Source: Mycobacterium sp. DL440
GTDB taxonomy: Bacteria > Actinomycetota > Actinomycetes > Mycobacteriales > Mycobacteriaceae
Direction: 5' to 3'
Assembly: GCF_011745145.1 (NCBI RefSeq)
Contig: NZ_CP050191.1
Span: 3,024,296-3,088,295, forward strand
Length of the DNA: 64,000 bases
The notes beneath the pieces are model-generated. The model worked only from the letters and a program-made list of their open reading frames with translations. It was not told the origin of the DNA and did no database searches. Below, one piece after another: positions 1 through 64,000 of the stretch. Made by a program: the position numbers and the translations under genes. How positions within the stretch are numbered: position 1 is the stretch's first letter; each line of letters begins with the position of its first letter.

Positions 1-1029
1 GTGCGCCAGCGCGTTGGCGTAGGACGCCCCGACCGCCATGGCAGCAGTGATGCCGCGTCGCTGCGCCGCCGCGAACAACGCGTCGCGGGTCGGCACGTCG
101 AGGGTTTCCCAGAGCCGGATGCTGCGGTGCGGGTTGTGCTGATCGGACAGCGGAACCAGTGGCAGCGCAGGCGCATCCGGCAGATCGGGCACCCGCTCGG
201 CCCACCACTTCACGTCCTCTTGCGACGGCGGCGGCACCGACGCCGTCAGCCGGGCCCGGTATTCGCGGTATGTGTAGCCGAGGTCGGGCAGGTCGGCGCC
301 GCGGTAGAACGCGGCCAGATCAGCCATGAAATTGCGGTAACTCACCGCATCCCCACACTGCATGTCCATATCAACATGGAGACGCGTGCATCCATCAGGC
401 AGCAGAGACAGGCTCAGCTGCAGCACCTCATCGTGCAGCATCTGATGAGACTTGGATTCCCTGGTCAACTCCAACTGCGCTTGTGCCGCAGCCTCATCCA
501 GGTCGCGCAGGTCGTAGACGGTGACCGGTAGCGGCCGGTCGCCGATGCGCTGGGTGCCGTCGGGCAGGATCTCGACCCGCAGCATCGGGTGGCGTGCAGC
601 CAGTTTGTCCGCCGCCGTCTGCAGACGCTGCGGATCGACACCGGCGCCGTCGAATTCGACGTACAGATGGGCACCGACGCCACCCAGCTGCTGGTCCTGG
701 TTGCGGCCCACCCAGAAGGCGTGCTGGATCGGGGCCAGCGGGAAAGTGTCACTTTCCTCACCGGCGATGTCCGGGACGGACGCTTCGGCGGGTGTATCAG
801 GAGCGTGCTCGGCGACCAGATCGATCCAGGCCGCGACGGTGGGATTGGCTGCCAGCGCCGAGAATCCGACGTTGATGCCCTGCTTACGCCAGCGGCCGGA
901 CAGCGACATCATGCGGATCGAATCGAGCCCGGAGGCAATCAGGTCGGCGTCCGGATCGACAGCGTCGGGGCTGACCCCCAGGAGTTCGGCGACCTCGTCG
1001 CGGACCGTCTGGGAGCTCGTCGCCACCAC
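1..1029 (-). CDS. mbtB: Phenyloxazoline synthase MbtB, N-terminal part (cut by window start)
   Basis: Nonribosomal peptide synthetase that loads salicylate and condenses and cyclises it with Ser/Thr to start mycobactin assembly. 343 codons are visible, open to base 1. Residues of about 10-70 form an aryl-carrier domain with the phosphopantetheine site GLDSIRMM. A condensation/cyclisation domain follows, starting APIQHAFWVGR, and carries the cyclisation-type DMDMQCGD motif in place of the HHxxxDG of ordinary condensation domains. The GTG start at 1029 is preceded by GGAGG with a 7-nt gap. The gene is divergent from mbtA across an iron box, as in M. tuberculosis. Adenylation, PCP and TE domains would lie outside the window. 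Confidence 0.93.
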   Translation of the reverse strand, partial: MVATSSQTVRDEVAELLGVSPDAVDPDADLIASGLDSIRMMSLSGRWRKQGINVGFSALAANPTVAAWIDLVAEHAPDTPAEASVPDIAGEESDTFPLAPIQHAFWVGRNQDQQLGGVGAHLYVEFDGAGVDPQRLQTAADKLAARHPMLRVEILPDGTQRIGDRPLPVTVYDLRDLDEAAAQAQLELTRESKSHQMLHDEVLQLSLSLLPDGCTRLHVDMDMQCGDAVSYRNFMADLAAFYRGADLPDLGYTYREYRARLTASVPPPSQEDVKWWAERVPDLPDAPALPLVPLSDQHNPHRSIRLWETLDVPTRDALFAAAQRRGITAAMAVGASYANALAH

Positions 1030-1047
1030 GCTTCATCCTCCAAACAA

Positions 1048-1066
1048 TTAGTAAAGGCTGCCCTAA
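1048..1066. promoter_or_regulatory. IdeR-type iron box between mbtB and mbtA
   Basis: The 19-bp site TTAGTAAAGGCTGCCCTAA matches the mycobacterial IdeR consensus TTAGGTTAGSCTAACCTAA at 14 of 19 positions, with intact outer TTAG/CTAA arms. It sits 18 bp from the mbtB start and 65 bp from the mbtA start. Fe(II)-IdeR bound here would be expected to repress both genes when iron is sufficient. The site is seen; IdeR control is inferred from known mycobactin regulation. Confidence 0.75.
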
Positions 1067-1131
1067 CTTTGTGGAGGTTACCCTATATTCGATCTGCTGA
1101 CATACCCACCCGACGGGAGCCGAGAACACCG

Positions 1132-2781
1132 ATGACCACCGGTTTTGACCGCGAACAGGACGAATTGGCAAACGGATTCACCCCGTTCCCCGAGGACCGT
1201 GCCGAGGTATACCGCGAGGCCGGGTACTGGCAGGGCAAAACTCTGGACAGCATCCTGCGCGATGGCGCCGAACGCTGGCCGGACAAGCCGGCCGTCGTCG
1301 ACGCCACCGGCAGTCACACGTTCGCCGAGCTGGACGCACTCGCCGACCGCATCGGCGCCGCGCTGACCGCCCGGGGGATCAACCCGGGCGACCGCTTCCT
1401 GGTGCAGCTGCCGAACACCCGCGAGTTCGCGGTCGCCACGTTCGGCCTGCTGCGCGCCGGAGCGGTCCCCGTCCTGTGCCTGCCCGGTCACCGGTCGGCC
1501 GAACTGGGCCATTTCGCCGAGGTCAGCGGCGCCGTCGGGCTGGTGATCCCCGACGTCATCGCCGGATTCGACCACCGCGAACTGGCCGCCCAAGTCGCCT
1601 CCGAACACCCGCGGCTGAGTCACATCCTCGTCGTCGGCGACCCCGGCAGCTTCCAATCCTGGTCGACCCTCAACGATTTCGACGATCCAGGGCCGCCGAG
1701 CATCACCGTCGACACCAGCGACCCGGCCGTACTGCTGGTGTCCGGCGGAACCACCGGGCTGCCGAAGCTCATCCCCCGCACCCATGACGACTACCTCTAC
1801 AACGCCACCGCCAGCGCTGCCCTGTGCCAGCTGACCGGCGACGACGTGTACCTGGTGACGCTGCCGGCGGCACACAACTTCCCGTTGGCCTGCCCTGGGC
1901 TACTCGGGGCACTGAGCGTCGGGGCCACCACCGTGTTCACCGAGGATCCGAGCCCGGAGTCGGCCTTTGCCGCCATCGACAAGCACCAAGTGACTGTCAC
2001 CGCCCTGGTGCCGGCACTGGCCAAGTTGTGGGCACAAGCCTGCGAGTGGGAGCCGTTGGCGCCCAAAACACTACGGCTGTTGCAGGTGGGTGGCGCCAAG
2101 CTGGCCGCCCCCGATGCTGCCCTGGTGCGCGGCGCCCTGGCACCGGGCCTGCAACAGGTATTCGGCATGGCCGAAGGGCTGTTGAACTACACCCGCATCG
2201 GCGATCCCGCCGATGTGCTCGACAACACTCAGGGCCGACCGCTGTCCCCCGACGACGAGATCCGCATTGTCGACGAGGACGGTGCTGACGTGCCGCCCGG
2301 CGCTGAAGGTGAGCTGCTCGTGCGAGGGCCGTACACCATCAACGGCTATTTCAACGCCGAGGCTGCCAACGAGCGCTCGTTCAGTCCCGACGGCTTCTAT
2401 CGCAGCGGTGACCGGGTCCGCCGGTTGAGCGACGGTCCACGGGCCGGCTACATCGAGGTGACCGGCCGGATCAAGGACGTCATCGTGCGGGGCGGGGAAA
2501 ATGTCTCCGCCCTGGACTTGGAGGAGCATCTGCTCACCCACCCGTCAATCTGGTCGGCGGCAGCGGTGGCCCTTCCCGACGAGTTTCTCGGTGAGAAGAT
2601 TTGCGCCGTAGCGGTTTTCGACGGCCCTCCGGTGAGCCTGGCCGAACTGCACGCCCACCTGGACGAGCGTGGTGTGGCGGCGCACTCCCGGCCTGACATC
2701 CTGGTGCCGATGCCGTCGCTGCCGACCACCCCGGTCGGCAAGATCGACAAGAAGGCGATACTGCGTCAGCTCACCGAGTGA
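1132..2781 (+). CDS. mbtA: Salicyl-AMP ligase MbtA
   Basis: Adenylates salicylate and passes it to the MbtB carrier domain, the first committed step of mycobactin synthesis. The 549-residue protein has the ANL-superfamily motifs in order: LLVSGGTTGLPKLIPRTH (A3, ATP binding), QVFGMAEGLLNYT (A5), YRSGDRVRR (A7), GRIKDVIVRGGENV (A8 hinge) and the catalytic-lysine motif PVGKIDKKAI near the C-terminus. The ATG at 1132 was chosen because the family begins a few residues before the conserved NGFTPFPED segment; the frame stays open upstream through the iron box and into mbtB, so a longer reading is not credible. Expected to be iron-repressed with mbtB. Confidence 0.95.
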   Translation: MTTGFDREQDELANGFTPFPEDRAEVYREAGYWQGKTLDSILRDGAERWPDKPAVVDATGSHTFAELDALADRIGAALTARGINPGDRFLVQLPNTREFAVATFGLLRAGAVPVLCLPGHRSAELGHFAEVSGAVGLVIPDVIAGFDHRELAAQVASEHPRLSHILVVGDPGSFQSWSTLNDFDDPGPPSITVDTSDPAVLLVSGGTTGLPKLIPRTHDDYLYNATASAALCQLTGDDVYLVTLPAAHNFPLACPGLLGALSVGATTVFTEDPSPESAFAAIDKHQVTVTALVPALAKLWAQACEWEPLAPKTLRLLQVGGAKLAAPDAALVRGALAPGLQQVFGMAEGLLNYTRIGDPADVLDNTQGRPLSPDDEIRIVDEDGADVPPGAEGELLVRGPYTINGYFNAEAANERSFSPDGFYRSGDRVRRLSDGPRAGYIEVTGRIKDVIVRGGENVSALDLEEHLLTHPSIWSAAAVALPDEFLGEKICAVAVFDGPPVSLAELHAHLDERGVAAHSRPDILVPMPSLPTTPVGKIDKKAILRQLTE

Positions 2782-2808
2782 CTGCGCGGGCTGCCATCGC
2801 CGCCGGCA

Positions 2809-2838
2809 CCCGAGAGCCACACTGGTGTGACTCTCGGG
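2809..2838. terminator. Hairpin between convergent mbtA and mbtI
   Basis: CCCGAGAG-C-CACAC, loop TG, then GTGTG-A-CTCTCGGG: a 13-pair stem with one C/A mismatch. It lies 27 bp after the mbtA stop and 8 bp beyond the mbtI stop, so it can serve as a bidirectional terminator. There is no U-tract, which is common for mycobacterial terminators. Confidence 0.6.
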
Positions 2839-2846
2839 CGACGACT

Positions 2847-4238
<1,392 letters not shown>

Positions 4239-4267
4239 CTACAAGGCTCCCGTCGGTGTGATCCCGG

Positions 4268-5440
4268 TTATGCCAGCAAGGTGCGCACCACCCCGTCGGC
4301 CAGCAGCCGCCCGCGATCAGTGAGCATCACGCGATCGTCTGCCAACCTGATCAACCCGTCGGCCACCAGCCCGGCCACCCGTGCCCGCTCCGTCGCCGAC
4401 AGATCCCCCAAGGGCAACCCGCGGCTCAGCCGCAGCCGCAGCATCACTTCCTCCATATGCCGGTCGCGGTCGTCGAGCTTCTCGAAATCCGCTATCGGCA
4501 AATGGTTTTCAGCCAATGCCTGTGCATAGGAATTGGGATGCTTGACATTCCACCACCGAGTGTCACCAAGGAAGCCGTGGGCTCCCGGCCCGGCGCCCCA
4601 CCACTCACCACCGTCCCAGTAGCCGAGGTTGTGCCGGCACTCCCCGCCGTCGGTACTCCAGTTCGACACCTCGTACCAGTGCAGGCCGGCCGCAGACAAC
4701 CGGCTGTCCAGTAGTTCGTAGCGCCGCGCGAGCACGTCGTCGTCCGGCCGGCTGATCTCGCCGCGGCGCACCCGGCGAGCCAGGGCGGTGCCGTCCTCGA
4801 CGATCAGCGAGTACGCGGACACGTGGTCGACGCCGGCGCCCAGCGCTACGTCGATCGAGCGGCACAGATCGTCATCGGTCTCCCCCGGCGTGCCGTAGAT
4901 CAGGTCGATGTTGACGTGCTCGAACCCGGCGGCCCTGGCCTCCAACGCCGCCGCAGGCGCGCGGCCCGGAGAGTGCGTGCGATCCAGCACGGCCAGCACC
5001 TGCGGCGCCGCCGACTGCATGCCGAGTGAGATCCGGGTGTAGCCGGCCTCACGCAGCGTCGCGAACATCTCCGGAGAGGTGGATTCCGGATTGGCCTCGG
5101 TCGTCACCTCGGCGCCGGCGGCCAGGTCGAAATTGTCCCGAACCGCACCCAGCACCGCAGCCAGGCCCGGGCCGCCGAGCAGAGAAGGCGTGCCGCCACC
5201 GACGAACACCGTCTGCACCGGTACAGCCCCGACCGTGGCGGCGGCCAGGGCCAGTTCGATGCGCAGCGCGGCCAGCCAGCCATCTGGGTTGGCACCCCCC
5301 AGCTCAGCCGGCGTATACGTGTTGAAGTCGCAATATCCGCACCGGGTCGCACAGAACGGCACGTGGATGTAGATGCCGAAGGCACGCCCGGGCACGCGGG
5401 CCAACCGGGGTTGGCTGACGGGTGCGGTGCGGGTGCTCAT
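4268..5440 (-). CDS. hemN: Radical SAM coproporphyrinogen dehydrogenase-like protein (HemN/HemW)
   Basis: 390-residue radical-SAM protein. The [4Fe-4S]/SAM motif CATRCGYC follows GIYIHVPF about 25 residues from the start. Further family landmarks are FVGGGTPSLL, TTEANPES, RISLGMQS and a C-terminal HemN domain (NLGYWDGGEWWGAGPGAHG). The Rv2388c-type proteins are annotated as coproporphyrinogen III dehydrogenase. Most short actinobacterial members look like HemW, a heme chaperone, since Gram-positives make heme by the coproporphyrin route. The ATG at 5440 leaves the motif at the usual distance; the open frame upstream runs through an apparent promoter region and the nirA leader. Transcribed away from nirA. 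Confidence 0.85.
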   Translation of the reverse strand: MSTRTAPVSQPRLARVPGRAFGIYIHVPFCATRCGYCDFNTYTPAELGGANPDGWLAALRIELALAAATVGAVPVQTVFVGGGTPSLLGGPGLAAVLGAVRDNFDLAAGAEVTTEANPESTSPEMFATLREAGYTRISLGMQSAAPQVLAVLDRTHSPGRAPAAALEARAAGFEHVNIDLIYGTPGETDDDLCRSIDVALGAGVDHVSAYSLIVEDGTALARRVRRGEISRPDDDVLARRYELLDSRLSAAGLHWYEVSNWSTDGGECRHNLGYWDGGEWWGAGPGAHGFLGDTRWWNVKHPNSYAQALAENHLPIADFEKLDDRDRHMEEVMLRLRLSRGLPLGDLSATERARVAGLVADGLIRLADDRVMLTDRGRLLADGVVRTLLA

Positions 5441-5533
5441 GGTTTCATTTTCCCAGACTGTCCAGCGACGACTTTTGCTCACCCTGAACGCAAATATGGC
5501 CCGGTTAGGGCAGGTGGCGACAATCGTGGCAGA

Positions 5534-5638
5534 ATGTCGGGCGTGACTGCCGCCCACAACAGCACCACCCGCATTGCGCTGGTGGCTCGTCGGCATGTCG
5601 ATTTCAAGCGCGTATGTAGCTGTTGCTGTCTGCCTTAA
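5534..5638 (+). CDS. Polycysteine leader peptide of the nirA-cysH operon
   Basis: Short ORF of 34 codons (ATG 5534), or 31 codons from an in-frame GTG at 5543. It ends in Val-Cys-Ser-Cys-Cys-Cys-Leu-Pro-stop, with the Cys codons at 5615-5629. If the GTG is used it could be leaderless: CAGAAT (5530-5535) lies 7 nt before it and fits a weak -10 element. Polycysteine leaderless short ORFs are known in M. smegmatis as cysteine-responsive attenuators: ribosomes pausing at Cys codons change downstream RNA folding. The position 122 nt before a sulfite/APS reductase operon and the Cys cluster support the same job here. The peptide itself probably has no function. Confidence 0.8.
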   Translation: MSGVTAAHNSTTRIALVARRHVDFKRVCSCCCLP

Positions 5639-5677
5639 TCATGCGTTGATTTCGGACCCCGCCCGCCCCATAGTTTC

Positions 5678-5755
5678 AGCTGGCACCGGATCTGCGCCGC
5701 CGGACAGCCACCGGTGATCTGCGCGTTCTAGTGCCAGCTCCTTTGCGAAGGAGCT
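5678..5755 (+). promoter_or_regulatory. Attenuator RNA controlling the nirA ribosome-binding site
   Basis: Two exclusive folds are visible. Fold A: AGCTCCTT (5736-5743) pairs perfectly with AAGGAGCT (5748-5755) around a TGCG loop, burying the nirA Shine-Dalgarno AAGGAG (5748-5753); CACCGG (5684-5689) can also pair with CCGGTG (5711-5716). Fold B: AGCTGGCAC (5678-5686) pairs perfectly with GTGCCAGCT (5731-5739), breaking both fold-A stems and freeing the Shine-Dalgarno. AGCTG in the leader Cys tract (5618-5622) can pair with CAGCT (5677-5681), so a ribosome paused on the Cys codons would favour fold B. Pairings are read from sequence; the switching order is inferred. Confidence 0.7.
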
Positions 5756-5760
5756 CAACA

Positions 5761-7449
5761 GTGACAACCCCCGAGGCCCCAGCCAAGGCCGACCGGCCCG
5801 CCAAGAAACCCCGCGACGAGGGTCAATGGGCGCTGGGTAGCCGCGACCCGCTCAACCACAACGAGCAGTTCAAGCAGGAGGACGACGCACTCAACGTGCG
5901 GGACCGCATCCTCAACGTCTACTCGCGTGACGGCTTTGCCAGCATCGCCAAGGACGACCTGCGCGGCCGGTTCCGGTGGATGGGCCTCTACACCCAGCGC
6001 ACCGAAGGTTACGACGGCACCTTCACCGGCGACGACAATGCCGACCTGCTCGAGGCCGAGTACTTCATGATGCGGGTGCGCACCGACGGTAAGGCGATGT
6101 CGGCCCAGGCCGTGCGCACCCTCGGACAGATCTCGATCGACTTCGCCCGCGAGAGCGCCGACATCACCGACCGGGAGAACCTGCAGTACCACTGGCTGCG
6201 CATCGAGGACATCCCCGAGGTGTGGCGCCGCCTCGACGAGGTCGGGCTGCAGACCATGGAGGCCTGCGGCGACTGCCCGCGCGGCATGCTGGGCTCGCCG
6301 CTGGCCGGCGATTCGCTGGTCGAGGTGCTGGACCCCACGCCCGCGCTCAAGGAGATCGAAGAGCGCTACATCGGCAGCCCGGAGTTCTCCAACCTGCCCC
6401 GCAAGTTCAAGACCGCCGTCTCCGGCCTGCAGGACGTCGCCCACGAGATCAACGACGTGTCGTTCATCGGGGTCAACCATCCCGAGCACGGCCCCGGCCT
6501 GGACCTGTGGGTCGGCGGCGGGTTGTCCACCAACCCGATGCTTGCCCAACGGGTCGGCGTGTGGGTGCCGCTGGAGGAAGTGGCCGAGGTGTGGGCCGGC
6601 GTGATCGGGATCTTCCGTGACTACGGCTACCGCCGGCTGCGTTCCAAGGCGCGGCTGAAGTTCCTGGTCAAGGACTGGGGCGTGGAGAAATTTAGGAAAA
6701 TTCTCGAAGAGGAATACCTCAAGCGCCCCCTCCACGACGGCCCGGCTCCCGAGCAGGTGCCACACACCGTCGACCACGTCGGTGTGCAGAAGATCCGCAA
6801 CGGCCTCAATGCTGTCGGTGTCTCGGCGATCGCCGGGCGGGTCTCGGGCACCATCCTGACCAAGGTCGCCGACCTGATGGAGGCCGCCGGCTCCGACCGC
6901 GCCCGCCTGACCGCGTACCAGAAGCTGATCATCCTCGACGTGCCCGATGAGAATCTGGCCAAGCTCAGGGAGGGCCTGGACGCGCTCGGCCTGCAGTCAC
7001 AGCCGTCGCACTGGCGTCAGAACCTGATGGCCTGCACCGGCATCGAGTACTGCAAGCTGAGCTTCGCCGACACCCGTGGACGGGCCCAGACGCTGGTGCC
7101 CGAGCTGGAGGCACGGCTGGGCGACCTCAACGCCGAGCTCGACGTGCCCGTCACTGTGAACATCAACGGCTGCCCCAACTCGTGCGCCCGCATCCAGGTT
7201 GCCGACATCGGCTTCAAGGGCCAGATGGTCGACGACGGCGACGGCCCAGAGGAGGGCTTCCAGGTGCACCTGGGCGGCAGCCTGGGCCTCGACAGCGGCT
7301 TCGGCCGCAAGCTGCGTCAGCACAAGGTGCTGGCCACCGAGCTCGGCGACTACATCGAGCGGATCGTCCGCAATTTCGTGAAACAACGCGACGCCGGCGA
7401 GCGTTTCGCCCAGTGGGCCATTCGGGCCGACGAGGACGACTTGAGGTGA
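5761..7449 (+). CDS. nirA: Ferredoxin-dependent sulfite reductase (NirA/SirA)
   Basis: Reduces sulfite to sulfide with six electrons from ferredoxin, using a coupled siroheme and [4Fe-4S] cluster; cytoplasmic. The 562-residue protein shows the diagnostic cluster ligands CTGIEYC (Cys425, Cys431) and NGCPNSC (Cys471, Cys475), plus the ferredoxin-type half-domains around RENLQYHWLRIED and LDLWVGGGLSTNPM. The often used name nirA is misleading, because the mycobacterial enzyme is a sulfite reductase. GTG 5761 was chosen: AAGGAG lies 7 nt upstream and is itself part of the attenuator hairpin. The stop overlaps the cysH start by 4 nt. Confidence 0.93.
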   Translation: MTTPEAPAKADRPAKKPRDEGQWALGSRDPLNHNEQFKQEDDALNVRDRILNVYSRDGFASIAKDDLRGRFRWMGLYTQRTEGYDGTFTGDDNADLLEAEYFMMRVRTDGKAMSAQAVRTLGQISIDFARESADITDRENLQYHWLRIEDIPEVWRRLDEVGLQTMEACGDCPRGMLGSPLAGDSLVEVLDPTPALKEIEERYIGSPEFSNLPRKFKTAVSGLQDVAHEINDVSFIGVNHPEHGPGLDLWVGGGLSTNPMLAQRVGVWVPLEEVAEVWAGVIGIFRDYGYRRLRSKARLKFLVKDWGVEKFRKILEEEYLKRPLHDGPAPEQVPHTVDHVGVQKIRNGLNAVGVSAIAGRVSGTILTKVADLMEAAGSDRARLTAYQKLIILDVPDENLAKLREGLDALGLQSQPSHWRQNLMACTGIEYCKLSFADTRGRAQTLVPELEARLGDLNAELDVPVTVNINGCPNSCARIQVADIGFKGQMVDDGDGPEEGFQVHLGGSLGLDSGFGRKLRQHKVLATELGDYIERIVRNFVKQRDAGERFAQWAIRADEDDLR

Positions 7450-8147
7450 CCACATTGACTGAGACGGAACTGATCGAGCTCGCTGAGCGCGGTGCGGCCG
7501 AGCTGGCCGACGCCAGCGCGGAGGAGTTGCTGCGCTGGACCGACAAACACTTCGGTGGAAACTACGTCGTGGCGTCCAACATGCAGGACGCCGTCCTGGT
7601 CGAGATGGCGGCCAAGGTGCGCGCCGGCGTCGACGTGCTATTCCTCGACACCGGATACCACTTCGCCGAGACCATCGGCACCCGTGACGCCGTGGAGCAG
7701 GTGTACGGCGTGAACGTGGTCAACACCCATCCCGACAACACCGTTGCCCAGCAGGACGAGCTGCACGGCAAGGACCTCTTCGCCCGCGACGCCGCAGCCT
7801 GCTGCCGGATGCGCAAGGTCGAGCCGCTGGGCAAGGCGCTGGCCGGCTACACCGCCTGGGTCACCGGCATCCGTCGGGTGGAGGCGCCGACGCGCGCCAA
7901 CGCACCGCTGATCAGCTGGGACAGCGCCTTCGGCCTGGTCAAGATCAACCCGATCGCAGCCTGGTCCGACGACGAGATGCAGGCCTACATCGAGGCCAAC
8001 GACATCCTGGTCAATCCCCTTGTCCACGAAGGATATCCGTCCATCGGATGCGCGCCGTGCACCGCCAAACCGGAGGCCGGCGCCGATCCGCGCAGCGGCC
8101 GGTGGGCCGGTCAGTCCAAGACGGAGTGCGGGCTGCACGCCTCGTGA
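7446..8147 (+). CDS. cysH: Adenylylsulfate (APS) reductase
   Basis: Reduces APS to sulfite and AMP for assimilation, feeding NirA. 233 residues. Both halves of the [4Fe-4S] binding pattern of APS-type reductases are present: tandem Cys119-Cys120 (AACCRMRK) and Cys202/Cys205 (IGCAPC). The catalytic tail cysteine is in ECGLHAS at the C-terminus. The Cys pair marks APS rather than PAPS specificity. The GTG start overlaps the nirA stop (GTGA), implying translational coupling and shared control by the cysteine leader. Confidence 0.93.
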   Translation: MTTLTETELIELAERGAAELADASAEELLRWTDKHFGGNYVVASNMQDAVLVEMAAKVRAGVDVLFLDTGYHFAETIGTRDAVEQVYGVNVVNTHPDNTVAQQDELHGKDLFARDAAACCRMRKVEPLGKALAGYTAWVTGIRRVEAPTRANAPLISWDSAFGLVKINPIAAWSDDEMQAYIEANDILVNPLVHEGYPSIGCAPCTAKPEAGADPRSGRWAGQSKTECGLHAS

Positions 8148-8154
8148 GGCATTC

Positions 8155-8868
8155 ATGACGCTCGTTCTCACCGCACACGGCAGCGCAGACCCGCGTTCGT
8201 CGGCGAATGCGCAGGCCATCGGCGGGCATCTGCGCCGCCTACTGCCCGACACCGAGGTACGGGTGGCGTTCTGTGAACAGAACGCACCCAACCTCACCGA
8301 GGTGCTGCCGGACGTCGCGCCGGGCGCCGTGGTGGTGCCGCTGCTGCTGGGCAGCGCCTATCACGCCCGGATCGACATTCCCGAACTGATCGCCAATTCC
8401 GGCGCCGTGGTGACCCAGGCCGACGTGCTCGGCGACGACCCCCGACTGCTGCAGGTGGTGCGGGAGCGGCTGACCGCGGTGGGAGTGTCCCGATTCGACG
8501 CCGACCTCGGCGTGATCCTGGCCGGGGTGGGCTCATCGCATCCGGCCGCCAATGCGCGTACGGCCGCCCTGTCCGGCGCGTTGGCCGAAGGCACCCGCTG
8601 GGCCGGTACGCAGGTGGCGTTCGCCACAGGGCAGACCCCTTCCCTGCCGGAGGCCGTCGAGCGTTTGCGCCGATGCGGCGCCCGCCGCCTGGTGATCGCC
8701 CCCTGGTTCCTGGCACACGGTCGCATCACCGATCGGGTCGCTGAATTCGCCTGTGCCACAGGCATTCCAATGGCCGAACCACTCGGTCCGCACCGCCTGG
8801 TGGCGGCCACCGTGCTGGATCGCTACGAAGAGGCGCTGGCAGCGCGCAGCGCCGGCTTCGCCGCCTGA
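8155..8868 (+). CDS. che1: Sirohydrochlorin ferrochelatase (CbiX/SirB family)
   Basis: Inserts iron into sirohydrochlorin to complete siroheme, the cofactor of the sulfite reductase two genes upstream. The 237-residue protein has two chelatase half-domains: LVLTAHGSADPRS at the N-terminus with the metal-site His, and a second at DLGVILAGVGSSHPAAN. LLGSAYHARIDIPE and PWFLAHGRITDR carry further conserved His residues. ATG 8155 follows GAGG by 5 nt and lies 7 bp after cysH, so this is the last gene of the nirA operon. A strong hairpin follows. Confidence 0.88.
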   Translation: MTLVLTAHGSADPRSSANAQAIGGHLRRLLPDTEVRVAFCEQNAPNLTEVLPDVAPGAVVVPLLLGSAYHARIDIPELIANSGAVVTQADVLGDDPRLLQVVRERLTAVGVSRFDADLGVILAGVGSSHPAANARTAALSGALAEGTRWAGTQVAFATGQTPSLPEAVERLRRCGARRLVIAPWFLAHGRITDRVAEFACATGIPMAEPLGPHRLVAATVLDRYEEALAARSAGFAA

Positions 8869-8881
8869 CGCCAGAGCAATC

Positions 8882-8908
8882 GCGCCCCCGGTCACGCACC
8901 GGGGGCGC
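8882..8908 (+). terminator. Terminator hairpin after che1
   Basis: GCGCCCCCGGT pairs perfectly with ACCGGGGGCGC around a CACGC loop: an 11-pair, nearly all-GC stem starting 14 nt after the che1 stop. No U-tract follows, as is usual in mycobacteria. It separates the sulfite-reduction operon from the persulfide operon. Confidence 0.75.
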
Positions 8909-8926
8909 CTTCGTCAGCTTGTCTCC

Positions 8927-8944
8927 CATACCCTAAGGGGTATA
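8927..8944. promoter_or_regulatory. CstR/CsoR-family operator O1
   Basis: CATACCC-TAAG-GGGTATA: 7-bp half-sites in inverted orientation around a 4-bp spacer, with one outer mismatch. It abuts a possible -35 element TTGACT (8946-8951) of the persulfide operon. The same architecture recurs at 8959-8976 and 12544-12561, next to a CsoR/CstR-family repressor gene. Confidence 0.7.
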
Positions 8945-8957
8945 TTTGACTGCGTCG

Positions 8958-8977
8958 GTATACCCCCCTAGGTATAC
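8958..8977. promoter_or_regulatory. CstR/CsoR-family operator O2
   Basis: GTATACC-N6-GGTATAC is a perfect 7-bp inverted repeat. In the register of O1 it reads TATACCC-CCCT-AGGTATA. It covers the likely -10 region (TAGGTA, 17 bp after TTGACT) of the persulfide operon, so a bound repressor would block RNA polymerase. Confidence 0.7.
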
Positions 8978-9003
8978 AGGACCGCCCACTGAGGAGTTGA
9001 ACA

Positions 9004-10383
9004 ATGAAGTTCATCCAGTACTACCTGGACTGTCTGTCCCATGCGTCGTACCTGATCGGTGATGAGTCATCCGGGCGCGCCGTGGTTGTCGACCCGCAGC
9101 GCGACGTCTCCGAGTACGTCGCCGATGCGGAGAAGTTCGGCCTGCAGATCACCCACGTGATCGAGACCCACTTCCACGCCGACTTCCTGTCCGGCCACCT
9201 CGAACTGGCCGAGGCCACCCGTGCCACGATCGTGTACTCCTCGGTCGCCAAGCCGGAGTTCGATCACATGGGAGTCGAAGACGGCCAACGTATTCCACTC
9301 GGTGAGGTGGTACTGGAGTTCCGCCACACCCCCGGCCACACCCCGGAATCGATGAGCATCGTGGTCTACGAACACGCCGATGACGCCGTGCCCTATGGCG
9401 TTCTGACCGGCGACACCCTGTTCATCGGCGATGTCGGCCGACCCGACCTGCTGGCCTCGATCGGCTTCACCCGCGAGGAACTGGCCGACAAGCTCTACCA
9501 CTCGCTGCACGAGATGCTGTTGCCGCTGCCCGATGCTACCCGCGTCTTCCCGGCCCACGGCGCTGGTTCGGCCTGCGGCAAGAACCTGTCCACCGAGCTG
9601 TCATCCACCATGGGTGAGCAGAAGCAGACCAACTACGCGCTGCGCGCACCCGACAAGCGGTCCTTCGTCGAATTGGTCACCGCAGGCCAGCCGCCGGCCC
9701 CGGGATACTTCGTCTACGACGCGATCCTCAACCGCAAGGACCGCGCTCTGCTGGACGAGGAGGCAACGCCGGAGGCGCTGGACTACCGTCAGGCCACCGA
9801 AGCCGTCGCCAACGGAGCCATGTTGATCGACGGCCGCAGTCCCGAGGATTTCGCCCTGGGCCATCTGCGCAACGCGCTCAACATCGGACTGGCCGGGCGT
9901 TACGCGGAATTCGCGGGATCGGTGGTCAAACCCGACGCAGACATCGTGCTGGTCACCGCCCCGGGCGAGGAACGGGAAGGCAAGAACCGGTTGGCCCGCA
10001 TCGGGTTTGACCGGGTGCTGGGTTACGTCGAGGACCCGGAGCGGACGATGTTCGAACATCAAGACGATGTGACGGTCGCCTCACGGTTGACCGCCACCGC
10101 GTTCGGTGAGCGGGCCACTTCGGTCGCGGACCTGCAGATCGTCGACGTGCGCAACCCTGGCGAGACCGAGACGGGCGTGATCCCCGGCGCGGTCAACATC
10201 CCGGTGGGCCAGCTGCCGGACCGGACCGGCGAATTGGATCCGACCCGCCCGACCGTGGTCTACTGCGCCGGCGGCTACCGGTCATCGGTGGCGGCGAGCC
10301 TGCTGCGCCAGCGCGGCTTCGACGATGTCAGCGACATCCTGGGCGGCTACGGCGCCTGGGCGGACAGCACCCACGCCGCCTGA
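9004..10383 (+). CDS. CstB-like persulfide dioxygenase-rhodanese fusion
   Basis: Multidomain sulfur enzyme of 459 residues. Residues ~1-230 form a metallo-beta-lactamase/ETHE1-like dioxygenase with His56-x-His58-x-Asp60-x4-His65, TPGHTPES and GDTLFIGDVGRPDL (non-heme Fe ligands). Residues ~255-340 are a rhodanese-like domain lacking the active Cys (loop reads LVTAPGEE). Residues ~350-459 are an active rhodanese with CAGGYRS (Cys421). This layout equals Staphylococcus CstB, which oxidises persulfides and makes thiosulfate. GAGGAG precedes ATG 9004. First gene of an operon with sqr and tauE, under two CstR-type operators. Confidence 0.87.
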   Translation: MKFIQYYLDCLSHASYLIGDESSGRAVVVDPQRDVSEYVADAEKFGLQITHVIETHFHADFLSGHLELAEATRATIVYSSVAKPEFDHMGVEDGQRIPLGEVVLEFRHTPGHTPESMSIVVYEHADDAVPYGVLTGDTLFIGDVGRPDLLASIGFTREELADKLYHSLHEMLLPLPDATRVFPAHGAGSACGKNLSTELSSTMGEQKQTNYALRAPDKRSFVELVTAGQPPAPGYFVYDAILNRKDRALLDEEATPEALDYRQATEAVANGAMLIDGRSPEDFALGHLRNALNIGLAGRYAEFAGSVVKPDADIVLVTAPGEEREGKNRLARIGFDRVLGYVEDPERTMFEHQDDVTVASRLTATAFGERATSVADLQIVDVRNPGETETGVIPGAVNIPVGQLPDRTGELDPTRPTVVYCAGGYRSSVAASLLRQRGFDDVSDILGGYGAWADSTHAA

Positions 10384-10427
10384 AACTGCGCACACACCGT
10401 CTAAAGAGACAGGAAGACACCACAAGC

Positions 10428-11648
10428 ATGTCCACCCCACTCAAGCACGAGGTCCTGATCATCGGCGGCGGCACGGCCGGGGTCACCGTGGCGGCCCGCT
10501 TGCTGCGCAAGCACTACACCGACGTCGCGATCATCGAACCGTCCGACAAGCACTACTACCAGCCGTTGTGGACCCTGGTGGGCGGTGGGCAGGCGACGGC
10601 CGCCGAAACCGAACGTGCCGAAGCGTCCGTAATGCCGCGCGGCGCGACCTGGATCAAGAGTGCGGTGACGTCGGTCAACCCGGACGCCAACACGGTCACG
10701 TGTGCCGATGGCGCGACCTACGGGTACGACGTCCTGGTGGTGGCGCCGGGTATCCAACTCGACTGGGAACGCACCGAAGGCCTGACCGACACGCTCGGCA
10801 AGGACGGCGTCTCGTCGAACTACCGCTTCGACCTCGCCCCGCGCACATGGGAATTCATCCGCAACACCCGATCCGGCACCGCGGTGTTCACCATGCCGTC
10901 CGGGCCGATCAAGTGCGCCGGTGCACCCCAGAAGATCGCCTACCTGGCCTGCGACCACTGGCGGCGCCAGGGCGTGCTCGACAACATCGACGTCCACCTG
11001 GTGGTCCCGACACCGCGGATCTTCGGCATCCCCGCGATCGCCGACAACCTGGACAAGGTCATCGCCGACTACGGCATCACGCTGCACACCGGAAGTGAAG
11101 TCCGCTCGGTCGATTCGGCTTCGCGCAAGGTGACGGTGACCCATGGTCACGAGGGTGCGGAAAACACTGAGACGACGCTGCCCTACGATGTGTTGCACGC
11201 AGTGCCGCACCAGTCGGCACCGGACTGGATCAAGACCAGCCCGTTGTCTACCAGCCATGTCGGCGGAGATGTCAACGGTTACGTCGACATCGACAAGCAC
11301 ACGATGCAGCACGTGCGTTACCCGAACGTGTTCGCCCTCGGCGACGCGGGGTCGTCCCCGAACTCGAAAACCGGTGCGGCCATTCGCAAGCAGGCACCCG
11401 CGGTCGTCGAGAACATCGGTGCAGTGCGCAGCGGTCGCCCGCTTCCCGGGTCCTACGACGGTTATGCGTCCTGCCCGATCGTCACCTCCTCCCGCGAGAT
11501 GCTGCTGGCCGAGTTCGACTACGACTTCACTCTCAAACCATCCTTCCCCCTACTGGATCCGGTCGCGCCGCACCGGCCCTACTGGTACCTCAAGAAGTAC
11601 GGGCTGCCTGCCATGTATTGGAACGTGATGTTGAAGGGTCTGGCCTGA
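10428..11648 (+). CDS. sqr: Sulfide:quinone oxidoreductase-like flavoprotein
   Basis: 406-residue FAD protein expected at the membrane face. It oxidises sulfide (or persulfide) and passes electrons to menaquinone, producing persulfide for the upstream dioxygenase. FAD-binding EVLIIGGGTAGVTVAARLL begins at residue ~8, the second flavin motif is FALGDAGSSPNSKTGAA, and a catalytic-type Cys lies in IKCAGAPQK with another in YASCPI. The C-terminal FPLLDPVAPHRPYWYLKKY segment resembles the amphipathic tail of type II SQRs. It lies 44 bp after the CstB-like gene, and its stop overlaps a 9-codon mini-ORF. Confidence 0.85.
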   Translation: MSTPLKHEVLIIGGGTAGVTVAARLLRKHYTDVAIIEPSDKHYYQPLWTLVGGGQATAAETERAEASVMPRGATWIKSAVTSVNPDANTVTCADGATYGYDVLVVAPGIQLDWERTEGLTDTLGKDGVSSNYRFDLAPRTWEFIRNTRSGTAVFTMPSGPIKCAGAPQKIAYLACDHWRRQGVLDNIDVHLVVPTPRIFGIPAIADNLDKVIADYGITLHTGSEVRSVDSASRKVTVTHGHEGAENTETTLPYDVLHAVPHQSAPDWIKTSPLSTSHVGGDVNGYVDIDKHTMQHVRYPNVFALGDAGSSPNSKTGAAIRKQAPAVVENIGAVRSGRPLPGSYDGYASCPIVTSSREMLLAEFDYDFTLKPSFPLLDPVAPHRPYWYLKKYGLPAMYWNVMLKGLA

Positions 11649-11677
11649 TGCCCACCTCCTGCGGCGCGTTGGCATGA
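11648..11677 (+). CDS. Possible 9-codon bridging mini-ORF (MPTSCGALA)
   Basis: ATG at 11648 overlaps the sqr stop (TGATG), and its TGA at 11675 overlaps the tauE start (ATGA). It would carry terminating ribosomes from sqr across the 25-nt gap to tauE. It may be chance; no peptide function is proposed. Confidence 0.25.
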   Translation: MPTSCGALA

Positions 11678-12534
11678 TCGCGCTGGCTGTCACGCTGGCC
11701 GTCCTGGTCGGGGTGTCCCTCGGGCTCCTCGGCGGAGGCGGCTCGATCCTGACCGTTCCGCTGCTGGCCTATGTGGCCGGCATGGAGGTCAAGCAGGCGA
11801 TCGCCACCTCGCTTGTGGTGGTCGGCGTGACCAGCGCGGTCAGCACCCTGTCCCATGCTCGCGCCGGCCGGGTGCAGTGGCGCAGCGGCCTGATGTTCGG
11901 AGCCGCCGGCATGGTCGGCGCGTACCTGGGCGGGCTGTTGAGCTATGTCGTCGCCGGATCGGTTCTGCTGATCGCCTTCACGGTCGTGATGGTGGCCACC
12001 GGAATCGCGATGATCAAGGGGCGCACCGCGTGCGCGCCGACGACAAGGACGATGCCGATCGCCAAGGTCCTGCTGATGGGACTGGGAGTCGGGGTGGTGA
12101 CCGGCGCCGTCGGAGCCGGTGGCGGATTCCTCGTGGTGCCCGCGCTGGCCCTGCTGGGCGGCCTACCCATGCCTGTCGCGGTGGGAACCTCTCTGCTCGT
12201 GATCGCGATGAACTCGGCCGCGGGTCTGGCCGGCCATCTGAGCACCGTGCCGATCGACTGGACGATCGCCGGCGCGGTCACCGCCGCGGCTGTCCTCGGC
12301 AGCCTGCTGGGCACCCGCCTGACCGCGCACGTCGACCCCGACGCGGTACGCCGGGCTTTCGGCTGGTTCGTGTTGCTCATGGCGTGGCTGATCCTCGGCC
12401 AGGAAATCCACCCCGCCGTCGGGCTCATCGCGGCCGGTCTGACCGTGCTGGCCGGCCTCGGCCACCTGAGCTGCGCCCAGCTCGGATGGTGCCCGCTGCG
12501 CTGGCTTTTCGGCCCACCCGCTGCGACAACGTGA
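11674..12534 (+). CDS. tauE: TauE/SafE-family sulfite/organosulfonate exporter
   Basis: 286-residue inner-membrane protein with about eight hydrophobic spans in two repeats. The N-half has VSLGLLGGGGSILTVPLLAY and the C-half repeats it as GAVGAGGGFLVVPALALLGG; these are the two glycine-rich signatures of the family. TauE proteins accompany CstB/SQR systems and are thought to expel sulfite made by persulfide oxidation. Here it would clear sulfite that NirA cannot reduce. The start at 11674 has no clear Shine-Dalgarno and may rely on coupling to sqr or the mini-ORF. The transported species is inferred. Confidence 0.85.
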   Translation: MIALAVTLAVLVGVSLGLLGGGGSILTVPLLAYVAGMEVKQAIATSLVVVGVTSAVSTLSHARAGRVQWRSGLMFGAAGMVGAYLGGLLSYVVAGSVLLIAFTVVMVATGIAMIKGRTACAPTTRTMPIAKVLLMGLGVGVVTGAVGAGGGFLVVPALALLGGLPMPVAVGTSLLVIAMNSAAGLAGHLSTVPIDWTIAGAVTAAAVLGSLLGTRLTAHVDPDAVRRAFGWFVLLMAWLILGQEIHPAVGLIAAGLTVLAGLGHLSCAQLGWCPLRWLFGPPAATT

Positions 12535-12543
12535 CCACACATG

Positions 12544-12561
12544 CATACCCCCGCGGGTATG
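12544..12561. promoter_or_regulatory. CstR/CsoR-family operator O3 upstream of cstR
   Basis: CATACCC-CCGC-GGGTATG is a perfect 7-bp inverted repeat with a 4-bp spacer. It lies 49 bp before the repressor gene, consistent with autoregulation. With O1 and O2 it gives the consensus YATACCC-N4-GGGTATR. Confidence 0.75.
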
Positions 12562-12571
12562 ATCGAAGTAA

Positions 12572-12871
<300 letters not shown>

Positions 12872-12889
12872 CGGGCGGGCCTGGCCGTC

Positions 12890-13969
12890 TCAGCTGACGG
12901 TCACGGCCTCGTCACTGCTCTTCTCAGCACCGCCGCCCGACTCCTTGTCGCGCACCGGAATCTGCACTCCCCCGGCGATCTGCGGAACCCGGGTGGCCCG
13001 CACATAGACCGTGTCGCCCTCCTGTAACCCGAGCGCCTCGGCGTCACCGCGGGTGATCTGCGCGGTGAACGGCACATGGGTTGCGGCGCCGGTCAGTTCG
13101 ACCCGAACCTCGAAGCCCAGCATCACGATCCGGTCGATGGTCGCCCGCAGCACCCCGGTGGCCTCGGCCGTGCCATCGCCGGCAGCGACTGCCAGCTCGG
13201 GATTGCGTCCAACCCGAATATCGTGCGGACGCACCAGAATTCCGTTGAGCTCGGAGACCGCGCCGAGGAACGACATCACGAACGCGTTGGCGGGCTCGTC
13301 ATACACCTCGGTCGGCGAACCCACCTGTTCGATCCGCCCCTTGTTGAGCACCGCGATGCGGTCCGCCACATCCAGCGCCTCGGCTTGGTCGTGCGTCACC
13401 AGCACCGTGGTGACGTGCACCTCGTCGTGCAGGCGGCGCAGCCAGGTGCGCAGGTCGTCACGCACCTTGGCATCCAATGCCCCGAACGGTTCGTCGAGCA
13501 GAAGCACCTGCGGATCCACCGCCAGTGCCCGTGCCAGTGCCATCCGCTGACGCTGACCGCCGGAGAGCTGATTGGGATAGCGGGTTTGAAAACCGGCCAG
13601 CCCCACCACTTCCAGCAGGTTGTCGACCTTCTCCTTGACCTCGGCCTTGGGACGCTTACGGATCTTGAGGCCGAATGCCACGTTGTCGCGGACCGTCAGG
13701 TGTTTGAACGCCGCATAGTGCTGGAATACGAATCCGATGTCGCGGCGCTGCGGGGGCACCCCGGTGACGTCGCGTCCGTTGATGGTGATCGTCCCGGTAT
13801 CAGGCTGATCCAGGCCCGCGATGGCGCGCAACAGGGTGGACTTGCCCGAGCCACTCGGGCCCAGCAGTGCCGTCAACGAACCGGACGGCACTTCGAAGTC
13901 GATGTTGTCGAGCGCCGCAAAATCGCCGTAATGCTTGTTGGCGCCCCGAACCACGATCGCATCGGTCAT
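12890..13969 (-). CDS. cysA: Sulfate/thiosulfate ABC importer, ATPase CysA
   Basis: 359-residue ATPase powering sulfate uptake. Walker [11 protein letters not shown]-loop FVFQHYAAF, signature [15 protein letters not shown], Walker [13 protein letters not shown] and the switch His in [10 protein letters not shown] are all present. The C-terminal ~110 residues form the TOBE-like regulatory domain of CysA/PotA ATPases ([13 protein letters not shown]). Last gene of subI-cysT-cysW-cysA, 22 bp after cysW. Equivalent to Rv2397c. Confidence 0.94.
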
Positions 13970-13991
13970 AGCTCTTGTCTCCTTCTCAGGC

Positions 13992-14813
13992 CTACTGCGC
14001 GGCCTTGATTCGGCGTCGGTCGAGGATCACCTGGACAACCAGGACGATCACGGCCACCGCCATGAGCAAAGTCGAGATGGCGTACGCGCCGTACACCGAA
14101 TCGGCGGTGCCGCGGTTGTAGCGGTCGGCCACCAGCAGCGTCAGGGTCTGGGACGTGCCAGGCAGATTCGACGACACCATGATCACCGCGCCGAACTCGC
14201 CGAGCGTGCGGGCGATGGTCAGCACGATGCCGTAGGTCAGGCCCCACCGGATGGACGGCAGCGTGATGCGCCAGAACGTCTGCCACCAGGTCGATCCCAG
14301 TGTCGCCGCGGCTTCCTCCTGATCGGTGCCGATCTCGTGCAACACCGGTTCGACCTCACGGATCACGAACGGCACCGTGACGAAGATGCTGGCCAGCACG
14401 ATGCCCGGGAGCCCGAAGATGATCTTCAGCCCGAGATCGTTCTCGACGAAGCCCAACAACCCCGCCGAACCCCAGAGCAGGATCAACGCGACACCCACCA
14501 CCACCGGCGACACCGCGAACGGCAGGTCGACGACGGCCTGCAGAGCGCTCTTGCCCCGAAACCGGTTGCGCGCCAGTACCAGCGCCGTGGGAACGCCGAA
14601 CAACACGTTCAGCGGCACCACGATGGCAACCACCAACAACGACAGATTCAGCGCCGAGATCGCCGCAGGGGTCCCCACCGACGCGAAGAATGCCCCGACG
14701 CCGGGACCGAAGGTACGCAGGAGGATCAGCCCGACCGGGACCACCACCAGCACCGCCACATAGGCCAGCGCCAGAAAACGCAACAGGTAGCGCATCCGCG
14801 GTGAGAGCGTCAT
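13992..14813 (-). CDS. cysW: Sulfate ABC importer permease CysW
   Basis: 273-residue membrane permease with six predicted spans. The EAA-type cytoplasmic loop [21 protein letters not shown] contacts CysA; only part of that motif is conserved across families. It pairs with CysT to form the sulfate channel. The start overlaps the cysT stop by 4 nt (ATGA). Confidence 0.93.
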
Positions 14814-15688
14814 GCCGAAAGCTCCTCACGTTTGGCCGCCCGCGAACCAACCGCCCGCAGCACGAACAGCACCAGGAACGAGATCACCAGCAACACAATG
14901 GAGATCGCCGCCGCACCAGTTCTGTCGTCGTTCTCGATCAGGGTCCGGATCCACTGCGAGGACACCTCGGTCTCCCCCGGCACCGCACCACCGATCAGCA
15001 CTACCGATCCGAACTCGCCGATCGCCCGGGAGAACGCCAGCCCGGCCCCGGACAGCAGCGCGGGCAACAACGCCGGCAGGATCACCTTGACGAAGATGAC
15101 CCAGTTGCTGGCCCCCAGCGAGGCGGCCGCCTCCTCGGTCTCCTGGTCGAGCTCGAGCAGCACCGGTTGCACCGAGCGCACCACGAACGGCAACGTGACG
15201 AACAGCAGTGCGATGCCGACACCCCATTGGGTGTGCTGCAGGTGCAGGCCGACCGGACTGGCCGGACCGTACAGCGCCAGCATCACCAGGCTCGCCACGA
15301 TCGTCGGCAATGCAAATGGAAGGTCGATCACGGAATCGACCAGCCGCTTGCCCGGGAAGTCGTCGCGAGTCAGCACCCAGGCAACCAGCAGGCCGAAGAA
15401 GAGGTTCACCACGGTCACGCCGGCCGAGATGGTCAGCGTCACCCGAAACGATTCCAGCGCCGCATTCGAGGTGACCGCCAACCAGAAGGCGTTCCACCCG
15501 CCGCCCGCCGCCTGCCACAGGATCGCCGCCAACGGCAGCAACACGATGACGCTCAGCCAGATCGAGGCCGCACCCACGCGCAGCGAGGTGCTGCCGTAGC
15601 GACTGCGCCGCGCGCCGGGGGTGGGATCCCCCGGCGCCGGCGCGGCCGGAGCAGGCTGGACTGCATCGGTCGGTGTAGCTGCCGTCAT
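14810..15688 (-). CDS. cysT: Sulfate ABC importer permease CysT
   Basis: 292-residue permease. A Pro/Ala-rich cytoplasmic N-terminus of about 40 residues precedes six membrane spans. The EAA loop reads EEAAASLGASNWVIFVKVI, followed by the conserved SRAIGEFGSVVLIGG. ATG 15688 overlaps the subI stop by 4 nt; longer readings would run back into subI. Partner of CysW. Confidence 0.93.
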   Translation of the reverse strand: MTAATPTDAVQPAPAAPAPGDPTPGARRSRYGSTSLRVGAASIWLSVIVLLPLAAILWQAAGGGWNAFWLAVTSNAALESFRVTLTISAGVTVVNLFFGLLVAWVLTRDDFPGKRLVDSVIDLPFALPTIVASLVMLALYGPASPVGLHLQHTQWGVGIALLFVTLPFVVRSVQPVLLELDQETEEAAASLGASNWVIFVKVILPALLPALLSGAGLAFSRAIGEFGSVVLIGGAVPGETEVSSQWIRTLIENDDRTGAAAISIVLLVISFLVLFVLRAVGSRAAKREELSA

Positions 15689-16728
15689 CCAGTCGCCTGC
15701 TTGTAGATCTTGGTGATGGAACCGTTGTCTTTGTCGAACAACGCCGGGTCGACCTCTTTCCATCCGCCGAGATCAGCGATCGTCCACAGCTTCTCCGGCG
15801 TCGGGAAGTCCTTCGCGAAGTCTGCCGCCACCGCCGGGTCGACCGGACGGAATCCGGCCTCGGCCCACAGCTTCTGACCCTCCGCGGTGAACAGGAAGTT
15901 CAGCAGCGCCTTGGCCTTGTCCGCGTGGGCGCTGGTCTTGACGACCGCCACCGGGTTCTCGATCTTGAAGGTATGCGGCGGGTTCAAGTGCTCGACGTCC
16001 TTGCCCTGCCGCTCGACGTTGATCGCCTCGTTCTCGTAGCTGATCAGGACGTCGCCGGTGCCCTGCAAGAACACATCGGTGGCCTCACGGCCCGAACCGG
16101 GGCGGGTCTTGACGTGCTCGGTCACCAGCTTGTTGACGAAGTCGAGGCCGGCCGCAGAATCCTTGCCGCCGTTGCTCTTTGCCGCATACGGGGCGAGCAG
16201 GTTCCACTTGGCCGAACCCGAACTCAGCGGGCTCGGGGTGACCACCTCGACCCCGGGCTGCAGCAGGTCATCCCAGTCCTTGATGCCCTTGGGGTTACCC
16301 TTGCGCACCACCAATGACACCACAGAACCGAACGGGATGCCCTTCGTATTGCCGGCGCTCCAGTCGTCGGCCACCTTGTCGGCCTTGACCAACCGGGCCA
16401 CATCAGGTTCGACCGAGAAGTTCACGATGTCGGCCGGCTTACCGTCGGCCACGGCCCGGGACTGGTCGCCCGACGCGCCGTACGACGTCCGCACCGCAAC
16501 GCCCTTGCCTTCCTCGCTGGCGGCGAACGCGGGGATGATCTTGCTCCAGCCCGGTTCGGGCACCGCGTAGGCGACGAGCGTCAGCGTGGTGTCGGCACCC
16601 GCAGCGCCCTGATCACCGCCGGCGACATCACTGGCCCCGCCGCCGCAGCCGACGGCCAGCACGCCGGTGGTGGCCAGGACGGTGGCAGTACGCCAGAACT
16701 TACTGAGGTTGGGCTTGTTAACGGGCAC
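15685..16728 (-). CDS. subI: Sulfate-binding lipoprotein SubI
   Basis: 347-residue extracytoplasmic receptor. A signal peptide (RTATVLATTGVLAVGC) ends in a lipobox at about Cys28, so it should be lipid-anchored. Sulfate-binding family hallmarks follow: SYGASGDQSRAVADGKPADIVNF, a motif for binding the oxyanion, and VISYENEAINV. The GTG start at 16728 has GAAAGG 6 nt upstream. CCTTTC at 16776-16781 can pair with that GAAAGG, a possible way to hide it. The operon is preceded by a short ORF ending Ala-Cys-Cys-Arg. Confidence 0.92.
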   Translation of the reverse strand: MPVNKPNLSKFWRTATVLATTGVLAVGCGGGASDVAGGDQGAAGADTTLTLVAYAVPEPGWSKIIPAFAASEEGKGVAVRTSYGASGDQSRAVADGKPADIVNFSVEPDVARLVKADKVADDWSAGNTKGIPFGSVVSLVVRKGNPKGIKDWDDLLQPGVEVVTPSPLSSGSAKWNLLAPYAAKSNGGKDSAAGLDFVNKLVTEHVKTRPGSGREATDVFLQGTGDVLISYENEAINVERQGKDVEHLNPPHTFKIENPVAVVKTSAHADKAKALLNFLFTAEGQKLWAEAGFRPVDPAVAADFAKDFPTPEKLWTIADLGGWKEVDPALFDKDNGSITKIYKQATG

Positions 16729-16845
16729 TGATGACCTTTCTTACGGACAGCGGACATTACGAGTCCCGTCATGCGGAAAGGATAAGGATGAGTATCCGGG
16801 CGTAACAGCTAGCGCCACCGACACCAAACCGCGGACGGGTTGGAG

Positions 16846-16938
16846 TCAGCGACAACAGGCGACGTCAGCAACAGCGCAGGAACCCACGGCAATGAGAGCC
16901 AAGACATGGCTCTCAGTCTTGCCGGACGCTGAATGCAT
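16846..16938 (-). CDS. Cysteine-rich leaderless leader peptide of the sulfate importer operon
   Basis: 30-codon ORF that ends Gly-Ser-Cys-Ala-Val-Ala-Asp-Val-Ala-Cys-Cys-Arg-stop. The ATG sits exactly where transcription should begin: TATTCT is 7 nt upstream, so the mRNA is probably leaderless. Its body contains a perfect 9-pair hairpin, TGAGAGCCA-TGTCT-TGGCTCTCA (16893-16915). It ends 118 nt before subI. The layout matches the polycysteine attenuator class known in M. smegmatis and the nirA leader in this window. Ribosome pausing at the Cys-Cys pair would raise sulfate uptake when cysteine is short; this is inferred. Confidence 0.75.
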   Translation of the reverse strand: MHSASGKTESHVLALIAVGSCAVADVACCR

Positions 16939-16945
16939 GGCGCGA

Positions 16946-16951
16946 AGAATA
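16946..16951 (-). promoter_or_regulatory. -10 element for the leaderless subI leader mRNA
   Basis: TATTCT fits the mycobacterial TANNNT -10 consensus. A 7-nt gap separates it from the A of the leader ATG (16938), the spacing expected when the ATG is the transcription start. Confidence 0.6.
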
Positions 16952-16995
16952 ACAGAATTCCGGTGTCGCGCCTGCCGAGCGATCGGTGTCCGGAG

Positions 16996-17082
16996 TCAGC
17001 GGGTCAGCAACCACATGACGATGACCAGGACAACCAGCAGAATCAAGATCAATGTGACACGTGAACGCGGCATACCGTTCAT
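16996..17082 (-). CDS. Tiny single-span membrane protein (28 residues)
   Basis: The 28-residue product is MNGMPRSR followed by a hydrophobic run, LILILLVVLVIVMWLL, ending TR. The basic N-terminus and single span fit an N-in membrane miniprotein. Its ATG overlaps the stop of the 67-residue membrane gene by 4 nt (ATGA), which argues for real translation by coupling. Function unknown; perhaps a partner of that protein. Confidence 0.55.
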   Translation of the reverse strand: MNGMPRSRVTLILILLVVLVIVMWLLTR

Positions 17083-17282
17083 TCGGATTCCACCTCGTCC
17101 ACCGGGGCGTGGCGCAGCCGGCGCAACCCGGTGATTCCCCAGCCCAGCGCGCCGTCGAGCACCACCGCACTGCCATAGGCCAACGCCAGCACCACCGGCA
17201 TCACCACGGCGGACTGCACGACGAACGGCAGCCCGGTCAGCCACAGCTCGACGCCGTCCCACCAGTTCAGGATTGCCGCCAT
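17079..17282 (-). CDS. Small conserved membrane protein (Rv2401A-like)
   Basis: 67 residues with one or two membrane segments (GLPFVVQSAVVMPVVLALAYGSAVVL) and a charged tail (RHAPVDEVESE). Size and position between subI and the trehalase gene match M. tuberculosis Rv2401A. TAGGCT (17289-17294) lies 6 nt before the ATG, suggesting a leaderless mRNA. A 28-residue membrane miniprotein is coupled downstream. Function unknown. Confidence 0.7.
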   Translation of the reverse strand: MAAILNWWDGVELWLTGLPFVVQSAVVMPVVLALAYGSAVVLDGALGWGITGLRRLRHAPVDEVESE

Positions 17283-17398
17283 GGGGCAAGCCTAGGTGAT
17301 CGCCGACGGCAGCTGTGAGTTCATCCCGTCGCACCCGTAACGTTCGACACGCGTGTCTTGGGTAGACGGCACCTGTATCCGCAGATGATGATGTCCGC

Positions 17399-19429
17399 AT
17401 GGTTCTGCAACACACCCAGCCCACGGATGTCGTCGCGGCACTCGACAAGACTCCTGACACTCCGAAGGCACCCCAGACGCCGCTGACGGCGACCGCCCCG
17501 GTTCCGTACTCGTCGGGCGCGTCGCTGCGGAACCCGTTCCCGCCGATCGCCGACTACGGCTTCCTGTCCGACTGCGAGAACACCTGCCTGATCTCCTCGG
17601 CCGGATCGGTGGAGTGGCTGTGTGTCCCCCGGCCCGACTCCCCGAGCGTGTTCGGCGCGATCCTGGACCGCAACGCGGGCCACTTCCGGCTCGGCCCCTA
17701 CGGTGTGACCGTTCCGTCGGCGCGGCGCTACCTGCCGGGCAGCCTGATCCTCGAGACCACCTGGCAGACCCACACCGGCTGGCTGATCGTGCGCGACGCA
17801 CTGGTCATGGGCCCCTGGCACGACCTCGACACCCGATCACGGACCCACCGGCGCACCCCAATGGACTGGGATGCCGAGCACATCCTGCTGCGCACCGTGC
17901 GTTGTGTCAGCGGCACCGTGGAACTGGTGATGAACTGTGAGCCGGCGTTCGACTACCACCGGGTCAGCGCCTCGTGGGAGTACTCGGGGCCCGCCTACGG
18001 CGAGGCCATCGCGCGCGCCAGCCGCAACCCGGATTCGCACCCCACTCTGCGGCTCACCACCAATCTGCGCATCGGCATCGAGGGCCGCGAGGCCCGCGCG
18101 CGCACCCGGCTCACCGAGGGCGACAACGTGTTCGTCGCGCTGAGCTGGTCCAAGCACCCGGCCCCGCAGACCTTCGAAGAGGCCTCGGAGAAGATGTGGA
18201 AGACCAGTGAGTCCTGGCGGCAGTGGATCAACATCGGCGACTTCCCCGATCACCCATGGCGGTCCTACCTGCAACGCAGCGCGCTGACGCTGAAGGGGCT
18301 GACCTACTCGCCGACCGGCGCACTGCTGGCCGCCCCCACCACGTCACTGCCGGAAACCCCTCAGGGCGAACGGAACTGGGACTACCGCTACTCGTGGATC
18401 CGGGATTCCACGTTTGCGCTGTGGGGTTTGTACACACTCGGGCTGGACCGGGAAGCCGACGATTTCTTCTCGTTCATCGCAGACGTGTCGGGCGCCAACA
18501 ACGGCGAACGCCATCCGCTGCAGGTGATGTACGGCGTCGGCGGTGAACGCAGCCTCGTCGAAGAAGAACTGCACCACCTCTCGGGCTATGACAACGCCAG
18601 GCCGGTGCGGATCGGCAACGGTGCCTACAACCAGATGCAGCACGATATCTGGGGCACCATGCTCGATTCGGTGTACCTGCACGCGAAGTCGCGCGAGCAG
18701 ATTCCCGAGGCGCTGTGGCCGGTGCTGAAGAATCAGGTCGAGGAAGCCATCAAGCACTGGAAGGAACCCGACCGCGGGATCTGGGAGGTGCGCGGCGAAC
18801 CGCAGCACTTCACCTCCAGCAAGATCATGTGCTGGGTGGCGCTGGATCGTGGTTCGAAGCTGGCTGAGTTGCAGGGCGAGAAGAGCTACGCCCAGCAATG
18901 GCGCGCGACCGCCGAGGAGATCAAGGCAGACATCCTGGCCCGCGGCGTCGATTCCCGCGGTGTGCTGACCCAGCGCTACGGCGACGACGCGCTGGACGCA
19001 TCGCTGCTACTGGCGGTGTTGACGCGGTTCCTGCCCTCGGACGACCCGCGGGTGCGGGCCACCGTGCTGGCAATCGCCGAGGAGTTGACCGAGAACGGCC
19101 TGGTGCTGCGCTACCGCGTCGAGGAGACCGACGACGGCCTGTCCGGCGAAGAGGGCACCTTCACCATCTGCTCGTTCTGGCTGGTGTCCGCGCTGGTCGA
19201 GATCGGCGAGGTGAGCCGGGCCAAGCATCTCTTGGAGCGGTTGCTGTCGTTCGCCAGCCCGCTGCACCTGTACGCCGAGGAGATCGAGCCGCGCACCGGC
19301 CGCCACCTGGGCAACTTCCCGCAGGCCTTCACCCACCTGGCCCAGATCAACGCCGTGGTGCACGTCATCCGCGCCGAGGAGGAGTCCGACAGTTCCGGGG
19401 TATTCCAGCCCGCCAACGCGCCGATGTAG
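17399..19429 (+). CDS. GH15-family trehalase
   Basis: 676-residue glycoside hydrolase of the family that includes mycobacterial trehalase (Rv2402 position). An N-terminal beta-domain starts PIADYGFLSDCENTCLISS. The (alpha/alpha)6 catalytic domain has GERNWDYRYSWIRDSTFAL, GNGAYNQMQHDIWGTM, RGIWEVRGEPQHFTSSKIM with a candidate acid Glu, and LGNFPQAFTHLAQINA near the end. Expected to hydrolyse trehalose to glucose in the cytoplasm; no signal peptide is seen. Related GH15 enzymes include glucoamylase and dextranase, but the mycobacterial orthologues act on trehalose. Confidence 0.85.
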   Translation: MVLQHTQPTDVVAALDKTPDTPKAPQTPLTATAPVPYSSGASLRNPFPPIADYGFLSDCENTCLISSAGSVEWLCVPRPDSPSVFGAILDRNAGHFRLGPYGVTVPSARRYLPGSLILETTWQTHTGWLIVRDALVMGPWHDLDTRSRTHRRTPMDWDAEHILLRTVRCVSGTVELVMNCEPAFDYHRVSASWEYSGPAYGEAIARASRNPDSHPTLRLTTNLRIGIEGREARARTRLTEGDNVFVALSWSKHPAPQTFEEASEKMWKTSESWRQWINIGDFPDHPWRSYLQRSALTLKGLTYSPTGALLAAPTTSLPETPQGERNWDYRYSWIRDSTFALWGLYTLGLDREADDFFSFIADVSGANNGERHPLQVMYGVGGERSLVEEELHHLSGYDNARPVRIGNGAYNQMQHDIWGTMLDSVYLHAKSREQIPEALWPVLKNQVEEAIKHWKEPDRGIWEVRGEPQHFTSSKIMCWVALDRGSKLAELQGEKSYAQQWRATAEEIKADILARGVDSRGVLTQRYGDDALDASLLLAVLTRFLPSDDPRVRATVLAIAEELTENGLVLRYRVEETDDGLSGEEGTFTICSFWLVSALVEIGEVSRAKHLLERLLSFASPLHLYAEEIEPRTGRHLGNFPQAFTHLAQINAVVHVIRAEEESDSSGVFQPANAPM

Positions 19430-19507
19430 ACGCTTGGCCGCCGCGCCGACACAATCACCGTGCGCCGATATCTGTGATGGGCGGTGACGGCCGAGCATCA
19501 TCGGGTC

Positions 19508-19789
19508 ATGAGCTACAACCGCCTCCGCGCAGACGACACTTCACGCATCAAGATCGACGTGGCGATCGGTGTTCTGGTCGCCCTGCGCGGTTACGCGCCG
19601 GATCAGGCCTTCGCCGAACTGGTGCGGGTGGTCCAGCGCACCGGTATCGGAATCGGCAGCATCGCAAGGGCATTGGTCGACCTCGCCACCGGCAGTTCCG
19701 GGACGTCGGCCGAGTACGCCGAGGCGTTCAACGCCTGGGGTGAGCTGCTCGCACAGGCCCGGCGAGTACCTGTCAACACCGCCCGGTGA
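19508..19789 (+). CDS. Stand-alone ANTAR-domain protein
   Basis: 93 residues, nearly all an ANTAR fold: RIKIDVAIGVLVALRGYAPDQAFAEL followed by VVQRTGIGIGSIARALVDL. ANTAR domains bind paired hexaloop hairpins in nascent RNA to prevent termination. They are normally fused to a receiver, GAF or PAS sensor, and none is present here. ATG 19508 is preferred; an in-frame GTG at 19484 adds 8 residues. Its 3' end overlaps the convergent methyltransferase gene by 17 bp. The target RNA is unknown. Confidence 0.7.
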   Translation: MSYNRLRADDTSRIKIDVAIGVLVALRGYAPDQAFAELVRVVQRTGIGIGSIARALVDLATGSSGTSAEYAEAFNAWGELLAQARRVPVNTAR

Positions 19790-20339
19790 CCGGTGCCCGC
19801 GCCACCAGCCAGGCCTCCCCGTCACCCTCGTACGCGGCCAGGGCCTCAAGACCGGCAAAGGCCGCCTCGAGCTCACCGGGAACGGCCCGGAACCGTCCTG
19901 GTCGCGCGCCCACCTCGCTGAGCACACAGACTGCCAACAGGCCGCTCGGCCGCAGCCGGGCGGCCAGCGCCGGATAGAGCTGCGGGTCGCGGAAGCGGTG
20001 GCATACCACCACATCAACTGCGGGTCCGGCGGGCAGGCCCTCATCGAGATCTGCCACCTCGAAACGGCAGCGCGCTGCCACACCGTGGTGCGTCGCCGAG
20101 TGCCGCGCCCGGCTGATCGCGACGGCGGACACATCGATACCCCACACCTGCAGTCCGCGCTGAGCCAGCCACACCGCACCCAGACCTGACCCGCACGCGA
20201 TCTCGAGCGCGGAACCGATCACCGGAAACCGGTCGGCGTGGCCGACGAAGGCCCGGGGCGGGGCCGGCACGTCGTCCGACTCCCGGTCGGTATACGCCGC
20301 GTCCCACCGGACGCGGTCCGTCTCGCTCACGTCGGCCAC
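19773..20339 (-). CDS. Class I SAM-dependent methyltransferase
   Basis: 188-residue Rossmann methyltransferase. Motif I is ALEIACGSGLGAVWLAQRG, motif II acidic residue lies in VWGIDVSAVAI, and motif IV is VDVVVCHRF. The 'CHRFRDPQLYPALAARLRPSG' region resembles TehB/thiopurine-type and ubiE-like small methyltransferases. The substrate is unknown. GTG 20339 is used; GTG 20330 is equally possible, and neither has a clear Shine-Dalgarno. Divergent from the quinone oxidoreductase gene. Confidence 0.75.
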   Translation of the reverse strand: MADVSETDRVRWDAAYTDRESDDVPAPPRAFVGHADRFPVIGSALEIACGSGLGAVWLAQRGLQVWGIDVSAVAISRARHSATHHGVAARCRFEVADLDEGLPAGPAVDVVVCHRFRDPQLYPALAARLRPSGLLAVCVLSEVGARPGRFRAVPGELEAAFAGLEALAAYEGDGEAWLVARAPVTGRC

Positions 20340-20384
20340 CCTAGGGGAGGGAATAGCAGGAAAGCGTTCGGGGTTAGCCCCTTC

Positions 20385-21299
20385 ATGCGAGCCCTCGTCT
20401 ACGACCCGCACGCTCCTGCAAACCTCCGGTTCGACGACGTGGCCGAACCCTCGGTCGCCGAGTCCCAGGCCCTGATCGATGTGCATGCGATCGCCCTGAA
20501 CTTCGGCGAGGTGCACTTCATCGATCAGATGCGCCGCCCTGGTGAAGTGCCGGGGTGGGACAGCGCGGGAATCGTGGCCAGGGCCGCGGCGAACGGGACG
20601 GGTCCGGCCGTCGGTACGCGCGTGGTGGGCTTCAGCGGAGAAGCCGGCTGGGCTGAACGCCGCGCGGTGTCGACCGACAATCTCGCCGAGCTCCCCGAGT
20701 TTGTCGAGTTCGACGAGGCCGCCGCACTTCCGGTAGCAGGCGTGACGGCGCTGCAGGCGCTGCGGGCGCTGGGCCCCGTCGTCGGGCGCCGGGTATTGAT
20801 CACCGGCGCGTCCGGAGGTGTCGGCCGGTTCGCCGTACAACTGGCCGCCCGGGCCGGTGCCCACGTGGTGGCCGCGGTCGGCAGCGCGCCCCGCGGCGAA
20901 GGCCTGGAGGAATTGGGTGCGGCCGACGTCGTCGTGGGGCTCGACGGGGTGACCGAGCCAGTGTTCGGGGTGCTCGACAATGTCGGTGGGACGCTCTTGG
21001 CACAGGCCTTCAGCCTGGTGGCCGACGGCGGCTCGGTGCAGTCGATCGGGATGGCGTCCAATGAGCCGACCACCATCGACTTCGAGGCCGAGCGGCGCCG
21101 TGGAAACCGGAAACGGTTGGAGCCGTTCACCGTTCGGGCACCATTCCAGGCTGATCTGGATTACCTGCTGACGTTGGTGGCCGACGGCGAACTCGATCCC
21201 CAGATCGGTCTGCGCGACACGTGGGGCAACATCGCCGCGGCGGCACAGGCCCTGCTCGACCGCAAGGTCGCGGGCAAGGCGGTACTGCAGGTCGACTGA
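20385..21299 (+). CDS. NADPH:quinone oxidoreductase-like MDR protein (zinc-free)
   Basis: 304 residues in the medium-chain dehydrogenase/reductase superfamily. A GroES-like N-domain contains NFGEVHFIDQMRRPGEVPGWDSAG. A Rossmann domain carries VLITGASGGVGRFAVQLAARAG for NADPH. The catalytic and structural zinc ligands of alcohol dehydrogenases are missing, as in quinone reductases and enoyl reductases. ATG 20385 opens with MRALVYDP, typical for the family. Natural substrate unknown. Confidence 0.82.
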   Translation: MRALVYDPHAPANLRFDDVAEPSVAESQALIDVHAIALNFGEVHFIDQMRRPGEVPGWDSAGIVARAAANGTGPAVGTRVVGFSGEAGWAERRAVSTDNLAELPEFVEFDEAAALPVAGVTALQALRALGPVVGRRVLITGASGGVGRFAVQLAARAGAHVVAAVGSAPRGEGLEELGAADVVVGLDGVTEPVFGVLDNVGGTLLAQAFSLVADGGSVQSIGMASNEPTTIDFEAERRRGNRKRLEPFTVRAPFQADLDYLLTLVADGELDPQIGLRDTWGNIAAAAQALLDRKVAGKAVLQVD

Positions 21300-21306
21300 C
21301 GACGCG

Positions 21307-22542
21307 TCAGTTGCCCTGGCCGCCCCGGCCCCGGCTCACCAGATCGGCCACCGGGTCCTTGCCGTTGACGAACCAGTCCCCCAGGATCCGTGCCTTGTAG
21401 ACCACGGGATTGTGTGACGCCAGGGTGCGGGCATTGCGCCAATGCCGGTCCAGACCAAGCTCTTCGGACACACCGGAGGCCCCCAGCGCGTCGAACACCT
21501 TGGTGGTGGACCGCAGCGCCGCACCGATGATCACCAGTTGTGCCTGCGCCACCGCGACCTCGGCATCGATCAACAGTTCGCGGGCATGGTCGTCACTGCC
21601 GGCCAGCCGGCCCGCAACGATCCGGTCGAGGGCGCGCGCGCTCAATCCGAGGGCTGCCTCGGCGCTGAACGCCTCGGCCGAGATCTCCCCGATCACCTGC
21701 AACAGTTGAGCATCGTCGGCCGGCACCTCGGCAAGACCCTGTGGATAGTTGCGGGTGCGTCGTCGCAACGCGGCCGTCCCGTCCCGGTGCACCGCCCTGG
21801 TGATTCCGGTCAGCACGGCCAGCATCGCGATCTGATAGAAGTGGGCCTGATAGGTGAACCGCTCCGCGGCGGGAAACACGTTGCCAGGCTCGGCGCGTGC
21901 GGCGTCGTAACGCGCAGAGCCGCTGGCGGTGGTGCGCTGCCCGAACCCCCGCCAGTCGTCCACCAACGTCACACCCGGATCCTCGGCGCGCACCAGTGCC
22001 GTCCACAGCTCGCCGTCCTCACCGCGGCCGAGTACATCCAGCCAGTCTGCGTAAAGACTTCCTGTCGCATAGTATTTCGCGCCCGAGACCAACCAGTGGT
22101 CGCCCTGCGCGGTGACCGTGGTGGCCAGGTTGGCCAGCGTGACGTTGTTGGCCTCGGTCCAGCCGCCGCCGACGAACTCGCCCGCCAGGAAACGCTTGAT
22201 CCAGGTGTTGTTGTCCTCGGTCACCGGGGCGTTGAGCCGGTCCTCGACGAAGGCCAGGTGGTTGCGCCAGATGTGGGCGACGTTGGAATCGGCCTCCCCC
22301 AGCTCGGCCAGCAACAGGAAGGTCTGCTCGAGGGAGGAGCCGAAACCGCCTTGTTCCGCAGGGATCCGCAGGGTGCCGAATCCGGCGTCGCTCAGCCACC
22401 GCACCTGCTCGTGCGGGAACGCCCGATCGCGTTCGCGTGCCACGTTGCCTTCCGCGATCCGCTCGAAGATCGGCCGGAACACCGACTGCAGCTCGGCGTC
22501 GTATCCGGACGGCCGCTTCAGATACCCACCTACCCTGCTCAT
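21307..22542 (-). CDS. DszC/SfnB-type flavin-dependent monooxygenase (acyl-CoA dehydrogenase fold)
   Basis: 411 residues with an acyl-CoA dehydrogenase fold but monooxygenase hallmarks: LRIPAEQGGFGSSLEQTFLLLAELGEADSNVAHIWRNH is cut at several residues shared with SfnB/DszC enzymes, and GGGWTEANN replaces the usual dehydrogenase flavin loop. Such proteins use reduced flavin and O2 to oxidise sulfides, sulfones or amines. Last gene of a four-gene unit with an NtaA/SnaA-type monooxygenase; its start overlaps the GNAT stop (ATGA). No flavin reductase is next to it, so it must come from elsewhere. Substrate unknown; an organosulfur compound is the favoured guess. Confidence 0.75.
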   Translation of the reverse strand: MSRVGGYLKRPSGYDAELQSVFRPIFERIAEGNVARERDRAFPHEQVRWLSDAGFGTLRIPAEQGGFGSSLEQTFLLLAELGEADSNVAHIWRNHLAFVEDRLNAPVTEDNNTWIKRFLAGEFVGGGWTEANNVTLANLATTVTAQGDHWLVSGAKYYATGSLYADWLDVLGRGEDGELWTALVRAEDPGVTLVDDWRGFGQRTTASGSARYDAARAEPGNVFPAAERFTYQAHFYQIAMLAVLTGITRAVHRDGTAALRRRTRNYPQGLAEVPADDAQLLQVIGEISAEAFSAEAALGLSARALDRIVAGRLAGSDDHARELLIDAEVAVAQAQLVIIGAALRSTTKVFDALGASGVSEELGLDRHWRNARTLASHNPVVYKARILGDWFVNGKDPVADLVSRGRGGQGN

Positions 22543-23528
22543 CGGATGCTCCCGTCGTGATCGATGCGGTATGCGTACTGGTCCCGAACCGCCAGGTACC
22601 CCAGGCGGCGGTATAGCTCGTGCGCCTTGCTGGCGTTGTCGATATCTGTGCCCAGGGACGCGACCGTGAACCCGCGCCTCAACGCGGCCAGCCAGACCTT
22701 GCGCAACAACAGTTCCCCGGTCCCGCGCGCTCTCAGGTCGCGGCGCACACCGATGTAGTCGGTGTGTGCGCTGCGTTCCTCGTCGGCGCCGGTTCCCTCG
22801 GTGTAGGTCGATCCCAGTACGTAGCCGACCACCACGCCACCGTCGTCGACTGCGGCAATGCTGAAGTCCGGGTTGAATACCCGGCTGCGCAGGTGATGTT
22901 CCCATCGCTTCGGGGTTTTCGACATGTTCCCGAAGTGCTCACTGAACGTGTCGAACTGCAGCTGCCGGACCTGCTCGGTCAAGCCGCCAGAGACCACCTC
23001 GGGCCAGGACAGAATCGTCAGGCCGTCGAGATGCGCGGCGGTCAGCGCAGCGGGATCCTCGCCGAGCAAGGGCTTACGGGTCGCGATGAATTGCCGCTCC
23101 AGACGGGCGCCACACCGCTTGAGCGCCTCGATCGCCGCCGGCTGGTCGGCCCCGACGTACACCCGTAGATAAGCGTCGGGGCCGGTGACCCGGTGGAACC
23201 GTTCGACGGTCTCACCGACGACCGATTCCACCGTTGCACTCGCGACTGATGGGCCGAATACGAAGTCTCCCAAGACCTCAGGCTCGGCACCGTCGGGCCG
23301 GTGCAAGGCCGCGTATCCGAGCACGTCTGCCGACTCACCGCGCACGACCACTACCGACCCGGGATAGACGCCGTCGAACTGCTCGGCGACGTCACGTGAA
23401 TCGGCGGCGAATTTTCGTCCAGCCAGACCCGGTGTGGTGGCCAGGAAATCCGCGATCAGTGGATAGTCGTGCGCGATGGCCGGTTCCACCGCCACGCCGG
23501 TGACCGTGCGATGGTCGATCAGCGTCAT
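22539..23528 (-). CDS. Two-domain GNAT N-acetyltransferase
   Basis: 329 residues, about twice a single GNAT domain. The C-terminal half has a clear acetyl-CoA site, GVRRDLRARGTGELLLRKVW, then ELYRRLGYLAVRDQYAY. The N-terminal half (AIAHDYPLIADFLATTPG to the FHRVTGPDAYLRVYVG region) looks like a degenerate second domain. This doubled form recalls mycothiol synthase. It overlaps both neighbours by 4 nt, between the permease and the DszC-like monooxygenase, so it may acetylate the operon's substrate. Confidence 0.75.
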   Translation of the reverse strand: MTLIDHRTVTGVAVEPAIAHDYPLIADFLATTPGLAGRKFAADSRDVAEQFDGVYPGSVVVVRGESADVLGYAALHRPDGAEPEVLGDFVFGPSVASATVESVVGETVERFHRVTGPDAYLRVYVGADQPAAIEALKRCGARLERQFIATRKPLLGEDPAALTAAHLDGLTILSWPEVVSGGLTEQVRQLQFDTFSEHFGNMSKTPKRWEHHLRSRVFNPDFSIAAVDDGGVVVGYVLGSTYTEGTGADEERSAHTDYIGVRRDLRARGTGELLLRKVWLAALRRGFTVASLGTDIDNASKAHELYRRLGYLAVRDQYAYRIDHDGSIR

Positions 23529-24985
23529 TTGCAGTCCTCGTCGATCAGGGTCTGGATGCTGCCGATCCGGTTGGCCACCTCAGGGTTGGTCCGCTTCAGA
23601 TACCAGTACCAGGACAGGCCGGCCAGCAGAATGACTCCGAACACGAAAGGCAGGATGTTGAACGGGAACTCGGGCACCGGGTAGAAGTTGCTGACAATCA
23701 CGTAGCCCAGGCCGATGGTGGCCGCGATAGAGACCGCGAACCGTGCCGGGGTCAGGGCGCCGATCTTGCGCAGCCAGATCGGCGTCGCGATCACCACCAG
23801 CAGATAGCTCACCAGAAAGCCCCAGTTGGCTACGTAACCGCCGTAGACGTCGAACACCAGCCGGCCGGCGGAGCTGAAGGTGGCCACGATCGAAAAAGCC
23901 AGGGCCAGGAGCCCGACGAACACCACACCGGCCCACGGCGTCTTGTAGGTCGGGTGCACCTTCGTGAAGACCTGCGGCAACGCGCCCTCGTGGGCGAAGG
24001 TGAACAACGATCGAGCAGCCGCGGTGGTGACCGCGGTGACGAACACGATGAAGGCGATCGCGACAGCGCCGCTGACGATCTGGTTCACCCACTCCACCCC
24101 GACACTGGTGGCCAGCTGCGGCAGCACCGCCTTGTCACCGTCGATCTCGCCGAAGTGCAGGATCTGCGGATAGGTCGCGAAGATGTAGAGCGCGCCGATC
24201 AGGAGCACCACGCGCAGCAGAGATCTCGCGATGTTGCGGTGCGCATCCTTGGCCTCGGCCCCGAGCGAGGCCACGCTCTCGAACCCGGCGTAGGAGCCCA
24301 CCGCGGTGACCGCGGCGATGAACGTCGCGCTGGATCCGAGGTGCCGTGGATTCCACTGCTCCCAGTCGATGCGGAACCCGTAGCCGATGTAGGAAGCCAC
24401 GATGATCACCAGGATCGAGGCGATGGCCAGCAGTTCAAATGCCAGTTCGTATTTCGCGGCCAACGCCACCCCGCGATAGGGCAGGTACACCGCCACGCCG
24501 ACGACCACGATCACCAACAGCAGCCGGAACCACACCGCCTGAGATCCGAGACCGATCGACTCCAGGAACGCATCGAGGTACAACACGCCGCCGAGGGTGC
24601 CGGTGGTGGCGAAACCGATGTAACCGAACAGCAGGCTGAACCCCGCGGCGAACGCGAAGCCGGGCCCGAGACCGTTTCCGGTGTAGGTCCCCAGCGATCC
24701 GGAGGACACCGTGCGTTTGGCCTGGAAGCTGATCGTGATGGCCACCAGCACAACGATGGACAGCCCGATCACCGCCGCCCACGCCGCGCCTTTGCCTGCG
24801 GCCACGAACAAGGAGAACGGCACCACGGCCAGGGCCACGCTGGGTGCCGCGGCCGCCAGGCCCTGGGCGAATACGCCCCATGGGCCGAGCGCCCCCGATT
24901 CCAGGCCGGTCGATTCCGCGGCGATCAGCGTGCGGCCCCCGACCCCCGTCGTCGGGTGCGCCTTCGGGTCGTCTGTAGTGGTCAC
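23525..24985 (-). CDS. APC-family amino acid/amine permease
   Basis: 486-residue inner-membrane transporter with about 12 hydrophobic spans. APC signatures include GPWGVFAQGLAAAAPSVAL in TM1, the TGNGLGPGFAFAAGFSLL helix and ESVASLGAEAKDAHRNIARSL in the TM6-loop. GTG 24985 is chosen because GAAAGGGA lies about 7 nt upstream. It imports an amino acid-like substrate by cation symport or exchange. It sits between monooxygenase and acetyltransferase genes, so it probably brings in their substrate. Confidence 0.83.
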   Translation of the reverse strand: MTTTDDPKAHPTTGVGGRTLIAAESTGLESGALGPWGVFAQGLAAAAPSVALAVVPFSLFVAAGKGAAWAAVIGLSIVVLVAITISFQAKRTVSSGSLGTYTGNGLGPGFAFAAGFSLLFGYIGFATTGTLGGVLYLDAFLESIGLGSQAVWFRLLLVIVVVGVAVYLPYRGVALAAKYELAFELLAIASILVIIVASYIGYGFRIDWEQWNPRHLGSSATFIAAVTAVGSYAGFESVASLGAEAKDAHRNIARSLLRVVLLIGALYIFATYPQILHFGEIDGDKAVLPQLATSVGVEWVNQIVSGAVAIAFIVFVTAVTTAAARSLFTFAHEGALPQVFTKVHPTYKTPWAGVVFVGLLALAFSIVATFSSAGRLVFDVYGGYVANWGFLVSYLLVVIATPIWLRKIGALTPARFAVSIAATIGLGYVIVSNFYPVPEFPFNILPFVFGVILLAGLSWYWYLKRTNPEVANRIGSIQTLIDEDCK

Positions 24986-25080
24986 GGCAATGTCCCTTTC
25001 TGACCGCGACGCCACCCGTCCGTGAGTCGGCACGAGTGGTGGAGAAGTCGGTGTGTGTGTCATGCGGAATAGCGGGTCGG

Positions 25081-26385
25081 TCAAGCGAACTGCCGCTGCG
25101 GCACGTCGAGTCCCAGATGGGATCGCAGCGTGGCGCCGGCGTAGTCGTGGCGGAACAGTCCACGCTTGCGCAGTACCGGCACCACCTGATCGGCGAAGAG
25201 TTCGTGCTGGCCGGGTAACCCGGAGTCGCGCAGGACGAACCCGTCAGCGGCACCGGTGGTGAACCACTGTTCGATCTCGTCGGCGATCCGCTCAGGAGTT
25301 CCCACCACCGCAGCACCCCAGCCGTTCACGGTGCGGTACAGGAACTCCCTTACCGTCGGATCTCCCTCACTGGCCAGCAACCGGTAGCCGGCCAACGCGG
25401 TCTGATGAGTTTCGGTGTGCGCCGCGAAGGCAGACTCCGGAACCGGACCGTCCAGGTCGGCGCCCGTGACGTCGACGTCGACTTCGAGCAGCCAACCGGC
25501 CTGGTACTGCGGGCTGAAGTATTCGTACTCTTCGCGTTCGGCACGCCGGGCCTCGTCCTCGGTCGAGCCGACGACGTACCGCAGGGACGGCGTGATCAGC
25601 GGAGGCCTGACCCGGCCCAGCAGCCGGGATTCCTGATGGATCTGGGTGTAGAAGTCCTGTGCGCGCGCCCGGTTGCCGTGGCTGGTGAAGATCACCTCGG
25701 CATGGCGGGCTGCGAAACCCCGTCCGGTTTCAGATGATCCGGCCTGGAAGATGACCGGTTGCCCTTGCACGGAGCGGGCCGAGCCCAACGGGCCGGCCAC
25801 GTCGAAGTAACGCCCGTGGTGATCTGTCGGTTGAATTCTGTTGACGTCGTTGAATACCCCCGCAGCGCGGTCTTCGACGATCGTGTCCTCACCCCAGCCA
25901 TCCCACAGCTTGCGGACCACCGCAAGCGCTTCCTCGGCGATGCGGTAGCGCTCGTCGTGGGCCACCACGCCTCGGGCACTGAAATTGTCGGCCGCGGCCT
26001 GCGCGAAGCTGGTGACCAGGTTCCAGCCGGCCCGGCCACCACTGAGGTGATCAAGCGAAAGCAGCTGGCGAGCAAGGTGATACGGGTGGGCCAGCGTGGC
26101 CGACCCGGTGACCACCAGGCCGATCCGTTCGGTGACCGAGGACAGCGCAGCCGTCGCCGTCAGCGGTTCGAAGTCCTCGGTGATCTTGTACGGCCAGGTC
26201 GCACGCGGGCCGTAATTCAGGCCGTCGGCGAAAAACAGCGCGTCGAAGGTGCCGGCCTCGGCCGTCTGCGCATAACTGACCAGCCGTTGCCGGACCCCGG
26301 CGGGGCTGTTGTCGATGTCGGGATGCCGCCACGGACCGGCGGACCGGGTGTTGCCGAAAGCGAGCAGATGCAGTTCTCTGGGCAC
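25081..26385 (-). CDS. NtaA/SnaA/DszA-type FMN-dependent monooxygenase
   Basis: 434-residue luciferase-like monooxygenase. Family landmarks: FDALFFADGLNYGPRATWPYK at the N-terminus, WNLVTSFAQAAADNFSARG, THHGRYF-type loop (DHHGRYFDVAGPLG) and QPVIFQAGSSETGRGFAARHAEVIF. This branch (NtaA, SnaA, DszA, YxeK) uses FMNH2 and O2 to cleave C-S or C-N bonds. First gene of the unit; the 95-bp gap to the permease is the largest within it. The GTG start lacks a Shine-Dalgarno and may be leaderless. Role in organosulfur breakdown is inferred from context. Confidence 0.8.
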   Translation of the reverse strand: MPRELHLLAFGNTRSAGPWRHPDIDNSPAGVRQRLVSYAQTAEAGTFDALFFADGLNYGPRATWPYKITEDFEPLTATAALSSVTERIGLVVTGSATLAHPYHLARQLLSLDHLSGGRAGWNLVTSFAQAAADNFSARGVVAHDERYRIAEEALAVVRKLWDGWGEDTIVEDRAAGVFNDVNRIQPTDHHGRYFDVAGPLGSARSVQGQPVIFQAGSSETGRGFAARHAEVIFTSHGNRARAQDFYTQIHQESRLLGRVRPPLITPSLRYVVGSTEDEARRAEREEYEYFSPQYQAGWLLEVDVDVTGADLDGPVPESAFAAHTETHQTALAGYRLLASEGDPTVREFLYRTVNGWGAAVVGTPERIADEIEQWFTTGAADGFVLRDSGLPGQHELFADQVVPVLRKRGLFRHDYAGATLRSHLGLDVPQRQFA

Positions 26386-26450
26386 TGCGCCGACGCTACG
26401 GTTGCGGCCGGCTTGCGCCGAGGGTTGCGCTCAGCGCGAAGCAATCCCGA

Positions 26451-28340
26451 CTACTTCTTGGGCTTGTCCGATGCCGCGTCGGTGGACAGCGCCGCGACGA
26501 ACGCCTCCTGAGGAACCTCCACTCGACCGATGGTCTTCATGCGCTTCTTGCCCTCTTTCTGCTTCTCCAGAAGTTTGCGCTTACGGGTGATGTCACCGCC
26601 GTAGCACTTGGACAGCACGTCCTTGCGGATCGCCCGGATGTTCTCGCGAGCAATGATTTTCGACCCGATCGCGGCCTGGACCGGGACCTCGAACTGCTGG
26701 CGCGGGATGAGTTCCTTGAGCTTGGTGGTCATCTTGTTGCCGTACGCCGACGCCGAATCCTTGTGCACGATGGCGCTGAACGCGTCCACGGCCTCGCCCT
26801 GCAGCAGGATGTCGACCTTGACCAGATCGGCCTCCTGCTCGCCGGCCTCCTCGTAGTCCAGGCTGGCGTAGCCGCGGGTGCGCGACTTCAGCGAGTCGAA
26901 GAAGTCGAAGATGATCTCGCCGAGCGGCATGGTGTAGCGCAGCTCGACCCGCTCGGGCGAGAGGTAGTCCATGCCGCCCAACTCGCCGCGACGCTGCTGA
27001 CACAGCTCCATGATGGTGCCGATGAACTCACTGGGCGCGATCACCGTGGTCTTCACCACCGGCTCAAAGACGCTGCGCACCTTGCCTTCTGGCCAATCCG
27101 ACGGGTTGGTGACGACCAACTCGGAGTTGTCGTCCTTGATCACGCGGTACACCACGTTAGGCGAGGTCGAGATCAGGTCCAGATTGAACTCGCGCTCCAG
27201 GCGCTCCCGAGTGATCTCCATGTGCAACAGACCCAGGAAGCCGCAGCGGAACCCGAAGCCCAGCGCCACCGACGTCTCGGGCTCATAGGTCAGCGCGGCG
27301 TCGTTGAGCTGCAGCTTGTCCAGCGCCTCCCGCAACACCGGATAGTCCGAGCCGTCCACCGGGTACAGGCCCGAATACACCATCGGCCTGGGTTCGCGGT
27401 ATCCGGTCAGTGCCTCGGTGGCACCGTTGCGGGCCGAGGTCACGGTGTCCCCGACCTTGGACTGCCGGACATCCTTCACGCCGGTGATCAGGTAGCCGAC
27501 CTCACCAACGCCCAGCCCGTCCGAGGCCTTCGGGTCGGGTGAGACGATGCCGACCTCAAGCAACTCGTGCGTCGCCCCGGTGGACATCATCTTGATCTTC
27601 TCGCGCGGGTTGAGCTTGCCGTCCACCACGCGCACGTAGGTGACCACACCGCGGTAGATGTCATAGACCGAGTCGAAGATCATCGCCCGCGCGGGCGCGT
27701 CGGCGTCGCCGACCGGCGCCGGAATCAGTCGCACCACCTCGTCGAGCAGTTCGGCCACGCCCTCGCCCGTCTTGCCGGAGACCCGCAGCACATCGCTGGG
27801 TTCGCAGCCGATGATGTGGGCGATCTCGCCGGCGTAGCGCTCCGGGTCGGCGGCCGGCAGGTCGATCTTGTTCAGTACCGGGATGATGGTCAGGTCCCGG
27901 TCCAGCGCCAGGTACAGGTTGGCCAACGTCTGCGCCTCGATGCCCTGGGCGGCGTCGACCAGCAGTACGGCGCCCTCACAGGCCTCCAGGGCCCGGGACA
28001 CCTCGTAGGTGAAGTCGACGTGGCCAGGTGTGTCGATCAGGTGGAGGACGAATTCTTCGGCGGACCCGTCATCCTTGGCGACCGACCACGGCAACCGCAC
28101 GTTCTGCGCCTTGATCGTGATACCGCGCTCGCGCTCGATATCCATCCGGTCCAGGTATTGGGCCCGCATATCGCGGTCGGCGACGACGCCGGTGATCCCC
28201 AGCATCCGGTCGGCCAGCGTCGACTTGCCATGATCGATGTGGGCGATGATGCAGAAGTTCCGGATCTGCGCCGGCGCAGTGAACGTCTTGTCGGCGAAGC
28301 TGCTGATGGGAATCTCCTGGTGAGCGTGGTTGTCTAGCAT
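26451..28340 (-). CDS. lepA: Elongation factor 4 (LepA)
   Basis: 629-residue ribosomal GTPase that back-translocates or remodels stalled ribosomes. G1 is [16 protein letters not shown], switch region [11 protein letters not shown]3 DTPGHVDF and G4 [10 protein letters not shown]. Domain II, III and V follow, and the unique LepA C-terminal domain ends [21 protein letters not shown] 28340 has GGAGGAG 8 nt upstream; the open frame beyond it is not part of the family. Equivalent to Rv2404c. Confidence 0.96.
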
Positions 28341-28407
28341 GTGCGGTGCTCCTCCAGGGTATCGAGCAAGCACCGTCACGACACAATCGCCAGGGGTTGA
28401 CTGACCT

Positions 28408-29055
28408 ATGCTCGACACCATGGCGTCGCAATGGAAGGCGTTCCAACAGGTGCTCAAGGGCGTCATGGATGGCGCCGAGCACCTGGTGTTCAACGAGGCA
28501 CCCAAGTTCGTGCGCCAGCTTCAGACCACGGACAACGTGCCGCGGACCGTGCAGCAAGGCATCCAACAGGGCCTTCAGCAGGGCCTCCGACTGGGCCTGG
28601 GCGTGCTCGCGGGTGCGGCCGCCCCGCCGCCCCAGGCGATCACCGCCGGCCGGCCCGTATCGAGGAACAGTGTGCCCACCGCGCACCGGGCCCGCAAAGT
28701 CGTCTATGCCCCGGACCTGGACGGGCAGGCCGATCCCGGCGAGGTCGTCTGGACCTGGGTGGTCTACGAGGACGATCCGACCCAGGGCAAGGACCGCCCG
28801 GTCCTGGTGGTGGGTCGTGATCAGCGCACCCTGCTCGGGTTGATGTTGTCCAGCCAGGACTACCACCGCGACGATCCCGACTGGATCGGCATCGGCACCG
28901 GCACCTGGGACTACGACGGTCGGCCCAGCTGGGTCCGACTGGACCGGGTGCTCGACGTTCCAGAGGAAGGCATCCGCCGCGAGGGCGCGATCCTGGACCG
29001 CGGCCGGTTCGAAACCGTGGCGGTCCGACTCCGCGCTCAGTACTCCTGGAGCTGA
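28408..29055 (+). CDS. Rv2405-like protein with PemK/MazF-type domain
   Basis: 215 residues. The C-terminal half ([29 protein letters not shown], with [23 protein letters not shown]) has the PemK-like SH3 barrel. The N-terminal half is a helical [17 protein letters not shown] repeat-like region and a Pro/Ala linker. No antitoxin gene is adjacent, so a classical toxin role is doubtful. M. tuberculosis has the same gene divergent from lepA. ATG 28408 chosen; ATG 28420 is a second option. It overlaps the 3' end of btuD by 19 bp. Confidence 0.7.
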
Positions 29056-29834
29056 CCGGCCGCGCCACGGCTCGGGAGGCCATGTGCGAACCGGACATAG
29101 GGTCCCGCGTCGTCGACGCTTATCCGGCACCGCACCCCGTACACGTCGGCCACCAGATCTTCGGTCAGCACCTCCGCCGGGCTGCCGGTGGATACCACGG
29201 TGCCCGCCGACAGCATCACCACGTGATCGCAGAACATCGCCGCGAGGTTGAGGTCGTGCAGAGCCACCACGCTGGTGACGTCGAGGGTGCGGATCAGTGC
29301 CAGGATCTCCAGCTGGTGGGCGATATCGAGGTGATTGGTCGGCTCGTCGAGCAGTAGCTCACTGGGTTTCTGGGCCAGAGCCCTGGCGATCTGCACTCGT
29401 TGACGCTCTCCGCCCGAGAGGGTGTGCCACAGACGGTCAGCCATGCCGTCGAGACCGGTGGCTGCCAATGCGGCGGCCACCGCGGCCGTGTCGTCGCCAC
29501 CGCCGCCGCCGAATACCGAACTGTGCGGGATCCGCCCCAGCCGAACCACGTCGCGCACCGCGATGTCCAGATCGGTGTCGGCGTGCTGCCCGACCATCGC
29601 CACCCGGCGCGCCACCGCCCGCCGCGACATCGTGTGCAGCTCACGACCGTCGAGCTGGACAGATCCAGAATCGGGCCGGTCGATCCCGGCCAACAGCCGC
29701 AGCAGTGATGACTTGCCGGATCCGTTGGGGCCCAATAATCCGACGGTGCTGCCCGGAACCGGGTCGACCGTGGCACCGTCGAGCACGAGCCGCCCCGAAC
29801 GAGTCCAGCACACCTCGACCGCTTGCAGGCTCAT
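29037..29834 (-). CDS. btuD: Corrinoid ABC importer ATPase (BtuD-like)
   Basis: 265 residues of the FecE/BtuD ATPase class. Walker A GLLGPNGSGKSSLLRLLAG, signature LSGGERQRVQIARALAQ, Walker B LLLDEPTNHLDIAHQ and the switch His in VALHDLNLAAMFC are intact. The start overlaps the permease stop (ATGA). By sequence alone it could serve iron-siderophore or vitamin B12 import. The cobalamin riboswitch at the head of the operon makes corrinoid the better call. Confidence 0.82.
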   Translation of the reverse strand: MSLQAVEVCWTRSGRLVLDGATVDPVPGSTVGLLGPNGSGKSSLLRLLAGIDRPDSGSVQLDGRELHTMSRRAVARRVAMVGQHADTDLDIAVRDVVRLGRIPHSSVFGGGGGDDTAAVAAALAATGLDGMADRLWHTLSGGERQRVQIARALAQKPSELLLDEPTNHLDIAHQLEILALIRTLDVTSVVALHDLNLAAMFCDHVVMLSAGTVVSTGSPAEVLTEDLVADVYGVRCRISVDDAGPYVRFAHGLPSRGAAGQLQEY

Positions 29835-30856
29835 CGACGTATCCCCCTGCGCCGCAATAAAATCAACGCGAACGCCGGGACGCCGAGCAGCGCGGTGACC
29901 ACCCCGGTGGGCAATTCCTGCGGGGCGAAGACCGTCCGGGCCAGGGTGTCCACCCACACCATGAAGACGGCGCCCAGAATCGCCGCGGTCGGCAACAGCC
30001 GCCGATGACCGGGCCCGACCACAAAGCGCGCGGCGTGCGGAAGCACCAGCCCGACGAATCCGATCGCCCCGGCCGCACTGACCAGGGCCGCAGTCACCAA
30101 CGCGGTCATGACCAACAGCACGACGCGTGCCCGGGTCACCGCGACTCCCAGTGTCGCGGCCGCATCCTGGCCGAACGCGAAGGCGTCGAGGGTGCGCGCA
30201 TAGGCCAGGCACACCGCCAGCCCGATGCCGACGACGGCGGCGCAGGTGAGGACGTCCGACCAGGAGACCCCGGCGAGCGACCCCAACAGCCAGAACAGCA
30301 CTCCCCTGGTCTGCTCGGCGTCGGCCGAGGACAGCACGATGAAGGACGTCAGCGCCGAGAACAGCTGGGTGCCTGCCACGCCGGCCAGGACCACCCGGTC
30401 GGTACCGCCGCCGGCCGCATAGGCGAGAAGCAGCACCACCGCGAACGACAGCACCGCACCGGCGAAGGCGCCGCCGGACAAGGTCAGCGTGCCCGCGCCG
30501 ACGCCGAGCACCGCGACCAGGACCGCGCCCGTAGAGGCACCCGACGAGACGCCCAGCACGAACGGGTCGGCCAGCGGATTGCGCAGCAGCGACTGCAGTA
30601 TCGCCCCGCACAGCGCCAACCCGGCTCCACAGATGGCCGCCAGGGCGACTCTCGGCAGCCGCAGTTGCCAGACGATGCTCTCCTGCAGTCGGGTCGCCCC
30701 TGAGGGCCCCGCGCCGAGACGGTCGCCGACGATGCGGTACACGTCGCCCACCGACAATGCGGCGGGGCCGATGGTGATGGCCACCGCGGCAGAGAGCACC
30801 AACAGGACGAACCCGGCGGCCCACAAGCCGCCGAGCCATCCCGTGCGTAAACTCAC
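29831..30856 (-). CDS. btuC: Corrinoid ABC importer permease (BtuC/FecCD family)
   Basis: 341-residue membrane protein with about ten spans. FecCD hallmarks: RLPRVALAAICGAGLALCGAI near the start, NPLADPFVLGVSSGAS, and GAIGFVGLVLPHAARFVVG, the loop that contacts the ATPase. GTG 30856 overlaps the receptor stop by 4 nt (GTGA). It forms the channel of a BtuCDF-type importer. Confidence 0.82.
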   Translation of the reverse strand: MSLRTGWLGGLWAAGFVLLVLSAAVAITIGPAALSVGDVYRIVGDRLGAGPSGATRLQESIVWQLRLPRVALAAICGAGLALCGAILQSLLRNPLADPFVLGVSSGASTGAVLVAVLGVGAGTLTLSGGAFAGAVLSFAVVLLLAYAAGGGTDRVVLAGVAGTQLFSALTSFIVLSSADAEQTRGVLFWLLGSLAGVSWSDVLTCAAVVGIGLAVCLAYARTLDAFAFGQDAAATLGVAVTRARVVLLVMTALVTAALVSAAGAIGFVGLVLPHAARFVVGPGHRRLLPTAAILGAVFMVWVDTLARTVFAPQELPTGVVTALLGVPAFALILLRRRGIRR

Positions 30857-31875
30857 CGCGGTGAGCCGAACCCGAGTTCGGCCAGGCCCTTCGCCACCTT
30901 CTCGACGCCGTCCACGGTGCGGATCGACGGGTTGAGATCGGCCCCGTTCACCACGATGTAGCGGTGGTCCTGAACGGCGGTCAGTCCCCGGGTGAGCGTA
31001 TTCGATTCCAGGAACTCGGTTTTGGTCACCAGTGCGTCGCCGTCGATCGTGCGGCGGCTCAAGTCGCCCAGCACCAAAACGTCCGGGTTGCGGTCGGCCA
31101 CACTCTCCCAACTCACCTGCGGCCATTCATCGGTGGTGTCGGCGAACACGTTGCGCGCCCCGACGGTCCCGGCGATCACCCCGGGGGATCCGCAGCAGCC
31201 GGCGAAGTAGGGGGCACGAACATCGGAGAACCAGAACGCCATGCTGACGCCGGACGGGGCCGCGGCGACCGCGTCCATCCGCCGGCGCAGCTGCGCGATG
31301 AGCCGATCGCCGCGTTCAGTGACATCGAATATTGTTGCCAGGTCCCGGATTTCGGTGTAGACGGCATCCATGCTGAACGGGGCGCTGCGGGCGCCGTCAC
31401 CGTTGACCGAGGTCTTGCCTTCGCAGTCGCTCGGTGCCAGATAGGCCGGCACGCCCAGCTGTGCGAACTGGTCGTGGTCGGCGACACCGCCGGGTCCCAA
31501 GGTGCCGCCGAAAGACGCCGACACAAAATCGGGTTCCGTGTCGAGCACCGTCTCCAGCGACGGCTTGTTCACCGCCAGCCGTGGCACCCGGGCATTCTCG
31601 GCCTCGAGGCCGGGGCGGACCGGGTCTGTCCAGGTTGCGGTGCCGACCATGCGGTCCGCCAAGCCGAGCGAGAGCAGGATCTCGGTAGAGCCCTGGTTCA
31701 ACGACACCGCCCGCTGCGGCGGTGCATCGATCACCACCTGCCTGCCGCAATTCTGCACGGTCAGTGGATATCCCGGCGCGGCGGCGGTGCCCGCGGCCGG
31801 AACGGCCGTCTGGGCACACCCCACCGGCAGCAACACACCGACCACAGCCACGATCAACCGGACCGCAACCTTCAT
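30853..31875 (-). CDS. Corrinoid-binding lipoprotein, copy 1 (BtuF-like)
   Basis: 340 residues. Signal peptide RLIVAVVGVLLPVGC ends in a lipobox, so it is membrane-anchored outside the cytoplasm. The periplasmic-binding fold is typical of BtuF/FecB: PPQRAVSLNQGSTEILLSLGLADRMVGTA begins the first lobe, and PDVLVLGDLSRRTIDGDAL the second. A Cys pair in FAGCCGSPG is shared with its neighbour. It is a paralogue of the gene upstream, overlapping it by 4 nt. Confidence 0.8.
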   Translation of the reverse strand: MKVAVRLIVAVVGVLLPVGCAQTAVPAAGTAAAPGYPLTVQNCGRQVVIDAPPQRAVSLNQGSTEILLSLGLADRMVGTATWTDPVRPGLEAENARVPRLAVNKPSLETVLDTEPDFVSASFGGTLGPGGVADHDQFAQLGVPAYLAPSDCEGKTSVNGDGARSAPFSMDAVYTEIRDLATIFDVTERGDRLIAQLRRRMDAVAAAPSGVSMAFWFSDVRAPYFAGCCGSPGVIAGTVGARNVFADTTDEWPQVSWESVADRNPDVLVLGDLSRRTIDGDALVTKTEFLESNTLTRGLTAVQDHRYIVVNGADLNPSIRTVDGVEKVAKGLAELGFGSPR

Positions 31876-32915
31876 TGGGCCAGCCCGAATGCCTTGAAAC
31901 CAGCGGCGAGTTTCTCCAGCGCATCGATCTCACGGATTCCGGGGTCGAGTTCGGACCCGGACAGTACGACATAGCGCTTGTGGCGCACGGCGGTCATGTT
32001 CCTGGTCACTGGATTCGATTCCAGGAACTTCACTTTCGCGTCCAGAGCATCCCCGTCGACGCGCCTTCGATTGAGGTCGGCCAGCACCAGCACGTCGGGG
32101 TCGCGGTCGGCAAGTACCTCCCAGCTGACCTCCGGCCAGTCCTCGCGGGTATCGGCGAAGACATTGGCGACGCCGAGTTCGGTGGCGTACAGCCCGGGTG
32201 CCGAGCAGCAACCGGCCAGATACGGCGTCCGTAGGCCCGAGAACCAGAACGCGACACTGGTATCGGGCTCGGTGATCGACGGGGTGTGGTCCAGCCGCCG
32301 GGTGAGCCGGGCAATCAGGTCCTGGCCACGCTGTTGCACATCGAAGATCTGCGCCAGCTCGCCGATCTCCCGGAACAGAGTGTCGAGGGCCAGCGGTTCG
32401 GTGCGGGTGACGGTCTCACCGTCGACTGTCGCCCCGACGCAGACCGACGGCGACTGATACGTCGGGATTCCCAGCTGGGTGAACCGACTGCGAGCGGCGA
32501 CCACCGCGGGCGTGAAGGTGTGCGCGCTGGCCGAGGTCACCAGGTCCGGCTCGGCATCGAGCACCGTCTCCAATCCCGGGTCGTTGTCCGCCAGCCGGGG
32601 CACGGTGGCATTATCGGCGGCGAGTTCGGGCAGCACCGGATCAAACCAGGTCGAACTACCGACCATCCGATCGGCGAGACCCAGTGCCAGCATGATTTCG
32701 GTCGAGGCCTGGTACAGCGATACCGCTCGCTGGGGCGGCCCGTCGAACGTGACGTTCACTCCGCAGTTCTCGATGGTGAGCGGATAGCTGGTGCGGCCGG
32801 CCCCGGCGTCCTCCCGGCTTGTCTCCCCGGGTGCCGGCGGCTCTCGGTGCCCACAGGCCACCGTGAGCGACAAGGTGACAGCCAACAGGGACACCAATAC
32901 GGCGGGTACACGCAC
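31872..32915 (-). CDS. Corrinoid-binding lipoprotein, copy 2 (BtuF-like)
   Basis: 347 residues, first gene after the cobalamin riboswitch. Lipobox Cys follows LLAVTLSLTVAC. It mirrors the next receptor: YPLTIENCG, PPQRAVSLYQASTEIMLALG, LAGCCSAPG and FLESNPVTRNMTAV all have direct counterparts there, so the two arose by tandem duplication. GTG 32915 is chosen because AAGGAAG lies 8 nt upstream; a TTG at 32921 would be only 2 nt from it. The two receptors may differ in corrinoid form or in partner. Confidence 0.8.
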   Translation of the reverse strand: MRVPAVLVSLLAVTLSLTVACGHREPPAPGETSREDAGAGRTSYPLTIENCGVNVTFDGPPQRAVSLYQASTEIMLALGLADRMVGSSTWFDPVLPELAADNATVPRLADNDPGLETVLDAEPDLVTSASAHTFTPAVVAARSRFTQLGIPTYQSPSVCVGATVDGETVTRTEPLALDTLFREIGELAQIFDVQQRGQDLIARLTRRLDHTPSITEPDTSVAFWFSGLRTPYLAGCCSAPGLYATELGVANVFADTREDWPEVSWEVLADRDPDVLVLADLNRRRVDGDALDAKVKFLESNPVTRNMTAVRHKRYVVLSGSELDPGIREIDALEKLAAGFKAFGLAQ

Positions 32916-32969
32916 GCCCAAGACTTCCTTCGATACAGGGCTCGGTCGCGGAGCCGTCGACAGTCGTTC

Positions 32970-33068
32970 CCGCCCACAGGTAATCGGACTCGAGGCAGCG
33001 CCTCATACCGTTGCGCGTCAGTTCCGGCTTTTCACCGGATTCCCCTGTTGGTCGGTCTCCGCACTGTA
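32970..33068 (-). ncRNA. Cobalamin (AdoCbl-type) riboswitch
   Basis: On the minus strand the conserved core reads AGGGGAATCCGGTGAAAAG then CCGGAACTGACGCGCAACGG (33008-33045), matching the GGGAA-n-GGTGnAAnnCC and ACnGnCGCnACtG elements of the B12 box. It is followed by GAGTCCGA (32984-32991) and TTACCTG (32977-32983). A small hairpin, GGCTC/GAGCC (32939-32955), lies between the aptamer and the Shine-Dalgarno and may be part of the expression platform. Bound cobalamin is expected to shut off the importer genes. Aptamer ends are approximate. Confidence 0.9.
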
Positions 33069-33088
33069 ACAGCCGCGATGCTGCGTGA

Positions 33089-33379
33089 TTGCCCGCGCGC
33101 GACCCGGCCAAGACACCCGATCTGGAACCCGGCGGCGGCGTCGCTCCAGGCGCCACCCCACCGGACTCGGCGCAAACCTCGGGGCTGGGCGAACCCGCGC
33201 CGAGGCCCAGGCACAGGCACAGCCCCACATCGGTGGCCGCGATCATCGGGCTTGTGCTGCTAATCGCGGTATTCGTCGCGGTCGGCGTAGTGCTGATCAT
33301 GAAGATGTCCGGCGTGTTCGATCAGCTTGACTGCCGGTCGATTTGCCTTACCGTGGCCGACGCCACATCGCAGTCATGA
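33089..33379 (+). CDS. Possible small Pro-rich single-span membrane protein
   Basis: 96 residues from a TTG start. A Pro/Arg-rich N-terminus (PAPRPRHRHSPTS) precedes one strong membrane span, VAAIIGLVLLIAVFVAVGVV, then a short Cys-containing tail. Third-position GC is high, as expected for coding DNA. Stop codons close the frame just upstream, so TTG 33089 or a later GTG (33231) must start it. Its end overlaps the convergent GNAT gene by 32 bp. No family recognised. Confidence 0.45.
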   Translation: MPARDPAKTPDLEPGGGVAPGATPPDSAQTSGLGEPAPRPRHRHSPTSVAAIIGLVLLIAVFVAVGVVLIMKMSGVFDQLDCRSICLTVADATSQS

Positions 33380-33974
33380 CCGGCCCGCCGTCTGGCAACG
33401 GGATCTCGCCGGTGATCTCGAATCCGAACCGCAGGTAGTACGGCACGTTGTCGGGGTTGCTCGATTCCAGATACGCCGGAGCGTGTTCGGCGTCGACCCG
33501 GTCCAGTCGGGACTGCATGAGGGCGTGCCCGAAACCGCCACCGCGCACGGTCGGATCGCTACCGATCACCGCCAGGTACCAGTGCGGTTCCTCTGGATGG
33601 TGCTGCTTCATGAGCTCGACAACCTGCTGGCCTCGTCGCATATCGCGGCCGAATGCCAGCACCATCGTGGGCAGCATGCGCAGCTCTTCGCCGGGGGTCT
33701 GTTTCCAACGGCCCGGACCGTCCCACAAAGCTGCCGCGCCGATCGCGCCGTCGCGGACGGCCACTTCGGCACCGCCGCCTGCGAGGAAATGGTGGCGCGT
33801 GATCGCGGCGAACAGCCGAGGCAGCCCTTTGGAGCGGCGAGTGTCGTCGGCGAGGATCCACGACATCACCGGGTCGTGCTGGAAGGCCCGGCCCAGGACT
33901 GCGGCAACGTGCTTGACGTCAGACTTGTTCGGGGGACGGACATCGACGGCGGCCACCAGCCCACCATCGCACAC
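33348..33974 (-). CDS. GNAT-family N-acetyltransferase
   Basis: 208 residues. Acetyl-CoA-binding motif A reads YLAVIGSDPTVRGGGFGHALMQSRL, and motif B lies in APAYLESSNPDNVPYYLRFGFE. A start near the N-terminal VDVRPPNKSDVKHVAAVLGRAF is certain; GTG 33974 gives the longest form and a slightly later start is possible. The acceptor is unknown. Confidence 0.75.
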   Translation of the reverse strand: MCDGGLVAAVDVRPPNKSDVKHVAAVLGRAFQHDPVMSWILADDTRRSKGLPRLFAAITRHHFLAGGGAEVAVRDGAIGAAALWDGPGRWKQTPGEELRMLPTMVLAFGRDMRRGQQVVELMKQHHPEEPHWYLAVIGSDPTVRGGGFGHALMQSRLDRVDAEHAPAYLESSNPDNVPYYLRFGFEITGEIPLPDGGPVMTAMWRRPR

Positions 33975-34017
33975 GCCTCAACCCGATTTCGCGTCCGAAG
34001 CCCGTCGCGCGGCGCGA

Positions 34018-34449
34018 TCAACGACCCTGGGTGATGTAGGCCTGCAGTTGTTCCTGCTCAGCCTCGAGTTCTTCCATCCGGGTCTTGACGATGTCCCCGA
34101 TGCTGACGATGCCGGCCAGCCTGCCACGGTCGAGCACCGGAATGTGGCGCACCCGGTTCTCGGTCATCAATGCGCTGAGGTGATCGACGGTGTCACGGGG
34201 CGTGCATGTCGCCACCACCGTGGTCATGATCTCCGATACGGGCTGCGCCAACAAGCTGCTGCCACGTTCGTGCAGTTTGCGCACCACATCGCGCTCCGAG
34301 ACGATGCCGGCCAAACCTCCGGGCCCCATCACGACCATGGCACCGATGTTCAGCTCGGTCAGCCCGGCCAACAGTTCGGTCACCGTGGTCTCCGGGGAAA
34401 TCGTCACCACCGCCGTGCCCTTGTTTTTCAGCACGTCCGCGATTCGCAT
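34018..34449 (-). CDS. CBS-pair protein (Rv2406c-like)
   Basis: 143 residues made of two CBS domains. First: [23 protein letters not shown] to [12 protein letters not shown]; second: [18 protein letters not shown] to [14 protein letters not shown] short acidic helix ([14 protein letters not shown]) ends the protein. CBS pairs bind adenosine nucleotides and report energy state; stand-alone mycobacterial members have no proven target. ATG 34449 matches the family start better than the upstream in-frame ATG at 34473. Divergent from the RNase Z gene. Confidence 0.85.
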
Positions 34450-34565
34450 CGGCAGCCTCCGATCGTGATCCACCTCACACCAGGCTAAAGCGGTGTTCGT
34501 CAGTTAGGAAGAAGCCACGCCCGTTTAGGGCCGGAAGGGAGCCAGAACGGAGTAGGAATGGGGCC

Positions 34566-35426
34566 ATGATCGAGGTCACGCTGCTCGGCACCGGTAGCCC
34601 AATCCCCGATCCGGAGCGGGCGGGGCCGTCAACCCTGGTGCGCGCCGGGGGCCAGAGTTTTCTGATCGACTGCGGGCGTGGCGTGCTGCAGCGCCTTGCC
34701 GCCGCGGGGTCAGGCGCCAACCAGCTCAGCGCGCTGCTGCTCACCCATCTGCACAGCGATCACATCGCCGACCTCGGCGATGTGATCATCACCCGCTGGG
34801 TGAGTACGTTCACCCCGGACGCTCCGCCCCTGCCGGTCATCGGCCCACCGGGCACCGCCGAGGTGGTCGACGCGACGCTGCGGGCGTTCGGGCACGACAT
34901 CGGTTACCGCACCGCCCACCACGCTGACCTCACCGGCCCACCGCGGGTGGAAGTCCACGAGTACACCGACGCGGTGGTGTGGGACCACGGCGATGTGCAG
35001 ATCCGCGTCGCCCCCACCGACCACCGGCCCGTGACGCCGACCATCGCTTTCCGGATCGAACACGGCGGGGCCTCGGTGGTGGCCGCGGGCGACACCGTGC
35101 CATGCCCCAGCCTCGATGCGCTGGCTGCCGGAGCAGGAGCACTGGTGCACACGGTGATCCGCAAAGACCTCGTCGAACAGCTTCCGATGCAACGGATCCG
35201 CGACATCTGTGACTACCACTCCTCGGTGGAGGAGGCGGCGGCCACCGCCACCCGCGCAGGAGTGGGCATCCTGATCCTGACTCATTACGTACCAGCGATC
35301 GCTCCGGGCACCGAGGACCAGTGGCGGGCACTGGCGGCCAGTGAATTCGACCGACAGATCGAGCTGGGCGACGATCTGCACCGCGTCCAGGTTCATCCCG
35401 GGGTGTGCACCAAGGCGCGCAGCTGA
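34566..35426 (+). CDS. rnz: Ribonuclease Z (tRNase Z)
   Basis: 286-residue metallo-beta-lactamase-fold nuclease that trims tRNA 3' ends. The zinc motif is [15 protein letters not shown] (HxHxDH); further ligands are in [10 protein letters not shown] and ILTHYVPAI. The N-terminal [17 protein letters not shown] matches the family. Equivalent to Rv2407. The last 34 bp overlap the convergent oxidoreductase gene. Confidence 0.88.
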
Positions 35427-36274
35427 TCTGCCGCGCCCGCAACACAATCGAGGTCGGCGTCAGTCAGCGGCCGCCCGCGGGCGATCACGACAACGTGCTG
35501 GATCCCCAAGTCGGCCAGCGCGTGGCAACGCTCGACGAGTGCGTCGGACCGATCGCCGTCGTGAAGAGCCGTGGTCACCGTACGCTCGATCTCGTCGGGT
35601 CGCCGTCCGACGTCCGCGCAGTGCCGATCGAGAACCTCGAGCTGTCTCCGGATCGTGGCGCCGCCGTCTGGGACGTCGAACAGGTTGCAAGCATCGCCGT
35701 ACTGAGCGACCAGCCGCAGTGTGCGTCGCTCGCCGGTGCCGCCGATCAGCACGGGAGGATGCGGCGCGGTCACGGGTAGCGGGCTGCCAATCGGCTGCTG
35801 CGCGGTCAGATACGCACCGCGGTAACTCGTTTGGTCGCCGCGCCACATTTGCCAGGCCAACTGCAACAGCTCGGTCATCCGCTCGAACCGTTCCGCGGTG
35901 TCCGGCAGGAACAATCCCATCGCGGTAGCCTCGGCCGCGTTGTATCCGGCGCCGAGACCGAGCCACGCGCGGCCGTGCGAGAGCACGTCGAGCGTCGTCA
36001 CCGCCTTGATCAACAGAGCGGGTGCCCGGAAGGTCGCCGCTGTAACCATCGTGCCCAGCCGGATGCGTCGCGTCGCCGCAGCGAGGTAACCGAGCACGGT
36101 ATACGCCTCGAGCATCGGCTCGTCCATCCGGCAGGAGGGGTCAGCCTGCATGAGATGGTCGGCCGCCCACAGGGTATCGACGGCGGTGCCATCGAGGAAC
36201 GTCGCCAGATCGGCGAGCCGCTCGTGAATCGCTTCCGGCCATGAGTAGTTTGTGACACTCACGCTGAGCTTCAT
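35393..36274 (-). CDS. LLM-class F420-dependent oxidoreductase
   Basis: 293-residue TIM-barrel protein of the luciferase-like family. [18 protein letters not shown] opens it, and [41 protein letters not shown] and [26 protein letters not shown] are cofactor-site segments typical of F420-using mycobacterial members. Substrate unknown. Its start overlaps the stop of the membrane gene by 4 nt, so the two are co-transcribed and probably MarR-controlled. Confidence 0.8.
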
Positions 36275-36978
36275 GCGCGCCGCACCTCGGCCCGCCGCTT
36301 CGGCAGAAGCGCACCGGCGACGATGAGCCAGATGAGACCCGTGAACCGGGCGACCGGCAGGATCACCGCCGCTTCTGGCCAGATGAGCACCAGTGTCGCC
36401 ACCTCGGCCAGCACCGCGATGGCCAGGCCGGCCCAGGCCAACGCCCGCGGCAACAGTCCGAGGACGAGGCTGGGCACCGCGACCCCGGCGATCAGCAGAC
36501 CGAGTGCCACGATGTGCCCGACCCCGCCCGTGAGGAACACCAGGTAGTACAGCGCCCGGATCAGGCCGTCGTCGACGACCACCTCGGGCCGCGACATCGT
36601 CCAGCAGATCAGCCCTGCCAGCGCGAGGGCGCCGGAGGCGAGAATCCCGCCCGCCAGTGCGATCGTCGCACCGGGCGCGGTCACGCCGAGTTGCCGCAGA
36701 CGTGTGCTCGCGGTGGCGGCGTAGATCGCCAGCGGTACCGACGCCGCGAACGCGCCCACCGCACTGGCCTGCACCGCCGGGTGGTGGTCATGGACATATC
36801 GAAGGACGTCTGCGCCCGTGCCGTACGGCAGCGGCATCACCCCACCGAGTGCGACGCCGACGGCAAGCCCGGCCAGCACCAACGCGAGCGAGGCCGCTGC
36901 CACCGGGGCCAGAGGCGGTCCGCCTTGTCGGCCTGCCGGTCGTGTGGACCGAATTCGATCTGCGATTGAATCGTTCAT
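36271..36978 (-). CDS. DUF4386-like multi-span membrane protein
   Basis: 235 residues with about six hydrophobic spans after a polar N-terminus (MNDSIADRIRSTRPAGRQGG). YLVFLTGGVGHIVALGLLIAGVAVPSLVLG and ARFTGLIWLIVAGALLPKRR resemble the DUF4386 family; I am unsure of the family. ATG 36978 sits inside a perfect inverted repeat, the probable operator of the divergent MarR regulator. Function unknown. Confidence 0.65.
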   Translation of the reverse strand: MNDSIADRIRSTRPAGRQGGPPLAPVAAASLALVLAGLAVGVALGGVMPLPYGTGADVLRYVHDHHPAVQASAVGAFAASVPLAIYAATASTRLRQLGVTAPGATIALAGGILASGALALAGLICWTMSRPEVVVDDGLIRALYYLVFLTGGVGHIVALGLLIAGVAVPSLVLGLLPRALAWAGLAIAVLAEVATLVLIWPEAAVILPVARFTGLIWLIVAGALLPKRRAEVRRA

Positions 36979-36990
36979 GTTTTGAACGAT
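36970..36990. promoter_or_regulatory. MarR-type operator overlapping a start codon
   Basis: ATCGTTCA-TGTTT-TGAACGAT is a perfect 8-bp inverted repeat. It covers the ATG of the membrane gene (36976-36978) and lies 76 bp before the divergent MarR gene. A second, weaker repeat GAACC...GGTTTC (37036-37063) sits closer to marR. Confidence 0.6.
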
Positions 36991-37065
36991 ATGCCCGCAT
37001 TCGCCCGACGGCAACAGGCTGAATGTTTCCAGTCGTGAACCATTTGATACTGATACGGTTTCGGC

Positions 37066-37563
37066 ATGGAACCTGGCCCGTCGGACACCGTGGCATTCCT
37101 GCTGGCACAACTCGGCCACCGGGCGGCAACACTGTTCGCCGAGCAGATGGCAACGCTGGAGCTCACCCCGCCGCACGCCGGCATTCTGCGCGCCATCGGC
37201 GGCCAGCCGGGACTCAGCCAGCAATCCCTGAGCACCCAGCTGGGCCTGCTACCGAGCCGGGTGGTGAGCTACGTCGACGATCTCGAGGACCGCGGCTACG
37301 TCGAACGACGCCGCAATCCCGACGACCGCCGGCTGCACGCGCTGTTTCTCAGCACCGCAGGAAAAAAGACCCTGCGCCGCATCGGAGAGCTGGCGCGCCG
37401 GCACGACGAGCGCATGACCGCCGGTCTCGATGCGGCACAACGAGACAACCTCCACGAGCTGTTGCAGACTCTGGCGGTTCAACATGAGCTGGCCCCGCAC
37501 GTGCACCCCGGCTTCCGCAACCTGGGCCGCCCGGGTGCGGGCCCGATCAAGCCAGCCGGGTGA
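37066..37563 (+). CDS. MarR-family transcriptional regulator
   Basis: 165 residues. The winged helix spans LTPPHAGILRAIGGQPGLSQQSLSTQLGLLPSRVVSYV with the wing DRGYVERRRNPDDRRLHALFLS, the classic MarR DxRxx motif. Divergent from the membrane protein/F420 oxidoreductase pair and likely their repressor, acting at the palindrome between them. The 3' end overlaps the convergent transglutaminase gene by 17 bp. Ligand unknown. Confidence 0.85.
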   Translation: MEPGPSDTVAFLLAQLGHRAATLFAEQMATLELTPPHAGILRAIGGQPGLSQQSLSTQLGLLPSRVVSYVDDLEDRGYVERRRNPDDRRLHALFLSTAGKKTLRRIGELARRHDERMTAGLDAAQRDNLHELLQTLAVQHELAPHVHPGFRNLGRPGAGPIKPAG

Positions 37564-38386
37564 CCTCCACGACCACGTCGAGATCCGTCGACCCCTCACC
37601 CGAATAGATTCCCTTGAGCGGGGCCACATCCGAGTAGTCCCGACCCACGCCCACACTGACGTACTGCTCATTGATCTCGGAGTCGTTGGTCGGGTCGTAG
37701 TGCCACCAGCCTCCGGTCCACGCCTGGATCCAGGCGTGGCTCTGACCGTCGATGGTGTCCCCCACCTCCGCGTCCCCGATCGGATGCAGATAGCCCGACA
37801 CGTACCGCGCCGGAATCCCCATGGACCGCAACGTGATCAACGACAGATGGGCGAAGTCCTGACACACGCCTTTGCCCTCGCGCAACGCGTCCAGGCCCGA
37901 GGAGTGCACCCCGGTGGTACCAGGCACATAGTCGAGTTCACTGCGCACCCACTGCGCCACCGCCCCGACCGCCTCGAACGGGTTGTGGTCCTTGGCGATC
38001 CGCTGTCCCACGCGCGTGATCCGCTTGCTGTGCGGTGTGTAATGGGTCGGGCTGAGCACCTCGTCGAACCGGTCGATCACGGCCTCGGTGCCCAGATCAT
38101 CCCACCCGGCGAGCTCCTCGGGTTTCTCCGCGACCTCCGTCTCGACCACCGAGGATCCCGAGACCTCCAACTCGGTGTGGGGAGCGTGCAGATCGAAGGC
38201 CGTCACCGCCGTACCCCAATAGTCGACATACCGATAGGACCTGGTCGCCGGGATGGTCTCGACCCGGTTCAGGATCACGTTCTGACGCGAATCCGACCGC
38301 GGGGTCAAGCGGGCCTCGTTATAGGACGCCGTCACCGCCGACCGGTACGCATACCCGGTCGAATGCACCACGCGCAACCGCCACAT
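37547..38386 (-). CDS. Transglutaminase-like protein (Rv2409c family)
   Basis: 279 residues. An N-terminal bacterial transglutaminase-like beta domain (RVVHSTGYAYRSAVTASYNEARLTP) precedes a papain-fold core with the Cys in GKGVCQDFAHLSLITLRSMG, the His in GQSHAWIQAW and the Asp in HYDPTNDSEI. So the Cys-His-Asp triad is intact. It abuts the alpha-E gene with no gap and forms a conserved trio with an ATP-grasp protein. The reaction is not established; peptide ligation or cleavage is likely. Confidence 0.85.
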   Translation of the reverse strand: MWRLRVVHSTGYAYRSAVTASYNEARLTPRSDSRQNVILNRVETIPATRSYRYVDYWGTAVTAFDLHAPHTELEVSGSSVVETEVAEKPEELAGWDDLGTEAVIDRFDEVLSPTHYTPHSKRITRVGQRIAKDHNPFEAVGAVAQWVRSELDYVPGTTGVHSSGLDALREGKGVCQDFAHLSLITLRSMGIPARYVSGYLHPIGDAEVGDTIDGQSHAWIQAWTGGWWHYDPTNDSEINEQYVSVGVGRDYSDVAPLKGIYSGEGSTDLDVVVEVTRLA

Positions 38387-39361
38387 CTAGACCTCGCCCT
38401 CCTCGATCACAACCACATCGCCAAGCCCGGCGTCGGTCCAGGCCACCCACGGGGCGGAGTGGAAGTACTGCAGTGCCAACGCTTCTCCGACATCGCGGCA
38501 GGTCTTCTGCAACCCGGCCAGCCGGGCATCCAGGGATTCCAGCAGCGCGCCCGGCTGCAGGAACTCGAGCTCACTGCGCGCCCGGCCCAACAGCCGCTGC
38601 GCCTCGGCGGTCGCCCCCAACCGGCTGTGCGGCCGATTGAGCAACTCGTCGAGACTGTGTTCGGCCAACCGCAGCGAATAGAAGATCGACCGGGGGAACA
38701 GCCGGTCCAACAGCATGAACTCGACCACGCGACCGGCGTCGAGCACACCACGGTAGGTACGCAGATACGTGTCATGGGCGCCGGCCGACCGCAGCAACGT
38801 GACCCAGGCCGGTGACGACCCGCTGTCCCCGACCCGCGACAACAGCAACCGGACGGTCATGTCGACGCGCTCGATCGCGCGGCCCAACAACATGAACCGG
38901 TAGCCATCGTCGCGGCTCAACGTCGAATCGGCCAGCCCCGCGAACATCGCCGCGCGGCCCTCGACATAGGACAGGAACTCGTGCGGGCCCAGTCGTTTGG
39001 CCGCGCGCTCCCGCTCGGCGAGCGCGTTGTAGGTGGTGTTGAGACACTCCCAGATCTCGGTCGAGGTGACTTCGCGGGCCCCGCGGGCGTTCTCGCGCGC
39101 GGCCGAGATCGAATCGACGATCGAGTTACCGCCGCTGTCGCGGCTGAACGCCACGACGTCGGTCAACGACCACACGTCCAGACGCCGCGCCGGCGGCTCG
39201 ATACCGAGCACCCGCAGCAGCGTGCGTGAGGCGACGTCCGGGTCGACACTGGAGTCCTCCAGCAGCTGATGCACCGTGACATCGAGGATGCGTGCGGTGT
39301 CGTCGGCCCGTTCCACATAGCGCCCGATCCAATACAACGACTCGGCATTGCGCGCCAGCAT
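38387..39361 (-). CDS. Alpha-E domain protein (Rv2410c family)
   Basis: 324-residue, almost wholly helical protein. It opens MLARNAESLYWIGRYVERADDTARIL, the signature of the alpha-E family. Members always lie next to circularly permuted ATP-grasp and transglutaminase genes, here on both sides. Function unproven; probably a partner of the ATP-grasp enzyme. Confidence 0.85.
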   Translation of the reverse strand: MLARNAESLYWIGRYVERADDTARILDVTVHQLLEDSSVDPDVASRTLLRVLGIEPPARRLDVWSLTDVVAFSRDSGGNSIVDSISAARENARGAREVTSTEIWECLNTTYNALAERERAAKRLGPHEFLSYVEGRAAMFAGLADSTLSRDDGYRFMLLGRAIERVDMTVRLLLSRVGDSGSSPAWVTLLRSAGAHDTYLRTYRGVLDAGRVVEFMLLDRLFPRSIFYSLRLAEHSLDELLNRPHSRLGATAEAQRLLGRARSELEFLQPGALLESLDARLAGLQKTCRDVGEALALQYFHSAPWVAWTDAGLGDVVVIEEGEV

Positions 39362-39380
39362 CTACTCCCACCCCCTGCTA

Positions 39381-41042
39381 CTACTGCTGTTGTTGGGATG
39401 ACGAACCATCAGGCGCGCCATCACTTTTGGGCCCCTGGTCGGATTCGGGCAGCGACCGCACCACCTCGGCCGCGGCGAGCTCGCGATCTGCCGCCGATGT
39501 CCGCGACGCCAGCACCCAGGTGTCCTTCGACCCACCGCCCTGACTGGAATTGACCACCAGAGACCCTTCCGGCAGCGCCACCCGGGTGAGCCCGCCGGGC
39601 AGCACCCAGACGTCATTGCCGTCATTGACCGCGAACGGGCGCAGGTCCACGTGCCGGGGCGCCAGCTTGTCGCCGATCTGGGTGGGCACGGTGGACAGCT
39701 GCATCACCGGCTGGGCGATCCAGCCGCGCGGGTCGTTGCGGATCTTCCTGGCAACCGCGGTCAACTCCTTGGCCGAGGCGTCCGGGCCGAACACGATGCC
39801 GTACCCACCCGAGCCTTCCACCGGCTTGATGACGAGTTCGTCGATCCGGTCGAGCACCTCCTCCCGTTCGGCGTCCAACCAACAGCGGTAGGTGTCGACG
39901 TTGGCGAGTACCGGCTTCTCCCCGAGGTAGTACTCGATGATCGTCGGGACATAGGTGTAGACGAGCTTGTCGTCACCGACCCCGTTGCCCACCGCACTGG
40001 AGATCACGACGTTGCCGGCCCGGGCCGCGTTGAGCAGGCCGGCCACCCCGAGCACCGAGTCGGGCCGGAACTGCATCGGGTCCAGGAACGCATCGTCGAT
40101 GCGGCGGTAGATGACGTCGACCTGACGCTCGCCCTCGGTGGTGCGCATGTAGACGGCGTTGTCGCGGCAGAACAGATCGCGGCCCTCGACCAACTCGACC
40201 CCCATCTGCCGGGCCAGCAGCGAGTGCTCGAAGTAGGCCGAGTTGTAGACGCCGGGCGTGAGCACCACGACGGTCGGGTCGGCGACGTTGGTGGGTGCCG
40301 CGTTGCGCAGCGCCCGCAGCAGGTGCGAGGAGTAGTCACCGACCGCGCGCACCCGGTGGGTGGCGAACAGATTCGGGAAGACGCGCGCCATGGTGCGCCG
40401 GTTCTCCATCACATAGGACACCCCCGACGGCGACCGCAGATTGTCCTCCAACACTCGGAAGACACCCAAGGCGTCACGGATCAGGTCGATACCCGCAACG
40501 TGGATACGCACCCCGTTGGGTGGGACGATGCCCGCGGCTTCACGGTGGAAGTGCTCGCACGAGGTGACCAGCCGACGCGGGATCACGCCGTCACGCAGAA
40601 TCTCCTGCTCCCCGTAGACGTCGTCGAGATACATCTCCAGCGCCTTGACCCGCTGGATGATGCCGCGTTCCAGCCGGGACCATTCGACCGCCGAGATCAC
40701 CCGCGGCACCAGGTCGAGCGGGAACGGCCGCTCCTGGCCCGACAACGAGAACGTGATCCCCTGATCGATGAACGCCCGGCCCAGTGCGTCCGACCGCGAC
40801 CGCAACTCCGAGGCGTCCGACGGAGCAAGCTCGGCGAAGATGCTCCTGTACGGTCCGCGGACGTTGCCGGCGCTGTCGAACATCTCGTCGAAGGCCTCGG
40901 AGTAGCGGCCCAGTCGGTTGTAGCCGTCGAAGACGCCCTGATGTTTGGCCCGGCGCGTCGAAGCCGCGCGCCGCCCCGCCGCGGCCGACCCGTTCGTCTC
41001 GGCTGCCTGCGCGCGGGCTGTTCTCGGGCTCACCCTCATCAT
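39381..41042 (-). CDS. Circularly permuted ATP-grasp protein (Rv2411c family)
   Basis: 553 residues. The core contains the permuted ATP-grasp signatures VIKPVEGSGGYGIVFGPDAS (ATP-binding loop) and VGNGVGDDKLVYTYVPTIIEYYLGE. The start KHQGVFDGYNRLGRYSEAFDEMFD is typical. Such enzymes form amide bonds using ATP and are predicted peptide synthases. It lies 19 bp from the alpha-E gene. ATG 41042 and ATG 41039 are adjacent; the upstream reading frame runs through low-complexity sequence and was not used. Ends with a Gln-rich tail. Confidence 0.85.
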   Translation of the reverse strand: MMRVSPRTARAQAAETNGSAAAGRRAASTRRAKHQGVFDGYNRLGRYSEAFDEMFDSAGNVRGPYRSIFAELAPSDASELRSRSDALGRAFIDQGITFSLSGQERPFPLDLVPRVISAVEWSRLERGIIQRVKALEMYLDDVYGEQEILRDGVIPRRLVTSCEHFHREAAGIVPPNGVRIHVAGIDLIRDALGVFRVLEDNLRSPSGVSYVMENRRTMARVFPNLFATHRVRAVGDYSSHLLRALRNAAPTNVADPTVVVLTPGVYNSAYFEHSLLARQMGVELVEGRDLFCRDNAVYMRTTEGERQVDVIYRRIDDAFLDPMQFRPDSVLGVAGLLNAARAGNVVISSAVGNGVGDDKLVYTYVPTIIEYYLGEKPVLANVDTYRCWLDAEREEVLDRIDELVIKPVEGSGGYGIVFGPDASAKELTAVARKIRNDPRGWIAQPVMQLSTVPTQIGDKLAPRHVDLRPFAVNDGNDVWVLPGGLTRVALPEGSLVVNSSQGGGSKDTWVLASRTSAADRELAAAEVVRSLPESDQGPKSDGAPDGSSSQQQQ

Positions 41043-41169
41043 GCTGCCCCACCTGCCGGCATTTCGCCGGGCCAACGGGGCAGCCCGTTTCGGCAGGCCA
41101 AAGGGTGGTTGAGATGGTATTAGGGCCGTAAATTGGGGCGTCGGCGGCCGGCGTTTCGGCTGCACCGCT

Positions 41170-41199
41170 TTGGGAGTTCGGACGCCTCGCTGGTACCCT
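41170..41199 (+). promoter_or_regulatory. Putative sigma-A promoter of rpsT
   Basis: TTGGGA (41170-41175) and TACCCT (41194-41199) are spaced 18 bp and lie about 80 bp before rpsT. The following leader holds the small hairpin GGGTG-TGCG-CACCC. The rest of the 237-bp gap (41043-41279) shows nothing else I can call. Confidence 0.4.
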
Positions 41200-41279
41200 G
41201 AACAGTCGCTGCCCGCAGTGCGGGTGTGCGCACCCAGACTTCGGTAACCCCAGCTAGAGAATTACGAAGGAATTTTTAC

Positions 41280-41540
41280 GTGGCCAACATCAAGTCGCAG
41301 GAAAAGCGCATCCTCACCAACGAGCGTCGTCGGCTGCGTAACCAGTCGGTGAAGTCGTCGCTGCGTACGGCTGTGCGCGGCTTCCGCGAGGCTGTCGAGG
41401 CGGGCGAGAAGGACAAGGCTGCCGAGTTGCTGGTGTCGACCAGCCGCCAGCTCGACAAGGCCGCCAGCAAGGGTGTCATCCACGCCAACCAGGCTGCCAA
41501 CAAGAAGTCGGCCCTGGCCGTGGCGCTCAACAAGCTCTGA
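41280..41540 (+). CDS. rpsT: 30S ribosomal protein S20
   Basis: 86-residue basic helical protein binding 16S r[33 protein letters not shown] at the start and the C-terminal [12 protein letters not shown] match S20. GTG 41280 has GAAGG 9 nt upstream, and family members begin at this residue. Convergent with holA, as in Rv2412/Rv2413c. Confidence 0.97.
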
Positions 41541-41574
41541 TCTTTCCGGGACTTACCCGAGCAATATCGCCGGT

Positions 41575-42537
41575 TCACCGGGTGGCGAGTTCCGCCACCC
41601 GGCGTACCGCTGTCTCAAGGGCGTAGTCGGCATCTGCCGCTGCGCCCTTTACGTCTGCATTGAGCGTGGCGACCACCCGCATCGCCTCGGCCACCGAGTC
41701 GCGTGACCATCTGCGCGACTGCTTCTGCGCCTTCTGCACCCGCCAGGGCGGCATCCCCAGTTCACCGGCCAGCCGGTACGGATCCCCGGAGAGCGGGCCG
41801 ACCCGTGCGATCGTGTGCACCGCCTCGGCCAGCGCATCGGCCAACACCACCTGGGGCTCACCGGCCAGCATCGCCCATCGCAACGCCTCGGCCGCGCCGG
41901 CCACATCGCCGGTGACGGCCTTGTCGGCGATGTCGAAGCCCTTCACCTCCGCCTTGCCGCTGTGATAGCGACGCACCGCTACGGCGTCGACCTGGCCGGC
42001 CGTGTCGGCCACCAGCTGTGAACACACCGCGGCGAGCTCACGGATGTTCGATCCGACCGCATCGATCACCGCGGTCACCGTGTCGTCGGAGACCTTGACC
42101 CGCAACTGGCGGAACTCGGCACGTACGAAATCCGCACGCTCTGCCGGTTTGGTGATACGCACACACGGATGCACCTGTGCGCCAAGCTTTTTCAATTGAT
42201 CGGCCAGCGCCTTGGCCCGCCCGCCGCCGGAGTGGATGACGACCAGAACGGTGCCGGGGGGCAGATCTGCTGCGGCCGAGGCGATCAGGGCCACGGCATC
42301 CTTACCCGCCTCGGCGGCGGCCTCCAGCACCACCAGGCGCTCCTCGGCAAACAGCGACGGGCTCAGCAGCTCGGCGAGCTCACTGGTGCTGACCTCGCCC
42401 GCCCGCATCCGGTCCACCGGAACGTCATCGGAGCCGGCCTGCTGGCGCAGCGCCCGCAGCACCGCCCCCACTGCTCGTTCGACCAGCAGTTCCTCATCGC
42501 CCAGAACCAGGTGCAGACCGTCGATCTGTTGACTCAC
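41575..42537 (-). CDS. holA: DNA polymerase III delta subunit
   Basis: 320-residue clamp-loader subunit that opens the beta clamp. [16 protein letters not shown] at the N-terminus, [17 protein letters not shown], and the collar region [17 protein letters not shown] fit the family. Sequence similarity among HolA proteins is low, but position between comEC and rpsT equals Rv2413c. Confidence 0.88.
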
Positions 42538-42556
42538 ACCGATGATCGTGTCACGC

Positions 42557-44122
42557 CTACCCGACAGCTCCGACCACCTGGCCCGCCAGCGCCCAGGCCA
42601 GCAGGCCGAGCACCAAAGCCGCCAGTCCGCGACGCATCCAGCGCAGCCGCCACAGCACCGTCAGCGCCACTCCTCCCAGCGCTACCGACACCACGCCGGC
42701 CAGCCCCGAGGGCGACGGCAGGGCGGCCGCCGGGAGCGCCGAACCCCACCGTGCCACCGACAGCAACCACCACAGCTCCGGTCCGGTGAACCGGATCAGT
42801 AGTTGGGCTCCGCCCGGCCAGACCGCCGAGCACACGGCCGCCGCGGTACCGAGGACCGTGATCGGCGGAATCACCCCGGCCACCGCGAGATTGGCGGCGA
42901 CAGCCACCAGGCTGACGGTCCCCGAGATCCCGGCCACCAGTGGGGCGGTGACCAACTGGGCCACCACCGCGACGCTGACCGCTGCCGCCACCGGGCGCGG
43001 CCAGCCACGGGCCTGCAGCCGGCCCGACCACACCGGGGCGAGGACGACGATGCCTGCCGTCGCACACACCGACAACGCGAACCCGACATCGACCGCAAGT
43101 TCGGGGGTGGCGGTCATCAGCGCGATCACGCTGGCCGCCAGCGCCGGCACCGCCTGTCGTCGCCGATGGGTCAACACCGCGAGCAGCGTCACCGCACCCA
43201 TCACGGCAGCCCGCAGCACGCTGGCCGAGGGCTGCACGACGATGACGAAACCGACCAACCCGGCGCCGGCGAGCAGCACAGCCGCACTCGGCCCGACCAG
43301 TACCGCGCTGAGCAACAGCGCTCCCCACACGATGGTCACGTTGGCCCCCGACACCGCGGTCAGATGTGTGAGACCCGACGTGCGGAACTGCGCGGTGGTG
43401 GTGACGGTGACCGCCGAGGTATCCCCCAGCACCAATGCGGGCAGCATGGCGGCCTGATCGGCGGGCAGTACCGCACGGGCCGCCTCCGCGAAGCCGGCCC
43501 GGATCCGTTGGGCGATGCGCTGTACGGCCGAGGCCTCCCCCAGCGACGGCTGTCCCGACGCCGCCAGCACGGCAACACTCAGGTCCCTGCGGCCCGGGCG
43601 CCCCAGGGAGGCCCGGAATGTCGCCGGACGCCCCGGGCCTACCTCGCCGAAGCCCGCTGGAGCGAACACCAGGACTCGGCCCGACATCGGGACCTGATCG
43701 ACCCGGCGCAGCTCGGCCCGGAACATCATCCGACCGCCCTTGATCGTCCGCGGTGTCTCGGCAGGAACGACCTCGACCGTCGCAGTTCCGCCGTAGAGAC
43801 GACCGAGCGGATGATGTTCGACCTGGTGCACGCGCAGTCCGACAGCCACGGTGAATCCGGCCGCGATGGCCGCCACAGCCAGAACCGCAGCGGCGACGCC
43901 CGTACCGTCACTGCCTCCCCACCGTGCGGCCAGCCAGGTCAACCCCACGGCGCCGAGGCCCACCACCACCGCGGCGCCCGGATGCCAGACGATTGCGGCG
44001 GCCGACACCGACCACGCGGTCAGGGCGGCCGGGACGAGGCGCAGATCCAGTGGCTGCCCCGCGGCCCACCCGTCGCCGGTCTGCCCGTCCCTGTCGGAGG
44101 CATCACGCCCGGACCAGCTCAC
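42557..44122 (-). CDS. comEC: ComEC/Rec2-family membrane protein
   Basis: 521-residue, multi-span protein. The competence domain contains [21 protein letters not shown], and the following helices ([18 protein letters not shown]) are typical. The C-terminal metallo-beta-lactamase domain found in many ComEC proteins is absent, as in mycobacterial forms. GTG 44122 is chosen because GGAG lies 7 nt upstream; it overlaps comEA by 20 bp. ComEC forms the DNA-uptake channel in competent bacteria; use in mycobacteria is unproven. Confidence 0.85.
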
Positions 44123-44954
44123 GCAGTTTCTCCAGCCGGGCCGGGCCGATGCCGTCGACGTCGCCGAGTTGATCGACACTGTCGAACCGGCCGTGGGCGG
44201 CCCGCCAGGCCACGATCGCCTCGGCGGTCACCGGGCCGACACCAGGCAGCGTGTCGAGGTCTTCGACCGTCGCCGTGTTGAGGTCCACCGGCCCCGACGG
44301 CGCCCCGGCCTTGGCTTTCGGAGCCCCTCTTTGCGATGCACCGGGTTGTGTCGGAGCCGGCGGGTCGCCCGCGACCGAACTGCCCATGGTCGTCGGTTGT
44401 CCCGGCGGCGCGTCGACACCGACCACGATCTGTTCACCGTCACCGACCCGGCGGGCCATGTTCAGCCCGATCAGGTCGGCACCATCGAGTGGCCCACCGG
44501 CGGCTTCCAGCGCATCGGCGATCCTCGCCCCGGGCTGCAAGGTCACCAGCCCGGGCTTGTGCACCAGGCCGACCACGCTGACCACCACCGGTCCTGGCGG
44601 GGCGTTCGCTTCCGGTGTCGGGCCTGCCGACGAAACCATTTGCACCGGTGGCAGATTCGCCGAGGCGACCGGCGGTGGCTGCTGACGGATCAGGGTGAAA
44701 ACGGTGACCAGAATCGCGAGGACCCCGACACCGGCCAGCACCAGGGCCCCGGCGCGGCCCGGGTCGGCGCGCACCCTGGTCAGCCAGCCCGGGCCGTCCC
44801 CCGGCGCGGTATCGGGCAGCCATCTCGACAGCGCGCTCTCAGACGCGGTGTCCTGGTCGGCGCCGCCGCCTTCTTCGGTATCGGGATCATCCCCACCACC
44901 CGGACGGCCCCCACCCAGGCGACGGAGGCGCTCCACCGCCAATTCGGTTCCCAT
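44103..44954 (-). CDS. comEA: ComEA-like DNA-binding membrane protein
   Basis: 283 residues. A charged N-terminus precedes one membrane span (GALVLAGVGVLAILVTVFTLI). A SLBB domain follows (VVVSVVGLVHKPGLVTLQPGARIADALEAAGG), and a C-terminal tandem helix-hairpin-helix ends it (VDLNTATVEDLDTLPGVGPVTAEAIVAWR). This is the actinobacterial ComEA layout. Operon with comEC. Confidence 0.9.
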   Translation of the reverse strand: MGTELAVERLRRLGGGRPGGGDDPDTEEGGGADQDTASESALSRWLPDTAPGDGPGWLTRVRADPGRAGALVLAGVGVLAILVTVFTLIRQQPPPVASANLPPVQMVSSAGPTPEANAPPGPVVVSVVGLVHKPGLVTLQPGARIADALEAAGGPLDGADLIGLNMARRVGDGEQIVVGVDAPPGQPTTMGSSVAGDPPAPTQPGASQRGAPKAKAGAPSGPVDLNTATVEDLDTLPGVGPVTAEAIVAWRAAHGRFDSVDQLGDVDGIGPARLEKLRELVRA

Positions 44955-45045
44955 GCCCGCGACGGTAGGTGCGGGTCACGACGATTCCGGGCTCCCCGAC
45001 CTTCGGCACCGGCCGACTGTGGATGAATCTCGCGCTGTGGATTAC

Positions 45046-45837
45046 CTATCCCACCGACCTGGTGGAGGGGCGCTGGGGCGTGGCCCGTTCCAGGTATCGC
45101 AGCAGTTCCACCGGGAACGGCAGGACCACGGTGGAGTTCTTCTCCGCGGCCACTTCGACGACGGTCTCCAGCAGTCGCAGCTGCAGGGCCGCCGGGTCCG
45201 CGGACATCACATCGGCCGCCGCGGCGAGTTTCTCGGACGCCTGCAGTTCGCCGTCGGCGGTGATGACCCGGGCCCGCCGCTCCCGCTCCGCCTCAGCCTG
45301 ACGCGCGATGGACCGTTTCATCGAATCCGGCAGCACGACGTCTTTGATCTCGACCCGGTCGATGTGTATCCCCCAGCCCACCGCAGGGTTGTCGATGAGC
45401 AGTTCGAGGCCCTGGTTGAGCCGCTCGCGGTTGGACAGCAGGTCGTCCAGATTGCTCTTGCCGATGATCGACCGGAGCGAGGTCTGCGCCACCTGACCGA
45501 TCGCCGACATGTAGTCCTGCACGTCGACCACGGCCCGTACCGGGTCGAGCACGTTGAAGTAGATGACCGCATCGACCCGCACGGTGACGTTGTCGCGGGT
45601 GATGCCGTCCTGCGCGGGGACCGGCATCGTGATGATCTGCATGTTGACCTTCTGCAGCCGGTCCGCGACGGGAATGAGCATCGTCAGGCCGGGCTGCCTG
45701 ACGTTGTCGCGGACCCGGCCGAACCGGAACACCACACCGCGTTCGTACTGTCTGACGACCCGGATGTTGCTCAAACCCAGCCAGACCAGGGCGATGGCGC
45801 CGGCCCCCGCCGATGCGAGCGCGTAGAGCATGTCCAT
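45046..45837 (-). CDS. Slipin/stomatin-like SPFH protein
   Basis: 263 residues. One N-terminal membrane segment (LYALASAGAGAIALVWLGL) then an SPFH/band-7 domain (RVVRQYERGVVFRFGRVRDNVRQPGLTMLIP) with the family motif DGITRDNVTVRVDAVIYFNV. The C-terminal coiled coil includes RQAEAERERRARVITADGE. GAGG 7 nt upstream supports ATG 45837 over ATG 45855. SPFH proteins form membrane scaffolds and often pair with NfeD proteases, but no NfeD gene is adjacent. Confidence 0.85.
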   Translation of the reverse strand: MDMLYALASAGAGAIALVWLGLSNIRVVRQYERGVVFRFGRVRDNVRQPGLTMLIPVADRLQKVNMQIITMPVPAQDGITRDNVTVRVDAVIYFNVLDPVRAVVDVQDYMSAIGQVAQTSLRSIIGKSNLDDLLSNRERLNQGLELLIDNPAVGWGIHIDRVEIKDVVLPDSMKRSIARQAEAERERRARVITADGELQASEKLAAAADVMSADPAALQLRLLETVVEVAAEKNSTVVLPFPVELLRYLERATPQRPSTRSVG

Positions 45838-46000
45838 GATCTGACCTCGATTCATGGCTTCGCGGGGCGAACTCGCCCCACAGTTCGATTGTGCGACGCC
45901 GGCGAGTCTCCCGCCAGCAGGGACCGGTGCGCCTACCGCGGGTGAACAAGTCCCCGATAGTGTCTAGAGTCCAGCGCAGGGCTCAGCGACGGAGGCGATC

Positions 46001-47053
46001 ATGACCGCAGTGGGTAGGCCGATTCGGGTCATCCAGTGGACCACCGGCAACATCGGACGACGCTCGCTGCACGCGATCATCGGCCGCGACGACATGGAAC
46101 TGGTCGGCGTGTACGCCCACGGCGCGGACAAGGTCGGTGTCGATGCCGCCGAGTTGGCCGGCTGGCCCGAGCCCACCGGCATCAAGGCCACCAACTCCAT
46201 CGACGATCTGATCGCTCTGAAACCCGACGCCTGCTGCTACAACCCGATCTGGCCCAGCATCGACGAACTGGTCCGCCTCCTGGAGGCCGGGATCAACGTC
46301 TGTTCCAGTGCCGCCTGGATCACCGGCGGCAAGCAATCCCCCGAAGACCGGCAGCGAATCGAGAAGGCTTGCCAGACAGGTAATTCCACGATTTTCGGCA
46401 GCGGGGCCCACCCCGGCTTGACCAACATGATGGGCATGGTGCTGTCCAGCGCATGCGAGAGCGTGGACGAGATCCGGATCACCGAGTCCGTCGACTGTGG
46501 GGTCTACGAATCGGCCGGAACCATGGCCGCGATGGGATTTGGGCAGGATCCCGAGACGCCCGGGCTGGCCGAGAGTGTCCGTCTCGAGAGTGAGGTGTTC
46601 GCCGAGTCGGCGGCGATGATGGCCGACGCCATCGGCGCCAAGCTGGACCGGATCACCTTCGACGTCACGTTCACCGCGGCCACCGATGATTCCGATCTGG
46701 GGTTCATGCAGATCCCCAAGGGCACGGTGGCCAGCGTGTTCGGTTACCACCGCGGCTGGGTGGGCGACAAGAATGTCGTCAGCGTCGGATTCAACTGGAT
46801 CATGGGCAATCACGTCACCCCGCCGAAGCCGGTCGCGCACGGTCACGTGATCCAGGTCTTCGGCGTCCCCAACATGCGCACCGTCGTGTACTGCCTGCCC
46901 TCGAAGGACTGGAGCGAGGTCAGCCTCAACGGGCTCGGCATGATCTACACCGCGCTGCCGGTCACCAATGCGGTGCCCGCCGTGGTGGCCGCGGCGCCCG
47001 GCATCCTCACGCTCAAGGACCTGCCGCCGGTGACCGGCCGGTTCGCCGGCTGA
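46001..47053 (+). CDS. NAD(P)H-dependent oxidoreductase, dihydrodipicolinate reductase-like
   Basis: 350 residues. The N-terminal Rossmann segment is IRVIQWTTGNIGRRSLHAII, and the middle holds FGSGAHPGLTNMMGMVLSS. These are features of the large mycobacterial DapB-like/2,4-diaminopentanoate dehydrogenase-like family, whose substrates are mostly unknown. GGAGG lies 6 nt before ATG 46001. Its end overlaps the convergent regulator gene by 41 bp, within a repeated hairpin sequence. Confidence 0.78.
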   Translation: MTAVGRPIRVIQWTTGNIGRRSLHAIIGRDDMELVGVYAHGADKVGVDAAELAGWPEPTGIKATNSIDDLIALKPDACCYNPIWPSIDELVRLLEAGINVCSSAAWITGGKQSPEDRQRIEKACQTGNSTIFGSGAHPGLTNMMGMVLSSACESVDEIRITESVDCGVYESAGTMAAMGFGQDPETPGLAESVRLESEVFAESAAMMADAIGAKLDRITFDVTFTAATDDSDLGFMQIPKGTVASVFGYHRGWVGDKNVVSVGFNWIMGNHVTPPKPVAHGHVIQVFGVPNMRTVVYCLPSKDWSEVSLNGLGMIYTALPVTNAVPAVVAAAPGILTLKDLPPVTGRFAG

Positions 47054-47387
47054 CGCCCGCCGCGACGTCGGCTCCGCCGACGATGCCCGTTGCGTCGGCT
47101 CCGCCGACGATGGCTCGCAGGGCCGCGACGTGACCGTCGAACGCCACCCGGCCGGCGTCGGTGAGCCTGGCGTGCACCTTGTGGCGGCTTCGGTCTAGGC
47201 GCCGCTCGGTGATCACGTACCCGGCGTTCTCCAGAACCGACAGTTGTTTGGACAACGCCGAATCCGAAAGCCCCAGGGTCTCTTTGAGATAGGAGAACTC
47301 CGCCCAATCCGCGGCAGCCAACATCGCGACCAGAGTCAGCCGCGTGCCGGGGTGAATCAGTTCGTCAAAGCGCGGCACCGTCGTCAT
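47013..47387 (-). CDS. Winged-helix transcriptional regulator
   Basis: 124 residues. FDELIHPGTRLTLVAMLAAADWAEFSYLKETLGLSDSALSKQLSVLENAGYV is the helix-turn-helix of the 'transcriptional regulator' wHTH family related to MarR/PadR. The wing is ITERRLDRSRHKVHARLT. The C-terminus carries an IVGGADATG-type duplication encoded by a 20-bp direct repeat. Its ATG overlaps the membrane-gene stop (ATGA). It probably binds the twin 17-bp operators upstream of the pair. Confidence 0.8.
   Translation of the reverse strand: MTTVPRFDELIHPGTRLTLVAMLAAADWAEFSYLKETLGLSDSALSKQLSVLENAGYVITERRLDRSRHKVHARLTDAGRVAFDGHVAALRAIVGGADATGIVGGADVAAGVSRRTGRSPAAGP
47066..47112. repeat. 20-bp direct repeat with internal hairpins
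   Basis: CGTCGGCTCCGCCGACGATG occurs at 47066-47085 and again, exactly, at 47093-47112. Each copy folds as CGTCGGC-TCC-GCCGACG. It lies in the 3' end of the regulator gene, just after the convergent oxidoreductase stop, so it may also terminate transcription from either side. Confidence 0.7.
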
Positions 47388-47848
47388 GCATTTGTCCAGC
47401 GGCACAGGGTGCGCAGAATCTCGGGGCCGCCCAACCCGACGATCGCGGCGACGAACACCGCCGCGGCAATCCCGGCATGACGGGTTCCGTCGGCATCCAG
47501 CGCCATTCCCACCGCGATCGTCAGGCCGACCAGTGCGATCAGCATGCCGATCACCACCAGCGGTATCCGATGCCAGGCCGTGTCCGCGCTGACCTGCAGG
47601 CGATTGGTCCTGCGGCGGCCGTCCAGACGACGCGAGGCGATCCCGGAGTGAACGGCACCGAACCCGATCGTCGCGGCGATGACGAGCCATTGCGGGCCGA
47701 CATCGCCGATGACCCCGAGAAATACCCAGCCCGCCGCCAAGATCCACCAGTACCACCGGGGCAGGCCGACTTCATCGGCGACCCGCGCCGTGGCGCGGTC
47801 GACAGCATCCAACGCGGCACGCGCATCGGCCGGCGTCGTGTCTCCCAT
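47384..47848 (-). CDS. Membrane protein of a wHTH-membrane pair
   Basis: 154 residues with four hydrophobic spans: YWWILAAGWVFLGVIGDVG, WLVIAATIGFGAVHSG, IPLVVIGMLIALVGLTIAVGM and AAVFVAAIVGLGGPEIL. ATG 47848 is preferred over ATG 47872, because the latter lies inside an operator. Co-transcribed with the winged-helix gene, a common arrangement in which the regulator controls an efflux or sensing membrane partner. Function unknown. Confidence 0.72.
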   Translation of the reverse strand: MGDTTPADARAALDAVDRATARVADEVGLPRWYWWILAAGWVFLGVIGDVGPQWLVIAATIGFGAVHSGIASRRLDGRRRTNRLQVSADTAWHRIPLVVIGMLIALVGLTIAVGMALDADGTRHAGIAAAVFVAAIVGLGGPEILRTLCRWTNA

Positions 47849-47861
47849 GGCTCCATCTCCA

Positions 47862-47904
47862 CTTTCCCACATGGAAAGTAGGATTCACTTTCCAGGTGGG
47901 AAAG
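47862..47904. promoter_or_regulatory. Twin 17-bp operators upstream of the wHTH-membrane pair
   Basis: Site 1, 47862-47878, reads CTTTCCATGTGGGAAAG on the minus strand. Site 2, 47888-47904, reads CTTTCCAGGTGGGAAAG on the plus strand. They match at 16 of 17 positions and each is an inverted repeat CTTTCC-N5-GGAAAG. Their centres are 26 bp apart. They lie just upstream of the operon; binding by its own regulator is inferred. Confidence 0.75.
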
Positions 47905-48024
47905 TCAAGGTTTCACGCGGGATGAAACCGGCTGCGCCGTTTTCCACCAGAGGGTTGTGCGCGCAGTCGATCTACAGCCTTCCGGTAGAAACCGGCGGCA
48001 ATAATCCGGAGATTGCCGGACCTG

Positions 48025-48864
48025 CTAAGCGTCCGCCACAGCGATGCACGCACCGACTGCGCCGCCACCGACATGAACGGCCAGCACCGGGCCCATGTCG
48101 GCTACCGACAGGGACCGCAGGTTCGGTAGCCGGTCGGTGAGTGCCGCTGCGACCTCCTCAGCGCCGTCCGGGTTGTCGACGTGGTGCACGACCACCCGCA
48201 CGGCGCGGTCCCCCGCGGCATCGGCGATCTGATCGACAAGTGCCGCATGGGCTTTCGATATCGTCCGGATCCGCTGCGAGAGCACGAGCCGGCCATCCAC
48301 GTCGAGGCGCAGCAGAGGTTTGAGTGACAGCGCGGTCCCCAGCCACGACGCCGCCGTACCGATCCGGCCGCTGCGTCGCAGATTGTCCAACCGGTGCACG
48401 ACGATGAACGCCTGCCCGCGAGGTACGGCAGCCCGAGCTGCCACCTCGACAGCGTCGAGGGAGTCTCCGCGGCGGGCCGACTCGGCGGCGGCCAGGGCGA
48501 CGAAACCCACGCCCATGGCCGCTGCGCGGGAATTCACCACCCGCACGGCCTGCCCGATCTCACGGGCCACCGCCGCTGCGGTGCTGTAGGTGCTCGACAG
48601 CGCAGCCGAGATGTGGACTGCGACAACACCGTCGCCGTCACTGTCGGCCAGCGCCTGCCGATAGGTGTCGGCGAGATCGGCCGGCGAAGCCCCGGAGGTG
48701 GTGACCCTGGCCCGGTCATGGATGTCCGACGGCATCGGATCGATACCGTCGCGCCAGTCATGACCGTCGTCGAGGATGTGCAACGGCACCTGCCGAATGC
48801 CCCACTTTTCACACAACTCGGGCCGCAACCGCGACGTCGAGTCGGTCACCACCATGACCGCCAT
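48025..48864 (-). CDS. DegV family fatty-acid-binding protein
   Basis: 279 residues, Rv2417c-like. MAVMVVTDSTSRL at the N-terminus, TSGASPADLADTYRQAL, VAVHISAALSSTYSTAAAVA and the C-terminal MGPVLAVHVGGGAVG are the lipid-contacting DegV segments. DegV/FakB proteins carry fatty acids for phosphorylation by FakA or bind other lipids. No FakA kinase is adjacent. First gene after octT in the same direction, 2 bp apart. Confidence 0.85.
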   Translation of the reverse strand: MAVMVVTDSTSRLRPELCEKWGIRQVPLHILDDGHDWRDGIDPMPSDIHDRARVTTSGASPADLADTYRQALADSDGDGVVAVHISAALSSTYSTAAAVAREIGQAVRVVNSRAAAMGVGFVALAAAESARRGDSLDAVEVAARAAVPRGQAFIVVHRLDNLRRSGRIGTAASWLGTALSLKPLLRLDVDGRLVLSQRIRTISKAHAALVDQIADAAGDRAVRVVVHHVDNPDGAEEVAAALTDRLPNLRSLSVADMGPVLAVHVGGGAVGACIAVADA

Positions 48865-48866
48865 CG

Positions 48867-49616
48867 TCAGTCGGTGGAATCCAGTTGTGGCACACCGGCC
48901 TCGGCCAGACCCTTGAGCATCAGCTCGGCTACCGCCCGGTGGGCTTCGAAATTCCAGTGGATGCCGTCGGGATTGCCTCGTCCGCCCAGCACCTCGTCGG
49001 CCACCGCGGCCTTGAGGTCCACCAACGCCACGTCATGCTCGGCCGCCCAGTCCGTGATCGCCTTCACCGTGGGCTCACGACCGTGATGGGCCTTGCCGTA
49101 CGTGTCGGCGATGTGCACCGACGGCAGCGAGGCCACCACCGGAATGCCCGGCCGGTTGAAATCGATGGCGTTGCGTGTCATCTCGAGGTACTCGACCGTC
49201 ACGTGCGGGGGCAGCGCCGATCGGGCGATCGGCGACAACCGGGGTTGGAGCCAGCCGTAGCCGTCGCGTGCCCACCGACGCAGCCACGCCGGACGCATGT
49301 AGCGGATCGACTCGCGCAGCGCCGTCGGCAACGGCGAGGGCAGCGAATCCATGCCGCTGGTGGCGAAGACCACCGCGCCGGCACGCGGTAGCGCGGCCCA
49401 CGCCCGTGGATCCTGGGTCGAAGCCCACCAGACGTCGCGGCAGGTCCAGCCGATCCGGCCGATGAGTTCCACGTCCCAGCCGAGCTGCTCGGCCACGATG
49501 TTGGGCCAGATCCGCGGATCATCGGACGGCAGACCGCCGGTCGGGCCGAAATAGGACAGCGAGTCGCAGAACACCAGCAGCACCGGCCTGCGGTCAGGCA
49601 CGCGATCAGAGGACAT
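48867..49616 (-). CDS. octT: Diglucosylglycerate octanoyltransferase (SGNH fold)
   Basis: 249 residues, equivalent to Rv2418c. SGNH-hydrolase blocks: [12 protein letters not shown] with the nucleophile Ser, [12 protein letters not shown], and [20 protein letters not shown] with the Asp-x-x-His pair. OctT acylates diglucosylglycerate, an early intermediate of methylglucose lipopolysaccharides that modulate fatty acid synthase. ATG 49616 starts 11 bp inside gpgP, whose product works in the same pathway. Confidence 0.87.
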
Positions 49617-50292
49617 CGTTGGCCACCTGCGCCGAGGCATTCCACACGTCCAGCCGCCAGCGGATCGAGTCCAAGTCCGGCACATCGCCGGAACCGCCTG
49701 ACTCGTCGGAATGTCCCGACAGCTGAACCCAACTGGCATTACCCATGCCGCCGAGCACCGGCCAGTTGTCCACCGGCAGGCCGAGCAGCCCGGCGGTCAG
49801 CGCCGCGATCAGCCCTCCGTGAGCCACTAGTACGACGGGGCGGTCCGATCCATCCAGGCCCCACTCCTGTTGTCCGGCAACGAGTTCGGTGACCACCGGA
49901 ACACTGCGGTCAGCCACGTCGACACGGCTCTCACCACCATGCGGTGCCCACCGCGCGTCCTCACGCCAGGCCGCGCGAGCGCCCGGGGCCGCCGTGTCCA
50001 CCTCCTGGTGGGTCAAACCCTGCCAGTCCCCCAGATGCGTCTCACGCAACCGCTTGTCCACGGCTACCGGGATCCCCGCGCGGTCACCGAGGGTCATCGC
50101 GGTGTCCAGGGCACGCTTGAGGTCCGAGGACACGATCAACAACGGTTGACGCTTGGCCAGCACCTCGGCCGCCGCGGCAGCCTGGTCGCGGCCCAGATCG
50201 GACAACTCGGTGTCGAGCTGACCCTGCATCCGACTGCCCGCGTTGTATTCGGTCTGGCCATGGCGCAGCAGCACCAGCCGACGCACCCTCAT
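49606..50292 (-). CDS. gpgP: Glucosyl-3-phosphoglycerate phosphatase
   Basis: 228 residues of the histidine phosphatase superfamily. [19 protein letters not shown] holds the phospho-accepting His and Arg; ETHLGDWQG and [11 protein letters not shown] hold the acid Glu and second His. It removes phosphate from glucosyl-3-phosphoglycerate in methylglucose lipopolysaccharide synthesis (Rv2419c). ATG 50292 begins [12 protein letters not shown], standard for the family. Confidence 0.88.
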
Positions 50293-50299
50293 CGCGCCC

Positions 50300-50677
50300 T
50301 CATTCGTCGACCTCGGGCGTTTCCAGCTCCACCGGAACCGCCGGGCAGTCACGCCACAGCCGTTCCAGGGCGTAGAACTCCCGCTCGTCCTGATGCTGGA
50401 TGTGCACGACGATGTCCACGTAATCGAGCAGCGTCCAGCGCCCCTCCCGGGTGCCCTCGCGCCGGGCGGGCTTGTAGCCGGCCAGGCGCATCTTGTCCTC
50501 GACCTCGTCGACGATCGCGTTGACCTGACGCTCGTTGGAGGCCGACGCGATCACAAAGCAGTCGGTGATCACAAGCTGGCCCGACACATCGATGACCACC
50601 ACATCGTCGGCCAACTTGGCCGCGGCGGCCTGGGCGGCCACCGTCGCCATGGCGACAGCTTCTTCGGTAGCGCTCAT
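50300..50677 (-). CDS. rsfS: Ribosome silencing factor RsfS
   Basis: 125 residues. [43 protein letters not shown] and [28 protein letters not shown] are characteristic. It binds L14 (uL14) to keep subunits apart during starvation. The ATG overlaps the nadD stop by 4 nt, a very common pairing. Confidence 0.93.
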
Positions 50678-51321
50678 CGAACCGGCTCCATGATGTGTTC
50701 ACCCTTCCCGTCTGCGGAGTACAACCCGCGTTTGGTCACGTACTGCACGACGCCGTCGGGCACCAGGTACCAGATCGGCCGGCCTTCGGAGGCCCGCCTA
50801 CGGCAGTCGCTGGACGAGATGGCCAACGCGGGCACCTCGACCAATGTCAATGTGTCAGGCGGCAGCTCACGCAGCGCCGCCTCGATATGTTCACCGTCCA
50901 GCTCATAGCCTGGCCGGCTCACGCCGACGAACCTCGCCATGGAGAACAGGTCCTCCCAGTTCTGCCAGGACAGGATCGAGGCCAGGGCATCGGCTCCGGT
51001 GATGAAGTACAAGTCGGACTCGGCGTTGAGGTCACGCAGATCTCGCAAGGTGTCCTTGGTGTAGGTCGCCCCGCCCCGGTCGATATCGACCCGGCTGACC
51101 GAGAACCTCGGGTTGGACGCGGTGGCGATCACCGTCATCAGATACCGGTCCTCAGGAGCACTGACCCGCCGGTCGTGTTTCTGCCACGGCTGACCGGTCG
51201 GGACGAACACCACCTCGTCGAGCTCGAACAGGTCGGCCACCTCACTGGCGGCAACCAGGTGCCCGTTGTGAATGGGATCGAACGTCCCACCCATCACACC
51301 CAGCCTGCGCCGTCTTGCCAC
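50674..51321 (-). CDS. nadD: Nicotinate-nucleotide adenylyltransferase
   Basis: 215 residues. The nucleotidyltransferase motif [18 protein letters not shown] and the C-terminal [24 protein letters not shown] are diagnostic. It converts NaMN to NaAD, the step before NadE, also in this window. GTG 51321 puts the motif ~8 residues from the N-terminus as in relatives; GTG 51360 would add 13 residues. No Shine-Dalgarno decides between them. Confidence 0.9.
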
Positions 51322-51403
51322 AAAGAGGCAGCTTACGGGAGCGTTGACGTGCGTCGGCACCCGTGCGAAGGCTGCGGCACGGGGCGAGTGGGTTGCGCGG
51401 TGC

Positions 51404-52858
51404 TCAGACCGGCAGCAACCCGTCGATCACCGCGGCCAACTGCTTGGCCGAGCGGCACTCGTGCATCGGGATGGTTTCGAGGTATTTGGGAACCGCAGAA
51501 TCCCCGCTGCCCCACAGGTGCTTGGGCTCCGGGTTGAGCCAGTGCGCGTGCCGGCTGGCCGACACCATGTGTCCGAGCAGCTCCGTCTCGGGGTTGCGGT
51601 AGTTGTTCCGGCCGTCGCCCAGCACCAGCAGCGAGCTGCGCGGGGACAACACATTGGGGTACTTGTCCAGGAAAGACACGAACGCGTGCCCGTAGTCGGA
51701 GTGCCCGTCGCGGGTGTAGACACCGGCCTCGCGGGTGATGCGCTGCACCGCGACCGCCAGATCGGCCTCCGGACCGAACATGTCGGTGACCTCGTCGGTG
51801 GTGTCTATAAAAGCGAAGACACGAACCCGGGAGAACTGCTGACGCAGTGCCGAGACCAGCATCAGCGTGAAGTGGCTGAACCCGGCCACCGACCCCGACA
51901 CATCGCAGAGCACCACGAGTTCCGGACGGGCCGGATGCGGCTTCTTGAGCACGACGTCGATGGGCACACCGCCGGTGGACATCGACTTACGCAGCGTCTT
52001 GCGAAGGTCGATCTCCCCGGACCGGGACCGCCGGCGCCGGGCCGCCAGCCGCGTCGCCAATGTGCGCGCCAGCGGCTGCACGGTCTTGCGCATCTGGCGG
52101 AGCTGCTCGCCGGAGGCCCGCAAAAACTCGACGTTCTCGGCCAGCTGCGGCACCCCGTACATCTGTACGTGGTCACGGCCCAACTGCTCGGCGGTGCGCC
52201 GCTTGGTCTCGGACTCAACCATCTTGCGCAGCTGGGTGATGCGCTGGGCGGCCAGCGCCTTGGCGATCTCTTCCTGGGTCGGTGTGGGCTCCTCGCCGTA
52301 GGGGGCGAGGAGCCCGGCCAGCAGCCGGCCCTCCAGATCGTCGAGGCTCATGGCCTTGAGCGCCTGATACGACGAGTACGATGGGCCGCGGCTGGAGTTG
52401 TAGCGACCGTAGGCCTCGACGATCCGCGCGATCATCGCCGCCATCCGGTCGTCGAGATTGGCCAGATCCTCGTTGTCGGCCAGCATCTGCACCAACGCGT
52501 CGCGCATCGCCTCGATGTCCTCGGGCGGCAGTTGGAGCCGATCCTCACCACCGGTGTCTGCCTCGTCCTCGTCCGAGAGCACGGTGCGTGCGCCCAGTGC
52601 GGCCGGGAAGAACAGGTCGAACATCGCGTCGTAGGTCTCACGGTGGTCGGGGCGCCGAAGCACCGCGCACGCAATGCCCTCGCGCAGCGCTTCACGATTG
52701 CCCAACCCGAGCACGGTGATCACCCGGCCGGCGTCCACGGTTTCCGACGGCCCGACCGAGATTCCTTGCCCGCGAAGGGCTTCGACGAACTCTACGAGGT
52801 GCCCGGGCAGGCCGTGCGGGGCCAGCGGCTGGGGCGGTCGAACCCGGCGGGGCACCAC
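51404..52858 (-). CDS. VWA-domain protein (CoxE-like, Rv2425c)
   Basis: 484 residues. The C-terminal von Willebrand A domain has the metal-site [16 protein letters not shown] (DxSxS), with Thr and Asp positions later in [10 protein letters not shown] and [11 protein letters not shown]. The N-terminal half is helical and charged. Such proteins work with MoxR ATPases, encoded 13 bp upstream, to insert cofactors or remodel a target complex. The target is unknown here. Confidence 0.85.
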
Positions 52859-52871
52859 TAGTTCAGCCCCA

Positions 52872-53759
52872 TCAGTTCAGCTTCAGTTCGCCGGCCGCTT
52901 TGACCTGGTCGGACTGGTGTTTGAGCACCACACCGAGGGTGGCGGCGATCATCTCGTCGTCGATGGTGTCCAGGCCGAGGGCCAGGACGGTGCGGCCCCA
53001 GTCGATCGTCTCGGCGACCGACGGCACCTTCTTGAGCTGCATAGCGCGCATCACCCCGATGATCCGCACCAGCTCTCCTGCGATGCGCTCGGGCAGTTCG
53101 GGTACCCGGGACAGCAGGATGCGGCGCTCCAGGTCCGGGTCGGGGAAGTCGATGTGCAGGAACAGGCAGCGACGCTTGAGCGCCTCGGAGAGCTCACGGG
53201 TGGCATTCGAGGTGAGCAGCACGAACGGCGGCCGCTCCGCGGTGATCGTGCCGAGTTCGGGGACGGTCACGGCGAAGTCGGAGAGCACTTCCAGCAGCAG
53301 GCCCTCTATCTCGATGTCTGCCTTGTCCGTCTCGTCGATCAGCAGCACGGTCGGGTCGGTGCGCTTGATCGCGGTGAGCAGCGGGCGGGCCAGCAGGAAC
53401 TCCTCGCTGAACACGTCCATCTTGGTCTGGTCCCAGTCGCCGCCGTTCGCGCTCTGTCCGGCCTGGATCCGCAGGATCTGCTTGGCGTGGTTCCACTCGT
53501 AGAGCGCGCGGGCCTCGTCGACGCCCTCGTAGCACTGCAACCGCACGAGTTCGGAGCCTGTGGTCGCGGCCACCGCGCGGGCCAGCTCGGTCTTGCCGAC
53601 ACCCGCAGGCCCCTCCACGAGCAATGGCTTGCCCAGCCGGTCGGCGAGGAAAACCGCTGTCGCGGTGGCGGTATCGGGCAGGTAGCCGGTCTCCGCCAAG
53701 CGCCGCGCGACATCGTCGATGTCGGTGAACAACGGAGCGGGGCGAGCGGGCACGCTCAT
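52872..53759 (-). CDS. MoxR-family AAA+ ATPase
   Basis: 295 residues, equivalent to Rv2426c. Walker A is LLVEGPAGVGKTELARAVA, Walker B TVLLIDETDKADIEIEG, sensor 1 FVLLTSNATRELSEAL and Arg finger region LKRRCLFLHIDFPD. Partner of the downstream VWA protein. MoxR-VWA pairs act as chaperones. Confidence 0.9.
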   Translation of the reverse strand: MSVPARPAPLFTDIDDVARRLAETGYLPDTATATAVFLADRLGKPLLVEGPAGVGKTELARAVAATTGSELVRLQCYEGVDEARALYEWNHAKQILRIQAGQSANGGDWDQTKMDVFSEEFLLARPLLTAIKRTDPTVLLIDETDKADIEIEGLLLEVLSDFAVTVPELGTITAERPPFVLLTSNATRELSEALKRRCLFLHIDFPDPDLERRILLSRVPELPERIAGELVRIIGVMRAMQLKKVPSVAETIDWGRTVLALGLDTIDDEMIAATLGVVLKHQSDQVKAAGELKLN

Positions 53760-53789
53760 GTGGTCTCCTGGTCTCTATCTGGTCGGCGG

Positions 53790-55049
53790 CTAAGCCGGGC
53801 GGGTCTGACCGTCTCCCCACACGATCCATTTGGTCGAGGTCAGTTCGGGCAGGCCCATCGGTCCGCGGGCATGCAGCTTCTGAGTGGAGATGCCGATCTC
53901 TGCGCCGAAACCGAACTGCTCTCCGTCGGTGAACGCGGTGGACGCGTTGACCATCACCGCGGCCGCGTCCACCTGTTCGGTGAAGCGCTGGGCCGCAGCA
54001 AGATCCGTTGTCACGATGGCCTCGGTGTGACCCGTGCCGTACTCGTTGATGTGGGCGATCGCGGCGTCGAGCCCGTCGACCACCGCGACGGCGATGTCCA
54101 TCGAGAGGAACTCTGTGTGCAACTCTTCGTCGGTGGGGTCGGCGTGCACGGTCACCCCGGCCTCGCGCAGCGCGGCGGTCAGCCTGGGCAGCGCGCTCGC
54201 CTTCAGCGCCTCGTCCACCAGCAGGGTCTCGGCGGCATTGCAGACGCTGGGACGCCGGGTCTTGGAGTTCAGCAGGATCTTCTCGGCCAGGACGATATCG
54301 GCCGAGGAATGAACGTAGACATGACAATTGCCGACACCGGTCTCAATGGTGGGCACCTGCGCGTCGCGCACCACGGCCTCGATCAGCCCGGCTCCCCCGC
54401 GCGGGATCACCACGTCGACCAGGCCCCGGGCCTGGATCAGGTGGGTGACACTGGCACGGTCGTGACTGGGCAGCAACTGCACCGCGTCGGTCGGCAGGCC
54501 CACCGACTCCAGCGCCGACCGCAGGGCGGTCACCAGTGCCTGATTGGACCGGGCCGCCGACGAACTGCCGCGCAGCAGAGCGGCGTTGCCGGATTTCAGG
54601 GTGAGACCGAACGCGTCCACCGTGACGTTGGGGCGGCCCTCGTAGACCATGCCGACCACGCCGAGCGGCACCCGCTGCTGACGCAGCTGCAGCCCATTGG
54701 CCAGGGTGCGGCCCTGCAGTACCTCGCCGACCGGATCGGGTAACCCGGCGACCTGGCGCAGCCCGGCCGCGATGCCGTCGACCCGCTGCGGGTTGAGCGC
54801 CAGGCGGTCGAGCATTGCCTCGGGGGTTCCGGCCTGCCGGGCGGCCTCGACATCGGCCGCGTTGGCGGCCAGGATCGCGCCGACGGCGGCCAGCACGCTG
54901 TCGGCAGCGGCATGCAGCGCACGGTTCTTGGTCTCGGCGCTCAGGGTGCCCAGGGCGCGGGCGGCGACGCGGGCACGACGTGCGGCCCCGTGCACCTGCT
55001 CGCGCAGGTCTGCTTGCGGCACCGCCGGCGACTGCGTCTGAACGCTCAT
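53790..55049 (-). CDS. proA: Gamma-glutamyl phosphate reductase
   Basis: 419 residues, aldehyde-dehydrogenase fold; second step of proline synthesis. The catalytic Cys is in [48 protein letters not shown] and the C-terminal [19 protein letters not shown] are conserved. ATG 55049 is followed by a short polar leader. Equivalent to Rv2427c. Confidence 0.95.
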
Positions 55050-55133
55050 CTAGCCAGCGTATCGGACCTGTTGACGCCCTTCGACAGGTGTCAGGCGCCC
55101 TAGGACGAGCACGCCGGGCTAGCCTTTTCGTTT

Positions 55134-55994
55134 ATGGCCGCTGCGCGGGTTTGCGTCGTCGGAAGCATCAACGCCGACCTCACGTTCACCGTCGGCGCGC
55201 TGCCGCGTCCAGGACAGACGGTGCTCGCGTCGTCGCTGGCGTCCGCGCCCGGCGGCAAGGGCGGTAACCAGGCGGTGGCGGCCGCGCGGGCCGGCGCCGA
55301 GGTCGCGCTGGTGGCCGCAGTCGGCGACGATGCCTCCGCGACAAACCTGCGGGAACATCTCCGGGTCAACGGGGTGGCGACCGATTCCGTGACGTGCGTA
55401 CCCGGTCCGAGCGGATCGGCCGCGATCCTGGTCGACACGGTCGGCGAGAACTGCATCGTGGTGGCACCGGGCGCGAACGCCCGTCTCGAAGTGGATTCCG
55501 CCGCAGCGCGCACGGCCATCGTCTGGAGCGAGGTCGTGTTGATCCAGTTGGAGATCCCGGTGGCGACGGCGATCGCGGCGACCCGGCTGGCCAAGGCCGC
55601 GGGGGCGGTAGTGATGCTCAACGCCTCACCGGGAGGTACCGCCGCCCATCAGCTGCTCGCCTTGTCGGAACTGGTCGACGTGGTGGTGGTGAACGAGACC
55701 GAGGCAGCCGAGTGGCATTGGCCGGTGCGACATCTGGTGATCACCCGGGGCGCACGAGGGGCCAGCTACGTGGGCACCGACGAACGCTTTGACGTGCCGG
55801 CACCCGCGGTGCGGGCGCTGGACACCGCCGGCGCCGGGGACGTGTTCGCCGGGGTGTTGGCCGCCGCCTGGACCGCCGGCCACGAGTCGGCGCTGCGGCG
55901 CGCGTGTGCGGCAGGGGCGTTGGCCACCTTGGTACGCGGGGCCGGCGATTGCGCCCCGTCGGCTGCCGACATCGACGCCGTCCTGACGCACTGA
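55134..55994 (+). CDS. rbsK: Ribokinase (PfkB family)
   Basis: 286 residues, equivalent to Rv2436. PfkB signature 1 is GGKGGNQAVAAARAGAEVAL and signature 2 DTAGAGDVFAGVLAAA with the catalytic Asp. VCVVGSINADLTFTVGALPRPGQTV is typical of ribokinases. Phosphorylates ribose or a related sugar. Divergent from proA across an 84-bp gap with nothing else visible. Confidence 0.86.
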   Translation: MAAARVCVVGSINADLTFTVGALPRPGQTVLASSLASAPGGKGGNQAVAAARAGAEVALVAAVGDDASATNLREHLRVNGVATDSVTCVPGPSGSAAILVDTVGENCIVVAPGANARLEVDSAAARTAIVWSEVVLIQLEIPVATAIAATRLAKAAGAVVMLNASPGGTAAHQLLALSELVDVVVVNETEAAEWHWPVRHLVITRGARGASYVGTDERFDVPAPAVRALDTAGAGDVFAGVLAAAWTAGHESALRRACAAGALATLVRGAGDCAPSAADIDAVLTH

Positions 55995-56038
55995 GCCAGT
56001 CAACTGAGGCCGATACCGTTGGGGTTATAGTCGCCGCC

Positions 56039-56863
56039 ATGACCCAGGGAAACACTCCGCGACCACCCGAAGGTGACTGGCTCGGCACCCCGTACCTCAC
56101 GTTCGAGCGGCGGGGTCCGTTCGGCGTGGTCACCCTGGACCGGCCCGAGGCCCGCAACGCGATGACGCCGGCCATGTACTTCGGCATCCGCTACGCCGTC
56201 ACCCACGTCGAGGCGGACCCCGACCTGGCGGGCCTGCTGATCACCGGCACCGCAGACGTGTTCGCCCCCGGCGGTGATCTCGGCGGCGGCAACGGTGTGG
56301 ACGACTGGATGAGCTTCGGAGCGGCCCTTTCGATGGACGTCACCCCGTTCGAAATGCTGCGCCAGTCGGTCAAACCGGTGGTGAGCGCGGTCAACGGGTT
56401 GTGCCAGGGCGGTGGACTGCAGATCGCGATCTGCAGTGACATGGCGGTGGTCAGCGACCGCGCCACATTCCGGGTGCCCGAGTTGTACCGCGGCATCGCC
56501 GACACCTACTACAGCCAGATGCTGGCCCGCCTGATCGGCCCGGTCCGCACCCGCGACCTGATGTTCACCGGCCGCACCCTCAGTGCGCAGGAGGCCGTCG
56601 ACTGGGGCATGGTCGCCCGGATCGTGCCGCACGACGAATTGATCGCTGCCGCAACCGAAGTGCTCGCCCAATGCTGCCGGACCGCACCCCGGGCACGCGG
56701 GGTGGTCAAGTCCAGCCTGGACAGCTACATGGGCCTCTACGACCGGATCGGCATGAAGGCCAGCTACAACGGCGACGAGGCCGCCGAGGGATTCCGCGCG
56801 TTCAAGGCTCGACGCTCACCGGAGTGGGTCCACCCGGACCTGCGCGTCGATGGCCGACTCTAG
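56039..56863 (+). CDS. Enoyl-CoA hydratase/isomerase family protein
   Basis: 274 residues, crotonase fold. FGVVTLDRPEARNAMTPAM, the oxyanion-hole segments FAPGGDLGGGNGV and VNGLCQGGGLQIAICSDMAVVSD, and RIVPHDELIAAATEVLAQ are present. Neither standard catalytic Glu position of hydratases is obvious, so the exact reaction is open. ATG 56039 lies 45 bp after rbsK. The stop overlaps the convergent hydrolase gene by 4 bp. Confidence 0.78.
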   Translation: MTQGNTPRPPEGDWLGTPYLTFERRGPFGVVTLDRPEARNAMTPAMYFGIRYAVTHVEADPDLAGLLITGTADVFAPGGDLGGGNGVDDWMSFGAALSMDVTPFEMLRQSVKPVVSAVNGLCQGGGLQIAICSDMAVVSDRATFRVPELYRGIADTYYSQMLARLIGPVRTRDLMFTGRTLSAQEAVDWGMVARIVPHDELIAAATEVLAQCCRTAPRARGVVKSSLDSYMGLYDRIGMKASYNGDEAAEGFRAFKARRSPEWVHPDLRVDGRL

Positions 56864-59493
56864 ACGCTGACCAGTTCCTCCCTGGCAGCTGCCGCGGGCT
56901 GCACATTGGCTCCGGGTCCTGCCGTCGGCAGGGACACCTCGACACCGGAGATGTTGATGGCGCCGAACTCGGTGAAGTTGAGGAACGGCGTGGCCGAAGT
57001 GGTGATCTGCACCGTGGCGGTGTGGCCGGGCTCCAGCGTGTAGGCCACGGCTTCCATCGGAATGGTGACGGTGTGCTCCTTGCCGTCGAGGGTGACGGGC
57101 ACCGCCGTGACGATGTTGCCGATCACCTGCCCGGTTTGGTCGTCGATGATCTGGGCGTAGACGTGGCGGCTGGTGCCGATACCGGAGTACGTCATCGTCA
57201 ACTCGGGCGCACCCACGATCTGGGTGGCCGTGCCCGACGGCGCGGTCACCTTGACGTTCACCGCGTTCGCCGCCTTGGTACCGTCCCCGAGCCCGAACGG
57301 AATCCCCGCCGCGCCCGGGCCGGAGCCACCGAGAATCGGGACGATCCCCAGTAGCCCGCCGCTGCCCGACGCGGTGACCGGAGTCCCGGTGAAATTCGCG
57401 TCGGTCGGCAGGAGATCGGACGTGTAGTGGTCACCGTTCTGGTCGATCCACTGGAACTTGGGAAGCCCGTCGTCCAAGGCTTCGCCCTTGTGCTTGACGT
57501 AGGCGTCCAGCCAGCTCAGGGTCGCGGTCTGGACCATCTCGTCACTGTCACCGGGTGGGGTCTCGCAGTTGCCGTGGCCTCCGCAGAACCAGACCATCTT
57601 CACCGGCACGCCGTTGGCGTCCAGGATCTGTGCGTTGTCGATGGCCTGCTGCAGCGGGAACAGCACGTCGACGGTGCCCTGGATGATCAGCGTCGGCGCG
57701 GTGATCTTGTTGACCAGGACGCTCGGCCCGCTGCTGGCCAGCAGGGCTTGTTGCTCGGGCGTGAGAACACCCAGCAGTGCACCGGTGAAGATGCCGCCGT
57801 ACAGCTGCGAATTGATGTTCGCGCCCGACGTCACCAGGGACAGCAGAAGCAGTGCCGCGTAGGACGTCTTGAACGCCTCGTTGGGGTAGAGCGAGCTGTT
57901 CAGCGAGTTCCACGCGATGGTCGGGACGATGGCGTCGATCCGGTTGTCGGTACCTGCGGCCACCAATTGGATGCCACCGCCGTACGAGGGGCCCACCATG
58001 CCCATCCGCGGATCATTCACCCCGTCGAGCTGGGTGCCGGACTGCTTGGCGACATAGTCGATCATGGCCGAGACATCGCGGCCCTCGAAGAACGGGCTGT
58101 CCAACTGCAGAATCCCGCCCGAGTCGTGCTCGCCGCGTGAATCCCAGGTGACGACGTTGTAGCCCGCCTCCCGGAACGTGCCGACGCCGGTGGCGCCACC
58201 CGTATACGGATTGGTGTCACCCGCGCTGGACAGGCCGGCTCCACTGAAGATGGTCGGCGCCTGGTCACCTTCCTGAAGGCCCGATGCCGGGAAGTAGTTC
58301 ATGCTGATCTGCGTGCCGTCGAAGGACGTCACCTTGACCGTGTACGCCACCGGGGTGCCGGCCGGTGCCAGCTGGCCGACGTCGACATTGACGTCGACCA
58401 CCTCCGATTTGCCGATGAGCGGCGCCAGCAGGTCGTTCACAACCGGAACCTGATGCACGATCACCAGCACCTGCGGCACGAACGAGCCCACAATCGGGAT
58501 CTGTTGCAGCGCAGCGTCGAACGCCGTGGTCTCGGCGACCAGGACGGTGAATTTCTCCGTGCCGCCGCTGTCGACGACGGTCGCGTAGGGCAGGAACGTG
58601 AAGGTGCCGTTCGCCGAGTTGAGCCGGACCTTGCCGCCTGCGCTCGGGTCTCCGATCACGGTGTAGGTGAGCGGCAGACCGCTGGAACTCGTGGCCCCGG
58701 TGATGCCGTGGATGATGCCGTCGGTGATGCCGACCGAGGGACTGGCCGTGATGCCGGCGGTGGCGCTGACGGACGGTGCGACGGCCGAGGTGGAGAACTC
58801 TCGGCGCGCGGCGGCCAGCAGAACCCACCCGGCCGGCGAGTCGGCCGGTGGTGCGGTCGGCGAGTTTCCGGCCAGCGTCGTGGCGATGTCGTTGACCACG
58901 GTGGCGATCAGGCCCCGCACGGGAGCTACGGCCGCGGCCGGCGGGGGTGCCGCTTCGGCCTTGGCCGTGACTGCCGGGGTCGCTGCGGATTCGTCGGCCA
59001 CACCGGTGTAGATGGCTTCGATCATGGGCTCGCCGGCGGGTACGCCCGACGTCGGCGCCTGGGTGCGATCACGCAGCGGACGGGGCAGGTTCGGTTTGAC
59101 GAACGACAGACCGCGCGCCGGCGCTTCAGCGGGCGGGGTGGTCTTGATCTTGGCCTGCGCCCCCGAGAGCCGGTCGGTGATCGATTGCACGACATCGGAC
59201 TTCGGTGCCGTCGAACTCACGCGATGGCGACCGGGCTCACCGAGCTTGGCCGCCCGGCCCTTGATGGCTGCACGCACCGTCGCCTGCCGCGACGAGCGGG
59301 CGCTCTGCCGGTCCTTGGCAGGGCCCTTCTTGGCCGCCGGGGCCGACGAGGATTCCGACGATGTGTCGCTGGAGCCGGGCGATGCCGAGGCCACCGGGGC
59401 ACCCAGGACTTGCCCACCCAGAACGACGGCCGACCCGACCCCGAGCGCGACTGCCAATCCGCCTACCCGACCGACGTACTTTCCAGCCCCCAA
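56860..59493 (-). CDS. Large secreted alpha/beta-hydrolase (S15/CocE-like) with Ig-like domain
   Basis: 877 residues. A signal peptide (GGLAVALGVGSAVVLGGQVLGAPVASA) is followed by about 190 residues of Ala/Pro/Ser/Lys-rich linker. Residues ~230-350 look like a VCBS/cadherin-like beta domain (GLPLTYTVIGDPSAGGKV, NGTFTFLPYA). The hydrolase core has the nucleophile elbow GPSYGGGIQLVAA, Asp in IQGTVDVLFPL and His in CGGHGNCETPPGD. A C-terminal jelly-roll-like domain resembles X-Pro dipeptidyl-peptidase proteins. Peptidase or esterase; the substrate is unknown. Confidence 0.75.
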   Translation of the reverse strand: MGAGKYVGRVGGLAVALGVGSAVVLGGQVLGAPVASASPGSSDTSSESSSAPAAKKGPAKDRQSARSSRQATVRAAIKGRAAKLGEPGRHRVSSTAPKSDVVQSITDRLSGAQAKIKTTPPAEAPARGLSFVKPNLPRPLRDRTQAPTSGVPAGEPMIEAIYTGVADESAATPAVTAKAEAAPPPAAAVAPVRGLIATVVNDIATTLAGNSPTAPPADSPAGWVLLAAARREFSTSAVAPSVSATAGITASPSVGITDGIIHGITGATSSSGLPLTYTVIGDPSAGGKVRLNSANGTFTFLPYATVVDSGGTEKFTVLVAETTAFDAALQQIPIVGSFVPQVLVIVHQVPVVNDLLAPLIGKSEVVDVNVDVGQLAPAGTPVAYTVKVTSFDGTQISMNYFPASGLQEGDQAPTIFSGAGLSSAGDTNPYTGGATGVGTFREAGYNVVTWDSRGEHDSGGILQLDSPFFEGRDVSAMIDYVAKQSGTQLDGVNDPRMGMVGPSYGGGIQLVAAGTDNRIDAIVPTIAWNSLNSSLYPNEAFKTSYAALLLLSLVTSGANINSQLYGGIFTGALLGVLTPEQQALLASSGPSVLVNKITAPTLIIQGTVDVLFPLQQAIDNAQILDANGVPVKMVWFCGGHGNCETPPGDSDEMVQTATLSWLDAYVKHKGEALDDGLPKFQWIDQNGDHYTSDLLPTDANFTGTPVTASGSGGLLGIVPILGGSGPGAAGIPFGLGDGTKAANAVNVKVTAPSGTATQIVGAPELTMTYSGIGTSRHVYAQIIDDQTGQVIGNIVTAVPVTLDGKEHTVTIPMEAVAYTLEPGHTATVQITTSATPFLNFTEFGAINISGVEVSLPTAGPGANVQPAAAAREELVSV

Positions 59494-59568
59494 CGCGACC
59501 TCCTAGACCGACGTCCGGCGATGCCGAACTGTGACTCGACGCACGTTAGCGCGTCGATGTGGTCCAGA

Positions 59569-59599
59569 AGGTTAGCTTGTCAATTTTTTTTGTCGTCAA
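59569..59599 (-). promoter_or_regulatory. Possible promoter of the secreted hydrolase gene
   Basis: Minus strand: TTGACG (59594-59599), then an A8 tract, a second TTGACA (59578-59583), and TAACCT (59569-59574), about 75 bp before the ATG. TTGACG to TAACCT spacing is 19 bp. The A8 run is striking in GC-rich DNA. The remaining gap to nadE shows nothing else. Confidence 0.35.
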
Positions 59600-59627
59600 T
59601 TGGAATGGGCCGGTGGGTGAGGCAAAA

Positions 59628-61679
59628 CTACTGCTCAGGAATGCTCCGCTCGATCTCGTCGAGCCAGATCCGCGCTGACATGTCCGACGGCGCCCGCCAG
59701 TCCCCACGCGGCGACAGGGCACCGCCGTGCGACACCTTGGGGCCGTTCGGCAGCGCCGAACGCTTGAACTGTGAGAACGAGTAGAACCGCTGCGCGAAGA
59801 CCTGCAGCCAGTGCCGGATCTCTTTCAGTGAGTAGGCCGGGCGCTTGTCCTCGGGGAACCCGGTGGGCCAGTCGCCTTGGGCCGCGTCATGCCAGGCATG
59901 CCAGGCCAGGAAGGCCACCTTCGACGGACGGAAGCCGTAACGCAGCACCTGGAACAACGAAAAATCCTGCAGCACATAGGGACCGACCTTGGCCTCGCTG
60001 CTCTGGATCTCCTCGTCCTCGCCGGTGGGCACCAATTCCGGGGTGATCTCGGTGTCCAGCACCGACTGCAGCACCTCGTTTACTTCAGAGTCGTCGCCGC
60101 TGAATTGACCGGATGAGATCACCCATCGGATCAGATGCTGGATCAGGGTTTTCGGCACCCCGCCGTTGACGTTGTAGTGCGACATCTGGTCACCGACACC
60201 ATAAGTCGACCAACCCAGAGCCAGCTCCGACAGGTCACCGGTGCCGAGCACGATGCCGCCACGCTGATTGGCCAGCCGGAACAGGTAATCGGTGCGCAGG
60301 CCGGCCTGGACGTTCTCGAAGGTGACGTCGTACACCTTCTCTCCGCGGCCGAACGGATGGTCCATCTCGGTGAGCATCAGCTCGGCGGTCTTCTTGATGT
60401 CGATCTCGGCGAATGTCACGCCCAGGGCCCGACTCAGCCGGATCGCGTTGTTCTTGGTGTGCTCGCCGGTGGCGAAACCAGGCAGCGTGAACGCGAGAAT
60501 GTCACTGCGCGGGCGGTTCTCCCGATCCATCGCCCGCGCCGCCACGATCAGGGCGTGGGTGGAATCCAGGCCACCTGACACCCCAATGACCACCTTGGGG
60601 TAGTTCAGCGCCCGCAGTCGCTGCTCCAGTCCGGAGACCTGGATATTGTAGGCCTCATAGCAATCCTGTTGCAGCCGGGCGGGATCCACCGGCACGAACG
60701 GAAACCGCTCAACCTCACGCAGCAGCCCGATATCGCCCGTCGGCGGGTCGAGCTGGAACTCGACGCGGCGGAACGAATCTACTTGGGCGCCATGGTGTCT
60801 GGCATTGTCGTCGAACGTACCCATTCGCAGCCGTTCGGCGCGCAACAACTCCAGATCCACATCGGCCACCGAGCGTCGCTCACCGCGCGGGAACCGCTCG
60901 CTCTCCGCGAGCAGCAGCCCGTTCTCCCAGATCATCGTCTGGCCGTCCCAGGCCAGATCGGTGGTCGACTCACCCTCACCGGCAGCGGCATACACGTAGG
61001 CAGCCAGACACCGCGACGAGGCCGAGCGGGCCAGCAGTGCACGGTCTTCGGCGCGGCCGACGGTGATCGGGCTGCCGGAGAGATTGGCCAACACCGTCGC
61101 TCCGGCCAGCGCGGCCTGCGCGCTGGGCGGGATCGGCACGAACATGTCCTCACAGACCTCGACGTGCAACACCAGCCCGGGAAGATCAGATGCCACGAAC
61201 AGCAGGTCCGGCCCGAACGGCACCTCGGCACCGGCCACCCGGATGGTGCCGCGCACGTCGGCGCCGGTTGCCATCTGCCTGCGCTCGTAGAACTCCCGGT
61301 ACGTCGGCAGGTAGGACTTGGGGGCCACCCCGAGCACCGCACCGCGGTGGATGACGACCGCGGTGTTGTAGATGCGGTGCCGGAATCGTAGCGGTGCACC
61401 GACCACCAGCACCGGTGTCAACACCACCGAAGCCGCAACGATTTCGATGAGCGCCTGCTCTACCGACTCCAGCAGGGTGTCCTGCAGCAGGATGTCGTCG
61501 ATCGAGTAGCCCGACAGGGTCAACTCGGGGAACACCGCGACAGCCACCCCGTCGTCATGGCAGTCCTGCGCCAACCGGAGCACCGATTCGGCGTTGGCCG
61601 GCGGATCCGCCAGCGCCGTGTGGTGGGTGCAGGCGGCAACCCGCGCGAAACCGTGGCGGTAGGCGCTGTAGAAGTCCAT
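59628..61679 (-). CDS. nadE: Glutamine-dependent NAD+ synthetase
   Basis: 683 residues in two domains. The N-terminal glutaminase is a nitrilase fold with the Glu in AVFPELTLSGYS, Lys in APKSYLPTYREF and Cys in VEVCEDMF. The C-terminal synthetase has the P-loop KVVIGVSGGLDSTHALIV and LGTGDLSELALGWSTYGVGDQM. It makes NAD from NaAD, glutamine and ATP. ATG 61679 (MDFYSAYRHGF) matches the known start of the M. tuberculosis enzyme. Confidence 0.96.
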   Translation of the reverse strand: MDFYSAYRHGFARVAACTHHTALADPPANAESVLRLAQDCHDDGVAVAVFPELTLSGYSIDDILLQDTLLESVEQALIEIVAASVVLTPVLVVGAPLRFRHRIYNTAVVIHRGAVLGVAPKSYLPTYREFYERRQMATGADVRGTIRVAGAEVPFGPDLLFVASDLPGLVLHVEVCEDMFVPIPPSAQAALAGATVLANLSGSPITVGRAEDRALLARSASSRCLAAYVYAAAGEGESTTDLAWDGQTMIWENGLLLAESERFPRGERRSVADVDLELLRAERLRMGTFDDNARHHGAQVDSFRRVEFQLDPPTGDIGLLREVERFPFVPVDPARLQQDCYEAYNIQVSGLEQRLRALNYPKVVIGVSGGLDSTHALIVAARAMDRENRPRSDILAFTLPGFATGEHTKNNAIRLSRALGVTFAEIDIKKTAELMLTEMDHPFGRGEKVYDVTFENVQAGLRTDYLFRLANQRGGIVLGTGDLSELALGWSTYGVGDQMSHYNVNGGVPKTLIQHLIRWVISSGQFSGDDSEVNEVLQSVLDTEITPELVPTGEDEEIQSSEAKVGPYVLQDFSLFQVLRYGFRPSKVAFLAWHAWHDAAQGDWPTGFPEDKRPAYSLKEIRHWLQVFAQRFYSFSQFKRSALPNGPKVSHGGALSPRGDWRAPSDMSARIWLDEIERSIPEQ

Positions 61680-61736
61680 CGCGCCCATTGTCACCCGAAA
61701 AGTGTCAAGATCGGGCGACTGGGTACCAAATGACGC

Positions 61737-62276
61737 ATGAGTGATACCGCCCTGGTGGTTGTGGACATGCTCAACGCCTATCGGCATGAGGATGCCGAAC
61801 TACTGGCACCCACCGTGGCGGCGATCATCGATCCGCTGGTGGGATTGCTCGGGACCGCCCATGAGCGCGATGACGTCGATGTCATCTACGTCAACGACAA
61901 CTACGGCGATTTCACCGCACAGTTCAGCGACATCGTCACCACCGCACTGGCCGGCGAGCACCCCGATCTGGTCCGCCCGATCGTGCCCGCCGACGGCTGC
62001 CTGCTACTGACCAAAGTGCGCCACAGTGTCTTCTATGCCACCGCGCTGGATTACCTTCTGGGCCGGTTGCGCACCCGGCGGGTGGTGCTGGCCGGTCAGG
62101 TCACCGAGCAGTGCATCCTCTACAGCGCACTGGATGCCTATGTACGCCATTTCGATGTGGCGATCCCGGTGGACGCAGTCGCCCACATCGACGACGACCT
62201 GGGCGATGCCGCACGGGACATGATGCGCCGCAACATGAGCGCCAAGGTCGTGCCTGCATCCGAATGCCTGGGCTGA
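61737..62276 (+). CDS. Isochorismatase-like cysteine hydrolase
   Basis: 179 residues. ALVVVDMLNAYRHEDAELL holds the catalytic Asp, LTKVRHSVFYATALDYLL the Lys, and VVLAGQVTEQCILYSALDAY the Cys. This triad marks nicotinamidase/isochorismatase-like enzymes. Next to nadE and a sirtuin, an amide of the NAD cycle is a fair guess, but the metal-binding motif of true nicotinamidase is not evident. Divergent from nadE. Confidence 0.8.
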   Translation: MSDTALVVVDMLNAYRHEDAELLAPTVAAIIDPLVGLLGTAHERDDVDVIYVNDNYGDFTAQFSDIVTTALAGEHPDLVRPIVPADGCLLLTKVRHSVFYATALDYLLGRLRTRRVVLAGQVTEQCILYSALDAYVRHFDVAIPVDAVAHIDDDLGDAARDMMRRNMSAKVVPASECLG

Positions 62277-62298
62277 GCGACGGCCTATCCTGGCGAGC

Positions 62299-63141
62299 GT
62301 GGATGCACCCGAACTCGTCGCCCTGCTGCAGGGACGCCGCGTCGCGGTGCTGACCGGGGCCGGGATGTCGACCGATTCAGGCATCCCCGATTACCGCGGC
62401 CCCGACTCCCCGCCGAGCAATCCGATGACCATCCGACAGTTCACTGCCGATCCGGTGTTCCGCCAGCGGTACTGGGCCCGCAATCATGTCGGCTGGCGCC
62501 ACATGGACGACACCCTGCCCAATGCCGGGCACCGCGCCCTGGCCGCGCTGGAGTCCACCGGGGTGGTTGCCGGACTGATCACCCAGAACGTAGATCTCCT
62601 GCACAGCAAGGCGGGTAGCCGATCCGTGGTCAACCTGCACGGCACCTACGCACAGGTGATCTGCCTGGATTGTGGCGCGGCGATGGCCCGGGACGAGCTC
62701 GCCACTGCACTGGAGGCGGCCAATCCCGGTTTCCTCGAACGCGCCGAGGCGGTCGGCGGCATCGCGGTGGCACCCGACGCCGACGCCGTGGTCAGCGAGA
62801 CGGACTCGTTCGTCATCGTGAACTGCCCGGTCTGTACGGGCATGCTCAAACCCGACATCGTCTACTTCGGCGAGAGTGTCCCCAAACCCCGTGTCGATCA
62901 GGCGTATTCGATGATCGATGATGCCGAGGCCCTGTTGGTGGCGGGGTCCTCGCTGACCGTGTACTCCGGTTACCGCTTCGTCCGGCACGCGGCCGCACAC
63001 GGCATCCCGGTGGGGATCATCAACCGCGGGCCCACCCGCGGCGACGACCTGGCCACCGTCAAGGTCGAGGCGGGGTGTTCGGAGATGCTGGTGCTGCTGG
63101 CCGGTGAACTCAGGAGAACGTGCACGGCATCGACCGGATAG
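62299..63141 (+). CDS. Sir2-family NAD-dependent protein deacylase
   Basis: 280 residues. VAVLTGAGMSTDSGIPDYRG binds NAD, TQNVDLLHSKAG and VVNLHGT hold the catalytic His, and CLDC with CPVC bind zinc. A 30-residue insertion lies between the two Cys pairs. GTG 62299 is 22 bp after the cysteine hydrolase. It is close to family II/III sirtuins. It consumes NAD made by the neighbouring nadE product. The 3' end overlaps the convergent P450 gene by 32 bp. Confidence 0.9.
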   Translation: MDAPELVALLQGRRVAVLTGAGMSTDSGIPDYRGPDSPPSNPMTIRQFTADPVFRQRYWARNHVGWRHMDDTLPNAGHRALAALESTGVVAGLITQNVDLLHSKAGSRSVVNLHGTYAQVICLDCGAAMARDELATALEAANPGFLERAEAVGGIAVAPDADAVVSETDSFVIVNCPVCTGMLKPDIVYFGESVPKPRVDQAYSMIDDAEALLVAGSSLTVYSGYRFVRHAAAHGIPVGIINRGPTRGDDLATVKVEAGCSEMLVLLAGELRRTCTASTG

Positions 63142-64000
63142 CGTGCACGAAATTGCCCTCCAGGTAGGCCGGCTCACCGGCGGCGATGTCGGGCAGTTGA
63201 TGCAGCAGCTCACCGAAGATGGCCCGCAGCTGCGTCCGGGCCACATGAGCGCCCAGGCAGAAGTGACGCCCGCCTCCACCGAACCCCAGGTGCGGGTTGG
63301 GCTTTCGGCTCAGGTCGAAAGCCTCGGGCCGGTCGAACACGTCGGCGTCCCAGTTACCCGAGGCATAGAACATCACCACCTTCTCCCCCGCCGCGATCTG
63401 CTGCCCACCCAGTTCGACATCGACCGCGGCGGTGCGACGGAACGTCATCACCGGGGTCGCCCACCGGACGAACTCTTCTACGGCGCCACCGATCCGATCG
63501 TCGAAATCCGCCACCAGCCATGCCCGTTGATCGGGGTGGTCGGTCAGCGCCTTGAGCGCGTGACTGGTCGTCTGGCGGGTGGTGTCGTTGCCCGCCACGG
63601 CCAGCAGGACGAAGAACGCCGCAACCTCCGCATCGGTGAGGCGATCCCCATCGACTTCGGCGTGGACCAGCGCGCTGATCAAATCGTTGCCGGGGCTCTC
63701 CCTGCGTTCTGCGGCAAGCGCATTCGCCACCTGGTGCAGGTACATCTGGTTCTGCAGCAACACCTCCAGCGGGTTGCGCCCGGCCAGATAGACCGGGTCG
63801 GCCCAGGACACCAACGCGTCGGCGGCATGCGCCACCCGCTGGCGTTCGGACGCGGGGATCCCGACCATGTCCGACAGGGTGCGGATGGGAAGTTCCTTCG
63901 CGCACTGGTCGACGAAGTCCACGCCGCTGCCGACCTCTTTGAGCTCGGCCACGATCTGGCGTGCGTTCTCCTTGATCGAGGTTTCGATGCGGGCCACCTG
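63110..64000 (-). CDS. Cytochrome P450 (5' end cut by window end)
   Basis: 297 codons visible, open to base 64000. The I-helix oxygen-binding motif is VAGNDTTRQTTSHAL, the K-helix ExxR is EEFVRWATPV, and the heme loop is FGGGGRHFCLGAHVARTQL with the Cys thiolate. About 100 N-terminal residues are missing. Mycobacterial P450s of this type oxidise lipids or sterols, but the family cannot be fixed from this fragment. Confidence 0.9.
   Translation of the reverse strand, partial: QVARIETSIKENARQIVAELKEVGSGVDFVDQCAKELPIRTLSDMVGIPASERQRVAHAADALVSWADPVYLAGRNPLEVLLQNQMYLHQVANALAAERRESPGNDLISALVHAEVDGDRLTDAEVAAFFVLLAVAGNDTTRQTTSHALKALTDHPDQRAWLVADFDDRIGGAVEEFVRWATPVMTFRRTAAVDVELGGQQIAAGEKVVMFYASGNWDADVFDRPEAFDLSRKPNPHLGFGGGGRHFCLGAHVARTQLRAIFGELLHQLPDIAAGEPAYLEGNFVHAIRSMPCTFS

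Follow-up and report, generated by a model that had tools for sequence, protein, structure and literature searches.

The nirA-cysH leader in the window, the whole 64,000-nucleotide stretch of DNA analysed, is probably a cysteine-responsive translational attenuator. We show by computation that its elements are present, that they are complementary beyond shuffled sequences, that they recur in relatives, and that an intrinsic terminator is lacking. The leader can be described by four strands, in which strand 2 is common to two hairpins (1:2 and 2:3) and strand 3 can also pair with the Shine-Dalgarno (SD) sequence of nirA (3:4). The coordinates are summarized in Table 1.

In the mechanism we propose, the probably leaderless leader ORF carries a Cys-rich tract at its end, and cysteine would, by analogy with the published system, be the signal. 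When Cys-tRNA is plentiful, the ribosome would clear the Cys tract, and the freed positions 5625-5632 and the post-stop spacer would pair with strand 2 during its transcription (hairpin 1:2). With 1:2 formed, strand 3 would be left for the SD (3:4), and nirA would be off. Under Cys-tRNA scarcity, it would instead sit on the Cys codons and cover the base of 1:2; strand 2 would then pair with strand 3 (2:3), the anti-SD would be captured, and the SD would open and nirA be translated. We infer the leaderless start, the stalling, and the kinetic choice of 1:2.

Table 1. Features of the nirA leader and the genes downstream of it (positions in the window).
Feature	Position	Strand	Remarks
Probable -10 element CAGAAT	5530..5535	+	TGGCA[CG]AAT pattern in relatives
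Leader ORF (uORF), probable leaderless GTG start	5543..5638	+	VTAAHNSTTRIALVARRHVDFKRVCSCCCLP, then stop
Codons for LVARRHVDFKRV	5579..5614	+	12 residues directly before the Cys tract; pN/pS 0.12; motif in other genera
Cys tract TGT AGC TGT TGC TGT (C S C C C)	5615..5629	+	last Cys codon TGT in 71/71 distinct leaders
Strand 1	5625..5666	+	last Cys codons and post-stop spacer; pairs with strand 2
1:2 pairs	5625-5632 x 5701-5708; 5643-5646 x 5694-5697; 5648-5651 x 5689-5692	+	minimum free energy (MFE) fold of nascent RNA
1:2 pairs, continued	5653-5655 x 5686-5688; 5661-5663 x 5682-5684; 5665-5666 x 5679-5680	+	MFE fold of nascent RNA
Strand 2	5677..5708	+	near-invariant core CAGCTGG..GGATCTGCGCCGCCGGACAGC (alignments A1 and A2); common to hairpins 1:2 and 2:3
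Strand 3	5711..5743	+	CCGGTG, GCGCG, anti-SD; partner is strand 2 or, for the anti-SD end, the SD
2:3 pairs	5678-5686 x 5731-5739; 5688-5690 x 5727-5729; 5693-5697 x 5721-5725; 5698-5703 x 5711-5716	+	MFE fold
Strands 3:4, SD-sequestering hairpin	5736..5755	+	8 bp, 4-nt loop
Shine-Dalgarno AAGGAG	5748..5753	+	7 nt 5' of nirA GTG 5761
nirA	5761..7449	+	ferredoxin sulfite/nitrite reductase family; best matches PRK09566 and NirA family, below NCBIfam cut-offs
cysH-like APS reductase	7446..8147	+	TIGR02055 above cut-off; start overlaps nirA stop

Locus, leader ORF and sampled relatives

The window comes from a 6.38-Mb genome whose NirA is 97% identical to the NirA of a Mycolicibacterium peregrinum strain, so the source is probably a fast grower among the mycobacteria. 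hemW lies upstream of the nirA leader on the opposite strand, and 3' of the cysH-like gene is an ORF that matches sirohydrochlorin chelatase models, below their cut-offs.

The leader ORF upstream of nirA is Cys-rich and ends in ...RRHVDFKRVCSCCCLP before its stop codon. A search on Cys spacing alone recovered a like Cys-rich ORF before nirA in 80/80 relatives, the best 80 of 459; the window and these 80 relatives all have a short ORF with Cys codons clustered near the stop, 5' of a sulfur-metabolism gene. The pattern TGGCA[CG]AAT, followed by GTG or ATG after 6-7 nt, was present in the window and in all 19 relatives inspected, which were chosen from the 80. In the window, the -10-like element is 7 nt 5' of GTG 5543; a sigma-70 scan found no promoter for the leader ORF. 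Because of the conserved -10-like element and its spacing to GTG or ATG, GTG 5543 was favored over ATG 5534, and the ORF probably has a leaderless start at GTG 5543. ATG 5534 was rejected as the start: it shares bases with the -10 element, and relatives do not conserve it.

The last Cys codon (5627-5629) is TGT in 71/71 leaders, against 23 TGC and 4 TGT codons in six long ORFs of the window. It is also TGT in 188/191 sequences of a wider set that includes other genera, which means that strand 2 pairing cannot fully explain its conservation. A synonymous recoding test for pairing selection in the uORF gave a weak result (p<0.05 in 7/79 leaders). In one leader (L153), a Gly codon replaces the first Cys of the tract (KRVGSCRCLP), and the rest of the leader is intact.

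Alignment A1 comprises 79 of the 81 leaders, since L003 and L004 do not differ from the window in the part used and were dropped. The non-redundant alignment A2 comprises 129 of 155 leaders, any leader with a similarity of at least 0.965 to a kept one having been removed. Among the 109 loci L083-L191, 84 matched the leader regular expression, of which 57 were new and kept and 27 were repeats or, by rule, start-less (L111). A second expression recovered 19 of the 25 failures but did not match L103 or L167; these two and L105, L106, L109, and L125 were left out. Since the relatives share ancestry, counts over leaders are not counts of independent events. On one sampled contig (L026), titled 'Acidobacteria bacterium isolate UR.bin238', the nirA gene (NirA 82% identical) and its leader are mycobacterial, and the contig looks mis-binned.

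Pairing in the window and across 129 leaders

A prior sequence-only reading had described this region as a two-state switch, in which an 8-bp hairpin hides the SD and a 9-bp rival helix frees it. All the pairings that it listed exist. Positions 5736-5743 (AGCTCCTT) and 5748-5755 (AAGGAGCT) form the hairpin, positions 5678-5686 (AGCTGGCAC) and 5731-5739 (GTGCCAGCT) the rival, and both helices are perfect in sequence. The interpretation as a two-state SD switch is partly supported. In post hoc comparisons with dinucleotide shuffles, perfect SD helices of 8 bp or more had P=0.0062 within 40 nt upstream (5000 shuffles) and P=0.008 anywhere in the leader (2000 shuffles), and perfect helices of 9 bp or more that use the same anti-SD strand had P=0.0026 (5000 shuffles). 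The combination of SD sequestor, competing anti-SD helix, and Cys-rich leader ORF recurs across Mycobacterium, beyond shuffled and reversed controls.

The two helices overlap only at 5736-5739 and are mutually exclusive for just these 4 bp, and in the lowest-energy SD-closed fold of 5606-5775, the full SD hairpin and 5682-5686 x 5731-5735 coexist. In the window, the rival that was to release the SD contests only 4 of the 8 SD pairs and release is partial, as is the exclusivity of 2:3 and 3:4. The rival was also said to destroy a third stem, 5684-5689 (CACCGG) with 5711-5716 (CCGGTG). Its 6-bp complementarity is present, but its probability was 0.00 in all four transcripts holding both strands, with 5698-5703 x 5711-5716 predicted in its place. 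We rejected the third stem as a functional element.

In the E. coli trp-type attenuator, the position of the ribosome on the regulatory codons sets the choice among strand pairings 1:2, 2:3, and 3:4. The same strand logic, mutually exclusive 1:2, 2:3, and 3:4 hairpins with the regulatory codons in strand 1, was found in the nirA leader; in trp, 3:4 is the terminator, whereas here it is the SD sequestor. The two-state description overlooked hairpin 1:2, which could connect ribosome position to the choice of structure. Its helix P1 (5625-5632 x 5701-5708) has 8 bp and a probability of 0.97 in nascent window RNA, and its 5' strand comprises most of the last two Cys codons and the next codon. The nascent RNA 5606-5709 has an MFE of -27.7 kcal/mol, compared to -15.8 for 5643-5709; 11.9 kcal/mol are lost without 5606-5642. 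Hairpin 2:3 in the window has 9 + 3 + 5 + 6 bp and an MFE of -35.8 kcal/mol, and strand 3 pairs with the SD over 8 bp.

The predicted folds contain a link from the Cys tract to strand 2, P1, that is longer than and distinct from the one previously named. The two-state switch as originally written dispenses with a 1:2 hairpin: the Cys tract itself (5618-5622, AGCTG) sequesters the start of strand 2. These five bases are complementary to 5677-5681 (CAGCT) in the window, and 5619-5680 is G-C in 87/129 leaders; however, it is C-C in the other 42, with no compensation. Five pairs are also few compared to the 8 bp of P1, and the MFE fold of the nascent window RNA uses 5625-5632. We rejected the link at 5618-5622 and consider this version very improbable. 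The attenuator with hairpin 1:2 has a demand of its own: at equilibrium in the window, the probability of P1 is 0.02, and 2:3 beats 1:2 even without a ribosome. Because equilibrium prefers 2:3, hairpin 1:2 would have to win kinetically, as in trp.

A structure that sequesters the downstream ribosome-binding site (RBS) is predicted. The probability that the SD core is paired in the local hairpin is 1.00 in the window and averages 0.90 over the 129 leaders (at least 0.9 in 98, below 0.7 in 18). Leaders L145, L160, L161, L165, and L190 have a loop without CAG and poor SD hairpins (P 0.25-0.49); with such leaders present, the scheme varies within Mycobacterium. In a clade of five leaders (L022, L024, L025, L027, and L028), GGATC[GA]GC replaces GGATCTGC in strand 2, the 2:3 helix has a C-U mismatch, and the local SD hairpin is weak (P 0.36-0.66).

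We compared duplexes in the 129 non-redundant Mycobacterium leaders of A2 with dinucleotide shuffles, where z<0 denotes a duplex better than the shuffle mean. For the 2:3 complementarity, z was below 0 in 129/129 leaders, with p<=0.05 in 111. The corresponding counts were 127 and 74 for the spacer with strand 2, and 124 and 84 for the Cys tract with 5698-5726. In the reversed-sequence controls, the mean z was +0.02 for 2:3, +0.49 for the spacer, and +0.65 for the Cys tract, and z was below 0 in 61, 33, and 34 of 129 leaders, respectively. In nascent RNA, more than half of strand 2 was paired with strand 1 in 107/129 leaders; this pairing was above the shuffle mean in 109/129 and had p<=0.05 in 76/129. 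P1 in fixed register had a probability above 0.5 in 73/129 leaders and below 0.1 in 35/129.

Inspected by eye, the spacer takes three unlike forms (GTTGATTTCGG, GATCTAGG..CAGCC, and GTAGACC), each with stretches complementary to the near-invariant strand 2. In the same order, z was below 0 in 14/14, 21/21, and 72/72 leaders, and p<=0.05 in 1, 15, and 56; for the 22 leaders outside the three forms, the counts were 20 and 2. The window's own spacer gave no significant result with strand 2 (z -0.34, p 0.31), and among the 14 leaders with its form, all had z<0 and only 1 reached p<=0.05.

Strict covariation was scarce, and weak or absent by the measures used. In the ON structure in fixed register, 91.6% of cells pair, compared to 91.2% in shuffles (0/500 as high) and 25-45% when the partner is slid by 1-3 columns. 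Of 2782 cells, 7 were double changes, where the shuffles averaged 3.1 (13/500 shuffles as high); strand 2 is nearly invariant. The covariation score of the ON structure, which was derived from these same sequences, equaled that of the shuffles. Double changes were not in excess in either the SD stem (71.5% of cells paired; 42-51% after sliding) or P1 and its flanks (87.6%; 27-46% after sliding). With so constant a core, covariation is poorly suited as a test.

The equilibrium energies calculated for the window are fragile: ON minus OFF is +1.3 kcal/mol for 5606-5763 and -0.5 for 5606-5775, so that the sign hangs on the transcript ends chosen. We compared ON and OFF energies in 109 of the 129 leaders; the other 20 lacked the fixed-register pairs. 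Removing the ribosome-covered stretch shifted ON minus OFF toward ON by more than 0.5 kcal/mol in 69/109 leaders and in the opposite direction in 17; depending on the choice of cut, these counts ranged over 57-76 and 10-24. Native strand 1 favored OFF more than shuffled strand 1 did in 98/109 leaders, and in 74/109 when the covered part alone was shuffled.

The accessibility of the SD changes little in the modeled equilibrium folds. With a stall at the last Cys codon, the SD was more open in 26/79 leaders and less open in 4/79; with a stall at the first, the counts were 16 and 8. Folding with the Cys region masked had been suggested as a check on the two-state switch. At full-length equilibrium, this mask left the SD more open in 16/79 leaders and less open in 9, and control masks behaved alike (15:6 and 15:7). 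These small changes and the weak covariation would fit an ordinary GC-rich leader with incidental alternative helices and an SD opened by initiating ribosomes. The shuffle tests over 129 leaders and the clean reversed controls argue against this explanation, and we regard it as unlikely.

Known attenuators and the mode of control

Cysteine-responsive attenuation by mycobacterial polycysteine leaderless sORFs has reportedly been described by Canestrari et al. in 2020 (Mol Microbiol 114:93). Passages in three articles cite that work for attenuation by leaderless Cys-rich sORFs in mycobacteria (PMC13236596, PMC9031893, PMC9094748). As described in these passages, the sORF attenuators resemble the nirA leader: a leaderless Cys-rich sORF comes first in a sulfur operon, and stalling is said to relieve a structure at the RBS. 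What differs here is that the individual strands of the nirA leader are identified and examined in 129 leaders, by computation alone. Shell et al. (2015) include a conserved small ORF before nirA/Msmeg_4527 (their Fig 7C) among Cys-enriched upstream ORFs (PMC4633059). This is the same locus; attenuation is a speculation there, and the portion of the text compared contains no RNA structure.

Seliverstov et al. (2005) predicted runs of Cys codons near the stop in leader ORFs before mycobacterial cys operons (PMC1262725). According to the part of that paper compared, no conserved terminator hairpins were found in those cys leaders and Rho is proposed, whereas the hairpins conserved here end on the SD. 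The suggestion of Rho would favor transcription attenuation, intrinsic or Rho-dependent, in place of SD occlusion. However, no terminator-like site was found in 5440-5800, 3:4 was not found to be an intrinsic terminator, and the last hairpin, which includes the SD, lacks a U tract. Intrinsic termination was rejected, and transcription attenuation as a whole seems improbable to us; we retain translational attenuation as the preferred reading. A search of the whole window against Rfam returned 0 matches above the gathering score.

In the same source, the actinobacterial LEU element of leuA is similar to the nirA leader in having a leader peptide with regulatory codons and alternative structures that involve the SD (PMC1262725). 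As described there, the run of Leu codons pairs with the SD itself, whereas the Cys tract of the nirA leader pairs with strand 2. Because Cys-rich leaders, including that of nirA, and cysteine-responsive attenuation have already been published, the system is of a known kind. The strand scheme and its tests, the corrected links, and the peptide signal are added here; we do not claim priority for the nirA pairing scheme. A control whose structure is vague in the passages compared, in which stalling uncovers the RBS, becomes a base-pair scheme that can be tested with a handful of reporter mutants.

The peptide before the Cys tract and the spread of the RNA core

For the 12 codons directly before the Cys tract (-12 to -1), pN/pS is 0.12 (bootstrap 0.08-0.15) in 71 distinct mycobacterial leaders, 42 of them non-redundant. 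For codons -18 to -13, it is 0.95-1.00 (bootstrap 0.83-1.08 on 0.95). The regular expression used for this comparison demands KR[VITA]C, which 81/81 leaders contain. Judged from these codons, the values show purifying selection at the peptide level on LVxRRHVDFKRV. Of 63 non-Mycobacterium loci, 42 also carry RRH[VI]D-x-KR or a close form 5' of nirA; they represent 18 of the 26 other genera examined. Two loci (L227 and L233) have forms of the leader with the motif and a single Cys codon. In its own genome, the motif was found at the nirA leader only (two patterns searched); within the reach of these searches, Cys sORFs do not carry it in general. In a literature search with the peptide strings, which matched 110 papers, none of 20 listed titles was about a bacterial leader.

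These observations raise the question of whether leader peptides are only codon counters or arrest peptides too. In a variant compatible with the attenuator, the nascent LVxRRHVDxKRV would slow or arrest the ribosome near the Cys codons; peptide and Cys-tRNA together would be the sensor, and the RNA switch a lineage-specific read-out. The 12 residues would presumably sit in the upper exit tunnel during decoding of the Cys codons, and the amino-acid constraint expected of an arrest peptide in this segment was found (0.12 versus 0.95 for the codons just upstream). The motif in 18 of 26 other genera, in some cases with a single Cys codon and with no match or a weak one to the RNA model, points the same way. 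On the other hand, a peptide functioning in trans would give the same signal, and neither pattern found the motif elsewhere in the own genome. We therefore hold this variant to be possible but doubtful.

To follow the spread of the RNA core, we trained a covariance model on strands 2-4 of 22 leaders. The model found one copy in the own genome. Among 121 genomes of the family, searched with stricter filters, all 7 from Mycobacterium were matched, at E<=2.1e-4, and 8 of the remaining 114 had matches with E 0.009-0.09, all away from the nirA hits of those genomes. In a direct search of 40 loci, 8/8 Mycobacterium loci were matched at E<=4.6e-4.

The peptide thus persists in 18 other genera, although the model finds little or nothing of the RNA core there, a hint that the nascent peptide contributes. 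As a tentative picture, the leader might be a two-layer cysteine sensor. An old conserved nascent peptide, LVxRRH[V/I]D[F/L]KRV, would set or tune the stall at the Cys codons, and Mycobacterium would add the 1:2 / 2:3 / 3:4 SD switch; other genera would keep the peptide, sometimes with one Cys codon, followed by RNA in which this core is detected barely or not at all. Among the 32 loci from other genera in the direct search, three had weak matches just 5' of nirA (L213, E 0.04; L203, E 0.05; L218, E 0.33). They may come from no more than the model's SD-start end, or from a faint relic of the core.
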